From assembly GCF_025998535.1 (NCBI RefSeq), contig NZ_AP024233.1:1649219-1713218 (forward strand): 64,000 bases of DNA, given 5' to 3'. Position 1 is the first letter of the stretch. The number at the start of each line of letters is the position of its first letter. The position numbers and the translations under genes were made by a program. Below, piece by piece: positions 1 to 64,000 of the stretch. Under the pieces are notes generated by a model. The model was not told the DNA's origin, ran no database searches, and saw only the letters and a list, made by a program, of their open reading frames with translations. This DNA is from Desulfolithobacter dissulfuricans (GTDB lineage: Bacteria; Desulfobacterota; Desulfobulbia; Desulfobulbales; Desulfobulbaceae).

Positions 1-1530
1 AATCGGGGTCTGGAGGATATAGACATGGCCAAGTTTGATCAGCGGCTCGAAATAATGGAGAAAAAAGGTCAGCAGCAGGTTGCGGATATGGAGCCCGTCC
101 ACATCGGCGTCCGTGGCCAGAATCACCTTGTCGAACCGGAGGTTGCCCACCGACTCCTCGATATCCAGGGCCCGCATCAGGGCATACATCTCATCGTTTT
201 TGTAGAGCAGATCCAGCCGCTGGCCAAAGACGTTCATGGGTTTGCCCTTGAGTGAGAACACGGCCTGGGTCATGGGATCGCGGGAGGAGACGATGGAACC
301 GGCAGCCGACTGGCCTTCGGTGATGAAGATCATGTTCTCCCGGCCTTCCCTGGACGGCTTGCCCCTGCGGGGATGGTACTTGCAGTCCTTGAGCTGGGGA
401 ATCTTGAAGGCCACCTTCCGGGCCTTGGCCTTGGCCTCCCGGCGGACCGACTGCAGCTCCCGGCGGACCCGCTCGTTTCGCTGGACCTTGTCCATGAGCA
501 GTTCCGCGGTTTCAGGATGCTTGTAGAGATGGGTCGCCACAGCTTCCCTGACCGTGTTGACGATCCAGGGCCGGATATCGGTGTTGCCCAGCTTGTTCTT
601 TGTCTGGGACTCGAACACCGGTTCCTGGACCTTGACTGCCAGGGTGCCGACAATGCCGTCCCGCACATCCTTGCCGGTGAATTTCTTGCCGGAAAACTCG
701 TTGACCCCTTTAAGGATCCCCTCCCGGAAGGCCGAGAGATGGGTGCCGCCCTCACTGGTGTAGGTGCCGTTGACAAACGAATAATAGGTATCGGAATAGT
801 CATCGGTGTGGGTGAAGGCGAACTCCAGCGACTTGTCGGCAAAATAAAAGGGCGGATAGAGCTCCTTGCCGTCCAGTTCATCGGCCAGCAGATCCAGCAG
901 CCCGTGTTCGGAGTAGTAGCAGTTGTCGTCGAAATAGAGCCGCAGCCCGGCATTGAGATAGGCGTAGCGCCAGAGTCGTTTGTCGACGAACTCCCGGTCA
1001 AACTTGAAACCGGAAAACAGCTCGCCATCGGGCAGAAACTCGATCAGGGTACCGTTCTTCTCGTCGGTTTCCCCTTCTTCCTCGGACTGCAGATCACCGC
1101 AGGAAAAAACGGCCTTCTTGTAGCGGCCGTCCCGATAGGCGCAGACCATGAAATGGGAAGACAGAGCATTGACCGCCTTGGTGCCCACCCCGTTGAGACC
1201 GACCGAGAACTGGAACACATCGGTGTTGTACTTGGCACCGGTATTGATCACCGAGACGCATTCCACCACCTTGCCCAGCGGAATGCCGCGGCCGTAATCG
1301 CGGACCCGACACAGACCATTGTCCTCGATGGAGATATCGACCTGCTTGCCATAGCCCATAATGAACTCGTCCACGGCATTGTCGATAACCTCCTTGAGCA
1401 GGATATAGATCCCGTCGTCCGGGTGGGAGCCATTCCCGAGCCGACCGATATACATACCGGGTCGCTTGCGGATATGCTCAAGCGAACTCAGGGTTTTTAT
1501 CTTTGATTCGTCGTAGAGATGGGAGGACAC
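1..1530 (-). CDS. parE: ParE-like type IIA topoisomerase subunit B (partial, runs off left edge)
   Basis: This is the ATPase/TOPRIM subunit of a type II topoisomerase, which passes DNA duplexes through each other with a GyrA/ParC partner. My reverse-strand translation shows the GHKL ATPase signatures EVIDNAVDEF, DYGRGIP and GLNGVGTKAVNALS, then the transducer region, then TOPRIM motifs EGQSAAGS and DADVDG. The C-terminus lies outside the window. Overall wording resembles the compact ParE type seen in Bacteroidetes and some Desulfobacterota more than E. coli GyrB, so parE is preferred but gyrB-like naming is possible. The canonical TOPRIM EGDSA reads EGQSA here. The start is uncertain: GTG at 1530 or TTG at 1539, with no clear Shine-Dalgarno sequence; an in-frame stop lies just upstream. 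No partner parC is visible. Confidence 0.88.
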   Translation of the reverse strand, partial: MSSHLYDESKIKTLSSLEHIRKRPGMYIGRLGNGSHPDDGIYILLKEVIDNAVDEFIMGYGKQVDISIEDNGLCRVRDYGRGIPLGKVVECVSVINTGAKYNTDVFQFSVGLNGVGTKAVNALSSHFMVCAYRDGRYKKAVFSCGDLQSEEEGETDEKNGTLIEFLPDGELFSGFKFDREFVDKRLWRYAYLNAGLRLYFDDNCYYSEHGLLDLLADELDGKELYPPFYFADKSLEFAFTHTDDYSDTYYSFVNGTYTSEGGTHLSAFREGILKGVNEFSGKKFTGKDVRDGIVGTLAVKVQEPVFESQTKNKLGNTDIRPWIVNTVREAVATHLYKHPETAELLMDKVQRNERVRRELQSVRREAKAKARKVAFKIPQLKDCKYHPRRGKPSREGRENMIFITEGQSAAGSIVSSRDPMTQAVFSLKGKPMNVFGQRLDLLYKNDEMYALMRALDIEESVGNLRFDKVILATDADVDGLHIRNLLLTFFLHYFEPLIKLGHVYILQTPI

Positions 1531-1806
1531 GTTTTGCAATGAAGAATTGTGAATTATGGATTATGAATCAATGTCAGCCGGGATACGGTTTGTTTTATGC
1601 TTTTCTCCAGTCAGAAACAGGGGTTTTCTTTTGTTTTCAGCATGATGCATTCATGGCCACCGGTGCAGCCGCTGCCTCGGTTCAGGCCTGTGCGGCCCCG
1701 GAATGAGCGACATGAAAGCGCCATGCACGGGTAGGAAAGCGGATGCCGATGATCCCCGGAACTAATCAAAACAGTTTACCCACTTGTCCCCAACAAGTCA
1801 AAAGAT
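1531..1806. other. Intergenic spacer with AT-rich repeat-like stretch
   Basis: This 276-base spacer separates the diverging topoisomerase and thiD genes and must carry both promoters. I see no convincing reading frame. Near 1540-1575 there is an AT-rich stretch built from GAATT/GAATTAT-type words that contrasts with the GC-rich surroundings and looks like the simple degenerate repeats often scattered in MAG-type genomes. A definite -35/-10 pair could not be assigned. Confidence 0.35.
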
Positions 1807-2674
1807 ATGACACGCACGGTTCTCACCATAGGCGGCTCCGATCCCACCGGCGGTGCCGGGATTCAGGCCGACATAAAAACCCTGACCATGCTCGGAGTGT
1901 ACGGGGCTGCGGCAATCACCTGCGTCACGGTGCAGAATTCCCATGGCGTCACTGCTATCCAGCCCCTGGATCCGGAACTGGTGGCAGCGCAAATCAGGGC
2001 CGTACTCGACGACCACCACGTGCACCATGTGAAGATAGGCATGGTGGGATCCACCCCCATTGCCCGGGCCATAGGAGAGAGCCTCGCCGGTTTTGAGGGG
2101 AGGTTATCTATGATCCCGTCCTCAGCGCCACTACCGGTCAACCCCTCATGGAGGAATCCGGACTGGACTCGCTCAGGCGGGAACTGTTGCGCCGTACAAC
2201 TATTCTGACCCCGAATCTTCCCGAACTGGCCAGATTGACCGGGGCCGACGGGCCACTCGATGTCCGGCGGGCGGTGGAAGAACTCCTCACCACCTCGAAC
2301 TGCTTGCGGGCAGTGATCGTCAAGGGGGGCACCTCCTGGATCCGCAGCTTACCGACACACTTTTCCTACGAAATAACAATGAAATACAGAGCATATCTGT
2401 CGCACACCATAAGATTCTGACCACCAACACCCATGGCACCGGATGTACCTTTGCCTCGGCTCTTGCCGCGTATCTCTGTCGAGGGTTTTTCCTGGAACAG
2501 GCTTTCCGGAAAACGGTCGCCCTTCTCCAGCATCTGCTTGCCCGGAGCGCCGATAAAAACATTATTCGTCATCCAGGGGATGTGGCCCCATGCTACATTC
2601 CGTTGGCATGGTTTAGAAGGAATATTGTCAAATGCACTCGCCTCATCCCTGTCCCTGTTCTCGCTCTTTGGTAG
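1807..2674 (+). pseudogene. thiD: Hydroxymethylpyrimidine/phosphomethylpyrimidine kinase, two frame breaks
   Basis: ThiD phosphorylates HMP and HMP-P in thiamine pyrimidine synthesis. The opening segment has the family start TIGGSDPTGGAGIQADIKT. The frame is lost at the GGGG run 2097-2100; restoring one base continues into IYDPVLSATTG and LTPNLPELARLTG. It is lost again at the G run 2324-2329; restoring one base gives the C-terminal NTHGTGCTFASALAAYL motif and ends at the TAG at 2672-2674. The reconstructed protein is of normal length with all family motifs, so the two -1 changes are the only lesions seen. They may be homopolymer sequencing errors rather than true inactivation. The end overlaps the next start at 2632. 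Confidence 0.85.
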
Positions 2675-4340
2675 CCGGTCTGGCGCTGTGCCTGTGGATC
2701 TCTCTCTTCCTGCCGGCCGGTCATGGTCTGGCCGGGGACAACCCGCCTCCCACGTCAAAACAGACACAAGCTGTTCAGGAGATGCAGGACAATATCCTGC
2801 CGACCCTGAAATCCATTCTGGAATTACGGGCTGATCTGCAAAAACAACTGAGAGAAAAGAAAAAACAGCTCAAGCGAAGCTCATCAGACAGCGAAAAGCT
2901 GCAGCTGCAGGCGGAAATAGCATTGCTGGAGCAACAGCTCAAGGAATCCGGGGATGATTTCACCCGAATCGCCACCGGCATCGATCCAAGGGATTTCCAG
3001 CCGAAGAAAAAAGAGGAAAAATTCGATTTGAAGCAGGAAATAACCTTCCTCCTCAAGCCTCTAATCAGCGAAATGAAGCAGATGACCGCCAGGGTCAGGC
3101 AGCAGGCCCAGCTCAATGTGGAGATTGAACAGTACTCCAAGTTACTGCCGGAAGCCGAGGAGGCTGTCCGGAACATTACAGAACTTCTCAAAAAAACCAA
3201 AGACAAGGCCCTGAAAAAACAGCTCGGGAAGGAACTGACAGCCTGGAAGAACCGACAAAAAGAGCTAGAAAACAAACAAAATATCGCCAGGATGCAGCTT
3301 GAGCAGTTGAGCCGGAGCAAGACGTCCGTGCGTGAAGATCTGCAGGAGTCCATCAAACATTTTTTCCGGACCAGGGGAGCGTACCTGTTTCTGGCCCTGG
3401 CCACTGTCACACTTGTCATCTGTACCTGTTGGCTGCTGCACAGATTCCTGGTCAGAATCCTGCCCGGCTATCGGCGGGAACATATCCCCCTGCGGCTCCG
3501 CATCCTGGATCTGGTCTTCAGGGCCATGACTTTCATCCTCGCCGTCACCGGCCTTTTCGGTGTCCTGTACGCAGCCCAGGACTGGGTTCTTCTGAGCGTG
3601 TCGATCATCTTCCTCATGGGGATCGGCTGGACCGCCCGGCAAACCATACCCAAAATCTGGAATCAGAGCCAGCTGATGCTCAACATCGGTTCTGTCCGGG
3701 AAGGTGAACGGCTCGTGATAGATGGAATTCCCTGGTTTGTTCGAAAAATCAATGTGTTTACCATTCTGGAAAATCCTGACCTCGGGGTGACGCTTCGCGT
3801 GCCCATCGGCAAGCTGCTCGACATGGAATCACGGCCTTTCAATCGCTGGGAACGGTGGTTCCCCTGTAAACGGGATGACTGGGTAATTCTTGCCGATGGA
3901 ACCCGTGGCAAGGTGGTCAGCCAAAGCCATGAAGCCGTGGAACTGGTCCAGCGGGGCGGGGCGCGAAAGATCTATCGGACCGCTGATTTTCTCTCCCTGT
4001 CCCCCTGAATCTCTCAAGCAACTTCAGGCTCAAGGTACCCTTTGGCATCAGTTATGACCTGCAGGAACAGGCCACCGCACGGATCCCCGACACCCTGAGC
4101 CGATATATTTCGGACAGGATTGGCGAGGAAGGTTATGGTGACTATCTCAAAAACCTGAGGGTGGAGTTCATGGAAGCCGCTGACTCGTCACTGAACCTGG
4201 TGGTCATCGCTGATTTTGACGGCGAGATGGCTCCGCTCTACAACCGGCTGCGGAGAGCCTTGCAAAAATGGTGCGTCGAGGCCTGTACCAGGGAAGACTG
4301 GGAGATTCCCTTCCCGCAGCTGACTGTCCACAAGGTCTGA
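2632..4340 (+). pseudogene. MscS-family mechanosensitive channel, one frame break near the C-terminus
   Basis: The reading frame opens with a signal-like hydrophobic N-terminus (about residues 12-35), then a long charged coiled-coil-prone periplasmic region (about 50-230). Several membrane helices follow (about 240-262, 285-305, 308-330), then a beta-rich MscS-like domain. The first frame stops at 4008. Adding one base in the CCCCC run 4001-4005 continues for about 111 codons through a typical MscS cytoplasmic alpha-beta segment to the TGA at 4338-4340. MscS channels release solutes on hypo-osmotic shock. The start overlaps the end of thiD, which suggests translational coupling. Without the repair the protein would lose its C-terminal cytoplasmic domain. 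The family call rests on architecture and the helix-beta transition, not on a named signature. Confidence 0.72.
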
Positions 4341-4418
4341 AACGAACAGCAGAAAACAAAAAAAGTGTCGAAAAAAAGGGTGTTGTCAGCCTAGTCTCAA
4401 GGGCAGGCCGGGTAGCGG

Positions 4419-4637
4419 CTATTCCATCATATGGATGCGCTCGCAGTCCGGACAGATCCAGGTGGGGCCGTTACTCATGCCCCATTTGTTTTCCTCGAAG
4501 CATTCCGGGCAGATCTGAAAACCACAGGTGCAGTTCCAGCAAAAGGGTTTTTCCTGCCGGCAACAGTGGCAGCGGAATTCTTTTTTCCGTCGCCGGCGGT
4601 TCCCGGCTCCGGTTGTCTTTTTTTTCTCGTCAGTCAT
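4419..4637 (-). CDS. Small cysteine-rich zinc-ribbon-like protein
   Basis: This 72-residue protein starts with a lysine/arginine-rich tail. It then packs ten cysteines: C23, C25, C26, C33, C36, C38, C43, C46, C62 and C65. The CxxC pairs C43/C46 and C62/C65 and the C33-x2-C36-x-C38 cluster suggest two or three zinc sites. I do not recognise a named family. The start ATG overlaps the end of cutA by eight bases, so the two are probably translated together. CutA is a metal-tolerance-type protein, so a metal-related role is conceivable but unproven. The gene converges with the MscS gene across a 78-base spacer. Confidence 0.7.
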   Translation of the reverse strand: MTDEKKKTTGAGNRRRRKKEFRCHCCRQEKPFCWNCTCGFQICPECFEENKWGMSNGPTWICPDCERIHMME

Positions 4638-4962
4638 CTTGTTGTGGAAGAAGTTCTCGGTCAAGCCAGTTGAGATACTCTGGACTGGCATCGATGATTT
4701 CCGTGGCAACGATCTCCGGCACCTCGTAGGAGTGCATGGACGTGATGGCCTCACACAGACGGGGAAAAAGATCGAGCCGCGATTTCATGGTGCAGACGAT
4801 CTCATGGGCCGATTCCACCTTTCCCTGCCACCGGTAGACCGAGTGACAGTTGGGCACGATCTGGACACAGGCGGTGAGCCGGGCCGCCACAAGCTGTTCG
4901 GCCACTTTTTTCGCCTCTTCATACTTCTCAAAGGTCGTCACTACCTGAATATATTTATTCAT
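4630..4962 (-). CDS. cutA: Divalent-cation tolerance protein CutA
   Basis: CutA is a small trimeric protein with a ferredoxin-like fold, linked to copper and other divalent-metal tolerance; its biochemical role is still debated. The 110-residue product has the family landmarks: an N-terminal TTFEKYEEAKKVAEQLV helix, LTACVQIVP, YRWQGKVESAHE and the C-terminal YEVPEIVATEI. I chose the ATG at 4962 because MNKYIQVVTTF matches the usual CutA start; an upstream in-frame ATG at 4980 would add six residues. It overlaps the cysteine-rich gene downstream. The 185-base gap to coaX holds the divergent promoters. Confidence 0.93.
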   Translation of the reverse strand: MNKYIQVVTTFEKYEEAKKVAEQLVAARLTACVQIVPNCHSVYRWQGKVESAHEIVCTMKSRLDLFPRLCEAITSMHSYEVPEIVATEIIDASPEYLNWLDRELLPQQDD

Positions 4963-5147
4963 GATCACGCCCCCGCACACTGGTTTTTTTTTATGTTATG
5001 GAATATTGTAATCATCCCGGAGTAACTTGCAACATGCGGATGAAATCTCCCCCTGCCCGGACGTACACCACGCGGTGAGCAGGGAACTCACTCCACAGGC
5101 TGAGGTTTTTCGTTTTTCACATCACTTGGTACCCGGTAGGCGACAAA

Positions 5148-5936
5148 ATGCTCCTTGCAGTTGATGTGGGCAATTCCCACACGGTGAGCGGTGTTTTTGC
5201 GGGAGAACGGCTGATCTGCCAGTGGCGGCTCAAGTCGGATCAGGACCGGACCGCCGACGAACTGGCCATCCGCTACCATGCCCTCTTTCAGATGGCCGGC
5301 GTGGACCTGGGACAGATAGACGGCTTTGTGCTTGCCTCGGTGGTCCCCACCCTGGAGAGCAGCTGGCTCGGATTTGCCGAAAAATACCTTCGCCATCTCC
5401 ACTCCGCCCCACTGTCTGTCAACCATAAAACCGATACCGGCATCACGGTCAGAACCAGGAATCCCGCTGAAGTGGGCGCCGATCGGATCGTTAACGCTGT
5501 GGCGGCCTGGGACCGTTTCCAGGACCGGCTCATCGTGATTGATTTCGGTACCGCCATCACCTTTGACTGTGTTTCCCACAGGCGGGAATACGTGGGCGGC
5601 ACCATCCATCCTGGTATCGGCATTTCCCTGGACGCCCTGGCCGGCCGTACGGCCAAGCTGCCGCGGATCGATATCGACCGCAAACCTGACCAGGTCATCG
5701 GCGATACCACGGCCAGCGCCATCCGCTCCGGTATTCTCCATGGATTCGGCGGGTTGGTAGACCGTATGGTGGATCTGATCAGCGAGCAGCTGGGACCTGC
5801 CGGCGAGACCGTCCACACGGTGGCCACCGGCGGCATGGCCCACCTGATCGCGCCCTATGCCCGGACCATCAGCCAGGTCGACCCCCTGCTCACCCTCACC
5901 GGACTCCGGCTGATCCATGAACGTTACCAGGGCTGA
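5148..5936 (+). CDS. coaX: Type III pantothenate kinase
   Basis: CoaX carries out the first committed step of coenzyme A synthesis, phosphorylating pantothenate in the cytoplasm. The 262-residue protein has the ASKHA-fold motifs of the family: DVGNSHT at 6-12, GADRIVNA at 110-117, DFGTA at 132-136 and GGTIHPG at 150-156. Length and motif spacing are normal, so it should be active. It leads a short operon: ldcA starts two bases after its stop. Type III enzymes are not feedback-inhibited by CoA in characterised cases (family knowledge). Confidence 0.95.
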   Translation: MLLAVDVGNSHTVSGVFAGERLICQWRLKSDQDRTADELAIRYHALFQMAGVDLGQIDGFVLASVVPTLESSWLGFAEKYLRHLHSAPLSVNHKTDTGITVRTRNPAEVGADRIVNAVAAWDRFQDRLIVIDFGTAITFDCVSHRREYVGGTIHPGIGISLDALAGRTAKLPRIDIDRKPDQVIGDTTASAIRSGILHGFGGLVDRMVDLISEQLGPAGETVHTVATGGMAHLIAPYARTISQVDPLLTLTGLRLIHERYQG

Positions 5937-5937
5937 G

Positions 5938-6894
5938 ATGGAAAAAAAAGCAATCCCTGTCCTGCCCCCACCCCTGCGCCCCGGCGACACCATCGGCCTG
6001 TGCGCTCCGGCCGGACCAGTCCGTGAGCCAGGCCGTCTGCAGCGGGGTATCGCCCTGCTCCGGGAGGCGGGTTTCCGGATCAAAACCGTCCGCCCGGCTG
6101 ATCAGTACGCGCCAGAGGAGATGTACCTGGCCGGACCGGATCGCGAACGGCTGGACGAACTGCACCGCCTCTGGGCTGACGAAGAGGTCAAAGCCGTCCT
6201 CGCCGTCCGGGGCGGATACGGCTGCCTGCGTCTGCTCCCCGGTCTTGACTTCAGCTTCATCCGCACCCGGCCCAAGTGGCTGATCGGCTTTTCCGATCTC
6301 ACCGTCCTGCTCAACACACTTTTCAGGGAAGCCGGCCTCCTCACCCTCCACGGACCCACCGCCCACTCGCTCACCGGGCTTGACCGGGATTCCATCGAAC
6401 GGTTTTTCGCCATCCTGGGTGGCAGCTTTCCCGCCATGGAGAGCCGGGACCTGGAGATCCTCAAACCGGGTCGGGGGCGGGGGGAACTTGTCGGCGGCAA
6501 CCTGTCCACCCTGGTTCACCTGCTCGGCACCCCCTGGGAGGTGGATCTGCGCGGCCGCATCCTGATCCTGGAAGATACCGGCGAGCCGCCCTACCGGTTG
6601 GACCGGATGCTGACCCAGCTGGCCATGAGCCGTGGTTTCAGCGACCTGACCGGCCTGATCCTGGGTATTTTCGATCCTGGCCACGATGACCGTCTGGAGA
6701 CCCTCCGGCTGCAGGAGATGGTATGGCAGCGAGTCCTGGAACTGTGCCATGATCTTGCGTTCCCGATCTGGGGCGGCCTGCCCTTTGGCCACCTGGATCG
6801 GAACCAGGCCTTCCCCATCGGCATGGAAACAGAGATGGACGATCTGGCCGGCAGGCTCCAATTCCATCCGGGCTCAGCCCGGCAGGCGGGATAG
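5938..6894 (+). CDS. ldcA: LD-carboxypeptidase (S66 family)
   Basis: S66 peptidases remove the terminal D-alanine from cytoplasmic murein tetrapeptides during peptidoglycan recycling. The expected Ser-Glu-His triad is visible: S119 in IGFSD, E212 in LEDTGEPPYRLDR and H285 in LPFGHLDRNQAFPIG. RGGYG near residue 91 is also conserved. The 318-residue length is usual. I chose the ATG at 5938, directly behind the coaX stop; an in-frame ATG at 5917 would overlap coaX and add seven residues. The gene is followed within five bases by a membrane protein gene. Confidence 0.92.
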   Translation: MEKKAIPVLPPPLRPGDTIGLCAPAGPVREPGRLQRGIALLREAGFRIKTVRPADQYAPEEMYLAGPDRERLDELHRLWADEEVKAVLAVRGGYGCLRLLPGLDFSFIRTRPKWLIGFSDLTVLLNTLFREAGLLTLHGPTAHSLTGLDRDSIERFFAILGGSFPAMESRDLEILKPGRGRGELVGGNLSTLVHLLGTPWEVDLRGRILILEDTGEPPYRLDRMLTQLAMSRGFSDLTGLILGIFDPGHDDRLETLRLQEMVWQRVLELCHDLAFPIWGGLPFGHLDRNQAFPIGMETEMDDLAGRLQFHPGSARQAG

Positions 6895-6898
6895 GACG

Positions 6899-7555
6899 AT
6901 GATCGGACGCTGGCTGAAAACCATTGGCGCCACCCTGCCCCTGCTGCTGGTCTACTGGCTGATCCTGTGGCCGGGGTTGCTGGCCAGGGACCAGATGACC
7001 ACCGGCCAGTTTCTCACCTATCTCATGATCTGGGTGATCCTTTTCATCGTCTCCCTCCCCCTGCTGCTCAGCGGTCTCATCCGCCGATTCTGGTTTTTCC
7101 CGGGCAACGGCGAGCCGGTGGCCCCGGAACTTCTCCAGTCGCTGCTGCTTTCGGTCAACGAGATGCACGCCGGTCCTGTCCGGGCCCGGAAAAAGAGAAA
7201 AACCATCGTTGTTTCCTGGCGATGCGAAAAGGGGTTGTGGTGTGAACGGATGGAACAACTGGGACTCAAACGACTCTTTGAGCTCAAACTCCGGTTCGAT
7301 CCGGCCACCCGGACCGTGATCGTGAGCGGCCGTACCAGGTCGGTTGACCTGAGCCTGTGCCCGGTCAAGGTGAAACAGGGCTGGCTGAGCTTTCCCCGGC
7401 CCTTTTTCGGCATCCGCCTGGGAAGCGACTGGGGGTTTGCCATCTATCGCCAGACCCGTCCCGAAGACTACAGCTTTACCCCCGGCGAGCTCCTCAACCC
7501 CGTGGTCAACGAAATCCTCCGCAACGGCTGGAACATCCGCCTCTCCGTGCTCTGA
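6899..7555 (+). CDS. Two-helix membrane protein of unknown function
   Basis: The 218-residue product has two N-terminal membrane helices (about residues 8-28 and 40-62). A soluble basic domain follows, with a KKRKTIVVSW strand and scattered beta-like segments. I do not recognise the family. The start ATG at 6899 follows the ldcA stop by four bases, so it is likely the last gene of coaX-ldcA. The intron's 3' end lies 42 bases beyond its stop. A role in envelope maintenance would fit the neighbours but is only a guess. Confidence 0.72.
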   Translation: MIGRWLKTIGATLPLLLVYWLILWPGLLARDQMTTGQFLTYLMIWVILFIVSLPLLLSGLIRRFWFFPGNGEPVAPELLQSLLLSVNEMHAGPVRARKKRKTIVVSWRCEKGLWCERMEQLGLKRLFELKLRFDPATRTVIVSGRTRSVDLSLCPVKVKQGWLSFPRPFFGIRLGSDWGFAIYRQTRPEDYSFTPGELLNPVVNEILRNGWNIRLSVL

Positions 7556-7646
7556 ATCTGCCGGGCACGGTGTCTCAACAAAAAAGAAAATTGGCAAATC
7601 GAGTAGGGTGAGGCAAGGTAATTAAGCTTGCCTCATCCCTCTCACA

Positions 7647-7677
7647 GAACCGTACGTACGGGCCTCGTATACGGCTC
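7647..7677 (-). ncRNA. Group II intron domain V hairpin
   Basis: On the minus strand this stretch begins GAGCCGTATACG and ends CGTACGTACGGTTC, folding into the short near-perfect hairpin that is the catalytic centre of group II introns. Its place just upstream of the bulge-type domain VI stem and the AY-type 3' end is as expected. Both arms are intact, so splicing competence is plausible. Confidence 0.85.
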
Positions 7678-7691
7678 CTGTTTATTTTCCT

Positions 7692-8960
7692 TCATACTGA
7701 AACAGAAATTCCGGTCTGTACAGATGCGAAGTCAAAGAGACCCATTTCCCCATGCAGGTAGCTGTTGGGTAGGGCATAATGGCTCAGTGGACTTGCTGCG
7801 TTGGCCCAGGAGTTCATCTTGATACTTTTGAATTCTCCTTTATAGCCCAGCTGTCTCAGTCTGCGGTGTAGCCTGCACGGCTTTTTCCACAGCTTCAACT
7901 GAACAGCACGCAGCCGTCTTCTGATCCACCTCATCAGCCGAGAAAACTCACCCTTGCAGTTCGCTATTCGAAAGTAGTTGGCAAAACCCCTCAGCAACCG
8001 GTTGAGATCGGCTATCACCTTCTCAAGGTTCACCGGGGAGTTACGCCGGGTCATCGCCTTGACCTTCGCCTTGAAGGCCCTCACCTTGCCTCGCTGTATT
8101 CGGGTCATTACGGAGTGGATACAAACTCCGAGAAATTTGATTCCCTTAAGGCTGTGACTTATGTGGGTCTTCTCCTGATTGACGGTCAACAGCAATTCCT
8201 CTTCAAGATAGCGACGGGCCTGGTTCAGTGCATTTTCGGCTGCGCTCTTTGACTGGCACAGGATCAGGATGTCGTCCGCATAGCGGACGATGCGGTGGCC
8301 ACGATTCTTCATAAACTGATCGAAGGAATCAAGGTATACGTTGGCAATCAACGGGCTGATAACTCCGCCCTGCGGACTGCCGACCTCGCTGGCCTGCCAA
8401 CCATCTCCTGTCAGAACACCGCTTTTCAAAAACTTCTCCAGCAGACCAAGAATACTTCCATCGCTGACCCGGCGACGGAACGAGGCAAGGATCAGGTCAT
8501 GGTTCAACGTGTCGAAACATTTCGACAGATCCATGTCCACTACCCATTTCCGCTCGTACGTCCGGATGAACATCGTGGCTTTGCTGATTGCCTGGTGACA
8601 ACTCCGACCAGGACGGTAGCCGTAGCTCGACGGATGGAAATCGCGGTCAAATATTGGTTGAAGTATATCCAGCAGGGCCTGCTGTACCACACGGTCACGG
8701 ACTGCAGGTATGCCGAGTAGCCGTTTCCCGCCGTTCGGCTTCGGGATCTCAACCCGTCGCACGGCCAGCGGTTGGTAGCTCTTGTTCTGCAGTTCCGTCA
8801 GGAGATGATCAATGTTGGCCGCTAATGATCCGGCAAAATTATCAATGGACTGGCCGTCTATACCGGCAGCTCCTTTCGAGGATTTCACCTTGTAAAATGC
8901 CTTGAACAGGTTCTCCCGGCTCAGCATTCGATCATATAGACTGTACCAGACTTCAACCAT
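7692..8960 (-). CDS. ltrA: Group II intron-encoded reverse transcriptase/maturase
   Basis: This 422-residue protein copies the intron into DNA at new sites and helps its RNA fold. The reverse transcriptase blocks are complete: GAAGIDG, PKPNGGKRLLGIP, DMDLSKCFDTLNH, GSPQGGVISPLIANVYLD, the catalytic RYADD, and FLGVCI. They are followed by the maturase (X) segment with LNRLLRGFANYFR. No HNH endonuclease domain follows, as in class IIC and some other lineages. No frame break is present, so the element may still be active. A second possible start is the ATG at 8927. Confidence 0.93.
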   Translation of the reverse strand: MVEVWYSLYDRMLSRENLFKAFYKVKSSKGAAGIDGQSIDNFAGSLAANIDHLLTELQNKSYQPLAVRRVEIPKPNGGKRLLGIPAVRDRVVQQALLDILQPIFDRDFHPSSYGYRPGRSCHQAISKATMFIRTYERKWVVDMDLSKCFDTLNHDLILASFRRRVSDGSILGLLEKFLKSGVLTGDGWQASEVGSPQGGVISPLIANVYLDSFDQFMKNRGHRIVRYADDILILCQSKSAAENALNQARRYLEEELLLTVNQEKTHISHSLKGIKFLGVCIHSVMTRIQRGKVRAFKAKVKAMTRRNSPVNLEKVIADLNRLLRGFANYFRIANCKGEFSRLMRWIRRRLRAVQLKLWKKPCRLHRRLRQLGYKGEFKSIKMNSWANAASPLSHYALPNSYLHGEMGLFDFASVQTGISVSV

Positions 8961-9687
8961 ACTCCTGTCCTGCGTTTCCCTTCCTCTATTTCAACCTGGA
9001 GACTTCGGTTCTTCAATGGGCGCGACCGCTTTCTATCCTCATGGGCAATATACGATCAACACTCCCATCTACTCCGATGAACGGCCGAAATCGGCAGAGG
9101 ACCTGTCACGGTATACCGCCGATAGCGTGCCCCGTCCCGTCGGACGGCTTGTGCTCAGCCTGCAGGTGTTCAAGCTTCCGGAAAACCTTCAAATAAACTT
9201 CATCCCTTCGCAACAGATATGGCTTTTGGCTCATAACTGCCCCCAACGAACCAGGCCGTTGGGTCACTCCGGTTTTATCCTCCACACTGTTACCAGGCTT
9301 CACAGGCCGGAATTTCATCACTACTACGGAATCATCTGCCACCTCACACCGCTTCGATCCGCCTTGGATTTCTCCTTGTGCTTCTCTTTTTCCGTTAAAT
9401 GCGGAAACAGTGCAAGGCTTCCCCGGTTAAGGCGAACTCCCTGTGAGCGACCGCATCCTCAATCACGTATCAGGACTGACCAGGTATCGGGCTTCGCGCT
9501 ATTTGGGACGCTTACCCTCCTGATACGCCGAATCAGGTTCGCTTGCGCTATGTGCCGCTCACCTCCTATCGCTTCCTTCAGACTCTGCCGTTACCAGCAA
9601 CGCCCTTACGATTCGGCTTGTCTTCCCCCTGGTCAGGGTGACGCCTGCGTAACGCAGGCTGGGTTTGCCCGCCATGCCGGGCAAACT

Positions 9688-9723
9688 AAAAAAGACCCGG
9701 CCACCAAAGTGACCGGGTCTTTT
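9688..9723. terminator. Rho-independent terminator of ycaO (intron target)
   Basis: Arms GACCCGG at 9694-9700 and CCGGGTC at 9713-9719 pair, extended by a short inner stem with one mismatch. On the minus strand the stem is followed by a T-run, so it terminates ycaO; A/T runs on both sides would allow it to act in either direction. The group II intron begins directly beyond the T-run. Confidence 0.85.
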
Positions 9724-9746
9724 ATCTTCTTTCTTTTTTTTGAGGG

Positions 9747-11501
9747 TCAGGCTTCGACCTCTTTCTCCAGCAGCCGGGCCAGCCCGGCCTGGGCGAACTC
9801 GATATCAGGATCCATGGACAGGGCAATCTGGTAGTTGTGGATGGCCTCGTCGTGCCGGCCGAGCCGCTCCAGGTTGATGGCCAGATTGGCATAGTCGATG
9901 GCCGACACCGGGTTGAGCTCGACGGCCCGGGAAAAATGAAAGGCCGCCTGCTCATGGTTATCCTGTTTGAAGTGACAGACACCGAGGATGTTATGGATAT
10001 CGGGCCGTTCATCATCGAGCCGGCGACCAAGCTCCAGGACCTCCACCGCCTCGCTCCACCGGCCGAGATCCCGCAGGCAGCATCCCTTGTAGGAGTAGAT
10101 ATAGGGCAGGTCTTCCTCTTCAGGATTGCGCTCAAGAGCCCGGTCAAAACAGCCCAGAGCCTCTTCCACCATTCCCTGATCGTAGAGATTGCGACCGCGA
10201 TAGAACTCGAGATAATAGGCCTCGGGCAGCATCTGCTGCATGGCTGAAAGTTTCTCTTCCAGGGCCGCGGGTTCAAGCAGCTCGGCTGCCAGCTTGGCGG
10301 CAAAAAGCGCCGCATCACCACCGGCGGCCCGCTCCCGGAAATGGGCCCCGGGAACAATCGTGTAGATGGCCGGGATCTGCAATTTATCGTGGATGGTGTT
10401 GACCACCAGAACCTCCATGCCGATCCGTTCCAGGGCCCGCAGCGAGTTGTCGATTTCCTGGCGCATATCCGGCGCACTGATATCAACCATCTCATCGAGA
10501 CGAATCATTCTCTCCGGCCGAACCACATAGTCCACCTCGTCCAGGCTCAGGGGCTTGGGCAGACCGGAGGCCACATAGTTGGCCTCGGTGTTGAAGTCGC
10601 CGGCCAGCTGGGCCACCTCGGTCAGGGCCCGAATCAGCGCCTTGGTCGGATCGGGCGTGGTGCCGGCGGTGTAGACGATCTCGCTTTTCTCCGGGAAGGT
10701 GGAGGGATCCCAGGCCAGGGCCGCAACCGTTGGCATGCCGGTATCCAGGGAGAAATCGTTCAAGTAAAGCTCGATGCCGCACCGCTGGAACCGCTCGATC
10801 AGCCGCCGGGCCACCGGATCGGTGACCGATTCGGGATCGATCCCCGGGGTCCGGATCCTCTCCCTGGTCACCACGGCACAGACGTGACGTTCCACGATCT
10901 CGGAGATGCCCTGGAGAATCGCCTCCTCATAGGTATTGCCCGCCGAAGGGCCATTGAACTCGTTGATGGCATAGAACCAGGAAAAAGGTACCAGGACCTC
11001 GGTCTCCCGGGTCAGGGAGGTGGCCCAGGTCCAGCGCATGGGCAAACCTTCCAGAAGCTGCTCGAGCAGCCCGGAATCATTCTTGGTGTCATGTACCGAT
11101 CGGAGCAGGACATCCACGTCGAGAACCGGATAGCCGGCCTCGCGCATGGCCCGGTAGTCACCGACGACGAAGTTGTCGGGATTTTTCAGAAAGCTGAAAA
11201 AACTGAACCGCTCGCCAAGCTCCATGCAGGCACTGGCCCGGGACTGCTCCGGGGTTGAGCCCTTGCCCATCTGTTTCTTCGTGCCGATGGTCTTGAGGGC
11301 GTCCTCGCCGCAGACACTGAAATAAACGGGGATATCAAGCCGCCCGGTATCGATGCGCCGGACCTCTTTGAGGATATCAAGGCCGGTGGCCTTGAGCCGC
11401 TCGTGGAAGCGGGCAACGGTTTCTTCCGGCGTACAGGCCTTGTCCTGGTCATAGGTATACACCTTCTGACAACTTGAGATGCGTATTGGTTGTTTTCTCA
11501 T
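9747..11501 (-). CDS. YcaO-domain protein with C-terminal TPR repeats
   Basis: YcaO proteins activate amide backbones with ATP to form azolines, thioamides or related changes. E. coli YcaO is linked to S12 methylthiolation. The 584 residues divide into a YcaO domain (about 60-420) and a TPR array (about 455-584). The ATP/Mg-binding helices are recognisable: E94/E97/R98 in MELGER and E201/E204/R205 in the GISEIVERH helix, with SAGNT upstream. No precursor peptide, dehydrogenase, TfuA or RimO is adjacent, so the substrate is unknown. The TPR tail suggests protein-protein recognition. It stands alone between 230 bases of spacer and its own terminator. Confidence 0.88.
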   Translation of the reverse strand: MRKQPIRISSCQKVYTYDQDKACTPEETVARFHERLKATGLDILKEVRRIDTGRLDIPVYFSVCGEDALKTIGTKKQMGKGSTPEQSRASACMELGERFSFFSFLKNPDNFVVGDYRAMREAGYPVLDVDVLLRSVHDTKNDSGLLEQLLEGLPMRWTWATSLTRETEVLVPFSWFYAINEFNGPSAGNTYEEAILQGISEIVERHVCAVVTRERIRTPGIDPESVTDPVARRLIERFQRCGIELYLNDFSLDTGMPTVAALAWDPSTFPEKSEIVYTAGTTPDPTKALIRALTEVAQLAGDFNTEANYVASGLPKPLSLDEVDYVVRPERMIRLDEMVDISAPDMRQEIDNSLRALERIGMEVLVVNTIHDKLQIPAIYTIVPGAHFRERAAGGDAALFAAKLAAELLEPAALEEKLSAMQQMLPEAYYLEFYRGRNLYDQGMVEEALGCFDRALERNPEEEDLPYIYSYKGCCLRDLGRWSEAVEVLELGRRLDDERPDIHNILGVCHFKQDNHEQAAFHFSRAVELNPVSAIDYANLAINLERLGRHDEAIHNYQIALSMDPDIEFAQAGLARLLEKEVEA

Positions 11502-11731
11502 GGGAAGTATTGGTTTTTAGTTAATGAAAAAAGGCTGGGATGCAGGTCCCGACATCCCACATTGTGGTTTATTTGCTCCGGCTATACTGAGCATAAAATG
11601 ACAATTCATGCAAGAGAGATATGCAGGAAAATAACATTTTTTATTTTTATTTTTACCTGAATCACTGAAACTGGAATTTCCTCTGTCTTCGATACCAGGA
11701 AGAGACCCATTGATCAGAGTACACTCTATCT

Positions 11732-12961
11732 TTATTCCTCCTGATTTCCGGCTGTGAACAGGTCAGCCCAGGCGATGGACTTGATATAGAGGTGCATTAT
11801 CTCATCCGGATCCACCCCGATATCGGCCAGGAGTTTACGACTCCGGTCCCAGTCCCCCTGTTCCTGGGCGATCACCGCTTCGAGCAGAGGGCGCATGGGC
11901 CCGCGCCGGTGAACCAGGGCCTCCTTGATCTCGGCCGTCACGGGCAACTGCTCCATGATGTTTTTCATCTCGGCATCCAGCATGGCATCCAGGAGAGAAA
12001 AAAGACCCAGGAGAAAATAATTGCTCTTGTCGCCGGCCATCCGACCGCGCTCTGCCAGCAGCTCGCAGAGCCGGGCCCGGATAACCGAGACCCGCAGCAG
12101 CTCTTCGGGTTTATCCCCGGCCATGAAACTGGTAGCCACCAAGGAAACGAACTGCCGCACTCCCTTTTCGCCCAGATAGACCAGGGCATGCCGTATGGAG
12201 GTTACCTCGCTGACCAGGGAATAATAGGCCGAATTGATATAACGGAGCAACTTGTAGGAGAGCGATGCATCGGAGCCAACCAGTTTTTCGATCCGGCCTA
12301 TGGAAAAATCCGGCTTGTTCACCTCGATGAGCAGGTTGAAGAGATTGATCTTGGTGGAGCCCACCTCCCGGCGCTTGAGGACTTCGGGCCGGCGGAAGAA
12401 ATACCCCTGAAAATAGCTGAACCCCAGTCGGACCGCCTGGTCAAACTCCTGGTAGGTTTCTATCTTCTCCGCCAGCAGGCGGATACCGCGGCCCCGCAGG
12501 GAGCGGCAGATATCCTCCACCCCGTCCAGGGGCGTCTGCATGATATCCACCTTGATGATGTCGGCCAGGTCGATGAGCGGCTCCATGCCGGGGGAAAAGA
12601 CAAAGTCATCCAGGGCCAGCATGTACCCCTGCTCCCTGAGCCGCAGACAGGCGTCGATGATCTCCGGACTTGGCGGTACATGCTCAAGTATTTCCACCAC
12701 GATCATGTCCGGGGGAAAAAAGGTCGGGAGATTCTCCAGGAGCAGTTTTTCCGTGAAATTGATAAAGGCGCGTCCGGTACCGACCAGGGTCTGCATGCCG
12801 ATGGAGAGGAGGCTGTTGGCCGCCACCCTGGTGGTGGCCAGGTCCCCATCGGTTTCCTGGTAGACATTCTGCCCGGCGGTGCGGTAGAGGAGCTCGTAAC
12901 CGAAGACCCGCTTGTTCCGGTCAAAGATGGGCTGCCGGGCCACGTAAACATCCATGCTCAC
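11732..12961 (-). CDS. EAL-HDOD signalling protein
   Basis: The 409-residue protein joins an N-terminal EAL-type domain (about 1-200) to a HDOD domain (about 200-400). This architecture is typical of regulatory proteins of the YuxH/CdgJ type that control motility or stress through protein contacts. The EAL motif reads ELL and the DDFG loop reads DDFV, so cyclic-di-GMP hydrolysis is doubtful, although the AEKIET lysine/glutamate segment is kept. The start overlaps the tsaE stop by four bases, indicating coupling. It ends the yejA-kinase-tsaE series. Confidence 0.88.
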   Translation of the reverse strand: MSMDVYVARQPIFDRNKRVFGYELLYRTAGQNVYQETDGDLATTRVAANSLLSIGMQTLVGTGRAFINFTEKLLLENLPTFFPPDMIVVEILEHVPPSPEIIDACLRLREQGYMLALDDFVFSPGMEPLIDLADIIKVDIMQTPLDGVEDICRSLRGRGIRLLAEKIETYQEFDQAVRLGFSYFQGYFFRRPEVLKRREVGSTKINLFNLLIEVNKPDFSIGRIEKLVGSDASLSYKLLRYINSAYYSLVSEVTSIRHALVYLGEKGVRQFVSLVATSFMAGDKPEELLRVSVIRARLCELLAERGRMAGDKSNYFLLGLFSLLDAMLDAEMKNIMEQLPVTAEIKEALVHRRGPMRPLLEAVIAQEQGDWDRSRKLLADIGVDPDEIMHLYIKSIAWADLFTAGNQEE

Positions 12962-13447
12962 GGGAGTCCCTCCTGTTCATGAACAAAGGATTCAAGGATA
13001 TCGGCGACCCGCTCAGGCCAGTCCCCGCCATGGCCCTTGAGGTAAACTGTCCGTTCCTGCTCGTCGGGACCGCGCACGAGGGTGATCTCCAGCCGCTCCT
13101 CCGGCACCAGGCTGCCGAGCCGTTCCGGCCATTCCACCACGGTCACGCCGGAGGTGGTCAGATACTCGTCCAGGCCGGCGGCCAGGATATCATCCTCGCC
13201 CATGAGCCGGTAGCAGTCCATGTGGTAAAGTGGCAACCGGCCGTGATATTCATGGAGCAGGGCAAACGAGGGGCTGGACACATACTGTTCGCCAGGCACT
13301 TCCAGCCCCTGGCTATGGCCTGGGTCAGGGTGGTCTTCCCCCGCCCAGGTCGGCGGAGAGCAGGATCAGGTCACCGGGCCGGGACCGGGTTCCCAACAGA
13401 TGGCCAAACCTCTCTGTATCGGCCAGCGATCGGAGGTGAAGAATCAT
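12958..13447 (-). pseudogene. tsaE: tRNA t6A synthesis ATPase TsaE, two frame breaks
   Basis: TsaE is the ATPase partner of TsaB/TsaD in making t6A37 in tRNAs, normally essential. From ATG 13447 the frame gives a normal TsaE start and SADLG, then breaks at the C-run 13338-13342 inside the Walker A motif. One added base restores GKTTLTQAIARG. A second break at CCCC 13306-13309 is repaired the same way and joins to GEQYVSSPSFALLHEY and TVVEWPERLG. The total shift equals two missing bases. Because the gene should be indispensable and the rest is pristine, I think these are assembly errors and the real gene is intact. The product would be about 163 residues. It overlaps the EAL-HDOD gene. Confidence 0.85.
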
Positions 13448-13460
13448 GTTATTTTCTGAA

Positions 13461-14663
13461 CTACCCATCGCACTGTTTCTGAAACTGACTGTCCGCGGCC
13501 GGGACCGGGATGGTGAATACCACCAGCGTGCCCTGCCCCCGGGCCGACTTGATCCGCACCTCGCCGCCGAGCATGTTGGCCCGCTCGGTCATGGCGGTCA
13601 GGCCGATTCCCCGTTCGGAAGCACACTGCTGCTCGATTTCCTCCAGGTCAAACCCTTCCCCGTCGTCCTGGAGACGGATAACGAGCTGTTCCTCGCCAAG
13701 CAGAAACTCGATGTCCATATTCCGGGCATTGGAGTGGCGGCCCACGTTGTTGAGCGTTTCCTGGATCAACCGGTAGATCAACCGCTGGGCATCGTGGCCG
13801 AACAGGTGTCCCAGCGGACAGGGCTGAAAGGCGCAGCGGATACCGTAGATCTTGCTGAAGTTGAGGACCAGATTCTCGATGGCCGCATCCAGACCGAGGT
13901 CATCGATGATCACCGGGCTCAAGTTCTTTGACAGCCGGCGGACGTTCTCGATGATCTCATCGAGCACGCCGCGGAGCTGCTCCAGGTTTCTGTTGATCTC
14001 GACCATCGATATCTCACTGGAATCATGCAGCTTGTTCTGCAGCACCTTTATCTGCAGCTTGACCGCAGCCAGCGACTGACCCAGTTCATCGTGGAGTTCC
14101 ATGGAGATCCGTTTGCGTTCACTCTCCTGGGCCTTGATCAGGGCCGAGGAGAGAAAACGGAGCCGCTCCTCGGAATTGCGCAGCTGTTCATTGGCTTCCT
14201 GCAGGAGTTCGTTGTTGCGCCGGAGCTTCTCGGCCAGCAACCGGTTTTCCCTCGTCAGCACCCAGGTCTGTACCGCCTGGTCGAGGATCAATCCCAGCTG
14301 GACTATATCCCAGGGCTTGAGCACATACTGATAGATATGGCCCTTGTTGATGGCATCAATGATATCGGAGACATCCACATAGCCGGTAACGATGATACGC
14401 ACGGTCTCCGGGCTTTTCTCATAGACCCGGCAGAGAAAATCCACCCCGCTCATCCCGTCCATTTTCTGGTCAGAGAGGACAATGGCGATGTCCTTTTCCC
14501 GCTGAAAGATCTCCAGGCCCTCCTCGCCGGAAGCCGCGGTCAGGATATCGTACTGGTCACTGAAACTGACGACAAAGCTTGTGGTGTTGATAGGATCGTC
14601 GTCAACAAAGAGTACCTTGATCTGTCGATCCTGGATGGAGCCTGGAATGTGTCCTGATATCAT
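13461..14663 (-). CDS. Receiver-histidine kinase hybrid (NarX-type HisKA_3)
   Basis: The 400-residue protein has an N-terminal receiver domain (phospho-acceptor D65 in LSDQKMDG, K117 in LKPWD), a coiled coil (about 135-180), a HisKA_3 helix with H191 in MELHDELGQ and a C-terminal HATPase (about 290-390, DDGEGF). There is no membrane segment, so it is a cytoplasmic kinase controlled by phosphorylation of its own receiver. The receiver resembles those of RpfG-type systems (IVTGYVDVSDII). No partner response regulator with a DNA-binding domain is adjacent. It sits 12 bases after the yejA-like gene and 13 before tsaE. Confidence 0.9.
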   Translation of the reverse strand: MISGHIPGSIQDRQIKVLFVDDDPINTTSFVVSFSDQYDILTAASGEEGLEIFQREKDIAIVLSDQKMDGMSGVDFLCRVYEKSPETVRIIVTGYVDVSDIIDAINKGHIYQYVLKPWDIVQLGLILDQAVQTWVLTRENRLLAEKLRRNNELLQEANEQLRNSEERLRFLSSALIKAQESERKRISMELHDELGQSLAAVKLQIKVLQNKLHDSSEISMVEINRNLEQLRGVLDEIIENVRRLSKNLSPVIIDDLGLDAAIENLVLNFSKIYGIRCAFQPCPLGHLFGHDAQRLIYRLIQETLNNVGRHSNARNMDIEFLLGEEQLVIRLQDDGEGFDLEEIEQQCASERGIGLTAMTERANMLGGEVRIKSARGQGTLVVFTIPVPAADSQFQKQCDG

Positions 14664-14675
14664 CTGCAGTGTCCC

Positions 14676-16463
14676 TTACTCGATCCACCAGGTCATGAGC
14701 AGCTGGTAGGGGTTATAGTACAGGGGCAGGGTTTCGGGCTGGTGGAATCGGGCAGAATACGCCAGTCGGTGGCTGGCGAGATACCAGTTGGGCACCACGT
14801 AGTACCCGTACCAGAGAACCCGGTCCAGGGCCCTGCAGGCAGCGGTGAGCTCCTCCCTGGTCCAGGCGTAGACAATCTCATCCACCAGAGCGTCCACCAC
14901 AGGCGAGCGCACCCCGGCCAGATTCCTTGATCCCTTGCGCGTAGCCGAGGTGGAATACCAGTAGTCGCGCTGTTCATTGCCCGGCGACTGGGACTGGCCA
15001 AAGACGTTGACGACCATGTCAAAATCGAAATTCTTTATCCGGTCCGTGTAGAGAGCCGGGTCAATGGTCCGGTAGGTGGCCTTTATACCGAGTTTATGGA
15101 GATTTTTCACATACGGGGCCATGACCCGTTCAAAGGAGGGGCTGATGAGAAGGATTTCGAACTGAAACGGTTGACCGGCCCGGTTCTGCAGCAGGCCGTC
15201 CTTGACCCGCCAGCCGGCCTGCATGAGCAGCCTGCGGGCCTGGCGCAGGTTGCCGCGCAGACTGTTTGGCGGACTGGTGGAAGGCGGCGTGAGCGGAGTG
15301 GTGAACACCTCCGGCGGCAACTGGTCGCGATACGGTTCCAGCAACTTGAGTTCCCGGCCCCGGGGCAGACCGGTGGCCGCCAGATCCGAGTTGGAAAAAT
15401 AGGAGTTGCTGCGGGTGTACTGGTTGAAGAACAGGGTCCGATTGGTCCATTCAAAGTCAAAGGCCAGGCCGAGGGCCTGGCGGACCAGCGGATCCTGGAA
15501 CAAGGGCCGGCGGGTGTTGAAGACAAAACCCTGCATGCCGGCATTGTTCTTGTGCGGAAACCGCTTCTTGACCAACTCGCCGTTGTCGAAACGTCGTCCC
15601 TTGAGATCCCGCACCCACTGTTTGGCGATGTTGACCACCATGAAATCGAATTCGCCGGCCTTGAAGGCCTCCACCGAGACGATCTGATCCTTGAAATACT
15701 TGATGGTGATGGTGTCGAAATTGAACATGCCACGTCGTACGGGATGGTCTGCGGCCCAGTAGTCTGGGTTTCTCTTGTAGGTGATCGATTTGCCCGGCTT
15801 CACCGCCGCCACCACATAGGGCCCCGAGCCAAGTGGCGGGGTTCGCATGTCGTCCAGGGAGTCAAAGGGATGGCGGGTGTAGTAGGCTTTACTCAGGACC
15901 GGCAGCTGGGCGACGATCATGTGCAGCTCCCGGTTGGGCCGGGAAAAGAGAAACTGGATCCGGCGATCGTCGAGGATCCTGGCCTCGGCGATGTCCTGGA
16001 GATAGATCTGGTAGAAGGGGTGCGCCTTGTCACTTTTGAGGATATCAAAGGAAAATTTCACATCCTCCGGGGTCACCGGCGTGCCGTCGGAAAAACGGGC
16101 CCGGGAATCGATGGTGAAGGTCACCGAGGTCCGGTCACTGGCCAGGTCGATATCACTGGCCACCAGGCCGTATTCGGCAAACGGCTCATCAAGGCTGGCC
16201 ACGGCCAGGGTCTCGAAGACAAACATCTCCAGGCCAAAGGGCGCGCTGCCCTTGAGGGTAAAGGGGTTCATCTTGTCAAAGCTGCCAAGATCATGCAGGA
16301 CCAGGCTACCCCCCTTGCGGGCCTTGTCCGAGGTGTAGTCAAACCGGGTGAAATCAGCGGGATATTTCAACTTGCCGTCAATACTGATCCCGTGAGCCGC
16401 CAGGGCCTGGAGCGGAGCGAAAAGACAGAAAAACAAGATAAAGATCCACTGAAAAACTGGCAT
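14676..16463 (-). CDS. YejA-like oligopeptide ABC transporter binding protein
   Basis: The 595-residue protein starts with a signal peptide (cleavage probably after residues 20-22, QALAA). It follows with an SBP_bac_5 fold: LGSFDKMNPFTLKG, SDGTPVTPEDVKFSFD and the GSGPYVV loop. The wording is closest to YejA, the periplasmic receptor of the YejABEF peptide/microcin-C importer. No permease or ATPase genes are nearby, so the protein is either an orphan receptor or serves a transporter elsewhere. Its downstream partner is a cytoplasmic kinase, so a sensing role is possible but not shown. Confidence 0.88.
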   Translation of the reverse strand: MPVFQWIFILFFCLFAPLQALAAHGISIDGKLKYPADFTRFDYTSDKARKGGSLVLHDLGSFDKMNPFTLKGSAPFGLEMFVFETLAVASLDEPFAEYGLVASDIDLASDRTSVTFTIDSRARFSDGTPVTPEDVKFSFDILKSDKAHPFYQIYLQDIAEARILDDRRIQFLFSRPNRELHMIVAQLPVLSKAYYTRHPFDSLDDMRTPPLGSGPYVVAAVKPGKSITYKRNPDYWAADHPVRRGMFNFDTITIKYFKDQIVSVEAFKAGEFDFMVVNIAKQWVRDLKGRRFDNGELVKKRFPHKNNAGMQGFVFNTRRPLFQDPLVRQALGLAFDFEWTNRTLFFNQYTRSNSYFSNSDLAATGLPRGRELKLLEPYRDQLPPEVFTTPLTPPSTSPPNSLRGNLRQARRLLMQAGWRVKDGLLQNRAGQPFQFEILLISPSFERVMAPYVKNLHKLGIKATYRTIDPALYTDRIKNFDFDMVVNVFGQSQSPGNEQRDYWYSTSATRKGSRNLAGVRSPVVDALVDEIVYAWTREELTAACRALDRVLWYGYYVVPNWYLASHRLAYSARFHQPETLPLYYNPYQLLMTWWIE

Positions 16464-16696
16464 GAAATCTTATGGTCCGGGAAAAAGTTACAGGGTGAGC
16501 ATATCCTTCGTATTATACACCCGATTCAACCCCGGTCAACAACGGTGGAGAAGGGAAAAGAAATTCCCTGGAAATAATTGACCAATTTCCAGCACAGGTG
16601 TAAAAAGGAGAATTCATTTTTCATTTTCGCGTACCGCGCTGAAGGAGGTGTCCGCCGCCCCTCAGCTTCCTGCAGATCATCCCATGGAGGACAGGA
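16464..16696. other. Divergent promoter region between yejA-like gene and leuC
   Basis: This 233-base spacer must hold the leuC promoter on the plus strand and the yejA promoter on the minus strand. A strong Shine-Dalgarno GGAGG lies at 16687-16691, just before the leuC ATG. I found no T-box, leader peptide or clear hairpin. Confidence 0.4.
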
Positions 16697-17980
16697 ATGG
16701 GACAGACGATAACCCAGAAAATATTTGAAGCCCACCTTCGAGATACCCCGACCCCGGGCAACATGGTGCTGGATCTGGATGTGGTCATGTGCCACGAGAT
16801 CACCACCCCCATCGCCATCATGGATCTCATGGACAAGGGCATGGACCGGGTCTTTGATCCGGACAAGATCAAGGCCGTCATCGACCATGTCACCCCGCCC
16901 AAGGATTCCAAGACCGCGACCCAGTCCAAGATCATGCGTGAATGGGCCCGGCGGCACGGCATCAAAGATTTCTTTGATATCGGCCGTAACGGGGTCTGCC
17001 ACGCCCTGTTCCCTGAAAAAGGTTTCATCCGGCCCGGCTACACGGTCATCATGGGCGACTCCCACACCTGCACCCATGGTGCCTTCGGGGCCTTTGCCGC
17101 CGGAGTGGGGACCACGGATCTGGAAGTGGGCATCCTCAAGGGGGTCTGCGCCTTCCGCGCTCCCAAGTCCATGAAGATCGAGATCACCGGAACCCTGCCC
17201 GAAGGGGTCTATGCCAAGGACATCATCCTGCGGCTCATCAAGGAGCTGACCGTCAACGGTGCCACGGATCATGTCATGGAGTTCCGCGGCCCGGTGGTGG
17301 AGCAGATGGACATGTCCTCGCGGATGACGCTTTGCAACATGGCGGTGGAGGCCGGGGCCACCTCTGGTCTCTGCCTGCCCGACGAGACCACGGCCCGCTA
17401 CCTGTGGGAGTTCATAAAGGATGACTATGAATCCCTGGAGGCGGCGGTGGAGGATTTCAAAAAATGGCATTCAGATCCCGATGCCGACTATGCAGCCTCG
17501 CTGACCCTGGATGTCTCTGACCTGGAGCCCCAGGTGACTTTTGGCTTCAAGCCTGACCAGGTCCGCGATATCGGCGAGATGGCCGGCACCCGGGTGGACC
17601 AGATCTACATCGGGTCCTGTACCAATGGCCGTATCGAGGATATCCGGGCCGCAGCCTCCATCCTGAAAGGCAGAACCATTGCCGATACGGTGCGGGGCAT
17701 CCTGACCCCGGCCACCCCGGCCATCTATTCCCAGGCCCTGGACGAGGGGCTGATCAAGATTTTCATGGACGCCGGCTTCTGCGTCCTCAACCCCACCTGC
17801 GGCGCCTGCCTCGGCATGAGCAGCGGCGTGCTGGCCGAAGGGGAGGTCTGCGCCTCGACCACCAACCGTAATTTCAATGGCCGCATGGGCAAGGGCGGTA
17901 TGGTGCACCTGATGAGTCCGCTCAGTGCGGCGGCGGCCGCGATTACCGGCGAGATCACCGATCCGCGGCAGTTTCTGTAA
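16697..17980 (+). CDS. leuC: 3-isopropylmalate dehydratase large subunit (HacA-type)
   Basis: LeuC with LeuD isomerises 2- to 3-isopropylmalate in leucine synthesis, using a 4Fe-4S cluster. The 427-residue length is that of the shorter archaeal/HacA-like class rather than the about 465-residue enterobacterial form. Cluster ligands are visible in GSCTNGRIED and NPTCGACLG; MGDSHTCTHGAFGAFAAGVGT is the usual substrate loop. A good GGAGG ribosome site precedes the ATG. leuD follows after 88 bases. A homoaconitase-like activity is an alternative for this class, but the leuD pairing favours leucine synthesis. Confidence 0.93.
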   Translation: MGQTITQKIFEAHLRDTPTPGNMVLDLDVVMCHEITTPIAIMDLMDKGMDRVFDPDKIKAVIDHVTPPKDSKTATQSKIMREWARRHGIKDFFDIGRNGVCHALFPEKGFIRPGYTVIMGDSHTCTHGAFGAFAAGVGTTDLEVGILKGVCAFRAPKSMKIEITGTLPEGVYAKDIILRLIKELTVNGATDHVMEFRGPVVEQMDMSSRMTLCNMAVEAGATSGLCLPDETTARYLWEFIKDDYESLEAAVEDFKKWHSDPDADYAASLTLDVSDLEPQVTFGFKPDQVRDIGEMAGTRVDQIYIGSCTNGRIEDIRAAASILKGRTIADTVRGILTPATPAIYSQALDEGLIKIFMDAGFCVLNPTCGACLGMSSGVLAEGEVCASTTNRNFNGRMGKGGMVHLMSPLSAAAAAITGEITDPRQFL

Positions 17981-18068
17981 GATTTCCGTAATACGTGAGT
18001 GGCTACTTTCTGTACTGATTGCCGGCATTGACCTGCAACTCCGGCAGAGCCAACCCTGGAGAGAAAAA

Positions 18069-18596
18069 ATGAAAGAATTCGGTGGACCGGCATTCTTTAT
18101 CGATAGAAACGACATCAATACCGATGAGATTATTCCGGCGAAATACCTGACAGAGATTTCCAAACAGGCGCTGAAACCACACCTGCTCGAAGACCTGCAC
18201 CTGGAAGGCCAGAACTTTGATCCGGCCAGCGAGGAACTGCAGAAGGCCCGGGTCCTGGTGACCCGTTCCAACTTCGGCTGCGGCTCGTCCCGGGAACACG
18301 CGGTCTGGGCCCTGGAGGTCAATGACATCAACGTGGTGATCGGCGAGAGTTTTGCCCGCATCTTCCGCCAGAACATGTTCAACTGCGGCATCCTGGCCGT
18401 GGAGCTCGACCCGGCGGACCTGGACAGGCTCTTTGCCCTGCCCGGCGAGGTCTTCATCCGGGTGGACCTGGAGCGTGAGGAACTCACCGCCACCGCCGGT
18501 GACGAGTCGGTGACCTGCTCCTTTGGCCTCAACCCCTTTGACAAGAAGCTGGTGGCCGCCGGCGGCTGGCTCGCCTACGCGGACCAGAACTATTAG
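18069..18596 (+). CDS. leuD: 3-isopropylmalate dehydratase small subunit
   Basis: This 175-residue small subunit provides the swivelling domain of the isopropylmalate isomerase. NTDEIIPAKYL near the start and NFGCGSSREHA around residue 75 are the hallmark motifs. The ATG at 18069 is chosen because GGAGAG lies six bases upstream and MKEFGGPAFFIDRNDINTD is the usual beginning. An upstream in-frame start would add an unrelated tail. It closes the leuCD operon, followed by a strong hairpin shared with dnaJ. Confidence 0.93.
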   Translation: MKEFGGPAFFIDRNDINTDEIIPAKYLTEISKQALKPHLLEDLHLEGQNFDPASEELQKARVLVTRSNFGCGSSREHAVWALEVNDINVVIGESFARIFRQNMFNCGILAVELDPADLDRLFALPGEVFIRVDLEREELTATAGDESVTCSFGLNPFDKKLVAAGGWLAYADQNY

Positions 18597-18630
18597 GCCC
18601 TTCGGCCACGTCTGTTTACGACCCCAAAAA

Positions 18631-18687
18631 AAAGGCCGCCAGGCACGGGAATTTTTTCTTTTCTCATCCCCGTGCCTGGCGGCCTTT
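18631..18687. terminator. Strong terminator between leuD and dnaJ-like gene
   Basis: Arms 18631-18649 and 18669-18687 pair perfectly over 19 bases around a T-rich 19-base loop. On the minus strand the stem is followed by eight T residues, making it a textbook terminator for the dnaJ-like gene. For leuD on the plus strand it would act only as a stem without a T-tract. Confidence 0.88.
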
Positions 18688-18716
18688 GGCGTTCATACGC
18701 CAGTTACCGGCCTACC

Positions 18717-19670
18717 CTACAGGCCCACCTCGGCAAGCTGTTTGACCAGCTTTTTCTGCTCCCGGGTCAGTTTCTTCGGGATCTGCACCAGGATCCGGAC
18801 ATAAATGTCGCCCCGCCGGCCAATGGGTCCGGACGGCAACCCGTGACCCTTGATCCGCAGCCTGGACTCCTGCTGCACCCCGGCCGGGACCTTGACACTG
18901 AAGGTCTTGCCCTCCAGGGTGGTGATTTTGACCGTGGTACCGAGGCAGGCCTGGCTGAAGGGGATCTTGCGCTCGACGATCAGGTTGTCCCCGTCCCGGG
19001 CAAAATCCGGGTGGGGGGCTATATTTATTTTCAGGTACAGATCTCCGGGAGGACCGCCGGCAGAACCGGGCTGGCCCTTGCCGGTGAGCCGGAGCCTTTT
19101 GCCGCTCTCGATACCCTTGGGTATCTTGACCGAGACATTCTCGGTTGTGCCATTGTGGCGCAGCGAAATCGTCTTTTCTGCCCCGTGTAGCACATCCTCA
19201 AGCGAAATGGTCAACTCGTAGGTGATGTCAGCGCCCTTGACCGCCTGGGTCCGGCAACTCCCGCTCTGGCAGCCGCCACCCATGCCGCCCATGCCGGCGG
19301 CATGGCCGAAGATCGATTCAAAGGGATTACCCCCCTGGGAGGAGCGGAAACTCCCGCTGGTCCGAAACGAGCCCGCACTGAAACCGAACTGACGCAGGAT
19401 GTCATTGATATCAAAACCCCGGAAAATGTCCTCCTGGGAATAGCGCTGATGAAACTCGGTGGAGCCGAAGGTGTCATACTGTTTGCGCTTCTCCGGATCG
19501 GAGAGCACCGCATAGGCCTCGTTGATTTCCTTGAACTTGGCCTCGGCCGTCTTGTCCCCCTTGTTGCGATCAGGGTGGTATTTGAGGGCCAGTTTACGGT
19601 AGGCTTTTTTGATCTCAACGGCTGAGGCGGTCTTTGAAACACCAAGAACCTCGTAATAATCCATGGACAT
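18717..19670 (-). CDS. DnaJ/CbpA-type J-domain co-chaperone
   Basis: This co-chaperone stimulates Hsp70 (DnaK) ATPase and binds unfolded proteins. The 317 residues hold an N-terminal J domain (HPD at 32-34), a glycine/phenylalanine-rich linker (about 80-135) and two C-terminal beta domains. The four-repeat zinc finger of true DnaJ is absent, with only CQSGSC in its place, so the protein matches the CbpA/type II class. No dnaK or grpE is adjacent. The gene has its own terminator downstream. Confidence 0.92.
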
Positions 19671-19783
19671 TGTGTGGTATTTTTTCTAGGTACGAATTGA
19701 CGTGCAGTAACCGTTTCTTCTCCGACAGATTCATTGCGCCTAAACTATAATACCGATTTACAGCTTGTCCATTTTGCGGACGC

Positions 19784-19817
19784 AAAAAAGGTGGAAAGGT
19801 CACCCCTTCCACCTTGT
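19784..19817 (-). terminator. Terminator downstream of ssb
   Basis: On the minus strand an AAGGTGGAA.../...TTCCACCTT stem (arms about 19788-19799 and 19803-19815) is followed by six T residues. It lies about 90 bases beyond the ssb stop and should end that transcript before the dnaJ-like promoter. Confidence 0.75.
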
Positions 19818-19906
19818 GTGGATACCCCCTGCGGCCGACCCGGCAATCATGCAGAGCCGGCCGCTGTCCGGTTCATACCAGCGGCGCTGTCTGGCCGGGC
19901 ACCCCG

Positions 19907-20338
19907 TTAAAAGGGGACGTCGTCGCCAACCCCGGGAGGCGGCTCGTAGGAGGACTGTTCCTGGGTAAAGTTGCTTCCCCCGCCACCACCGTACTCTCCG
20001 CCGCCGCCACCGGAACGGGGCGAGAGAATCTTCATCTCCCGGGCCTCGATTTCCGTGGTATAGCGGGGATTGCCGTCCCGATCTTCCCATTTCCTGGTTC
20101 GGATGGAGCCCTCGATATAGACCCGGGTACCCTTGTTGAGGTATTCGCCGCAGATCTCTGCCAGCCGACGCCAGGCCACGATCCGATGCCACTCGGTGCG
20201 TTCTTCCTTGGAGCCATCCTGGTTGCGCCATGTCTCGGAGGTTGCCAGGTTGAAGTTGGCCACCGGCGTGCCGCTCTGGGTGTAGCGAATCTCGGGATCT
20301 GCTCCCAAATTACCTATTAATATTACCTTGTTAACCAT
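19907..20338 (-). CDS. ssb: Single-stranded DNA-binding protein
   Basis: SSB coats single-stranded DNA in replication and repair. The 143-residue protein has the OB-fold (about 1-105, opening [22 protein letters not shown]), a glycine-rich linker and the acidic DDVPF tail that recruits partner proteins. The full-length tail shows the gene is intact. It appears to be monocistronic: a terminator lies downstream, and the 136-base upstream gap holds a TATTAT-like -10 element near 20391 on the minus strand, with an uncertain -35. Confidence 0.96.
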
Positions 20339-20474
20339 TTTTCCGTCCTTACATTTACCGTGGGTGTAGTGGAAATTTTATCAGGCTGTATAATACCTGG
20401 CACCGGGGAAAAATCCAGTGCGATTTTTGTTCCCGCGTTTGTTTGTTACCCGGTGCTTGTCGAAAAATACCATA

Positions 20475-21608
20475 TTATGGGCAGGCACTGCCTGAGAGTG
20501 TCCTGTCCAGCATGGCCGGCAGGCCACCCCGCTCTCCGGGGGTAAATCCCAGCACCTCCTGCCATACCCGGTCACTTTCCATGCAGAAATAGAGACAGGT
20601 CCGTGGATGGAGCCGTGGCAGGAGGGCGTCGGCAAGCACCTTGTACATCTCGAGCCGCTGGCTGATGAAATATCTGGCCTTGCCGTCCAGCCCGTCGACG
20701 AATTCCTCGTAAAAAAACCGCGACTGCGGGAAACGGGTAGCGGCGATACCTTTAAGCGGCGGCAGGTAGCGCAGGGCCCCCATGCTGATCCAGGCGATCC
20801 GTTCGGCCGGGACAGTGGCGAAGAGCCGGTCAATGGTCTCTCGGTATCCCTGCTCCCAGCCCTCGTGCCAGATGATAGGATCGAAATGGAAGGCCAGGTG
20901 GTAGCCCCATTCGGCGCAGGTGACTGCGGCCTGGAGGCGTTCATCGAGGCTGGCGGTCCGGATCTCCTCGCTGGCCATCACCGGCGGGCTGTTCAATGAC
21001 CAGGCCACTACGGTCCGGCCGCGGTGGTCGAGACCCTGCAGGTTGTCGATAACCACGCTCTTGGTCTTGAGCTCCAGGACACAGTTTTCCTTTTTCCCGG
21101 CCCTTCTTGCCATGTACTCCACCAGGTGGCGGCTCAGCCCGGTCAGCCGGTCCAGGGCCAGGCTGTCGGTGAACTCGCCGGTGCCGATACGAAAAAACTC
21201 CCTGGGTCCGGCCCGGTCCAGGGCCTTATCGAGTTCCGCGAACATATCCTCGATATTGACAAACACCGAGAGCCATGGATTGTTGAGATAGGCCTGAAGG
21301 ATGCAGTAGACGCAGTCCATGGGGCAGTTCATCCCCACACTGAGGACCTGGTACTCGCAGCACCGGTACTCCCTGGTCGCCGGACAGGGCTTGAAAAAAG
21401 TGCCCCGGTTACGGCAGAGCAAAAGATGGTGTTTGCCGCGGGTCAGGTTGTCAGGGTACCTCCCCGGCACCTCAGGCACCTGGCCTTCTTCGAGTACGGT
21501 TACCGGCAGCCTGCTGCGATCGATGATCTCGCGGGCATAGGGCAACTCGCAGCAGTCACGGTTCACGTAGAGATGGGTGACATAGGCGGCGGGATCGCCG
21601 TAGGACAT
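20475..21608 (-). CDS. Spore photoproduct lyase-family radical SAM protein
   Basis: The 377-residue protein carries the CX3CX2C cluster C95/C99/C102 in NCPMDCVYC, which binds the 4Fe-4S cluster that cleaves SAM. Motifs such as RIGTGEFTDSLALD, ELKTKSV and HFDPIIWHEGWEQGY are those of the SPL family, which in Bacillus repairs the thymine photoproduct of spores. Homologues occur in non-sporulating anaerobes, where the substrate is not established. An additional RCCEYQ/CCE cysteine cluster precedes the radical SAM motif. No obvious operon partner is present. Confidence 0.87.
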   Translation of the reverse strand: MSYGDPAAYVTHLYVNRDCCELPYAREIIDRSRLPVTVLEEGQVPEVPGRYPDNLTRGKHHLLLCRNRGTFFKPCPATREYRCCEYQVLSVGMNCPMDCVYCILQAYLNNPWLSVFVNIEDMFAELDKALDRAGPREFFRIGTGEFTDSLALDRLTGLSRHLVEYMARRAGKKENCVLELKTKSVVIDNLQGLDHRGRTVVAWSLNSPPVMASEEIRTASLDERLQAAVTCAEWGYHLAFHFDPIIWHEGWEQGYRETIDRLFATVPAERIAWISMGALRYLPPLKGIAATRFPQSRFFYEEFVDGLDGKARYFISQRLEMYKVLADALLPRLHPRTCLYFCMESDRVWQEVLGFTPGERGGLPAMLDRTLSGSACP

Positions 21609-21638
21609 AAAAAAACCTCTGTATATGCTTTATGCCTT

Positions 21639-21826
21639 TAATCTTTGTGATTACCACTGAAATTCAGCCACCGATGCCTGAAGGTGTCGGCCTCATCCGT
21701 TTCACGGGTGTCTGTGGCCTGGATGGCCACAGTCAAGCCCCCAGGGACGGGTTTATGGCGTCCCGTGAAACGGGTGAGGTCGACACCGGTTTCAATGCTG
21801 AAGATTAATGGTAATCAGATTACGTT
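21639..21826. repeat. Long imperfect palindrome with inner hairpins
   Basis: The 26-base arms 21683-21708 and 21762-21787 are inverted copies with two mismatches. They are flanked by a further inverted pair of about 25 bases (about 21640-21668 and 21798-21826). The centre holds two hairpins, one with arms TGTGGCC/GGCCACA (21713-21731) and one with GGGACG/CGTCCC. The left outer arm recurs inverted near 41633-41656. It lies in the spacer between splB-like and GT2 genes. It may be a REP/BIME-like or MITE-like element, or a structured RNA; I cannot tell which. Confidence 0.8.
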
Positions 21827-21869
21827 TTCTAATGTTTCAGGCCTTTTCTCGGCGGAGCAGACAACCATG

Positions 21870-22715
21870 TCAGCAATTGTCTGCTTCGGTGAACCGGTCC
21901 GGGAGTTCGAGATAATACTGCCCTTCCCCGCTCCGGCCGTGCTTGAGGCAGCCACGGCCGTAAATGGTACATTTTCTGCGCAGTTCAGCCAGGGCCAGCC
22001 GGAACATCTCCCGGTCTTCAAGGCCGTTTTCAAGCAGCTTGACCAGCGAGCGGATACGGTACCGGTCCATGCCCTGGCGGTGGATGGCGGAGAGCTGGTC
22101 AGGTCGGCCGCCGTCCTTGATTGTCAGCGGTTCACCGACCAGCAGAAAGGGAACATGGACACTGGCCCGGAGCCAGAGATCATAATCCTCGCAGCAGACC
22201 ATGTCTTCATCAAAAAGGCCGAACCGGTCAAAAAACTCCCGGCGTACCATGACGGTAGACATACCCACCACGCACATGGCCAGGCAGCGGGCAAAAATAT
22301 ATCCGTGGGGCGGGTCATGCTTCTTCTTCTGGTTCACCCGTTTACCCTGGCGAAACCATATTTCCCGGGTATGGGAAATCAGGTAGTCCGGCAAACGGTC
22401 CATGGCCCGGCGCTGCACCTCCAGCTTTTGCGGAACCCACTGGTCATCGGAATCGAGGAAGCAGAGCAGGTCCCCCCGGGCTTGGCGGATCCCCAGGTTC
22501 CTGGCCGCCGAGGCGCCCCGGTTTTCCTGGTACAGGTACCGCACCGGAAAGTCCGCTCCGGCCGCCACGGAGGCCACCACCTCGGCTGTGGCGTCGGTGG
22601 AGCCATCATCCACCACCAGAAGCTCATCCGGTGGCCGGGTCTGAGCCAGGACCGAGTCCAGGGCCTTCTTCAGCAGAACGGCCCGGTTGCAGGTGGGAAT
22701 GATTACAGAAATCAT
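21870..22715 (-). CDS. Family 2 glycosyltransferase
   Basis: The 281-residue enzyme has a GT-A fold: [11 protein letters not shown] at the N-terminus, [10 protein letters not shown] at 35-43, [12 protein letters not shown] and the metal-binding FLDSDDQW near 87-93. [12 protein letters not shown]-type wording near 185-200 is the usual acceptor-side segment. It transfers a sugar from a nucleotide sugar, probably in polysaccharide or LPS assembly; donor and acceptor cannot be read from the sequence. No membrane helix or other glycan genes adjoin it. It is transcribed divergently from rng. Confidence 0.88.
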
Positions 22716-22864
22716 GGTACTCCGGTCAACGGACGGGAATTTGTTATGGCACAGACCTTATGATCTCGGGTATACTGAACAGTTACGAGACAGAAAATCT
22801 TTTCTGGTCACGGGCCCTGATCCGAGCCAGCCACTCCTGCACACCCCACAGGTCAAAAACATAC

Positions 22865-24400
22865 ATGTACACAGACATCCTGATCAACGCAACACCCTAT
22901 GAAAACCGCATTGCCCTGGTGGAGGCCGGTAACCTGCTGGAATTTCATCTTGAAAGGCCGGCGGAAAAGGGTCTGACCGGTAACATCTACAAGGGCCGGG
23001 TGGTCCGCGTCCTTCCCGGAATGCAGGCGGCTTTTGTCGATATCGGCCTGGAGCGCACCGGTTTTCTCTACGTGGACGATATTCACATCGCGGCGACCGA
23101 TGATATCGAAAATCGCATGACCAACGGCGACCAGCCCTGCACCCAGTACACCCTGGACTCCCCTGAGCAGGACAGCCCTGGCCAGTCGACCGGTGCGCCG
23201 AGTATCGATGAACTGCTCAAGGAGGGCCAGGAAGTCCTGGTCCAGATTTCCAAAGAGCCCATTGGCACCAAGGGCGCCCGCCTGACCTGCCACATCACCC
23301 TGCCCTGCCGCAACCTAGTTTTCATGCCGCTCACCGACCATATCGGTATCTCCCGCAAAATAACCGACGAGGAGGTCCGCCAGCGGCTCAGGGAAACCAT
23401 TGAAAAGCTGCGTCCACAGGGAACCGGGTTCATTGTCCGCACCGTGGCGGAAAACGTCAGCGACGAGGAGCTGGAGGCAGATATGGAGTTTCTGCTCGTG
23501 CTCTGGGACGAGATCAAGAGCGCGGCCGCCAAGGCTCCGGTCCCCAGCCTGGTCTACAAGGACCTGGACATGGTGCTCCGTTCGGTCCGCGACCTGTTCA
23601 CCAAGGATATCAATGAACTGATCGTCGACTCCAGGCCGGTGTACGAACGGTTGCTCTCCTTTGTCCAGACATTTGCCCCGGAACTGCAAAGCAGGATCAT
23701 CCACTATGACGGGGCCACGCCGCTGTTCGAGTCCTACGGTATCGAGGTGGACATCAACCGGGCCCTGGACAAGAAAGTCTGGCTCCGTTCAGGCGGCTAC
23801 ATCATCATCGAGACCACCGAGGCCCTGACCGTCATCGACGTCAATACCGGGCGCTACGTGGGCAAGAATGATCTGGCCGAGACAATATTCAAAACCAACA
23901 TGGAGGCGGTCAAGGAAATCGCCTACCAGCTGCGGCTGCGCAATATCGGCGGGATCATCATCATCGATTTCATAGACATGGACAGCGAGCAGCACCGCGA
24001 GGAGCTGTTTACCGCCTTCCAGGAGGCCATGCGCAAGGACAAGAACCGGGTCAACATCCTCAGGCTGTCCGAGTTCGGCCTGGTCCAGATGACCCGCAAG
24101 CGCTCCTGCGAAAGTCTCTCCCAGCTCATGAGCGAGCCCTGTTTCTACTGCGGCGGCGACGGGATCATCAAGTCCAGGCGCTCCATCTGCTACGAGATCT
24201 TCCGCAAGATCTCCCGGGACGCAAAAAAAATCGGAGGCCGCAACGTGACCATCAAGGTCCACCCCCGGGTGGCCGACATGCTGCTGCGAGAGGAAAGCTC
24301 CAATATTGAACTGCTGGAGCAGGAGACAGGCAAGCGCTTCACCATCATCCCGGTCCGGGATATTCATATCAAGCGCTATGAGGTCATCTGGAAGGAATAG
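22865..24400 (+). CDS. rng: Ribonuclease G (RNase E/G family)
   Basis: RNase G trims the 5' end of 16S rRNA and degrades mRNAs. From the ATG at 22865 the 511-residue protein starts YTDILINATPYENRIALVE, the RNase G beginning. It then has an S1 domain with GRVVRVLPGMQAAFVDIGLERTGFL, the catalytic aspartates in VIDVNTGRYVG and IIIDFIDM, and a zinc-link-like CFYCGGDG. An in-frame ATG at 22760 would add a non-conserved tail, so the later start is chosen. Length and motifs are normal. It heads a plus-strand group with envelope genes. Confidence 0.94.
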   Translation: MYTDILINATPYENRIALVEAGNLLEFHLERPAEKGLTGNIYKGRVVRVLPGMQAAFVDIGLERTGFLYVDDIHIAATDDIENRMTNGDQPCTQYTLDSPEQDSPGQSTGAPSIDELLKEGQEVLVQISKEPIGTKGARLTCHITLPCRNLVFMPLTDHIGISRKITDEEVRQRLRETIEKLRPQGTGFIVRTVAENVSDEELEADMEFLLVLWDEIKSAAAKAPVPSLVYKDLDMVLRSVRDLFTKDINELIVDSRPVYERLLSFVQTFAPELQSRIIHYDGATPLFESYGIEVDINRALDKKVWLRSGGYIIIETTEALTVIDVNTGRYVGKNDLAETIFKTNMEAVKEIAYQLRLRNIGGIIIIDFIDMDSEQHREELFTAFQEAMRKDKNRVNILRLSEFGLVQMTRKRSCESLSQLMSEPCFYCGGDGIIKSRRSICYEIFRKISRDAKKIGGRNVTIKVHPRVADMLLREESSNIELLEQETGKRFTIIPVRDIHIKRYEVIWKE

Positions 24401-24485
24401 ATTTCAATTAGTCCTGGCCACCGCCGCGCTGGCAGACATCCAACCACTATAAACAGATTTTATACCGGAAAGGCCGGTTTCAGAC

Positions 24486-25871
24486 ATGGCACGACATAAC
24501 AGACTCAGAAAATCCAGAAGAAGTGGCGGCCTGGGCCGCAAAATCCTCTTTTTCCTCCTGATCATCCTGATCTGCGGGCTGGCGGTCGGCGGGCTGATCC
24601 TCTTTGAAAACGAGGAGCCCTCCATCGCTATCGACACCGACATCCAATACCTGGGCAGCAACGCCACCCTCCCCTGGCATGCCCGGGACGGGAAGAGCGG
24701 CATCTCCTCAATTGTCATTTCCATCGTCCAGGATGGCAAATCCGCCGTCCTCCTGGAGAAAAAGTTTTCGCGCCAGGCCTGGTTTTCCCAGGCCGGACCC
24801 GCCAGCGAGAGCGGTACCTTTTCCTTTGACGCCCGCAAGGCCGGAATCAAGGACGGCAAGGCGGAGCTGGTCCTCCAGGTCCGTGATTTCTCCCTGAACA
24901 AGACGTTTCAAGGCAACAGCGGCGAGCAGCGGCTGGAGGTGGTTGTCGATACCCGCGCTCCCAGGGTCACGGTGGCCCATGCCCAGCGCTACATCCGCCC
25001 GGGCGGTTCGGGAATCGTGGTCTACGACCTCTCGGAAGAAACCGTCCGTCACGGGGTTCTCATCGATGACAACTTCTTTCCAGGCTATCCTCTGCCCATC
25101 AGGGAAAACCGGTACATCGCCTACATCGCCCTGCCCTGGAACGCCGGACCGCCGCAAAAAACCGAGGTGATCGCCGAGGACAAGGCCGGGAACCGTGGCA
25201 AGGCGGTCTTTTCCATGATCTACAAGAAGGTCCGGGAAAAGAAAGACCGGATCAATGTCAGCGACGGTTTTCTCAAGCGTAAGATCCCCGAGTTCGAGGC
25301 CCATTACCCGGAGATGAGCGGTTCCGAGGTGGAAAAATATCTCTTTGCCAACAACGAAATCCGCCAGCGCAATGCCGAGGCCATCAGGGAGCTCTGCGCC
25401 AACCCTGTGCCCGAACAGCTGTGGAAAGACCGCTTCCTGCGCATGCCCGGGGCCGGCCGGGCCGGATTTGCCGACCAGCGGACCTATTATTACAAGAACA
25501 AAGCCATTGACCACCAGGTGCACCTGGGAATGGACATCGCCTCCACGGCCAGGGTGCCGATCAAGGCAGCCAATAACGGCAAAGTTATCTACACTGATTA
25601 CCTGGGTATCTACGGCAACACGGTGATCATCGACCATGGCCAGGGGCTTTTCAGTCTCTACTCCCATTTAAGCCGCATCGACACCGAAACCGGGACATTG
25701 GTCAAGAAGGGCGATCTGATAGGTCATTCCGGGGCCACCGGCATGGCCGGTGGTGATCACCTCCATTTCTCCATGCTGATTCACGGCATCTTCGTCACCC
25801 CGGTGGAATGGTGGGATCAGCACTGGATCGATGTCAACATCAATGCCGTGCTCAGTGACAGTCAGCTCTAA
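24486..25871 (+). CDS. M23-family metallopeptidase (membrane-anchored)
   Basis: The 461-residue protein starts with a basic tail and one membrane helix (about residues 18-40). A periplasmic beta-rich region follows, then a C-terminal LytM/M23 domain. The zinc ligands are in HLGMD and GDHLHFSM, with YGNTVIIDHGQGLFSLYSHLS between. Both catalytic motifs are complete, so it should cut peptidoglycan cross-bridges, unlike the degenerate EnvC/NlpD type. It lies between rng and lptF, in a small envelope group. Confidence 0.92.
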   Translation: MARHNRLRKSRRSGGLGRKILFFLLIILICGLAVGGLILFENEEPSIAIDTDIQYLGSNATLPWHARDGKSGISSIVISIVQDGKSAVLLEKKFSRQAWFSQAGPASESGTFSFDARKAGIKDGKAELVLQVRDFSLNKTFQGNSGEQRLEVVVDTRAPRVTVAHAQRYIRPGGSGIVVYDLSEETVRHGVLIDDNFFPGYPLPIRENRYIAYIALPWNAGPPQKTEVIAEDKAGNRGKAVFSMIYKKVREKKDRINVSDGFLKRKIPEFEAHYPEMSGSEVEKYLFANNEIRQRNAEAIRELCANPVPEQLWKDRFLRMPGAGRAGFADQRTYYYKNKAIDHQVHLGMDIASTARVPIKAANNGKVIYTDYLGIYGNTVIIDHGQGLFSLYSHLSRIDTETGTLVKKGDLIGHSGATGMAGGDHLHFSMLIHGIFVTPVEWWDQHWIDVNINAVLSDSQL

Positions 25872-25971
25872 ATCCCTGCCACCCACTGTTGCCTCCGGGA
25901 TGACAGCGAGCTCCTACCCCGGCCGCCTCGCCGTCATCCCGGAACTGTGACCCGGAGCCCATCTACCTGCC

Positions 25972-27399
25972 ATGCCGCGCCTCCGCCTGCCGCTTCTGCT
26001 CTACAGCTACATCGCCACCGAACTTCTGGCGCCGTTTTTCGCCAGCGCGGCCATCCTCTACTGTGTCTTTTTCCTGGTCCGGCTCATGCCTATTCTGGAA
26101 GAGGTCCTGGCCCTGCGTATCGGCTTTGGCGACTTCGTCCGCCTCTTCACTTATCTTTCCCCGCATATGCTGCTCTATGTCCTGCCCATGGCCAGTATGA
26201 CCGGGGTCATCATCGGCTTTACCAGGATGACCACCGAACGGGAGATCCTGGCCCTCAAGGCCTGCGGCGTCAGTATCTACCAGCTGGTCCTGCCCGTGGT
26301 CCTGGTGGCCGCGGCCATCACCGGGATAACCCTGCTCTTTTCCGTCCATCTGGTTCCGGCGGGCAAGGTGGCCATGCGCCAGCTCATGTTCCAGCTGGCC
26401 AGGGAAAAGATCGACCGGGGTATCGAGGCCGGCACCTTCACCGAAGCCCTGGGCAACCTGGTGATCTATGTCGACAGTGTGGACCGGGACAGACAGTGGC
26501 ACGGGGTCTATGTCTCGGACATGCGGGGCCGGAAACAGCCCATGATCACCATGGCCAGGGGCGGACACATGGAGGCCGATGTGGAACGGATGCTGGTGAC
26601 CGTGGTTCTGGAGGACGGAACCCTGCACCATGCGAGCGGTCCGGACAGCCAGGTTATCCGTTTTCAGCGCTACCTGCTGCAGATCCCGGTCGGGACTCCC
26701 GGCGGCTTCAAGAGTGTCAAGCAGGGCAAGGGTTCCATGACCACGGCAGAACTCAGAGACGCGTCAAAGCAGGCCGGTCCAGGGACCAGGCAGGGTATCC
26801 GCTACCTGGTAGAGCTGCATAAACGACTCACCCTGCCAGTAGGCTGCTTCATCCTCAGCCTGCTTGGTGTCCCCCTGGGACTGCAGGCTGTTCCCGGCAA
26901 GAGGGCCATCGGCATTCCTCTGGGGCTGGGTTTTTTTATCTTCTATTATATCCTGTTCACCACCGGCACCAACCTGGTGGAAAATCTTAAACTGCCCCTG
27001 ATGGTCGGGATGTGGATGGCCAATGGTATCCTGGCCCTGACCACAATCTATCTTTTTTACCGGACCGAACAGGAAAAAAGCCTGGTGCCCGAACCGATGC
27101 AGGATCTGTTTTTCACCCTCTGCCGGCGATACCTGGACCCGGCCGGACGCGTGCTGGGCCAGCTGTTCGCCCGCCACATCCAGGGACGACGGCCTTCTCC
27201 CCAGGGGGGTGCGGCGCAGGAGATGTCGCTGCTCATCCATGCCGATCCCCACCGCCGCATCTTTCACCTGCCCCGCTGTGCCCTTTATCATGACCAGCGC
27301 TGTACCATCCATTTCAAGGATATCGAGGTTGCAAAAAAGGCCGGCTTTGTCCCCTGTCCCTTCTGCCGGAACCTGCTTGAAAACGAGCGGAAAAAATAA
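25972..27399 (+). CDS. lptF: LPS export permease LptF with C-terminal Ada-like zinc module
   Basis: LptF with LptG and LptB extracts LPS from the inner membrane. Residues 1-370 show the family plan: N-terminal helices, a TTEREILALKACG coupling region, a periplasmic jellyroll and three C-terminal helices ending ALTTIYLFYR. A further 100 residues follow that LptF normally lacks. They end in a module with IFHLPRCALY, RCTIHF and AKKAGFVPCPFC, a pattern like the zinc-binding domain of Ada. Neither lptG nor lptB is adjacent. The start at 25972 is supported by MPRLRLPLLLYSYIATELLAPF, a usual opening. No frame change is needed, so the fusion is a single frame. Confidence 0.9.
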   Translation: MPRLRLPLLLYSYIATELLAPFFASAAILYCVFFLVRLMPILEEVLALRIGFGDFVRLFTYLSPHMLLYVLPMASMTGVIIGFTRMTTEREILALKACGVSIYQLVLPVVLVAAAITGITLLFSVHLVPAGKVAMRQLMFQLAREKIDRGIEAGTFTEALGNLVIYVDSVDRDRQWHGVYVSDMRGRKQPMITMARGGHMEADVERMLVTVVLEDGTLHHASGPDSQVIRFQRYLLQIPVGTPGGFKSVKQGKGSMTTAELRDASKQAGPGTRQGIRYLVELHKRLTLPVGCFILSLLGVPLGLQAVPGKRAIGIPLGLGFFIFYYILFTTGTNLVENLKLPLMVGMWMANGILALTTIYLFYRTEQEKSLVPEPMQDLFFTLCRRYLDPAGRVLGQLFARHIQGRRPSPQGGAAQEMSLLIHADPHRRIFHLPRCALYHDQRCTIHFKDIEVAKKAGFVPCPFCRNLLENERKK

Positions 27400-27429
27400 G
27401 AGACCCGCCTGCCGGGGGTGGGGGCGGAA

Positions 27430-28065
27430 TCAGCTCCCCTTCTTCTCTTCCTTCCGGGCCTGGTCAATACCCTTCTGGAGCGCGGCCCGGTGCACATGGC
27501 CGGCATAATGGACGGGGCTCTTGCCACTTACAGGATCAAAACGGGACGGGTTGGCCACGCAGAGATACTGAATTTCCCGCGGCAGCAGACTCAAGGCCTC
27601 GTCGACCTCGACGCCGACCACTTGAGAGAGCACGTCCCAGGTGGCACCGCAGGGCGCCCCGCGCAGCACCTCCAGGCCAACAATGCGGTTTTCTTCCAGC
27701 TGAACCCGGTATTCGGGCAGCCCGAACTGCTCGCCATAGGGACCCAGATTTTGGTGGCGGCCAAGTCCGCAGCATGTGAACGGGGTCAGAGCCCCCTCGC
27801 TTTTGCGGCCCGAGGCAATGACCGGTATCCCCTTCCGGACGCAAAGCGAGACCAGATAATGGGATAGATCGGGATGGGTCAGGTAATCGAGCACCAGATC
27901 GGCGCTGAAATCATCCTCAATGTAGACCTCCGGTTCATCGATGAAATCAGGCAGCGCCTCGTCGATGCGGACAATCCGGCTGATCTCGATTCCCCGGCCA
28001 AAACGTCCTATGCCATCTATTTTTTCCCGCCCCGAACCATTCTGTTCAAAAACAACTATCTGCAT
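27430..28065 (-). CDS. DUF166-like protein
   Basis: The 211-residue protein has conserved-looking cysteine motifs FTCCGLGRHQNLG near 98-110 and RGAPCGATWDVLS near 135-147. Near position 45, YIEDDFSADLVLDYLTHPDLSHYL suggests a Rossmann-like fold. I believe it belongs to DUF166, known mainly from methanogens and Desulfobacterota, with no assigned function; this is from memory and needs a profile search. It converges with lptF across 30 bases and is divergent from nnr across a repeat-bearing spacer. The two conserved cysteines suggest a catalytic or metal-binding role. Confidence 0.7.
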   Translation of the reverse strand: MQIVVFEQNGSGREKIDGIGRFGRGIEISRIVRIDEALPDFIDEPEVYIEDDFSADLVLDYLTHPDLSHYLVSLCVRKGIPVIASGRKSEGALTPFTCCGLGRHQNLGPYGEQFGLPEYRVQLEENRIVGLEVLRGAPCGATWDVLSQVVGVEVDEALSLLPREIQYLCVANPSRFDPVSGKSPVHYAGHVHRAALQKGIDQARKEEKKGS

Positions 28066-28457
28066 ACAAATTGCTCACCAGCCAAAAAAGATATATAGTT
28101 TGTACTAACACCCATGCAGGCTCCCACGGCCTGCACAACGAAACATGAAAGCTGTTGTCCCCCTGGAGGATGGGACGAGACTTTCATATAAACCAGCACG
28201 GCTGGACCAGGTAAGCGACCGAAGGGAGACTCCGGGTAAGCGACCGAAGGGAGACTCCGGATTTCGGCACTGCCCAGCCACAACAGATAGCGAAGACTTC
28301 GACCTATGAAAATCACTATGGAATTATCCAAACTTGTGGTGATTTTCGGATAATCCGTTGTACTCTATCCTCTGCAGCAGAGATTGTCGAACAGGGAATT
28401 TTTCCCCAGTCCAGACCCAGCCCTTGTCTGGCAACTGAGCACAGCCAGGAACACGCC
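28066..28457. other. Intergenic spacer with tandem repeat
   Basis: This 392-base gap between the DUF166-like gene and nnr holds no credible gene. It contains a perfect tandem repeat (28211-28260), a local CCAGC/GCTGG hairpin near 28193-28205, and an AAAATCAC/GTGATTTT inverted pair near 28300-28350. A related element occurs upstream of the SYLF gene. Confidence 0.6.
28211..28260. repeat. Perfect 25-bp tandem duplication
   Basis: Two identical 25-base units lie head to tail (28211-28235 and 28236-28260), each starting GTAAGCGACC and ending GACTCCGG. A degenerate relative with the same GGTAAG...CGAA...AGACTCCGGATT order occurs near 43170-43200. It therefore looks like a dispersed structured element with a local duplication in this copy. 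Confidence 0.9.
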
Positions 28458-30047
28458 ATGAAACTTGCCACCGCTTCACAGATGCAGGCCCTGGACCGCC
28501 GGGCCATCGAAGAGTTCGGGATTCCGGGAATCGTCCTCATGGAAAACGCCGGCCGGGGAACCCTGGAGTTCATCTGCCATGAACTCGGGCCTGTGGCCGG
28601 CCGGACCGTGGTCCTCTTCATCGGTCCAGGCAACAACGGCGGCGACGCCCTGGTCATCGCCCGCCACGTCCATAACCGGGGCGGCCATCCCCTGCTCTTT
28701 TTCCTGGTCCACCCAGACAGCCTCCGCGGTGATGCCGGGATCAATGTCCGGATCGTCCAGGCGCTGGACCTGCCCAGTGAGGTGGTGGACGACGACACCG
28801 ATCCAGCCCGGATGCGGGAGATCATCCTCCACCACCATGCCCGCAACCCGGTCCTTGTCATGATTGATGGACTGTTCGGCACCGGGCTGACCCGGGAGAT
28901 ACAGGGCCGCTTTGCCCGGGTCATAGAGCTGATAAACGACCTCTCCCGGCATGCGGGCTGGCCCGTGGCCGCGGTGGACATCCCTTCCGGTCTCCACGCC
29001 GACACCGGCCAGGTTCTGGGCACCGCGGTGCGGGCCGACCTGACCGCCACCTACGGCGTGGCCAAGCCGGCCCATTTTCTCAACGGGGCCGAGGCCGTGG
29101 GCCGCCTCCAGGTGATCGACATCACCATTCCGTCCCGGGTGGTGGCTGAAGCCGGACTCGAGGGCGAAACGGTGGGTCCGGAAATCGGCCGCCTGCTGCG
29201 GCCCCGGACACCGGCGACCCACAAGGGTACCTACGGTCACCTGCTCATCGTCGCCGGCTCCATCGGCAAGACCGGGGCGGCCATTCTCAGCGCTCTGGGC
29301 GGACTCCACTCCGGCACCGGTCTGGTCAGCCTGGCGGTGCCCCACGGACTGAACCCGATTTTCGAGACCGCCCTGCCCGAGGCCATGAGCATACCCCTGC
29401 CGGGCAGCGAAACAGTCCCCGGTTATGAGGACTACGACCTGATCCTGGAGGCTACCGGGGGCAAGAGCGCCCTGGTCATCGGCCCGGGCCTGGGTACCGA
29501 TTCCCGGACCAGGGAACTTGTCCTCCACCTGTACCGGGACGTGACCCTGCCCATGGTACTCGATGCCGATGCCTTGAACATCCTCGCACTTGAGCCCCAC
29601 CTCATCGACAACCCGCCGGCCCCACGGATCCTGACCCCCCATCCCGGCGAAATGGCGCGCCTGACCGGCCTCTCCACCGGCGCCATCCAGGCCGACCGGG
29701 TGGGGGCCGCGACCTTTTTTGCCGGACGGGCCGGCCAGAGCGAGATTATCACCGTGCTCAAGGGCGCCGGCACCATGATCGGTGATTCCCGGGGTTCCTG
29801 GGCCGTCAACACCAGCGGAAATCCCGGCATGGCCACCGGTGGCATGGGCGATGTGCTCGCCGGCCTTATCGGCGGTCTCCTGGCTCAGAAATACGCCCCC
29901 TGGGATGCGGCCCGCCTGGGGGTCTACCTCCACGGCCTTGCCGCCGACCTGCTGCAGGACCGCAAAAAGGTCGGCTTCACGGCCTCGGAGGTTGCGGCCA
30001 TGCTGCCGGAAGCCATGACAGAACTCATGGCGCAAACCAGCCACTAA
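28458..30047 (+). CDS. nnr: Bifunctional NAD(P)H-hydrate repair enzyme
   Basis: This enzyme repairs damaged NAD(P)HX. The N-terminal NnrE epimerase domain (about 1-215) shows MENAGRG, GPGNNGGDALVIARH and the AVDIPSGLHADTG loop. The C-terminal NnrD dehydratase domain (about 225-525) shows HKGTYGHLLIVAGS, LDADALN, TPHPGEMARL and NPGMATGGMGDVLAG. The 529-residue length is typical of the fused form. A CBS protein follows after 51 bases. In many genomes nnr neighbours tsaE; here tsaE lies 15 kb away. Confidence 0.95.
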   Translation: MKLATASQMQALDRRAIEEFGIPGIVLMENAGRGTLEFICHELGPVAGRTVVLFIGPGNNGGDALVIARHVHNRGGHPLLFFLVHPDSLRGDAGINVRIVQALDLPSEVVDDDTDPARMREIILHHHARNPVLVMIDGLFGTGLTREIQGRFARVIELINDLSRHAGWPVAAVDIPSGLHADTGQVLGTAVRADLTATYGVAKPAHFLNGAEAVGRLQVIDITIPSRVVAEAGLEGETVGPEIGRLLRPRTPATHKGTYGHLLIVAGSIGKTGAAILSALGGLHSGTGLVSLAVPHGLNPIFETALPEAMSIPLPGSETVPGYEDYDLILEATGGKSALVIGPGLGTDSRTRELVLHLYRDVTLPMVLDADALNILALEPHLIDNPPAPRILTPHPGEMARLTGLSTGAIQADRVGAATFFAGRAGQSEIITVLKGAGTMIGDSRGSWAVNTSGNPGMATGGMGDVLAGLIGGLLAQKYAPWDAARLGVYLHGLAADLLQDRKKVGFTASEVAAMLPEAMTELMAQTSH

Positions 30048-30098
30048 CAGTACCGGATATTTTTCAGAAAAGACAACAACTACTGACAAGAGACCAAC

Positions 30099-30548
30099 AT
30101 GCTGCAGGCAAAAGACATCATGACCCGCGAGGTCATCACGGTAAACGAGGATCTCCCGGTAAAGGAACTTGCCAGGATCCTGTCGGAAAACAGGATCAGC
30201 GGCGCCCCGGTCCTGGACGAGCAGGGCAAGGTGGTCGGCGTGGTCACGGAAAGCGACCTCATCGATCAGAACAAGAAGGTCCATATCCCGACGGTGGTGG
30301 CCATCCTCGACAGCTTCATCTTCCTGGAGAGCCCGGAAAAGATGGAAAAGGATCTTCGCAAGATGGCCGGTACGCGAGTGGGTAATATCTTCACCCGGGA
30401 ACTGATCGCCGTAACCCCGGACACCCCGCTGGATGAAATCGCCACCCTGATGTCGGAAAAAGGGGTGCATACCCTGCCGGTCATGGAGGGAGAAAACCTG
30501 GTAGGGGTCATCGGCAAATCCGACATTATCCGGTCCATCTACTCCTGA
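30099..30548 (+). CDS. Tandem CBS-domain protein
   Basis: The 149 residues form two CBS repeats (about 8-60 and 90-148), each with the usual GAPVLDEQGKVVGVVTESDL and HTLPVMEGENLVGVIGKSDI wording. CBS pairs bind adenine nucleotides and act as energy or ligand sensors. It has no fused output domain, so it must act through a partner. It follows nnr on the same strand and converges with the GGDEF gene after 33 bases. Confidence 0.92.
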   Translation: MLQAKDIMTREVITVNEDLPVKELARILSENRISGAPVLDEQGKVVGVVTESDLIDQNKKVHIPTVVAILDSFIFLESPEKMEKDLRKMAGTRVGNIFTRELIAVTPDTPLDEIATLMSEKGVHTLPVMEGENLVGVIGKSDIIRSIYS

Positions 30549-30581
30549 ACCCGCCCAGGCTTGCCGACCGGGCCCGGAACC

Positions 30582-31919
30582 CTATCCACCGGTGGTGGGC
30601 AGCTCGGAGCGGTCTTCGGCGTAGAGCTCGAAGCGGTTTCGGCCCTTTTCCTTGGCCCGGTACATGGCGATATCGGCATGGCGAAGCATGGTTTCCGCGT
30701 CCTCACAGTCCAGGGGATAGATGGAGATACCGATACTGGCGCCGATGTAGCACACGTGCTTGCCCGCTTCGATGGGTTCGCTGAGCAGATCGATGGCCTT
30801 CTGGGCCACGTTCCTGGCCCCTTCCACCGAGTTGGAACTCTCGAGCAGGATGACGAACTCGTCCCCGCCAAGCCGGCAGACCGAGTCCGAGGAACGGAGC
30901 ATGCTGGTCAGCCGGCGGGCCACCTCCTTGAGGACCAGGTCCCCCACCGCATGGCCGTAGGTATCGTTCACCGGCTTGAACCGGTCCAGGTCGATGAACA
31001 GCAGGCAGAGCATGCGGCCGTACCGCTTGGCCAGGGAAATGGCCTGGGGCAGCCGCCGGTGGAAATAGTTGCGGTTGCGCAGACTGGTTAGGGAGTCGTG
31101 ATTGGCCATGTAGCGGATGATCTCGGCAGCGGCGTGGCGTTCTGTGATATCCTGAAAGACGATGACCCCACCCTTGATCCGGCCGTCCCGAAGTATCGGC
31201 GTCGCCCGGTAGTCGGCCAGGAAGCTGCTGCCGTCGTGGCGGACCATGCGGATCTCGTCGTGATGGATGGACGCGGGCTGAAAATTTCCCGGGACCAGAA
31301 AGGGGCAGGCATTGACATTGAAGTCGTCGGTGCCCGGCATGGAAAGCTTGAAGATGGTATCGCATCGCCGGCCGATGACCTCGTCGCGCTCGTACCCGAG
31401 CATGGTCAGGGCGGCCGGATTGATGAAACTGATGCGCCGATCCTCATCGACCCCGCATATGCCGTTGGCCGCCGCGTCCAGGATCATCTCGTAATTGCGG
31501 GAAAGCTGTTCCAGCTCATGGCGGGCCAGGCTGGCCCCGAGGATGTAGCGGATCCGGTTCTTCAGGACCGACCACTGGATGGGCTTGCGGATATAGTCCA
31601 CGGCCCCGGCCTTGAAGGATCGATCGACGCTCTCTTCGTCCTCCAGGGCGGTCACCATCAAGACCGGCGGCGGATTTTCCAGGGAGGCCCGGATGTTCTC
31701 GCAGATGGTATAGCCGTCGTAGTCGGGCATGGCTATGTCCAGGATAATCAGATCAAAGGTGGCCGCGGAAGCCATGTCCATGGCCTCCCTGCCGTTAGCC
31801 GCTCCCTGGACCTCATACCCCTCGCCTTCCAGAAACTGGATCAGCAGCATCCGGATGACTTCGTCATCGTCGGCGACCAGAATACGGGGAATGCCACCTG
31901 AAAACAGAGCTGCTGTCAC
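30582..31919 (-). CDS. REC-PAS-GGDEF diguanylate cyclase
   Basis: The 445-residue response regulator makes cyclic di-GMP. It has a receiver domain (about 1-130; acceptor in LIILDIAMPDYDG, lysine in IRKPIQW), a PAS domain (about 140-265) and a GGDEF domain (about 270-440). The active-site motif is intact as GGDEF in RLGGDEFVILL. An RxxD inhibitory site lies five residues upstream (RSSD), so product inhibition is likely. It is last in the minus-strand series behind the hybrid kinase, which is a plausible phosphate donor. Confidence 0.93.
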   Translation of the reverse strand: MTAALFSGGIPRILVADDDEVIRMLLIQFLEGEGYEVQGAANGREAMDMASAATFDLIILDIAMPDYDGYTICENIRASLENPPPVLMVTALEDEESVDRSFKAGAVDYIRKPIQWSVLKNRIRYILGASLARHELEQLSRNYEMILDAAANGICGVDEDRRISFINPAALTMLGYERDEVIGRRCDTIFKLSMPGTDDFNVNACPFLVPGNFQPASIHHDEIRMVRHDGSSFLADYRATPILRDGRIKGGVIVFQDITERHAAAEIIRYMANHDSLTSLRNRNYFHRRLPQAISLAKRYGRMLCLLFIDLDRFKPVNDTYGHAVGDLVLKEVARRLTSMLRSSDSVCRLGGDEFVILLESSNSVEGARNVAQKAIDLLSEPIEAGKHVCYIGASIGISIYPLDCEDAETMLRHADIAMYRAKEKGRNRFELYAEDRSELPTTGG

Positions 31920-31986
31920 GGTCTTCTCCTCCCTGTAAGAGCAAGAGCCCTTCTACCTTGCCGTCGTCTTCATTCTGCAGGAAAAC

Positions 31987-33678
31987 TTACTTATTTTCAA
32001 GGAGTTTCATAAGTTTTTCCCGAACCATTTCAGCCTCACGGCCGATCTGGCCGATCAGCGGCCAGATATTGTCCAGGTTTCCGGCCCGTCCCATCTGTTC
32101 CGCCTGCTGACACAGTCGGGTCAGCTGCCGGGCCCCGAACTGGCTGCAGCTGCCCTTCAGGGTGTGGGCCGCCCGTTGCAAGCTTTCCCCGTCCCCGGCC
32201 CAGGCCGCCTCTTCCATCTGCTGAACGCGGTTTACCAGATCCTCTGCAAACACCTCAATAATCACATCTATCTTCCCGACATTACGGACAAGCCTGTCAA
32301 TCACCTCCTGATCGAGAACCTCGGTTTTACCGGTGGTGTCCTGCCGGGAAGGTGCTTCTCCACCGGTCTCCTCTTCCAGGACAACCCGGATGGCTCCGGG
32401 CGACAGCCAGGTGTCGAGAACCTGCTGCAGATCCTGGCGTGAAAAGGGCTTGGCCAGGTAACCCTCCATGCCGCACCGCTGGCATCGCCTCCTGGTTTCC
32501 TCGGTGATATCGGCGGTCAGAGCGATGATAACCGGACAGCGGTCACCGCTGGATTCGGCATTGGCCCGAATCTGGACCGCGGTCTGGAAACCGTCCATGA
32601 CCGGCATCTGACAGTCCATGAAGATGAGGTCAAACTCCTCTTTCAGGCAGCGGTCCACGGCCTCCGGCCCGCTGCTGACCGCAGCCGACACCACCCCGCT
32701 GCGCTTGAAGATCTCCTCGATGACGATCCGGTTAGTGCTATCGTCATCAACGATGAGGATCCGGGGGGACCGGGAGACGGCCGGTACGGGTTGATTCGAT
32801 CGATCCGGCCCTGATCGGGGATCAGAGACCGTGCCATCGGTCTTTTTCTCCCTTCGCTGAGACGCATTGCTGCGGATGAGAGGCAGTGAGAAGAGAAAGG
32901 TGGTTTTCCGTTCAGGAACGGAATCCACCCCGATCTCGCCCCCCATGAGCGAAACCAGGTCATAGCAGATGGCCAGTCCCAGACCGGTACCGCCGTGGTG
33001 CCGGGTGGCCGAGGTGTCGACCTGGCTAAACGGTTCAAAGATGGTGTCGATCTTGTCCCGCGGGATGCCGGGCCCGGTATCGCTTACAGAAAAAAGGACG
33101 GCGTCATGACGGTCACGACGGGACGTGACCTGGACCTGGAGGGAAATGGTCCCTTGGTCGGTGAACTTGACCGCGTTGCCGACCAGGTTCGCCAGCACCT
33201 GGCGGATCCGCTGGGGATCCCCCACATATCTCCGGGCCAGGGCGGGGTCAATCTCGGTATCCACCTTGATCCCCTTTCGGTCCGCGGTCGGGGTGTAGAG
33301 CTCGCTGACTTCCCTGACCAGCCGACGCAGATCAAAGGAGCGGGATTCGATGATCATCTTCCGGGCCTCGATCTTGCTGAAATCGAGCAGGGAATTGATC
33401 AGGGTCATGAGGCTCTGGGCCGAGGTCAGGATGAGGCGGGCGAAATGACGCTGTTTGTCATCCAGGCCGGTGCCGAGCAGCAATTCGGTCAGGCCGATCA
33501 CCCCGTTCATCGGGGTCCGGATCTCGTGGCTGATCATGGCCAGAAAATCGGATTTCGCCTTGCTGACCGCGTCCGCCCGGGCCACCTTTTTCCGCAGAAT
33601 TCTGTTTTCCTGTTTCAGCCGGGCAACTTCCCGGCTGAGCTCTTCGATACTGAGCTGGGTATCTGACTGCTGGGTCAT
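31987..33678 (-). CDS. Hybrid histidine kinase with REC and Hpt domains (BarA-like soluble)
   Basis: The 563-residue phosphorelay protein begins with a coiled coil, then HisKA (H51 in [13 protein letters not shown]) and HATPase ([20 protein letters not shown]). A receiver follows ([15 protein letters not shown]) and a C-terminal Hpt domain ([14 protein letters not shown]). There is no membrane segment or recognisable sensor domain, so the input probably reaches it through the coiled coil. The Hpt gives it everything needed to pass phosphate to a separate receiver; the neighbouring GGDEF protein has one. The start is one base after the stop of the EndoQ-UvrD gene, indicating translational coupling. 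Confidence 0.93.
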
Positions 33679-33679
33679 A

Positions 33680-37018
<3,339 letters not shown>

Positions 37019-37105
37019 CGGCCCTTCCGGATCAGTTTACAAAATCCAGCCAGCGGACCGGAAACCGGTCTGCCACCTGATCGGTGTCCCACGGTGCATA
37101 GATTG

Positions 37106-37813
37106 TCAATCCCCGGTTTCTTCCCCCTGGCACCGGTAGAGCCCGTGCTTTTCGATATACTCCAGGACCACCGGTGCGACCATGGCCGGCCGTCGTCCGG
37201 CCGCAAGTTCCTGGCGGATCCTGGTGGAGGAGACCGGTACCTGGACCGAGTCGATGTAGGTGATGGTCCTGTTGCTGCCCGGGACCGAGGAGCGCCAGAT
37301 ATTCGAGGAACCATGGCGGACATATCCACCGGGCAGCCTGTCGATGGCGTCCTGTACGGCGGCCGGGGAGATACCGGGCCGGGCGGCCACCAGCAGGTGA
37401 CATCTCTGCAGAATTTCCCCGTAACGGTACCAGAGATGCAGCTCCACCAGGGAGTCGGCCCCGATGACCAGGTGGAAAACAGCGGGCCCCAGTCGTCCTT
37501 CCAGCCCTTTCAGGGTATCAATGGTGTAGGACGGTGTCTTCAGTTCGGCCTCGATCCGGGAGATAACGACCTCGACCTGTCCGGGCCCGGGCCAGCCGGT
37601 GCGGTTTTTTTCGTCCAGGGCCAGCTCCAGCATGGCGACCCGATGGTGAAAGGGGGCCACGGGAACACGTTTATGGGGCGGGAGATAGGCCGGGACAAAC
37701 AAGAAGAGATCCAGCCTGGTGCAGGCCAGGACCGCCTCGGCAATCCGGATATGCCCCTCGTGTACAGGGTCAAAGGTGCCGCCGAACACCCCGATATGGT
37801 GTTTATTTTCCAC
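37106..37813 (-). CDS. nadD: Nicotinate-nucleotide adenylyltransferase
   Basis: NadD joins nicotinate mononucleotide and ATP to make deamido-NAD. The 235-residue protein has GGTFDPVHEGHI near the start, PPHKR, the GADSL strand and the C-terminal SSTRIR helix of nucleotidyltransferases. It lies in the usual obgE-proB-proA-nadD order of Desulfobacterota and many Firmicutes, with proA just upstream. An 87-base spacer separates it from the EndoQ-UvrD gene. Confidence 0.94.
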   Translation of the reverse strand: MENKHHIGVFGGTFDPVHEGHIRIAEAVLACTRLDLFLFVPAYLPPHKRVPVAPFHHRVAMLELALDEKNRTGWPGPGQVEVVISRIEAELKTPSYTIDTLKGLEGRLGPAVFHLVIGADSLVELHLWYRYGEILQRCHLLVAARPGISPAAVQDAIDRLPGGYVRHGSSNIWRSSVPGSNRTITYIDSVQVPVSSTRIRQELAAGRRPAMVAPVVLEYIEKHGLYRCQGEETGD

Positions 37814-37907
37814 CTTTCAGCTGGTCCGGTAACCACCAGGTGCCGGAGCGAAACCTGAGCCGAGCACAACCGCGACACACCGGGACACGGCTCCTGGCCC
37901 CATGGCC

Positions 37908-39173
<1,266 letters not shown>

Positions 39174-39195
39174 ACTGTTTTCCTCCTTCACTCCT

Positions 39196-41765
<2,570 letters not shown>

Positions 41766-42023
41766 TCAGGCAGCGGGATACACGGAAACCCGCTTACGGC
41801 CCTTCCCGAAGGATTCAAACTTGACCACACCATCAATCTTGGCAAACAGGGTGTAATCCTTGCCGCAACCGACATTTTCACCCGGATGGATCCTGGTCCC
41901 CAGCTGCCGGACAAGGATGTTTCCTGCTTTGACTTCCTGACCGCCGAAACGCTTCACGCCGCGGCGCTGTCCTATACTGTCGCGACCGTTACGTGAGCTG
42001 CCGCCTGCCTTTTTATGTGCCAT
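41766..42023 (-). CDS. rpmA: 50S ribosomal protein L27
   Basis: L27 sits at the peptidyl-transferase centre. The 85-residue protein starts [16 protein letters not shown] and shows the family [22 protein letters not shown]. It lacks the cleaved N-terminal extension found in Firmicutes. It follows rplU by 23 bases and precedes a terminator. Confidence 0.97.
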
Positions 42024-42046
42024 GGTTGTATCTCCCTGTAAATCGG

Positions 42047-42358
42047 CTATGCAGAAATTTCCTCGATGGTCAGAGCTGTATACTGCTGACGATGACCACG
42101 CTTGACCTTATAGCCCTTCCGACGTTTCTTCTTCATCACGAGCACTTTCTTGGCCTTGCCGTGCTCGGCGATCCGGGCCTTGACCACGGCGCCGTCGACC
42201 ACAGGCTGACCGATCTTGACATCGTCTCCGTCGGCCACCAGCAGAACATCGGAAAGCTCGATTTCATCACCCACATTGCCCTGCAGTTTTTCCACACGCA
42301 GTGTATCGCCGGCGGCAACCTGGTACTGTTTGCCTCCGGTGCGGATTATAGCATACAT
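42047..42358 (-). CDS. rplU: 50S ribosomal protein L21
   Basis: L21 is a 50S assembly protein of 103 residues here, beginning [14 protein letters not shown] and ending with [17 protein letters not shown]. Length and sequence are typical. It is the first gene of rplU-rpmA. A promoter-like sequence lies about 60-90 bases upstream. Confidence 0.97.
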
Positions 42359-42416
42359 GCGACTCCTCCATATAATCGAAGCATAAAAACAATCTAAAAG
42401 CTCAGCGAAATATCAT

Positions 42417-42446
42417 AATAAACTCTATAACCCAGGTTCATGTCAA
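42417..42446 (-). promoter_or_regulatory. Candidate sigma-70-type promoter of rplU-rpmA
   Basis: On the minus strand a perfect TTGACA (42441-42446) is followed 18 bases later by TTTATT (42417-42422), with TATTAT overlapping just beyond. The AT-rich context and position about 60 bases upstream of rplU support it. The -10 assignment is uncertain. Confidence 0.5.
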
Positions 42447-42632
42447 GTACAAATGTCGTTCACCATGGATCGATACCTTTTTTCCGTCCTTTTGGCCGGA
42501 AAAAGCGCCCGACCGTACCACATATTCATGATTTTCCCTTGAACAGGGAACTTATTTTCGATAGCCTGTGAAAGAATCAGATTTGTTCAAGTCAACATAC
42601 TCAAAAAACAACACCAGACAGAGGCAAAAACC

Positions 42633-42791
42633 ATGCAGAAATACGAATGTCCCTGTGGCTACGTCTACGACCCCGAGGAAGGCGACTATGAAAACGGGAT
42701 CGATCCGGGTACCCCGTTCGAGGATCTCCCGGACGACTGGGTCTGTCCAAAATGCGGGGCCGAGAAAGAACACTTTTATCCGGTTGACTGA
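42633..42791 (+). CDS. Rubredoxin with shortened first cysteine motif
   Basis: Rubredoxins are small iron-sulfur electron carriers typical of anaerobes, involved in oxygen and superoxide reduction. The 52-residue protein has [32 protein letters not shown] and a usual C-terminus. The iron ligands are C6 and C8 (CPCG, a CxC spacing) and C38 and C41 (CxxC). Most rubredoxins have CxxC at both sites, so the first knuckle is one residue short. GAGG lies upstream of the ATG. The gene is monocistronic; a weak GC-rich hairpin at 42868-42900 without T-tract may end it. Confidence 0.9.
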
Positions 42792-43258
42792 CCCGGCCAC
42801 GGCTCCGGTCCCGCGTACCTTCCCTGTGCACCGGCAAGCCGTCTCCTCCCCAGGGAGAATCTCCTGACGCTGCCGCTGCGCCCCCGGCCGTGCGGCAGCG
42901 ACCTTCATCCGCCCAGCCAGACGGGGAGCCCCTCCCCTCGCCACCTGCAAAGCCCTGCCGTCAACCGCAGCGAAAAAATATCTCTCACCGATTCCGGTTG
43001 TGTATTACGTTTTTTTTTTATACTATTTCCTGAGAAACTGAAGAGAAAAAAACTAGTTATCTTCAATCCTGAATTAAGCGATTTTCATTTCGCCGTTTCA
43101 CTGCTGCCCCAAGATGCGAGTCTTGCGGTGTTTAATTGTAGTTTAGCCTACATGGAAGGCTGCAAGGCGAAGCAGGTAAGAGCAGCGAATCGTAGACTCC
43201 GGATTGGGGTAGAATGGAAACCCTCAATTCAGGTTCAATAACTCCAGGAGCTGCATCA
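42792..43258. other. Spacer with GC hairpin and structured element
   Basis: This 467-base gap holds a hairpin with arms CGCTGCCGC (42868-42876) and GCGGCAGCG (42892-42900), an AT-rich region around 43010-43090 that may be the promoter of the SYLF gene, and a structured element at about 43107-43207. I see no protein gene. Confidence 0.55.
43107..43207. repeat. Structured intergenic element related to the 28.2-kb tandem repeat
   Basis: CCCCAA at the left end pairs with TTGGGG at the right, AGTCT pairs with AGACT inside, and AGCCT/AGGCT forms a central hairpin. The order GGTAAG, CGAA, AGACTCCGGATT matches the 28211-28270 element. It ends about 50 bases before the SYLF gene start, so it could be part of its leader RNA or a dispersed repeat. 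Confidence 0.55.
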
Positions 43259-43993
43259 ATGTTTTCACAGCAAAAACAACTGACTGGGATACTAACCTTA
43301 ATTCTTGTCCTGACCGTGGGGATCACCACCTTGCAGGCCAGGGGCTTTGACAAGCCCGAACAGCTGGTCCTGCAGAGCGAAGGGGTGTTCAAGAGTTTCA
43401 TGAATGATCCCAACATGGAATGGTTCCGGAAAAATATCGATCGCGCCAAGGGGATCTTCATTGTCCCGCAGATGCTGCGCGGCGGCTTTTTCATCGGCGG
43501 TTCAGGCGGTTCCGGCGTGGTCCTGGCCCGGGACCCCCAGACCGGGGAATGGAGCTATCCCGCCTTCTATACCATAGGCTCCATCTCTTTCGGTCTGCAG
43601 ATGGGGGCGGATGCATCGGAAATCATCCTGATGATCATGACCAACTCCGGCATGGAGGCTTTCCTGTCCACGGAATTCAAGCTGGGCGGCGACATTTCCA
43701 TCGCCGCCGGCCCTGTGGGTGCCTCAGCCAAGGTTCAGACCGTGGATATCCTCGCCTTCGGCCGTTCCAAGGGTGCCTTTGGCGGGCTCAGCGTCGAAGG
43801 AGCGATCATCGCTCCCCGGCATGAATGGAACGAGATGTACTACGGTCGACCGGTTCTGCCGGCGGATATTCTGATCAGACATTCGGCCAGGAACCCGCAG
43901 GCGGACAACCTGGTGGCGGCCATGCCCGGAACCGGGGTCCTGCTGCCGGAGAGAAAAAAGGTAAAGGCCCCTGGAAAACCACTGGGCTATTGA
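43259..43993 (+). CDS. SYLF-domain (YSC84-like) exported protein
   Basis: The 244-residue protein starts with a signal peptide (about residues 1-27). It continues with a SYLF/Ysc84 domain: AKGIFIVPQMLRGGFFIGGSGGSGVVLARD and the glycine-rich segment to GAFGGLSVEGAII. SYLF domains bind phosphoinositides in eukaryotes; bacterial members are exported or lipid-associated proteins of unclear role. I chose ATG 43259 because GGAG lies nine bases upstream and a signal peptide starts there; an in-frame ATG at 43214 would bury the signal. A terminator follows. Confidence 0.88.
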   Translation: MFSQQKQLTGILTLILVLTVGITTLQARGFDKPEQLVLQSEGVFKSFMNDPNMEWFRKNIDRAKGIFIVPQMLRGGFFIGGSGGSGVVLARDPQTGEWSYPAFYTIGSISFGLQMGADASEIILMIMTNSGMEAFLSTEFKLGGDISIAAGPVGASAKVQTVDILAFGRSKGAFGGLSVEGAIIAPRHEWNEMYYGRPVLPADILIRHSARNPQADNLVAAMPGTGVLLPERKKVKAPGKPLGY

Positions 43994-44037
43994 CCCCCCG
44001 CTGGAGCAAACGCGCCCCGGCACCACCGCAGGCAAAC

Positions 44038-44077
44038 CGAAAAACACCCCGATGCCATCGCGCATCCGGGTGTTTTC
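44038..44077 (+). terminator. Terminator after the SYLF gene
   Basis: AAAACACCC (44041-44049) pairs with GGGTGTTTT (about 44068-44076), extended inward by GATGC/GCATC with one mismatch and a six-base loop. The right arm ends in four T residues, giving a rho-independent terminator on the plus strand. Confidence 0.75.
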
Positions 44078-44116
44078 CTGATCCCCCCATAACCATACGA
44101 AAAAATAGGAGGATAC

Positions 44117-44587
44117 GTGAAGGCGAGAGATATAATGGTCACCATCAGTGACTATCTGGCCCCGGATATGCCACTTCGGGAAGCTGTGCTCCAGATGCGG
44201 AACAGCAAGCGGCACCACGGACTGGCGGTCAAGGGCATGCTGGTCCGGGACAAACAGGACAATGTGGTCGGCATCCTGTCGATCAAGGACATCATGCGGG
44301 CTGTGATCCCCCCCTACCTGTCTGTGGATTTAAGTGTTTTTTCCTGGGATAATATGCTCGAGGACATGACGAGAAGGGCCAGGGAAAAGACCGTGGCAGA
44401 TGTCATGACAAAAGAGGTTGTTTCTGTTGCGGACGACGACCCGCTCATGGTCTGCGTTGACATAATGATCAGAAAAGGGTTGCAGCGTCTGCCGGTCAAA
44501 GATGAGGACGGGGAGATCATCGGCATGGTTTACATCCGCGACGTCTACAACCTGATTGCTGATATTCTGGTCAAGGAGGAGAACTGA
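44117..44587 (+). CDS. Tandem CBS-domain protein coupled to a permease
   Basis: The 156-residue protein consists of two CBS repeats (about 1-60 and 90-150), with GLAVKGMLVRDKQDNVVGILSI and LQRLPVKDEDGEIIGMVYIRD. It starts with GTG at 44117, preceded by AGGAGG at an ideal distance. Its stop overlaps the permease start (TGATG), so the two are translationally coupled in fixed ratio. I infer that it is a nucleotide-sensing regulator of the permease; this is a guess from coupling and from known CBS-gated transporters. Confidence 0.88.
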   Translation: MKARDIMVTISDYLAPDMPLREAVLQMRNSKRHHGLAVKGMLVRDKQDNVVGILSIKDIMRAVIPPYLSVDLSVFSWDNMLEDMTRRAREKTVADVMTKEVVSVADDDPLMVCVDIMIRKGLQRLPVKDEDGEIIGMVYIRDVYNLIADILVKEEN

Positions 44588-45957
44588 TGGCCCATGGTGA
44601 AGCGGTGCAGGCCGCACAGACTCTTGTCCTGGATTCTTCTTTCTGGCTCGCATGCGGCATCTTTTTTGTCGCCCTGGCCATCATTATTTCCGAAAAAATC
44701 CACAAGACCGTCGTCGCCCTGTTCGGCGCCTCGCTGGTCCTTGTCCTGAAACTGCTCGAGCAACACGAGGCATTTCATCTGGAAGAATTCGGGGTGGACT
44801 GGAACGTCATCTTCCTGCTGATCGGCATGATGACCATCATCAACCTGATGCGACCCACTGGTTTTTTCGAGTACATCGCCATCAAGAGCGCCAAGGTGGG
44901 CAAGGGTGATCCGCTGCGGATCATGGTCATCTTTGCCGTCATCACCGCCGTGCTCTCGGCCCTGCTCGACAACGTGACCACTGTCCTCCTGTTGGCCCCG
45001 GTGACCCTGCTCATCGCCGACGCCCTGGAGGTGGACCCCATTCCCTACCTGCTCGTCGAGGCCCTGGCCTCCAACATCGGCGGCACCGCCACCCTGATCG
45101 GTGATCCGCCCAATATCATGATCGCCTCCAAGGCCAAGCTCAGCTTCCTGGACTTCGTCATCCACCTGACTCCGGTGGTCATCGTCATGATGGTCGTCTT
45201 CGTGCTACTGATAAAGCTGGTCTTCGGCAAACGGCTCAAGACCCGTGATGAACTCAAAGAGCGGATCATGATGATGGACGAGAAGGAGGCCATCAAGGAC
45301 CCGGTCATGCTGACCAAGTCCCTGGTCGTCCTGAGCATTGTCCTGATCGGATTCGTCCTCCACGGGGTCTTTCATTACGAGCCCGCCACCATCGCCCTGT
45401 TCGGGGCCGGACTCCTGCTGCTGCTCTCCGGCACCCATGAACCGCACCATGTTCTGGCCGAGGTGGAGTGGCCGGTGATCTTCTTCTTCATCGGATTGTT
45501 TATAATGGTCGGCGCCATGGTCAAGGTCGGCGCCATCAGTCTGATGTCCCAGAAGATGCTGGCCCTGACCCAGGGCAACCTGTTCGCCACCTCCATGGTG
45601 ATCATGTGGTTCTCGGCCATCGCTTCGGCCGTGGTGGACAACATTCCCTACGTGGCCACCATGAACCCGCTGGTCATCGATATGGCCCGGGAGATGTGGC
45701 CCGAACTCTCGGGCAAGGCCCTGCTCCAGCATCCCGACCTCATGCCCATCTGGTGGTCCCTGGCTCTGGGCGCCTGCCTGGGCGGCAACGGCTCGCCCAT
45801 CGGCGCCTCGGCCAACGTGATTGTGGTCGGCATGGCCGAGAAAGCAGGGCACCGGATCAGTTTCATGAAATTCGTCGCCTACGGGGTGCCGATCATGTTC
45901 CTGACCGTGTTTATCTCCATGATCTATGTCTGGCTCAGGTACTACGCCCTGGCCTGA
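44587..45957 (+). CDS. ArsB/NhaD-superfamily ion permease
   Basis: The 456-residue polytopic membrane protein has the two repeated cores of the ion transporter superfamily: LLDNVTTVLLLAP and IGDPPNIMIASKA in the first half, and VVDNIPYVATMNPLV and GGNGSPIGASANVIVVGMAEKAG in the second. These are closest to the ArsB/NhaD type (Na+/H+ antiport or oxyanion efflux). The substrate cannot be read. It follows the CBS gene by overlapping codons. No arsenic genes are nearby. Confidence 0.88.
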   Translation: MAHGEAVQAAQTLVLDSSFWLACGIFFVALAIIISEKIHKTVVALFGASLVLVLKLLEQHEAFHLEEFGVDWNVIFLLIGMMTIINLMRPTGFFEYIAIKSAKVGKGDPLRIMVIFAVITAVLSALLDNVTTVLLLAPVTLLIADALEVDPIPYLLVEALASNIGGTATLIGDPPNIMIASKAKLSFLDFVIHLTPVVIVMMVVFVLLIKLVFGKRLKTRDELKERIMMMDEKEAIKDPVMLTKSLVVLSIVLIGFVLHGVFHYEPATIALFGAGLLLLLSGTHEPHHVLAEVEWPVIFFFIGLFIMVGAMVKVGAISLMSQKMLALTQGNLFATSMVIMWFSAIASAVVDNIPYVATMNPLVIDMAREMWPELSGKALLQHPDLMPIWWSLALGACLGGNGSPIGASANVIVVGMAEKAGHRISFMKFVAYGVPIMFLTVFISMIYVWLRYYALA

Positions 45958-46025
45958 TCCTTCCTGGTACCGGGGCTGTCCGATGGTCCCGGTACCCGCA
46001 TCTCATCCAACCGGATACCTGCTCC

Positions 46026-47150
46026 ATGGAGCCGCCCACCTTTCACAGCAAACGGTCTCCTGACGGCGAAACGGTGCTGATTTTCCAGGGCCAATGGAAA
46101 ACCAGCCAACCCCTTCCCCCGCCGGACGCCGCCACCGCGACCCTCAAGGGTGCCAGGCAGATCCGTTTCGACTGTCGCGGCCTCCGGGGCTGGGACTCGG
46201 CCCTGCCGGTCTTTCTTTTCACTCTGCTCAAACCGGCTGCCGACACCATCACCATCGATTTCTCCGGCCTGCCCGACGGGGTCCAGACCCTGCTCAAGCT
46301 GGCCTTCGCGGTCGAGCGCACGGAACCGGCCCGGGAACAGCCCAGCCGTTTCCCCCTGCTGCACAAGACCGGTCTCAAGGTCATCCGCCTGTACCGGGAA
46401 GGAGGTGAGCTGGCCGCCTTCACCGGTGAGCTGGTGACCGCCCTGTACCAGATTCTCCGCGGCCGGGGCGGATTCCGGCGCCAGGACCTGTGGTTTTTCA
46501 TCCAGGAATGCGGGGCCAACGCCCTGCCCATTGTCTCGCTGATCGCATTGCTGGTCGGCGTCATCCTCGGCTTTGTCGGCGCCATCCAGCTCCAGCTTTT
46601 CGGGGCCCAGATCTACGTGGCCGACCTGGTCGGTATCTCCATGCTGCTGGAAATGGGGGCCATGATGACCGGCGTGATCATGGCCGGCCGGACCGGCGCC
46701 GCTTACGCGGCCCAGCTCGGAACCATGCAGGTCAACGAGGAAATCGACGCCCTGCAGACCCTGGGCCTCTCCCCCGTCGCCTACCTGGTCCTGCCAAGGA
46801 TGATAGCCCTTATCCTGATGATGCCGCTGCTCTGTCTTTATGCCGACCTGCTCGGTATCATCGGCGGGGCCGGTATCGGCATCGGCATGCTGGACATCTC
46901 GCCGGTCAGCTACCTGCAGCAGACCCAGAATGCGCTCCAGCTCGACCATCTGGTCGAGGGCTTGATCAAGGCCACGGTCTATGGTTTCCTGGTCTCCTTT
47001 GCCGGCTGCCTGCGCGGCATGCAGTGCGGCCGCAGCGCCTCGGCGGTCGGCGACGCCACCACCTCGGCGGTGGTGACCTCCATCGTCCTCATTGTGGTCT
47101 CCGATGCGATCATGAATGTTGTTATCCATTTCATCAAGACGGTGTTCTGA
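46026..47150 (+). CDS. mlaE: MlaE-like lipid ABC permease with N-terminal STAS-like domain
   Basis: This is the inner-membrane permease of an Mla/MCE phospholipid transporter. Residues 120-374 form the MlaE domain (GVILGFVGAIQLQLFGAQIYVADLVG, TGAAYAAQLGTM, MQVNEEIDALQTLG). The N-terminal 120 residues look like a STAS domain, with DFSGLPDGVQTLLKL. Thus the MlaB function seems to be fused in place. ATG 46026 follows the permease gene by 68 bases. The stop overlaps the next start (TGATG). Direction of lipid movement is not established for this type. Confidence 0.9.
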   Translation: MEPPTFHSKRSPDGETVLIFQGQWKTSQPLPPPDAATATLKGARQIRFDCRGLRGWDSALPVFLFTLLKPAADTITIDFSGLPDGVQTLLKLAFAVERTEPAREQPSRFPLLHKTGLKVIRLYREGGELAAFTGELVTALYQILRGRGGFRRQDLWFFIQECGANALPIVSLIALLVGVILGFVGAIQLQLFGAQIYVADLVGISMLLEMGAMMTGVIMAGRTGAAYAAQLGTMQVNEEIDALQTLGLSPVAYLVLPRMIALILMMPLLCLYADLLGIIGGAGIGIGMLDISPVSYLQQTQNALQLDHLVEGLIKATVYGFLVSFAGCLRGMQCGRSASAVGDATTSAVVTSIVLIVVSDAIMNVVIHFIKTVF

Positions 47151-47956
47151 TGACAGGCGGCCCGCAAGAGAAAAAACAGCGCAACCAGGACGAATGCCCG
47201 CTCCGGGTCGAGAACCTGACCATGGCCTATGGCAGTTTCATTTTGATGCGCAACATCAGCTTTGAGGTGCGAAAAGGGGACATTTTTGTCATCATGGGAG
47301 GATCGGGTTGCGGAAAATCGACCCTGCTGCGCCATCTCATCGGCCTCAAACGGCCGGCTTCTGGCAGGATCTGGTACCGGGAGACGGATTTCTGGGGTGT
47401 GGACGAGGCGCAGCGGGCCCGGATAATGCGGCGGGCCGGTATTCTCTACCAGTCCAGCGCCCTGTGGAGTTCCATGACCCTGGAGGAGAACGTGGCTCTG
47501 CCCCTGCAACTCTATACGGACCTGTCGGAAAAGGCTATCGCCGAACAGGTGGCCTTCAAGCTGGCCCTGGTAGGGCTGGCCGGCTTCGAGTCCTTCTACC
47601 CGGCCCAGCTTTCCGGCGGGATGCGCAAACGGGCAGCCCTGGCCCGGGCCATTGCCCTGGATCCTGAATTTCTTTTTTTCGACGAGCCCTCGGCCGGTCT
47701 GGACCCGGTCAGCGCCCGGCGGCTCGATGAACTGATCATTGAACTCAGGGATTCCCTGGGAGCGACCGTTGTCATGGTCACCCACGAACTGGCATCCATC
47801 TACTCCATCGCCACCAATTCCGTGTTCCTGGATGCCGGATCGCGCACCATGCTGGCCACCGGCAATCCCAGGGATCTGGTCCGGGAGAGCGACCAGCAAC
47901 CGGTGATCGATTTCCTGACCAGGGGCACCGGAAACAGAGAGGTACGGCTGATATGA
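47150..47956 (+). CDS. mlaF: MlaF-like lipid ABC transporter ATPase
   Basis: The 268-residue ATPase drives the MlaE-like permease. Walker A is GGSGCGKSTL, the signature LSGGMRKRAALARA and Walker B LFFDEPSAGLDP, followed by VTHELASIYSI. LSGGMRKR is the signature seen in MlaF-type ATPases. Its start overlaps the mlaE stop and its end overlaps mlaD, so all four genes form a tight operon. Confidence 0.95.
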   Translation: MTGGPQEKKQRNQDECPLRVENLTMAYGSFILMRNISFEVRKGDIFVIMGGSGCGKSTLLRHLIGLKRPASGRIWYRETDFWGVDEAQRARIMRRAGILYQSSALWSSMTLEENVALPLQLYTDLSEKAIAEQVAFKLALVGLAGFESFYPAQLSGGMRKRAALARAIALDPEFLFFDEPSAGLDPVSARRLDELIIELRDSLGATVVMVTHELASIYSIATNSVFLDAGSRTMLATGNPRDLVRESDQQPVIDFLTRGTGNREVRLI

Positions 47957-48963
47957 GCAAAAAGGCAAGCCCGACCCTGATCGGAACCTTTGTCGTCGGG
48001 GCCCTGTTCCTGCTTGTCGCCGGAATCTTCATCATCGGCAACATCAAGCTCCGCGAACAGACCAACCGCTTTGTCCTCTTTTTCAACGGCTCTCTCAACG
48101 GCCTGGACACCGGGGCGCCGGTAACCTACAAAGGGGTTCCGGTGGGCCAGGTGGCCGGGATCGAGATCGTCTACGACAAGGACACCGGCGAATACCTGAC
48201 CCCGGTCTATGTCGACATCACGGTCAAGGATTCCAGCGGCAGATCCTATTTCGAGGAGGCCGGTTTCAAGGATGCCGGTTCCTTTTTCCAGGCCCAGATA
48301 GAAAGAGGACTTCGGGCCAAGCTGAAGATGCAGAGCCTGGTCACCGGCAAGCTCTACATCGAGCTCTCCTATTTCCCGGACACCGGCACCAGGCTGCGTA
48401 AAACAGAAGGGCCCTTCATGGAGATCCCCACGGTACCGTCGGAACTGGAACGGCTGACCCAGGCCCTGGAAAATCTCCACCTGGAGGAGATCATCAACAA
48501 AACTGTCTCCATCCTCGACAACATCAACTCCATCCTGACCTCCAGCGCCTTCCACGAAGGCATGGCTACTCTCAACACCACCCTGAAGGATCTTGACATC
48601 CTGCTGGTGGACCTGGACCGGGAACTGCCCCTGATCAGCAGTGAGCTGCGCCAGACCCTTGACCGGTTTGCCACCCTGACAAACAATACCGATACCCTGG
48701 TGCAAAATACCAACAGAAACACCGATCTGCTCAGTAAACAGCTGCAGAAGAGCCTGAACAATGCCGACAAGACCATGGCCAGCCTGGAGACAACACTTAA
48801 AAGCCTGCGGGAGACGGTCTCCGAGGATTCGCCCTTCTTCTTTACCCTGATCCGGACCGTGGACGAAATCTCCCGTACCTCGACCTCTGTGCGCCAGTTC
48901 ATCGACTATCTGCAGCGTCACCCCAACGGTCTTATCGCCACCCCCAGAGAGGAAACAAGATGA
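47953..48963 (+). CDS. mlaD: MCE-domain substrate-binding protein (MlaD-like)
   Basis: The 336-residue protein has one N-terminal membrane helix (about 10-32) and an MCE domain (about 40-125, with LNGLDTGAPVTYKGVPVGQV). A long helical C-terminal region follows. MCE proteins form hexameric rings that channel lipids across the periplasm. This protein has the longer tail of PqiB/LetB-like or Mla variants with one MCE repeat. Its start overlaps mlaF (ATGA), and the next gene overlaps its stop. Confidence 0.92.
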   Translation: MSKKASPTLIGTFVVGALFLLVAGIFIIGNIKLREQTNRFVLFFNGSLNGLDTGAPVTYKGVPVGQVAGIEIVYDKDTGEYLTPVYVDITVKDSSGRSYFEEAGFKDAGSFFQAQIERGLRAKLKMQSLVTGKLYIELSYFPDTGTRLRKTEGPFMEIPTVPSELERLTQALENLHLEEIINKTVSILDNINSILTSSAFHEGMATLNTTLKDLDILLVDLDRELPLISSELRQTLDRFATLTNNTDTLVQNTNRNTDLLSKQLQKSLNNADKTMASLETTLKSLRETVSEDSPFFFTLIRTVDEISRTSTSVRQFIDYLQRHPNGLIATPREETR

Positions 48964-49568
48964 AATCCTTTCGTTCCCTTCTCCTGCCCGTACTCGGGCT
49001 CCTGCTCCTGTTCGGACAGGGCGGCTGCATCACCCAAAGTGTTCCTGTCAGTCAGTACACCCTGGTGCCCCTGGCCCGGGAACCGCTGGCATCGACACGG
49101 GAACTGCCCGGTCTGCTCCTGGTGGGACCGGTACAGCTGCCGCCCTACATCGACGGGCCCGGCATCGTAACCCGGACCGGGGACAGTCGCATAAACCGCT
49201 CCAGCCGCCATTTCTGGGCCGGACCCCTGGATACCGTGGTCAGGGACACTCTGGCCGCCGATCTGTCCCGGCTTCTGGATTCCAGCCTGGTGGCTCCCTG
49301 GCCCGGCCCCCGGTTCGGTGACCCGGCCCTGCAGGTAGAGATCACCCTGCTCTCTTTTATCGGTGAACCGGGCGCAGAGTTCACCTGCGAGGCCATCTGG
49401 AGCCTGGGTGACACCCAGGCCAGACAGATGCTCCGCCGCCGCACCTTCCGCACCGTCCTGCCCCTGGATGATCCAGGCTACGAGACCTATGCCCGGACCG
49501 GTTCCCAGGCCCTGCACCAGCTGGCCCGGGAAATCGCCCGCGCCGTTATCGCCTCCGAGAGGCCATAG
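48960..49568 (+). CDS. PqiC-like ABC transport auxiliary lipoprotein
   Basis: The 202-residue product starts with a lipoprotein signal (lipobox around FGQGGC, modified C23). It belongs by context and wording (SQYTLVPL, LLVGPVQLPPYIDGPGIVTR) to the PqiC/ABC-type auxiliary family, outer-membrane lipoproteins of MCE systems. It takes the place of MlaC/MlaA, absent here. It converges with the exporter genes across 31 bases. Confidence 0.85.
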   Translation: MKSFRSLLLPVLGLLLLFGQGGCITQSVPVSQYTLVPLAREPLASTRELPGLLLVGPVQLPPYIDGPGIVTRTGDSRINRSSRHFWAGPLDTVVRDTLAADLSRLLDSSLVAPWPGPRFGDPALQVEITLLSFIGEPGAEFTCEAIWSLGDTQARQMLRRRTFRTVLPLDDPGYETYARTGSQALHQLAREIARAVIASERP

Positions 49569-49599
49569 ACAGGACGAGCCCGGCGATCCAGGCACCGGC

Positions 49600-51426
49600 T
49601 CAACCGGAGGCCCCTTTTTCCAGAGGCTGCATATCCAGCTGTACCAGGTGGTAGTAGCTGCCCCTGCGGGCCATAAGTTCGTCATGGCTGCCCTGTTCCA
49701 CGATCTGCCCCCGGTCCATGACCACCACCCGGTCCACCCGTCGGATGGTGGAGAGACGATGGGCAATGATAATGGAGGTCCGGCCCTGAAAGGCCTTGTC
49801 CATGGCCTGTTCCAACAAATTTTCCGTCTGGGTGTCCACCGAAGCCGTGGCCTCGTCAAAGATGAGCACCGCCGGGTTGCGGTAATGGATCCGGGCAAAT
49901 CCCAGCATCTGCTTTTCTCCGACCGACAGGGTGCGGCCGGTCTCGCCGATGCGTGTTTTCAGGCCATCGGGCAGCCCGGCCACGAACTCCTCCATCCCGG
50001 CCAGCCGGATCACCCGGGCCAGCCGGTCGCGATCCAGGGGGTCATCCAGGACGATATTGGCCTCCAGGCTGTCGGGCAGAATGAAGACCTCCTGGAGGAT
50101 GACCCCGATCACCCGGCGGAGATAGTGGAGGTCAAAGACTCGCAGGTCGACCCCATCCAGGAGGATCCGGCCGCGGAGTGGATCGTGGAGCCGGACCAGC
50201 AGCGAGAGGATCGTCGACTTGCCGGCCCCGGTGGAGCCCACCAGGGCTATGGACTCACCGGCGCGGACCTCCAGGTTGAAATCCCTCAGCACCAGTTCCT
50301 CCTCCTGGTAGCCAAACGCCACATGCTCAAAGAAAATCCGTCCCCGTATCCTGGGCGGCCGCACCGGCCTGGTCACGCCGGGGGCGGCCGGTACCGTCTC
50401 GATGGTCGGTCTGGTGTCGAGCAGGGCAAAGATCCGCTCGGCAGAGGCCAGAGCCGACTGGACAATGGAATATTTCTGGGACAGTTCGCGGATGGGTTGG
50501 AAAAAGAGCCGCATGTAAGAGAGAAAGGCGGCCAGCTCGCCGAAGGTCAGCCGGGTTTCGAGGATTTCATGCCCTCCGTACCACAGTATGGCGGCCACGG
50601 CCACCGTGCCCATGAGTTCGGTAAGCGGCATGAAGACGGCAAAGAGCCGGATCTGGGCCAGGGTACAGTGGAGGTAGCCCGTGTTGAGGCGGTGGTACTT
50701 CTCCATGCTTCTCTGCCCGGCGCCGAAAAGCTGGAGAATGTGCACTCCGGACAGGGCCTCCTGGAGGAAACTGTTCAGCCGGGCCAGCTGGGTGCGGATG
50801 GCGCGGAACCGTTCCCTGGCAAGCCTGGAAAAGACCATGGTCATCACCAGGGACAGGGGAAGAAACAGCGCCATCAGAGATGCCAGCCTGGCGTTCATCC
50901 AGAACAGCAGACCGACGATACCGCCGAGCTTGAGCAGGTCCCCCACCAGGGTCACCAGCACCGAAGTGAACATTTCGTGCATGTTCTGGATATCGTTGGT
51001 CAGCCTGGTCACCAGCCGGCCGGCCGGCTGGTGGTTGAAAAAGTTCATGTCCAGGCGGAGCATGTGGGCAAAAAGCTGCTGCCGCAGACCGTGCATGATG
51101 GCCTGCCCAACCCGTTCAAGGACCACGGTCTGCAGAAAACCGGCAACAAAGATAAAAACCACCAGTGCCGCGTAGACCGCGGCGATCCGTCCCAGACCCT
51201 GTATCCGGGTGGCCGGGTCCAGGGTCTGGGCGGTGATGTAGCGGTCTATACCGGCCTGCATGAGCCTGGGCAGCCACAGACTTGCCGCCGTCACCAGCAG
51301 GGCCAGGACCAGAGCCAGGCCAAGGCGAGGAGCATGATGGCGCACGTAGCCAAGTATCCGCCGCCAGAGCCTGACATCGGTCAGGCTGCCTACCTGCTCC
51401 CCTTCAAAATAACCGAAGTTTCGCAT
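49600..51426 (-). CDS. ABC exporter half-transporter B (catalytic site subunit)
   Basis: This 608-residue type IV exporter has an N-terminal six-helix membrane domain (about 25-320) and an ATPase domain (about 355-590). Walker A is GSTGAGKST and Walker B LIFDEATASVD with the catalytic glutamate. The signature reads LSVGE instead of LSGGQ. Together with the adjacent half-transporter it fits a heterodimer with one degenerate ATP site. The start directly abuts the stop of the partner gene. Likely substrates are lipids, drugs or peptides; nothing in the context decides. Confidence 0.92.
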   Translation of the reverse strand: MRNFGYFEGEQVGSLTDVRLWRRILGYVRHHAPRLGLALVLALLVTAASLWLPRLMQAGIDRYITAQTLDPATRIQGLGRIAAVYAALVVFIFVAGFLQTVVLERVGQAIMHGLRQQLFAHMLRLDMNFFNHQPAGRLVTRLTNDIQNMHEMFTSVLVTLVGDLLKLGGIVGLLFWMNARLASLMALFLPLSLVMTMVFSRLARERFRAIRTQLARLNSFLQEALSGVHILQLFGAGQRSMEKYHRLNTGYLHCTLAQIRLFAVFMPLTELMGTVAVAAILWYGGHEILETRLTFGELAAFLSYMRLFFQPIRELSQKYSIVQSALASAERIFALLDTRPTIETVPAAPGVTRPVRPPRIRGRIFFEHVAFGYQEEELVLRDFNLEVRAGESIALVGSTGAGKSTILSLLVRLHDPLRGRILLDGVDLRVFDLHYLRRVIGVILQEVFILPDSLEANIVLDDPLDRDRLARVIRLAGMEEFVAGLPDGLKTRIGETGRTLSVGEKQMLGFARIHYRNPAVLIFDEATASVDTQTENLLEQAMDKAFQGRTSIIIAHRLSTIRRVDRVVVMDRGQIVEQGSHDELMARRGSYYHLVQLDMQPLEKGASG

Positions 51427-53225
51427 TTACCCGCCGAGCTCCCCGCTGCTGTGCTGTTTCTCGTACATGATCCGGTAGAGCCGGCTGCGCTCAAGCAGTT
51501 CCCGGTGGGATCCCTGGTGGATCACCCTGCCCTGTTCCAGGACCACGATCCGGTCCATACTGCGCAGCAGTTTTATCCGGTGGGAGACGACCACCACGGT
51601 CCGGTCGGCCCGGGGCTGGCATAGCCAGGAGAGAATCTTCTCCTCGGTATCCACGTCAATGGCCGACAACCCGTCGTCGATGATGAGTACCGGCCTGTTG
51701 CTGAGCAGGGCTCTGGCCAGGGCAAGACGCTGGCGCTGACCGCCGGAGAGGTTGACTCCGCGCTCACCGACCGGGGTCTGGTACCCCCGGGGCAGCTCGA
51801 GGATCTCCCCGTGGATGGCCGCCTGCCGGGCCGCCTCTTCCACCTCGTCCCGGGTGGCTCCGGGCCGGCCCAGGAGAATGTTCTCGTAGATGGTATCTCC
51901 AAACAAGGTGGGTTCCTGGTCCACCCAGGCGATATGGCGACGCACCAGATCAAGGGTCAGGGTGTTGACATCGCGGTGATCGAAAAAAAGCGTTCCATCG
52001 GCCACCGGATACATGCGGGCAAGCAGCCGGCAGAGAGTGGACTTGCCGCTGCCGCTGCGTCCAGTGATCCCGATAAGCCCGGGACCGATCTCCAGCTCGA
52101 TATCCCGCAGAACCCGTCGGCTGGTACCGGGATAGGAAAAATCCAGCCGGCGCAAGGTAAAGACCGGCTCCCGCACCGGCCGCTCGTCGGGCCGGGGAGG
52201 ATCAGTCAGTATTGGCCTTGCCCGCAGCAGGGTCTGGATTCGGCGCAGCGAGGTCACCCCCCGCTGCATGATGTTTGTCACCCAGCCCACCGCCATCATG
52301 GGCCAGATGAGCATGAAGAGATAGGAAATGAAGGCGACGAACTCGCCGAGAGAGATCACCGAGAGGATGACCAGCCTGCCGCCGAAATAAAGAACCAGCA
52401 GCATGCCCAGGTTGCCTACCAGGGTGGCGGCCGGAAAGAGAAGACCCTGAATCGTGGCCACCCGCAGGCTCTCCCGGACCAGTCCCCGACCGAGCCGGTC
52501 AAAATGACGGGTCTGCAGCCTTTCCAGGGTGTAGACCTTGATCAACCGGATGGAGACCAGGGTGGTGCGGGCAAACTCGGTGAGCAGGGCAAACTGCTGT
52601 TGGACCCGGTTGAATCGCCGGTGCATCCTGGTGGCCAGTATCCGGGTGAAGAGTACCAGAAAGGGCATGGGCAGAAGGGCCATGAAGGTGAGAGAAACGT
52701 TGATGTGGAGCATGAAGCCGATCACGGCCACGGCCATGACCAGGGCATCGATGGCCGCCACCAGCCCCATGCCGCAGGCCATCTGTACCGAAGCGGTATC
52801 ATTGGTGGCGTGGGCCATGATGTCGCCGGTGGAACAGCGCTCGAAGAAAACCCGGTCCAGTCCCAGGACATGCTCAAATATCCTGTCGCGGAGAATCCGT
52901 TCCAGGCGGCGGGAAAATCCGATGATCTGATATCGCCAGACAAAACGCAGCCCGGCCACCCCCAGTCCGGTGAGCAGGATGAGCCCGCCGGTCTTGAGCA
53001 GGGTCTGGCCGGTGGCCGTGCCGGCATCCAGCCGGTCGACACCGGAACCGAGCAGGCGGGGGATGAGCAACTGGAGGAAATCCACCCCGAGAAGGGCAAT
53101 GAAGCCCAGCAGGAGCCGGGGCGGTACCGGTGAAAAATCGGCAGGATCAGGCCCAGAGCCTCGGTCGTGGTGGTCTCGGAGGATTCGGATGCGCTGTCCT
53201 TTTTCTGTGGGGTATTGCCTTGCAA
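51427..53225 (-). pseudogene. ABC exporter half-transporter A, frame break near the N-terminus
   Basis: The main frame (from 53085) covers five to six membrane helices and an ATPase domain: Walker A GRSGSGKSTL, signature LSGGQRQRLALARALL and Walker B LIIDDGLSAID, where Asp replaces the catalytic Glu. Upstream of 53085 the expected N-terminal helix continues only if one base is restored in GGGG 53118-53121, giving FHRYRP joined to a leucine-rich helix. So the real start is further up. TTG 53225 is a candidate, and an ATG at 53312 inside the previous gene another. I treat the break as a probable assembly indel, with the start unresolved. Confidence 0.82.
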
Positions 53226-53277
53226 GGGATGTTGTCGCCTGATAGACCGAGTAGTGAATTCCCTGGGATTTCCCGGG

Positions 53278-54291
53278 CTATCTCCTCCCTTTGAGAAGCT
53301 CCCGGTAGGCATTGGTCAGCTCGATAAACCGGTCGTGATCGCCCCCCTTGTCCGGGTGGAGTTCATGGGCCTTTTTCCGGTACAGGGCGGTCAGGGCCTT
53401 TCTGTCCATGGTCGCCAGTTCCTTCCGGCTGATCCCGAAGACAGTGCTGGCTTCCCCCACGGACATGGATACCCGGCCTCCGGCGGGCCGGCGATGGCCG
53501 GAGCCGATGAACCGCCGGGAGAAATCGTCCCAGCTGTGACGACCGGGAAAACCGTAATCAAAATACATGACCACGTAGCGAACCAGGTAGGGGGCGAGCC
53601 TTGCGTGACGCTCAATGCCCAGCCAGAAATCCGCTTCCCTGTCCAGGCGGCAAACCTCATCGAGGAAGAAACGATCAAGCTGCTCCTCATCCAGGGCTTC
53701 GGGATGGCTACGGGAGACCGTGGTCCTGAAAAACCGCTGCAGGTTGAAGATGGTGAACACGTAGCGCTTATACTCGTGTGGTTTCAGGCTCTGTTCCTGT
53801 TCTATGAAATACTGCTCCAGTTCATCACGCGATTTGTCCAGCAGGACCCGAAACAGGGCCGGGGAGCGGTTGAGTTCCCGCTGATCGGTCTGGCCGAAGC
53901 GGAGAAAATGCTGCCTCCTCCGATCAAATTCATGGGTCTCCTGCACGGCCCGCCGCCGCAGTTCGCCGTTCATCGGTTTCCAGCGCCGATGACTCTGACG
54001 GTCCATGAAGGGGGTGATACGATCCCGGATATAGGGATCGAGAAAGATGAAGAACAATTTCTCCACTTCAAAGGGATCCGGCTCCAGGCCGCACCGGCGG
54101 AGGCGCTCGATGACCTCGGAATCGATGTAGTAGGAGGTTCCCCCGGGATAGACGATATAATCCCCGGGCGACGGACCGAGCTCCACCAGATCCCGGTGGA
54201 CCAGGCGCCCGTCCAGCTCACAGCTCTGGCGGATGGTGTAGTGGATCTGTCCGGCAACGAACCGGCGTGCGAGATACATGGGTGCTGACAT
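53278..54291 (-). CDS. J-domain protein with C-terminal J domain
   Basis: The 337-residue protein has a J domain at the extreme C-terminus: HPD at 312-314 in ELHPDKGGDHDRF, preceded by KALTALYRKKAHEL. The N-terminal 260 residues are acidic/arginine-rich, with no zinc finger or beta domains of classic DnaJ, and I do not recognise their family. It should recruit DnaK to an unknown client. It lies between the kinase cluster and the exporter genes, which suggests one operon. Reversed architecture is unusual but not unique. Confidence 0.85.
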   Translation of the reverse strand: MSAPMYLARRFVAGQIHYTIRQSCELDGRLVHRDLVELGPSPGDYIVYPGGTSYYIDSEVIERLRRCGLEPDPFEVEKLFFIFLDPYIRDRITPFMDRQSHRRWKPMNGELRRRAVQETHEFDRRRQHFLRFGQTDQRELNRSPALFRVLLDKSRDELEQYFIEQEQSLKPHEYKRYVFTIFNLQRFFRTTVSRSHPEALDEEQLDRFFLDEVCRLDREADFWLGIERHARLAPYLVRYVVMYFDYGFPGRHSWDDFSRRFIGSGHRRPAGGRVSMSVGEASTVFGISRKELATMDRKALTALYRKKAHELHPDKGGDHDRFIELTNAYRELLKGRR

Positions 54292-54314
54292 CTCCTTTTA
54301 TACCTGCAGAGATC

Positions 54315-56288
54315 TCAAACCCTGCCCCTTTCCACCTGCTGGAGAATATCCTTCACCATGTCGATGGAATAGGGCTTGACCAGGGTTCCCTTGAAATGAT
54401 AGGCCCCGGGATTGAGGATAACCTGGTCGGCGGAGTCGCCGCTGGCGGCAATCATGTTGGCGTCCGGATCAAGGCTGCGGATCTGGCTGGCCGCTTCCCG
54501 ACCGCCCATTCCGCCGGCGACGCGCAGGTCAAGGACCACCAGGTGGAACGGACTGTTTTCCTCCAGGGCCTGTTCGTAGAGACGGACGGCCTGTTCACCG
54601 TTCTCGGCCAACTCGACCGAGCAGCCCAGGTGGGAAAACATCTTGGAGCTGACAATGCGCATCATCTCGTCGTCGTCCATGATCAGGGCCCGTATGGTGT
54701 TATCATCCGGCGAACAGGTCTGGACCAGGTTCTGGCCGGAGGCCAGCGGAAAGTAGAGATGGACGGTGCATCCCCTGCCCGGCTCGGATTCGATACGGAC
54801 AAAACCGCCGTGTTTCTTGACAATGGCATGGACAATGGTCAGTCCCAGGCCCATGCCTTTCTGGACCCCCTTCTGCTTGGTGGAAAAATAGGGATCAAAG
54901 ACCCGGTCGAGCAGCTCCGGGTCGATTCCCGGGCCGTTATCAGTGATGGCCACATGGGTATAGGGTCCCTGGCGGAAAAGAAGCCCGGTTTTCTCCCCTT
55001 CCCGGCCACCATCCACACTGTCCATCCGGATGGTGATCTCGCCGTCATGTCCCACCGCTTCCAGGGCATTCTGGAGGATATTGGAAAAGACCAGAACGAT
55101 CTGGGCCGAATCCACATCCACGGGCTCCAGATCATCAGTAGCCTCAAACACGGTCCGCACATCGGTGCCCTGGACGGTGCGCTCCAGCACATCGGCCAGC
55201 AGGGCCCGTATGTCCACCTGGCTCCGGGATGGCAGATAATTGTCGGAAAAGGTCGTGAACTGCCGGATGAGAGCGGTGGTATGCTGCAGGGCCTTGTCCG
55301 CCTCCTTGAGGAGCTCCACCATTTTGGGACTTTCCTTGCAGCAGAGCAGGGCCATTTCCACGTTACCGTTGATTATGGCCAGCAGGTTGTTGAAGTCATG
55401 GGCAATGCCGCTGGCCATCATGGACATGGCATCCAGTTTCTGGATCCGCTGAAGTTCCCGCTCCAGCTGCTGCTGGCGCTCCTGGGCCAGCTTGCGCTCG
55501 GTGATATCACGGAAAATACCGATGATGAAGATCTGGTCCTCTTCGACCAGGGGGACGAGATTGACCGTCACCTGGCGGTCCAGGAGGTGCAGAGGGGTAT
55601 CATCGTCGTAGACAAGCGGCTGGAGATCATCTTTGTCCAGGGCCTCCAGCCAGTCCTCCATCCGCTTGCCTTCATCGGCGGACAGATATTCGGGGAACCG
55701 GCAGGTCAACACCCTGGCTTCTGGCTGACCAAGGATTTCCAGCATGGCCCGGTTGGCCATGAGCACCCGCCCGCTGCCATCGAGCTCCACCACCCCTTCG
55801 CTCATTCGATCAAGGATGATCTCGTTATGGCGCTTGGCCATCAGCAGTTCACGGGTCACCTCCCGGGCATGCAGGCCGTCCAGCCCCTTGACGTCGCGGT
55901 CGTGCCGCTCGCCCCGGTGGTATTGGGCCAGGGCGTCGAGAATGTACTGACGCATGATCGAGGCCGGTCCCTTGGCGATACAGACATCCGCCTCCAGTTC
56001 CTGGACATTCATGCCGTCTTCCAGGGCGATACCCGAGAGGACTACCAGGAATATATGTCTGTAGCGGGGAGTACTGCGAATGACGCGGCAGAGCTTGGCC
56101 CCGTCGATCTTGGGCATGACCAGGTCGGTGAAGATGATATCGGGTTTGAACTGCGGCACCATATCAAGGGCCAGCAGACCGTTATCAGCCGTACAGACCT
56201 CACAGCCTTCCTGCTCAAGGATGACGCTGAGAATTTTGAGTACAACAGGACTGTTATCAACTACTAGAACCTTGAGCTTTTTCATCAC
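54315..56288 (-). CDS. REC-PAS-histidine kinase-REC hybrid
   Basis: The 657-residue soluble kinase has a receiver domain (about 1-125, D55 in FTDLVMPKIDG), then a PAS domain (about 150-265). A histidine kinase core follows (SGIAHDFNNLLAII, DNGPGI, GMGLGL) and a C-terminal receiver (VVLDLRVAGGMGG, lysine in LVKPYS). The kinase is of the HisKA DFNN type common in Desulfobacterota. Its start overlaps the end of the receiver gene by 32 bases. It may signal to its own receivers or to the adjacent single receiver. Confidence 0.92.
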   Translation of the reverse strand: MMKKLKVLVVDNSPVVLKILSVILEQEGCEVCTADNGLLALDMVPQFKPDIIFTDLVMPKIDGAKLCRVIRSTPRYRHIFLVVLSGIALEDGMNVQELEADVCIAKGPASIMRQYILDALAQYHRGERHDRDVKGLDGLHAREVTRELLMAKRHNEIILDRMSEGVVELDGSGRVLMANRAMLEILGQPEARVLTCRFPEYLSADEGKRMEDWLEALDKDDLQPLVYDDDTPLHLLDRQVTVNLVPLVEEDQIFIIGIFRDITERKLAQERQQQLERELQRIQKLDAMSMMASGIAHDFNNLLAIINGNVEMALLCCKESPKMVELLKEADKALQHTTALIRQFTTFSDNYLPSRSQVDIRALLADVLERTVQGTDVRTVFEATDDLEPVDVDSAQIVLVFSNILQNALEAVGHDGEITIRMDSVDGGREGEKTGLLFRQGPYTHVAITDNGPGIDPELLDRVFDPYFSTKQKGVQKGMGLGLTIVHAIVKKHGGFVRIESEPGRGCTVHLYFPLASGQNLVQTCSPDDNTIRALIMDDDEMMRIVSSKMFSHLGCSVELAENGEQAVRLYEQALEENSPFHLVVLDLRVAGGMGGREAASQIRSLDPDANMIAASGDSADQVILNPGAYHFKGTLVKPYSIDMVKDILQQVERGRV

Positions 56289-56646
56289 CGAGAAGTTCCC
56301 TCACGGCAGTGACCATTTCCTGGACATCAAAAGGTTTGCAGAATACCCGATCGGCACCGAGTTCGGACGCTGCAGGCAGATAGGCTTCGGGCCCGATCCT
56401 GCCCCCTCCTGAAATGGCAATGATTTTCACACTGCTGTATTCTTTTTTCAGACTGCTGATGGTTTCCAATCCCTCCTGTTCGGGCATAATCAGGTCCGTA
56501 ATCACCAGATCGGCAGGATTTTCTCGCTGCATCTCCATGGCGATGCGCCCGTTTTCCGCAAGCATCACTTCGTAGCCGGCCCATTTAATGACGTGGCTGA
56601 GCAATTCTCGCATATGTTCATCATCATCTATAACCAGGATCCTCAT
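56257..56646 (-). CDS. Single-domain response regulator (CheY-like)
   Basis: The 129-residue receiver has D51 as phospho-acceptor (VITDLIMPEQEG), an acidic pocket VIDDDE and the lysine in FCKPFD. No output domain follows, so it should relay phosphate or act by protein contacts. The start overlaps the upstream kinase by four bases (ATGA), and its end overlaps the next kinase, so it is translated together with both. Confidence 0.95.
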   Translation of the reverse strand: MRILVIDDDEHMRELLSHVIKWAGYEVMLAENGRIAMEMQRENPADLVITDLIMPEQEGLETISSLKKEYSSVKIIAISGGGRIGPEAYLPAASELGADRVFCKPFDVQEMVTAVRELLGDEKAQGSSS

Positions 56647-58304
56647 TCCTTTCTCCGACTGTTTACTGTTTTGCGGATGGTCTGGGCAAGAAGACGCATA
56701 TCAAGCGGTTTCATCAAAAAGGTGCTGATGCCGGCGTTGCGGGCCTCGTCCGGGGTCACGGCCTCGCTGAAGCCGGAACAGAGGATTATCGGCATCTCCG
56801 GCTGCAGCTTGTGGATTTCCCGGGCAAGATGCAACCCGGTCATGCGCGGCATAGTCTGATCGGTGATCACCAGGTCGATGCGCTCCCCCTCGGTCCGCAC
56901 GTACTCGAGGGCCCGTTCAGGCGAAGTGGCCGGCAGAACGGTGTAGCCAAGATATTGAAGCATTCTCGTACGCATGGCAACGATCTCCTCCTCGTCGTCG
57001 ACAAAGAGGATGGTTTCCTTACCCAGTGGCAGGGCGACAACCACATCGTCCTGGGCCTCGGACTCCTCCGCCGCGCAGGGGATAAATACGGTAAACTCGG
57101 AACCCTTGCCCTCCCGGGAGCGGACATCGATGATGCCGTCGTGGCTGGTGACGATTCCGTGGATCACGGCCAACCCCATGCCGGTCCCCTCGCCCACCTC
57201 CCTGGTGGTGAAAAAGGGGTCAAAAATACGTTCAAGAAGGTCGGCCGGGATCCCGTGACCGTTATCCTTGACCTGAAGCATCAGGTACCTGTCCGGCCGC
57301 AGGTCAGGGTAGCGTTGCAGCTCATCGGGGCCGGCATCCACATTGCGCAGGGTTATCTCCAGCCGACCCTCTTCATGGTCGATGGCCTGGGCAGCGTTGG
57401 TGCACAGGTTCATGAACACCTGATGGATCTGGGTAAGATCGGCATGGATACGGCAGACATCGGGATCGATATCGGCCTTGATCTCGATGGTGGCCGGCAG
57501 GGAGGAACGCAGCAGCTTGATAGCCTCCTTGATGGCCGGGACGATGCTGACATTCTTGCGCCTGGAGGCAGACTGGCGGCTAAAGGCCAGAATCTGGCTG
57601 ACCAGATCCTTGGCCCGGTTGGCGGCCTTCTTGATGGCCTGCAGATGCTGGGTTATCTCCGGCAGGGTGAGCGTGGGGTCGCCGTCGTTGTTCTTTCCCG
57701 GCAGACGATAGAGCAACAGATCAGTGTTACCGAGAATAGCCCCGAGGATATTGTTGAAATCGTGGGCTATACCACCGGCAAGGGTGGCGATGGCCTCCAT
57801 CTTCTGGGCCTGGATCAGCTGCTTTTCCAGGGTCCGCTGCAGAGTGATATCCTTGGCGGTGTAGGCATAACCGAGGAGTTGCCCATCTTCGACGATCGGG
57901 GCGCAGTTGACATGGAAGGTCCGGCCCAGGTACCGGTGCTCCACTTCCTGTTCCTGCATGTCGCCACTGGTACTGCTTTCCGGGACCGGACAGATGCGGC
58001 AGGTTTCCTTACTGCCGGCAAAGAGCTCGTAACAGTATTTGCCTTCAAGGGGTTTGCCGCCGCCGAGCAGTTTTTTGGCCGCGGCATTGCCCTTCCTCAC
58101 CTTCAGGTCCGGGCTCAGGATGATAACAGGATCCTTGATGGCATCGAATGTCCGCTGCCATTCCCGTTCCGTCTGGCGCAGAGCGCGGAGGGTCTGGCGG
58201 TGGCTTTCGGTCTCCCGCTCCAGTTCCCGGCTGGCTCGCTGCGGGGCAGCGGTGATGTCTGGGTTCGATGTCTGATGTATACTTTTCTTTTTCTTCCCAA
58301 ACAT
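56643..58304 (-). CDS. PAS-histidine kinase-REC hybrid
   Basis: From ATG 58304 the 553-residue protein has a coiled coil, a PAS domain (about 45-165) with C-R-I-C-P-V, a kinase core (GGIAHDFNNILGAI, DNGHGIP, GMGLAV) and a receiver (VITDQTMPRMTG, LMKPLD). The cysteine cluster in the PAS region could bind metal or respond to redox, but this is speculation. An in-frame ATG at 58328 would add eight residues. It is first in the kinase-receiver-kinase series. Confidence 0.92.
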   Translation of the reverse strand: MFGKKKKSIHQTSNPDITAAPQRASRELERETESHRQTLRALRQTEREWQRTFDAIKDPVIILSPDLKVRKGNAAAKKLLGGGKPLEGKYCYELFAGSKETCRICPVPESSTSGDMQEQEVEHRYLGRTFHVNCAPIVEDGQLLGYAYTAKDITLQRTLEKQLIQAQKMEAIATLAGGIAHDFNNILGAILGNTDLLLYRLPGKNNDGDPTLTLPEITQHLQAIKKAANRAKDLVSQILAFSRQSASRRKNVSIVPAIKEAIKLLRSSLPATIEIKADIDPDVCRIHADLTQIHQVFMNLCTNAAQAIDHEEGRLEITLRNVDAGPDELQRYPDLRPDRYLMLQVKDNGHGIPADLLERIFDPFFTTREVGEGTGMGLAVIHGIVTSHDGIIDVRSREGKGSEFTVFIPCAAEESEAQDDVVVALPLGKETILFVDDEEEIVAMRTRMLQYLGYTVLPATSPERALEYVRTEGERIDLVITDQTMPRMTGLHLAREIHKLQPEMPIILCSGFSEAVTPDEARNAGISTFLMKPLDMRLLAQTIRKTVNSRRKE

Positions 58305-58495
58305 GAATGCTCTCGTTTTAAAAAACATTAACCGCCAAGGTTGAAGCGGGGTCAGGCGGCGACCTTTCCCCCGGGATACCGATGCGTTGCTGTTCCCCTG
58401 CGGCCTCGCCGCCCGGGAAATGAAAGGGGTTCTGCTCTGCCCGCCAGCCGGTCCAATTGCCCGGACTCGCCGGACAGGGGCGGCTCCACTGGCCC

Positions 58496-60856
58496 CTACA
58501 GCCGGTCCTCGGTTGCAGATTCCCAGGGATGCCGAAACACGGTTTCACGGAAAAAACGGATCAGACCTTCCCTCCGCCCGACGATACGGATCTGCTCCGG
58601 AATCAAATTTGATATTTTATTCCGCATAATTGACATTTTATATTCTATATGGGTGGCGAACCTGTTGTCCAGGTACCAGGTATAAAAAAGTCCAAAAAGC
58701 AGACCCGGCGGAGTAAATCCCTCGTCGCTGTTCACCAGGCGGGAATAGCATCTGGATCTTCTGGTAGAGGGCTGCATCCGGGCCAGACGGAGGAAGGTAT
58801 CCAGTTCGTCACAGGAGAAAAAGCTTTGCAGGTGATGCTGTTCGCGGACCGTGAGCCGAAAGATGCGCCCAACCTTCTCCCCGTCCAGCAGCACATCCTC
58901 CATCTCTTTCTTCTCCGCGTAATTGCCCAGCAGAGACTGGCCAAGGGCGAGAAGAAAAGCCATCTCGAATCGCTCCAGGCTCTCGGTCATGTCGCAGCGG
59001 ATCTTGATCCGGCGATCGCGGGGATCGTAGAACGAGAACACATTATCCCATTTCTGGCTCCGGTGCCAGCAGTCCCGATCCACCAGGGAAATCCCCTGCA
59101 CGTACTCCAGGTGCTCCAGGAGAATATCGGGATGGTTCCAGATGATCTCGGAAATCCGCTCAAGGAGCCACTGCCGTTCGGTGGCCGGCATGCCCTCGTT
59201 GAACCGGGAGTTCTGGGATATCTGTTCGGTGCTGAGATACTGGAGAAACACCCGCACCTGTTCATACCGCTCACAGGGAACCTGGTAGTCCTTGCGGATC
59301 ACCGGCTTGAGTCCCGTGGGCCCGTTCAGGGTCAGGGGGCGGCCATGGTCCGGCAGGTAGCCACTGATCTTGAGTCCCCACAGGGTCTGTACAGCCCGGG
59401 CCAGGGCATCGGGGTCATGCTGGACCACCCGGCGCTGGTTGAGCAGCTCGCGGGAAAAAATGGAGGCCTCGATGACCTCGAACCCCATTTCCCGGAGCCG
59501 GAACCGGTCCAGGTAGATGGGCTCCTTGGACTCCAGGGCATAACTCTGAAGGACAGAGCCGGGAATATCGCGCAGATTCAGGGCCAGGACATGGGAGAAA
59601 AGGCCATTCACCCCACCGGGGATATTGCGATGATAGGCCTGGATGAGGTCCGAGACATGAAACTTGCGATGGGGCGCGTCACGGGCCACATCGGTCTCGC
59701 CCTTCTGGACCCAGATGTTGGCCACCAGCAGTTTCATGGCCCGGGTATTGTCACGGACGGCCTCGGGCAGGCCGGATACCTGCATGATGGGGATGATGGA
59801 GGTATAGAGGCTGCCGGGAGCAAAGATGATGATATCGGCCTCCCGGATCTGCTGCAGCACCTCGGTGGGCAGAAAGGGCTGCCGGGCGAACTCGACCAGG
59901 ACCCGGTCCACCGGATAGCCACGCTGGGCGCGGGAGGACTTGTCCTCCGAGGTCACCCGCACTCCGTTGGCATACTGGACCTGGAGCCGGGCATTGGTGG
60001 TGGTGCAGGGCAGGACGCTGTACTTGCCGGCCCCCATGTTCACCGCCAGCTCCCCCAGCCCCTTGATCATGGCGGTCCGGACAATGCGGTGGCCGGCCAC
60101 CAGATCCGTGATGGAAAGGGTGGGATCGAGCTGGAGAAAAACCGAGCTGGCCAGCAGCAGGTTACCCAGGCACTGGGGCCGCTTGAGAGACGGGTAGAGC
60201 CGCTGGTCGGTAAAGAGCTGTTCGGTGAGGATGGTAAGCAGTCCGCGGAGCTCGTCCGGAAGGATATCGAGCCGGGCATCGGTGTCCTCGAGGAGCCGGG
60301 CTGCGGAACCGGGCATGGAGATGAACCGGTAGTTGAATATCGCGTGCAGTTCCCGGGCCACCTCCTCGGCGTGCAGCCGGTCCAGGTTGTAGCGCTGCTG
60401 CAGGCACTGGCGTCGGATGGAGGAAAGCAGCACATGGCGGATATCCCCCAGGGCCACCAGCGGCAGATCCTTGAGCAGTTCCCCGGTGGAGCCGCCGTCA
60501 TCGGTGACACAGACAATGGAGTGCAGGTCCGGAAAGACCTCCTTGAGACCGGTGAAAGGACGGTCACGCCAGGCCGGTCGCCGGGAATCACCGCCGATGA
60601 TATTGGACAACCCGGTCCCGCCGCCAAAGACCACGACCTTGACCTCATCGGTATTGACCGAGGAGAAGGTCTGCACCAGGCGCCGCAGGCGGCGGCCCAG
60701 GTCCGAGGCCAGGAAATCCGGGACCCCGGACAGGGACAGGTCGATGATTTTTTCCGCCAGATTATCGTGCAGCAGGAAATCGAGCACAGGAACCGCCTGG
60801 GTGGTCAACTCCTGCAGTTCCTGGCTCAGGATATGATGCGGCTCGATTCTGGGCAT
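58496..60856 (-). CDS. CofD/YvcK-like protein with long C-terminal extension
   Basis: The 786-residue protein has a CofD-superfamily core (about 70-430): VVVFGGGTGLSNIIGG, VCVTDDGGSTGELL, LGDIRHVLLS and the PGSLYTSIIP loop. It resembles YvcK/GluE, required for growth on gluconeogenic carbon and for cell shape in Bacillus, where it binds UDP-sugars. YvcK is about 320-450 residues, so about 350 residues here are extra and unrecognised; they lack membrane helices. The start follows mdh by 11 bases, which supports a link to central carbon metabolism. Confidence 0.85.
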   Translation of the reverse strand: MPRIEPHHILSQELQELTTQAVPVLDFLLHDNLAEKIIDLSLSGVPDFLASDLGRRLRRLVQTFSSVNTDEVKVVVFGGGTGLSNIIGGDSRRPAWRDRPFTGLKEVFPDLHSIVCVTDDGGSTGELLKDLPLVALGDIRHVLLSSIRRQCLQQRYNLDRLHAEEVARELHAIFNYRFISMPGSAARLLEDTDARLDILPDELRGLLTILTEQLFTDQRLYPSLKRPQCLGNLLLASSVFLQLDPTLSITDLVAGHRIVRTAMIKGLGELAVNMGAGKYSVLPCTTTNARLQVQYANGVRVTSEDKSSRAQRGYPVDRVLVEFARQPFLPTEVLQQIREADIIIFAPGSLYTSIIPIMQVSGLPEAVRDNTRAMKLLVANIWVQKGETDVARDAPHRKFHVSDLIQAYHRNIPGGVNGLFSHVLALNLRDIPGSVLQSYALESKEPIYLDRFRLREMGFEVIEASIFSRELLNQRRVVQHDPDALARAVQTLWGLKISGYLPDHGRPLTLNGPTGLKPVIRKDYQVPCERYEQVRVFLQYLSTEQISQNSRFNEGMPATERQWLLERISEIIWNHPDILLEHLEYVQGISLVDRDCWHRSQKWDNVFSFYDPRDRRIKIRCDMTESLERFEMAFLLALGQSLLGNYAEKKEMEDVLLDGEKVGRIFRLTVREQHHLQSFFSCDELDTFLRLARMQPSTRRSRCYSRLVNSDEGFTPPGLLFGLFYTWYLDNRFATHIEYKMSIMRNKISNLIPEQIRIVGRREGLIRFFRETVFRHPWESATEDRL

Positions 60857-60867
60857 GGAGTCCGGGA

Positions 60868-61794
60868 TTACAGTCCGGTTGCGGCCATCTGCCGGGAAAC
60901 CGCTTCCACGGAATCCTTGAGGGCGTTCTTTTCTTCTTCGGTGAGCTCAAATTCGATGATACGCTCGACCCCGTTGGCCCCGAGGACCACCGGTACGCCG
61001 AGGAAATATCCGGAGATGCCGAACTCCCCTTCCAGGTAGGCGGCACAGGGCATGACCCGCCGACTGTCGCAGAGCACGGCCTCGGCCATCTCGATGGCGG
61101 CCAGACCAGGGGTGTAGAAGGCGCTGCCGGTCTTGAGATGGTTGACGATCTCGATGCCGCCCATCTGGGTCCGCTTGACAATGGCGGCGATCTCCTCCTC
61201 GGAGAGCAGGTCGGTAATCGGCACTCCGGCCACGTTGGCCAGCCGGACCAGCGGCAGCATGTTGTCACCATGGATACCCATGACCATGGCCGAGACATCC
61301 TGGGGCGCTACCCCGATGGCATCGGCAAGAAAGGTCCGGTAGCGGGCCGAATCCAGGACCCCGGCCATACCGACGATCCGGTGCTTGGGCAGGCCCGAGA
61401 CCTTGAAGGCGGTATGGACCATGGCGTCGATGGGATTGGTGACCACGATCATGAAGCAGTCGGGCGAGTGTTTGACCGCCTCCTCGGCGCAGGCCTTGAC
61501 AATGGCCACGTTCTTGGCCAGCAGGTCGTCACGGGACATGCCAGGTTTGCGGGCCAGGCCGGCGGTGATGATGACCACGTCGGAGTTCGCGGTGTCGGCG
61601 TAATCATTGGTGCCGGTTACGGAACCGGCAAAGCCGTCCAGGGGACCGGACTGCCAGAGATCCAGGGCCTTACCCTGGGGAATGCCCTCCATGACATCCA
61701 AAAGGACGATGTTGCCGAGTTTGCGGGCCAGGGCCCAGTGGGCCGCGGTGGCACCGACATTTCCGGCGCCGATGATGGTGATTTTTTTCTGCAT
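60868..61794 (-). CDS. mdh: Malate dehydrogenase
   Basis: Mdh interconverts malate and oxaloacetate with NAD. The 308-residue protein has ITIIGAGNVGAT (NAD motif), an active-site RDDLLAKN, VTNPID and the GIHGDNMLPL histidine. Its wording is of the LDH-like MDH class, about 310 residues. ATG 61794 is chosen because AGGAGG lies seven bases upstream; an in-frame ATG at 61815 would add seven residues. The CofD/YvcK-like gene follows. Confidence 0.95.
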   Translation of the reverse strand: MQKKITIIGAGNVGATAAHWALARKLGNIVLLDVMEGIPQGKALDLWQSGPLDGFAGSVTGTNDYADTANSDVVIITAGLARKPGMSRDDLLAKNVAIVKACAEEAVKHSPDCFMIVVTNPIDAMVHTAFKVSGLPKHRIVGMAGVLDSARYRTFLADAIGVAPQDVSAMVMGIHGDNMLPLVRLANVAGVPITDLLSEEEIAAIVKRTQMGGIEIVNHLKTGSAFYTPGLAAIEMAEAVLCDSRRVMPCAAYLEGEFGISGYFLGVPVVLGANGVERIIEFELTEEEKNALKDSVEAVSRQMAATGL

Positions 61795-61921
61795 GTTTTC
61801 CTCCTGAACCGGCATGGCCGATGGTTGGATATGGGTTGTCAGGTTGTCAACGTAAATTCTGGTGTAGCTGGAAAAGAATCAGACTGCGAAGGTTCGGGGC
61901 ATCGGCACCTCCGGCTCCATC

Positions 61922-62685
61922 CTACGCCCCTTCCCCGCGGAGCAGCGCTTCCACCCGCTCGGCATCCCGGGGGTATCGACCTCGATGGAGTCGTGCTCGG
62001 TGAGCACCACCCGAATGGTATAGCCGTATTCCAGGGCTCGGAGCTGTTCGAGTTTCTCGAACCGTTCCCATTCACCCTCGGGCAGGCCGACAAAAGTCAG
62101 CAAAAAGCCCTTGCGGTAGGCATAGAAGCCCAGGTGCTTGTAATAGGTGGGTTGCCGGGGTTCTTCGGGGTTGCGCTGAAACGGGATCGGCGAACGGGAA
62201 AAGTAGAGCGCGTTGCCGTGGCAGTCAAAAACCGTTTTCACGTGGTTGGGATCGGAGATCTCTTCCGGACGGATGATCTTGTATATCAGGGTGGCCATGG
62301 GCAGGGCCGGATCCTCGAGAAGGGGGCTCGCCACCTGATGGACCACTTCGGCCGGAAACAGGGGCTGATCGCCCTGAATATTCACCACCACGTCCTGTTC
62401 CGGGATATCAAGCAGCTCGGCCGCCTCGGCCAGCCGGTCGGTACCCGAAGCGTGATCGCTGCGGGTGAGCACCACCTCGCCGCCGAAATCCCTGACCTTC
62501 GCGGCGATCCGTTCGTCATCGGTGGCCACCACGACCCGGGAGAGCATCTCCACCTGCCAGGCCCGTTCCACCACGTGCTGAATCATCGGTTTTCCGGCAA
62601 TGAGCGCCAGCGGCTTCCCCTCGAAACGATTGGACTGGTAGCGGGCCGGAATAATGGCCACCACTCCTGGCTGTTCTTCTTTCAT
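61922..62685 (-). pseudogene. kdsB: 3-deoxy-manno-octulosonate cytidylyltransferase, one frame break at the C-terminus
   Basis: KdsB makes CMP-Kdo for LPS inner-core assembly. From ATG 62685 the product has AIIPARYQSNRFEGKPL, VVATDDERI, LTRSDHASGTDRLAEA, NIQGDQP and EHDSIEVDTP. Then the frame breaks in the C/G run 61966-61973; one added base restores DAERVEALLRGEGA and stops at 61922. The repaired protein is about 254 residues, normal for the family. All catalytic motifs are upstream of the break, so function may persist even if it is real. An assembly indel is more likely. Confidence 0.88.
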
Positions 62686-62812
62686 CTCCTGTCCTGCCTG
62701 CACGCCATCCACCCTCTCTGGCCGGACGGCTGGTAATGATTGACACTCCCTTCCTGATGGTCTTGTAACATGATATATTGCACAACAAGAAATAGCAATA
62801 TAACATGACTGT

Positions 62813-63619
62813 ATGACTTGGAAAAACAAAACCCGACCAAACCCTCTGGCCGGGGTGATCACGAGCGGTGACGGGCCTGCCCGAAGAGCTGCCGAACTGG
62901 CCGCCCGACTGGACGTCCCGCTCCTCGCCCATCCGCCTGCTGATTCCCTGGTCGTGCGGGTTGGAGCGAACCATCTGGAGCTGGTTCATTGCCAGCCGCA
63001 TGGTGATCTGGCCGTACGGGTGGAATTTGTCCTGGGAGCGGCGGGATACCGGAGGCAGAAAGGTGGCCGGGAGATGCTGCTGCGGGCTGTGGGCGCCAGG
63101 AAGGGCGAGCGGCCGGATGTCCTGGACGGAACCGGCGGCCTGGGCCGGGACAGCTTTGTCCTGGCTCAAGCCGGCTGCCGGGTGCAGCTGTTCGAACGTC
63201 ATCCGGTGCTGGCCCTGCTCCTCGAAGACGGCCTGCGCCGGGCGGCGGACAGCCCGGAAACCAAGGCCGCGGCGGAACGGATCACCCTGCACGGCCAGGA
63301 TGTCCTGGAATACCTGAAAGTACCGGGGCCGGACCTGAGGGAGAAGACCCCGGTCATCTATCTGGACCCCATGTATCCAGGACGAGACAAGGCGGCCAAG
63401 GCCAAAAAGGAGCTGCAACTCCTCCAGCTCCTGCTGGGCGATTCACAGAACCGGGAACATGAGGAAGCGATCCTGCTGGAGGCCGCCCTCCAGGCGGCCG
63501 GAAAGCGGGTCGTGGTCAAGCGGCCGCGCAGGGGACCCTTCCTGGGCAGGCAGAAACCCTCCTACTGCCTGGAGGGCCGCTCTACCCGGTTCGACATCTA
63601 CCTCACCAGAGGGCGTTGA
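62813..63619 (+). CDS. rsmJ: 16S rRNA (guanine1516-N2)-methyltransferase
   Basis: RsmJ methylates G1516 of 16S rRNA. The 268-residue protein has the SAM-binding motif VLDGTGGLGRDSFVLA and the catalytic-type DPMYPGRDKAAKAKKELQLL, both highly characteristic. It is divergent from kdsB across 127 bases and converges with the aminotransferase gene at the right edge. Identity with RsmJ rests on these motifs. Confidence 0.92.
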   Translation: MTWKNKTRPNPLAGVITSGDGPARRAAELAARLDVPLLAHPPADSLVVRVGANHLELVHCQPHGDLAVRVEFVLGAAGYRRQKGGREMLLRAVGARKGERPDVLDGTGGLGRDSFVLAQAGCRVQLFERHPVLALLLEDGLRRAADSPETKAAAERITLHGQDVLEYLKVPGPDLREKTPVIYLDPMYPGRDKAAKAKKELQLLQLLLGDSQNREHEEAILLEAALQAAGKRVVVKRPRRGPFLGRQKPSYCLEGRSTRFDIYLTRGR

Positions 63620-63664
63620 AAAACCCGGCTCTGTCCCGGCCGGACGGCAGCCGGCAAGGCCTGT

Positions 63665-64000
63665 TTACAAGGCGGCAGCCTTGGCCAGAGCAGCGGTGAT
63701 GGTATCGAGCTGCTCGTTTTTCATCTTCACCGGTATCTGGTAGACCAGGGTCCGGGACATCAGCTCCGCCGACTTCGGCAGGGCCTCGGGATCATAGATC
63801 ACCCGCCGTTTTCCCTCCAGGCTGAAGGGCCAGCCGTTGTGGCAGAGGGTGGAACCGGCCATGAGATGCTCCCACTTGGGGTAGAAATGCCAGGTGTTCT
63901 CGCCAAAGGCGATGGCCCCGGCTCCGTTGTCCCGCAGCACCTGGTTCACGGCCGCGGCCTGCTCTGCACTCTCCAGCATGAAGGCCAGAAAGGTGGCCGA
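63665..64000 (-). CDS. C-terminal part of a DegT/DnrJ-type PLP aminotransferase
   Basis: Only the last 112 or so residues lie in the window. They show GENTWHFYPKWEHL, GKRRVIYDPEALPKSAELMSRTL and a C-terminal helix KNEQLDTITAALAKAA, the usual close of sugar aminotransferases. Its place beside kdsB recalls KdnA, the 8-amino-3,8-dideoxy-Kdo transaminase of Shewanella, but the key PLP residues are outside the window, so this is only a possibility. Confidence 0.65.
   Translation of the reverse strand, partial: SATFLAFMLESAEQAAAVNQVLRDNGAGAIAFGENTWHFYPKWEHLMAGSTLCHNGWPFSLEGKRRVIYDPEALPKSAELMSRTLVYQIPVKMKNEQLDTITAALAKAAAL

Follow-up and report, generated by a model that had tools for sequence, protein, structure and literature searches.

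The window analyzed here, a stretch of 64,000 nucleotides of Desulfolithobacter dissulfuricans DNA, contains an lptF gene whose product, a permease of the lipopolysaccharide (LPS) exporter, continues for about 110 residues C-terminal to the permease domain. What this tail is, whether it truly belongs to the protein and what it could do for LPS export are the questions that the locus raises. We find that the gene encodes a conserved domain fusion of LptF with a small module of the Ada N-domain/sunset kind (HC3 module), which is present in Desulfobulbus-type bacteria and near relatives. At the level of titles and abstract beginnings, and among the matches listed, the literature gave no account of such a domain on LptF; the term 'sunset domain' led only to unrelated work.

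The lptF gene and its C-terminal tail

The features of the gene are the following.

25972..27399, + strand: lptF open reading frame, 475 amino acids plus stop, ATG start; LptF permease with a C-terminal HC3 module
26008..27063, + strand: LptF_LptG permease domain (residues 13-364), from Pfam PF03739, hydropathy and the LptF chains in PDB
27064..27231, + strand: linker (residues 365-420), variable, partly amphipathic, presumably cytosolic, basic residues clustering toward the end
27232..27369, + strand: Ada-N-like/sunset-like HC3 module (residues 421-466), from profile, fold and ligand conservation
27265..27267, + strand: His432, presumed metal ligand at the Ada Cys38 position, invariant in 34/34 homologues; from alignment to Ada
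27277..27279, + strand: Cys436, presumed metal ligand (Ada Cys42), invariant in 34/34; from alignment to Ada
27355..27357, + strand: Cys462, presumed metal ligand (Ada Cys69), invariant in 34/34; from alignment to Ada
27364..27366, + strand: Cys465, presumed metal ligand (Ada Cys72), invariant in 34/34; from alignment to Ada

Permease, linker and module are encoded together in a single unbroken frame. The window protein contains the entire permease domain of LptF (YjgP) and scores above both relevant cut-offs, those of Pfam LptF_LptG (PF03739; residues 13-364, E 1.2e-77, 261.8 bits against a cut-off of 27.9) and of the NCBIfam LptF model TIGR04407 (234.3 bits, cut-off 230); it fails the LptG model (115.8 bits against 240). 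Its top PDB matches are solved LptF chains. Those among the matches comprise 362-375 residues, to which the window protein adds the linker and the HC3 module. The hydropathy profile has six peaks (the last reported twice), with a large domain (residues 124-285) between segments 3 and 4.

The genome (3.6 Mb, one contig) contains a second LptF/LptG-family gene, presumably lptG, about 0.9 Mb from lptF (G000:C1:1675226 and 2561743). In LPS export, LptF acts together with LptB, LptG and LptC. Upstream of lptF, the + strand also encodes an RNase E/G family protein and an M23 peptidase, and downstream there are a DUF166 gene in converging orientation and a gene for NAD(P)HX repair; among these genes around lptF, the neighbors suggest no partner candidate.

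The preliminary description of this locus reported some 100 extra residues with a His/Cys end. The extension is indeed there, but the motif-bearing, presumably metal-binding unit is confined to about 46 residues followed by a short end, and the roughly 55 residues upstream constitute a variable linker. The hydrophobic moment of the linker reaches 0.61, a helix at residues 374-404 is predicted in a low-confidence full-length model, and the single weak match in PHROGs falls in the linker and is to a family of unknown function (E 0.027).

As to the side of the membrane, we take the loop between segments 2 and 3 to be the coupling helix of LptF, which puts the C-terminus on the LptB side; a cytosolic C-terminus agrees with the LptB2FG structures. 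On this topology, the module probably lies on the cytosolic, LptB-side face. The full-length AlphaFold model (10 sequences) is poor (pLDDT 55.7, with residues 421-470 at 75-84) and therefore silent on where the module sits. For LptB2FGC, the published account describes six transmembrane helices each in LptF and LptG and coupling helices that fit into a groove of LptB (PMC6703430). The cytosolic placement proposed in the preliminary description is thus supported by the six hydrophobic segments and the LptB-facing coupling helices, from which we infer the side of the C-terminus.

Relationship of the module to the Ada and sunset domains

Comparison of the single sequence with the Pfam family Ada_Zn_binding (PF02805) produced a weak match for the whole protein (E 0.065, 13.7 bits) and somewhat higher scores for the tail alone (E 0.0059, 17.0 bits) and the module alone (19.1 bits), all below the gathering cut-off of 23, and a single-sequence PDB search with the tail resulted in one chance-level match (E 0.72). 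A profile built from 28 LptF tails retrieved Ada N-domain structures from PDB at E-values from 1.2e-4 (1adn) to 2.9e-4, and a 33-row profile, composed of LptF modules, an LptF tail from family f4 and four modules of other proteins, retrieved them at 7.9e-6 to 1.8e-5. When these 33 rows were scanned one by one (E up to 0.1), 32 matched the sunset model and 32 matched Ada_Zn_binding.

Structure prediction, which the preliminary description proposed as a check, points in the same direction. AlphaFold2 applied to the end of the tail alone (58 residues, four homologues) yielded a model with a pLDDT of 89.0, and a Foldseek search of PDB with this model returned five matches, of which the first four are Ada N-domains (1u8b, 1zgw, 1wpk and 1adn). 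The Ada matches are singly weak (E 0.67 each, probability 0.89 to 0.66); VIA-align of the model with 1u8b gave a Z-score of 5.5 and an rmsd of 3.0 over 55 aligned residues. For so small a domain each fold match is weak alone; profile and fold agree, and an Ada-like fold is predicted. Both the profile and the predicted fold mark the module as distantly related to the N-terminal zinc domain of Ada.

In the profile alignment, His432 falls on Ada Cys38, and the LptF cysteines fall on the next three cysteines of the Ada motif, which we take to be Cys42, Cys69 and Cys72 as counterparts of Cys436, Cys462 and Cys465. The HxxxC...PCxxC set (H432, C436, C462, C465) is invariant in the full-length alignment of 34 distinct LptF homologues, for the selection of which the motif was not used and from which five duplicate rows were removed; F448, A454, G458 and F459 are likewise invariant in 34/34. 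In a larger set the ligands are kept in 62/62 tails, a count that is partly true by construction because these tails were picked by a motif containing the ligands. An additional CxxC pair is common among the 34 homologues (C441 in 23, C444 in 31) and absent from the window protein itself, which has Asp at position 441. Judging from this pattern of residues, the four invariant positions probably hold one zinc ion.

The module shares with the Ada N-domain (PF02805; 1adn, 1eyf, 1u8b, 1zgw, 1wpk) the predicted fold, the four ligand positions and the GF-PC-x-x-C end. It differs in being shorter, in the His in place of the methyl-accepting Cys38, in its C-terminal location on a membrane protein rather than an N-terminal one on a repair protein, and in the single-sequence score of the window protein, which stays below the Pfam cut-off. 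In Ada, Cys38 becomes methylated, and the zinc ligands are Cys38 and 'three other Cys' (PMC10814553). With His in place of Cys38, Ada chemistry is therefore not expected of the LptF module, and a working methyl-phosphotriester repair site in the tail is ruled out by the His found at this position in all 34 homologues.

The second domain that the module resembles is the NCBIfam sunset domain (NF051437), which matches the window tail alone with an E-value of 1.9e-4 (21.4 bits) and the module alone with 23.7 bits, under the cut-off of 27; three LptF homologues exceed this cut-off (30.2, 28.7 and 27.5 bits). The match covers positions 4-40 of the 42 positions of the model and ends before the PCxxC pair. 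Variant models of sunset in NCBIfam are named for ArfC and the ribosomal proteins L4, L17, L20 and S2; no LptF variant turned up in the scan of the window protein. From these names and the match positions, a C-terminal site on a host of another family seems to be what defines sunset, and the LptF module, at residues 421-466 of 475, is likewise located at the C-terminus of such a host. The two also have a G/A-N/D...FH...F...A..AGF pattern in common. The C-terminal extension of ribosomal protein uL4 from C. acnes (PDB 8crx chain e, residues 249-287) aligns with the module over 39 positions and keeps GN..S..FH..P, but has no cysteines, whereas the LptF form keeps the presumed ligands. In the cryo-EM report, this extension is said to have no density and is called likely disordered (PMC10085706). 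Relatives of the module can therefore dispense with the metal site, which speaks for structural zinc where ligands are present.

Distribution, selection and loss

The order was searched through 257 genomes, 239 of which had an LptF match, and reaching profile position 466 or beyond, counted by hand, served as a proxy for the module. In the family of the window (f1), at least 61 of the 67 genomes with an LptF match reach the module, three are short (G085, G090, G091) and one match ends at a contig end (G012); G096 and G101 fall outside the matches listed, and six further f1 genomes have no LptF match. In a second family (f12), the module is reached in at least 72 of 86 genomes with a match (including G138, with a stop inside), and 10 are short; G128, G145, G169 and G171 are outside the matches listed, and seven genomes have no LptF match. 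In family f4, two genomes (G038 and G066) have the module on LptF, and the other 10 of the 12 searched gave no module match. For other families of the order, represented by one or two genomes each, the LptF reading stops 378-406 residues from the match start. Outside the order, no LptF extending beyond profile position 409 was found among the matches listed from a sample of the phylum, which covered 345 genomes and had an LptF match in 254. A scan of genome contigs with short peptide patterns, an approach limited to close relatives, yielded nine named loci, eight of them labeled Desulfobulbaceae or Desulfobulbus.

The search for the same fusion in other lptF genes, suggested in the preliminary description, has thus located it in many genomes of two families and in two f4 genomes. 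The two circumstances that were named there as speaking against the fusion, a frame error in the assembly and a lack of homologues with the tail, both fail, the fusion recurring across genomes. An artifact, be it a frame error, a misassembly or a chance Cys/His pattern, could draw on the single-sequence Pfam and NCBIfam scores, which are under the curated cut-offs, but the same fusion in many genomes rules out the first two, and the invariant ligands together with the codon-level selection described below make artifact of any kind a negligible prospect.

The module is under purifying selection. Mean identity over 561 pairs is 0.694 for the permease core, 0.257 for the linker and 0.504 for the module, and pN/pS, calculated as summed pN over summed pS in the 14 closest pairs, is 0.106, 0.447 and 0.175, respectively. 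The low value for the module and the higher one for the linker mean that the module is held by selection and the linker only loosely. One outlier pair, L009/L014, has a module pN/pS of 1.12, on few changes.

Tail-less LptF proteins, the reading of which stops near the linker, occur within the tail-bearing clade at seven separate places of the LptF core tree (L049, L050, L051, L052, L053, L054, L056, L057, L058, L059, L060 and L061). This tree comprises 69 chosen rows in which tail-less proteins were enriched on purpose, and the tail requires nine changes on it; bootstrap trees give 8-10, and starred branches force no fewer than six. Several of the nine fall on weak branches. In one simple reading, set against tail-less outgroups, there would have been two gains, in the ancestor of f1 and f12 and in f4, and seven losses. 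Apparent loss on about seven occasions implies that the module is accessory and its function dispensable. A split gene in the tail-less relatives was ruled out by searching 13 genomes with short LptF with a profile of the module at E-values up to 0.001: eight gave no module match, and in five (G091, G085, G154, G107 and G144) the match was away from lptF.

A distance of 47 kb or more separates lptF from lptG in each of the 13 genomes checked from f1 and f12, and the two genes are direct neighbors in all six genomes checked from f3, f4, f5, f7 and f14. Separation of the genes and acquisition of the tail may date to about the same branch. They are not tied, however: f4 possesses the tail although its genes are adjacent, and in G090 and G091 the genes are separate but the tail is missing. 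The f4 genome G066 encodes two adjacent LptF/LptG-family pairs (G066:C86 and G066:C108), with a module match only on the lptF of C86.

Possible roles of the module

The reading that we favor, with confidence about evenly balanced, is that the HC3 module, folded around a structural zinc, serves for docking or as an adaptor on the cytosolic face of LptF, toward LptB. The ancestor of f1 and f12 would have fused a module of about 46 residues, of the Ada N-domain/sunset kind, to the C-terminus of an ordinary LptF. A flexible linker, amphipathic in part, would tether the module below the membrane, where the ATPase LptB is located, and the zinc ion in the His-Cys-Cys-Cys set of the module would serve to keep this tiny domain folded. 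We prefer such a structural zinc over chemistry because of the His at the Cys38 place and the cysteine-less C. acnes uL4 relative. The folded module could then offer a docking surface to a cytosolic partner (LptB, an enzyme of LPS synthesis or another protein), which is the least certain step, and once docked might tune or place the exporter, as an accessory without which relatives manage. We regard the fusion, the ligand set, the selection and the patchy loss as established and the fold as well predicted; from there, certainty falls from the structural zinc through the cytosolic place to the docking or adaptor role. Against this reading stand the roughly seven losses, the apparently secreted hosts of most other module copies read in the phylum (see below) and the lack of a partner candidate among the neighbors of lptF.

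The preliminary description envisaged a zinc or thiol sensor, perhaps linking LPS export to stress. In this version of events, the HC3 site would lose its zinc or become oxidized under stress and thereby change the activity of LptB2FG, and the invariance of a thiolate-rich, presumably cytosolic site, with C441 and C444 frequent in addition, is compatible with it, as is Ada itself, in which a zinc-thiolate site of this sort does the chemical sensing (PMC10814553). Given the His in place of the reactive Cys38, the absence of the additional CxxC pair from the window protein and others, the sunset relative without cysteines and the recurrent loss of the tail, the sensor idea has found no support so far, and we regard it as unlikely. 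Recurrent loss, with about seven events, would also fit a mobile module that was captured from a nuclease-type protein, has little function on LptF, is kept by inertia and is being lost, and a similar copy does reside on a nuclease in the same genome (see below); invariant ligands and a module pN/pS far nearer that of the core than that of the linker make this quite improbable. We are still more doubtful of a tail that, close to the membrane, would bind nucleic acid (DNA or RNA) or the headgroups of anionic lipids, comparable to the binding of DNA by the Ada N-domain and perhaps by the nuclease copies. Structures of the Ada N-domain do include DNA complexes (1u8b, 1zgw), and a similar module is found at the end of SNase-type nucleases, but phosphotriester repair by Ada requires the Cys38 that is His here, and small proteins holding little but the module give no clue to nucleic acids.

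Being conserved and selected yet dispensable, and presumably cytosolic, the module offers a way into the question of how LPS export keeps pace with LPS synthesis. A far-reaching version, which we consider a long shot, is a cytosolic gating of LPS export in these families: by signaling to LptB2FG the zinc or thiol status of the cell, or a partner from LPS synthesis, the module would adjust export to supply or stress. In its broader form, the Ada/sunset fold would be a docking tag of general use, with zinc optional, that was repeatedly appended to the C-termini of housekeeping machines such as ribosomal proteins, ArfC and LptF. The list of hosts of the little-described sunset/Ada-like module, ribosomal proteins and ArfC, in any case gains a membrane transporter, with the presumed ligands kept.

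Copies of the module outside LptF

Two places in the genome of the window exceed the Pfam cut-off for Ada_Zn_binding, and the LptF tail ranks third, followed by four weaker places (E 0.11 to 0.68). The first is a probable ada gene (431164-431358, 104.6 bits, in an open frame of 368), and the second is the end of an SNase-family nuclease (1872578-1872760). This nuclease (L043:1000-1683; G000:C1, about 1872000-1872760) has a hydrophobic N-terminus, and the gene that follows it resembles, in our judgment, a transposase.

Within the phylum, the module copies outside LptF that were read include those of nucleases of the SNase type, of a DUF4124 protein and of small proteins whose N-termini are hydrophobic; most of the copies have a host with a hydrophobic N-terminus which, by eye, looks secreted. 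The usual working place of the module may therefore be outside the cytosol. The modules of the SNase-type nucleases have nearly the same motif as that of LptF, often with the additional CxxC, and differ in their host, an apparently secreted nuclease with a hydrophobic N-terminus. A tree of 62 modules over 47 columns, which is poorly resolved, has two changes between the 32 LptF rows and the 30 others; the f1 and f12 LptF tails group together save L071, and L062 and L071 stand beside a non-LptF row. Given this poor resolution, an origin from nuclease modules is not provable by the tree.

Several loci contain further arrangements of the module. At L123:1218-1884, two neighboring small proteins with hydrophobic N-termini each have the module at the end, and at L120:758-2244 a nuclease-like protein lies beside a DUF4124 protein, both ending in the module. 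Finally, L095:1480-2097 and L101:1036-1632 encode similar-looking proteins of about 200 residues with a C-terminal module and no obvious signal peptide, the module being the sole Pfam match in L095.
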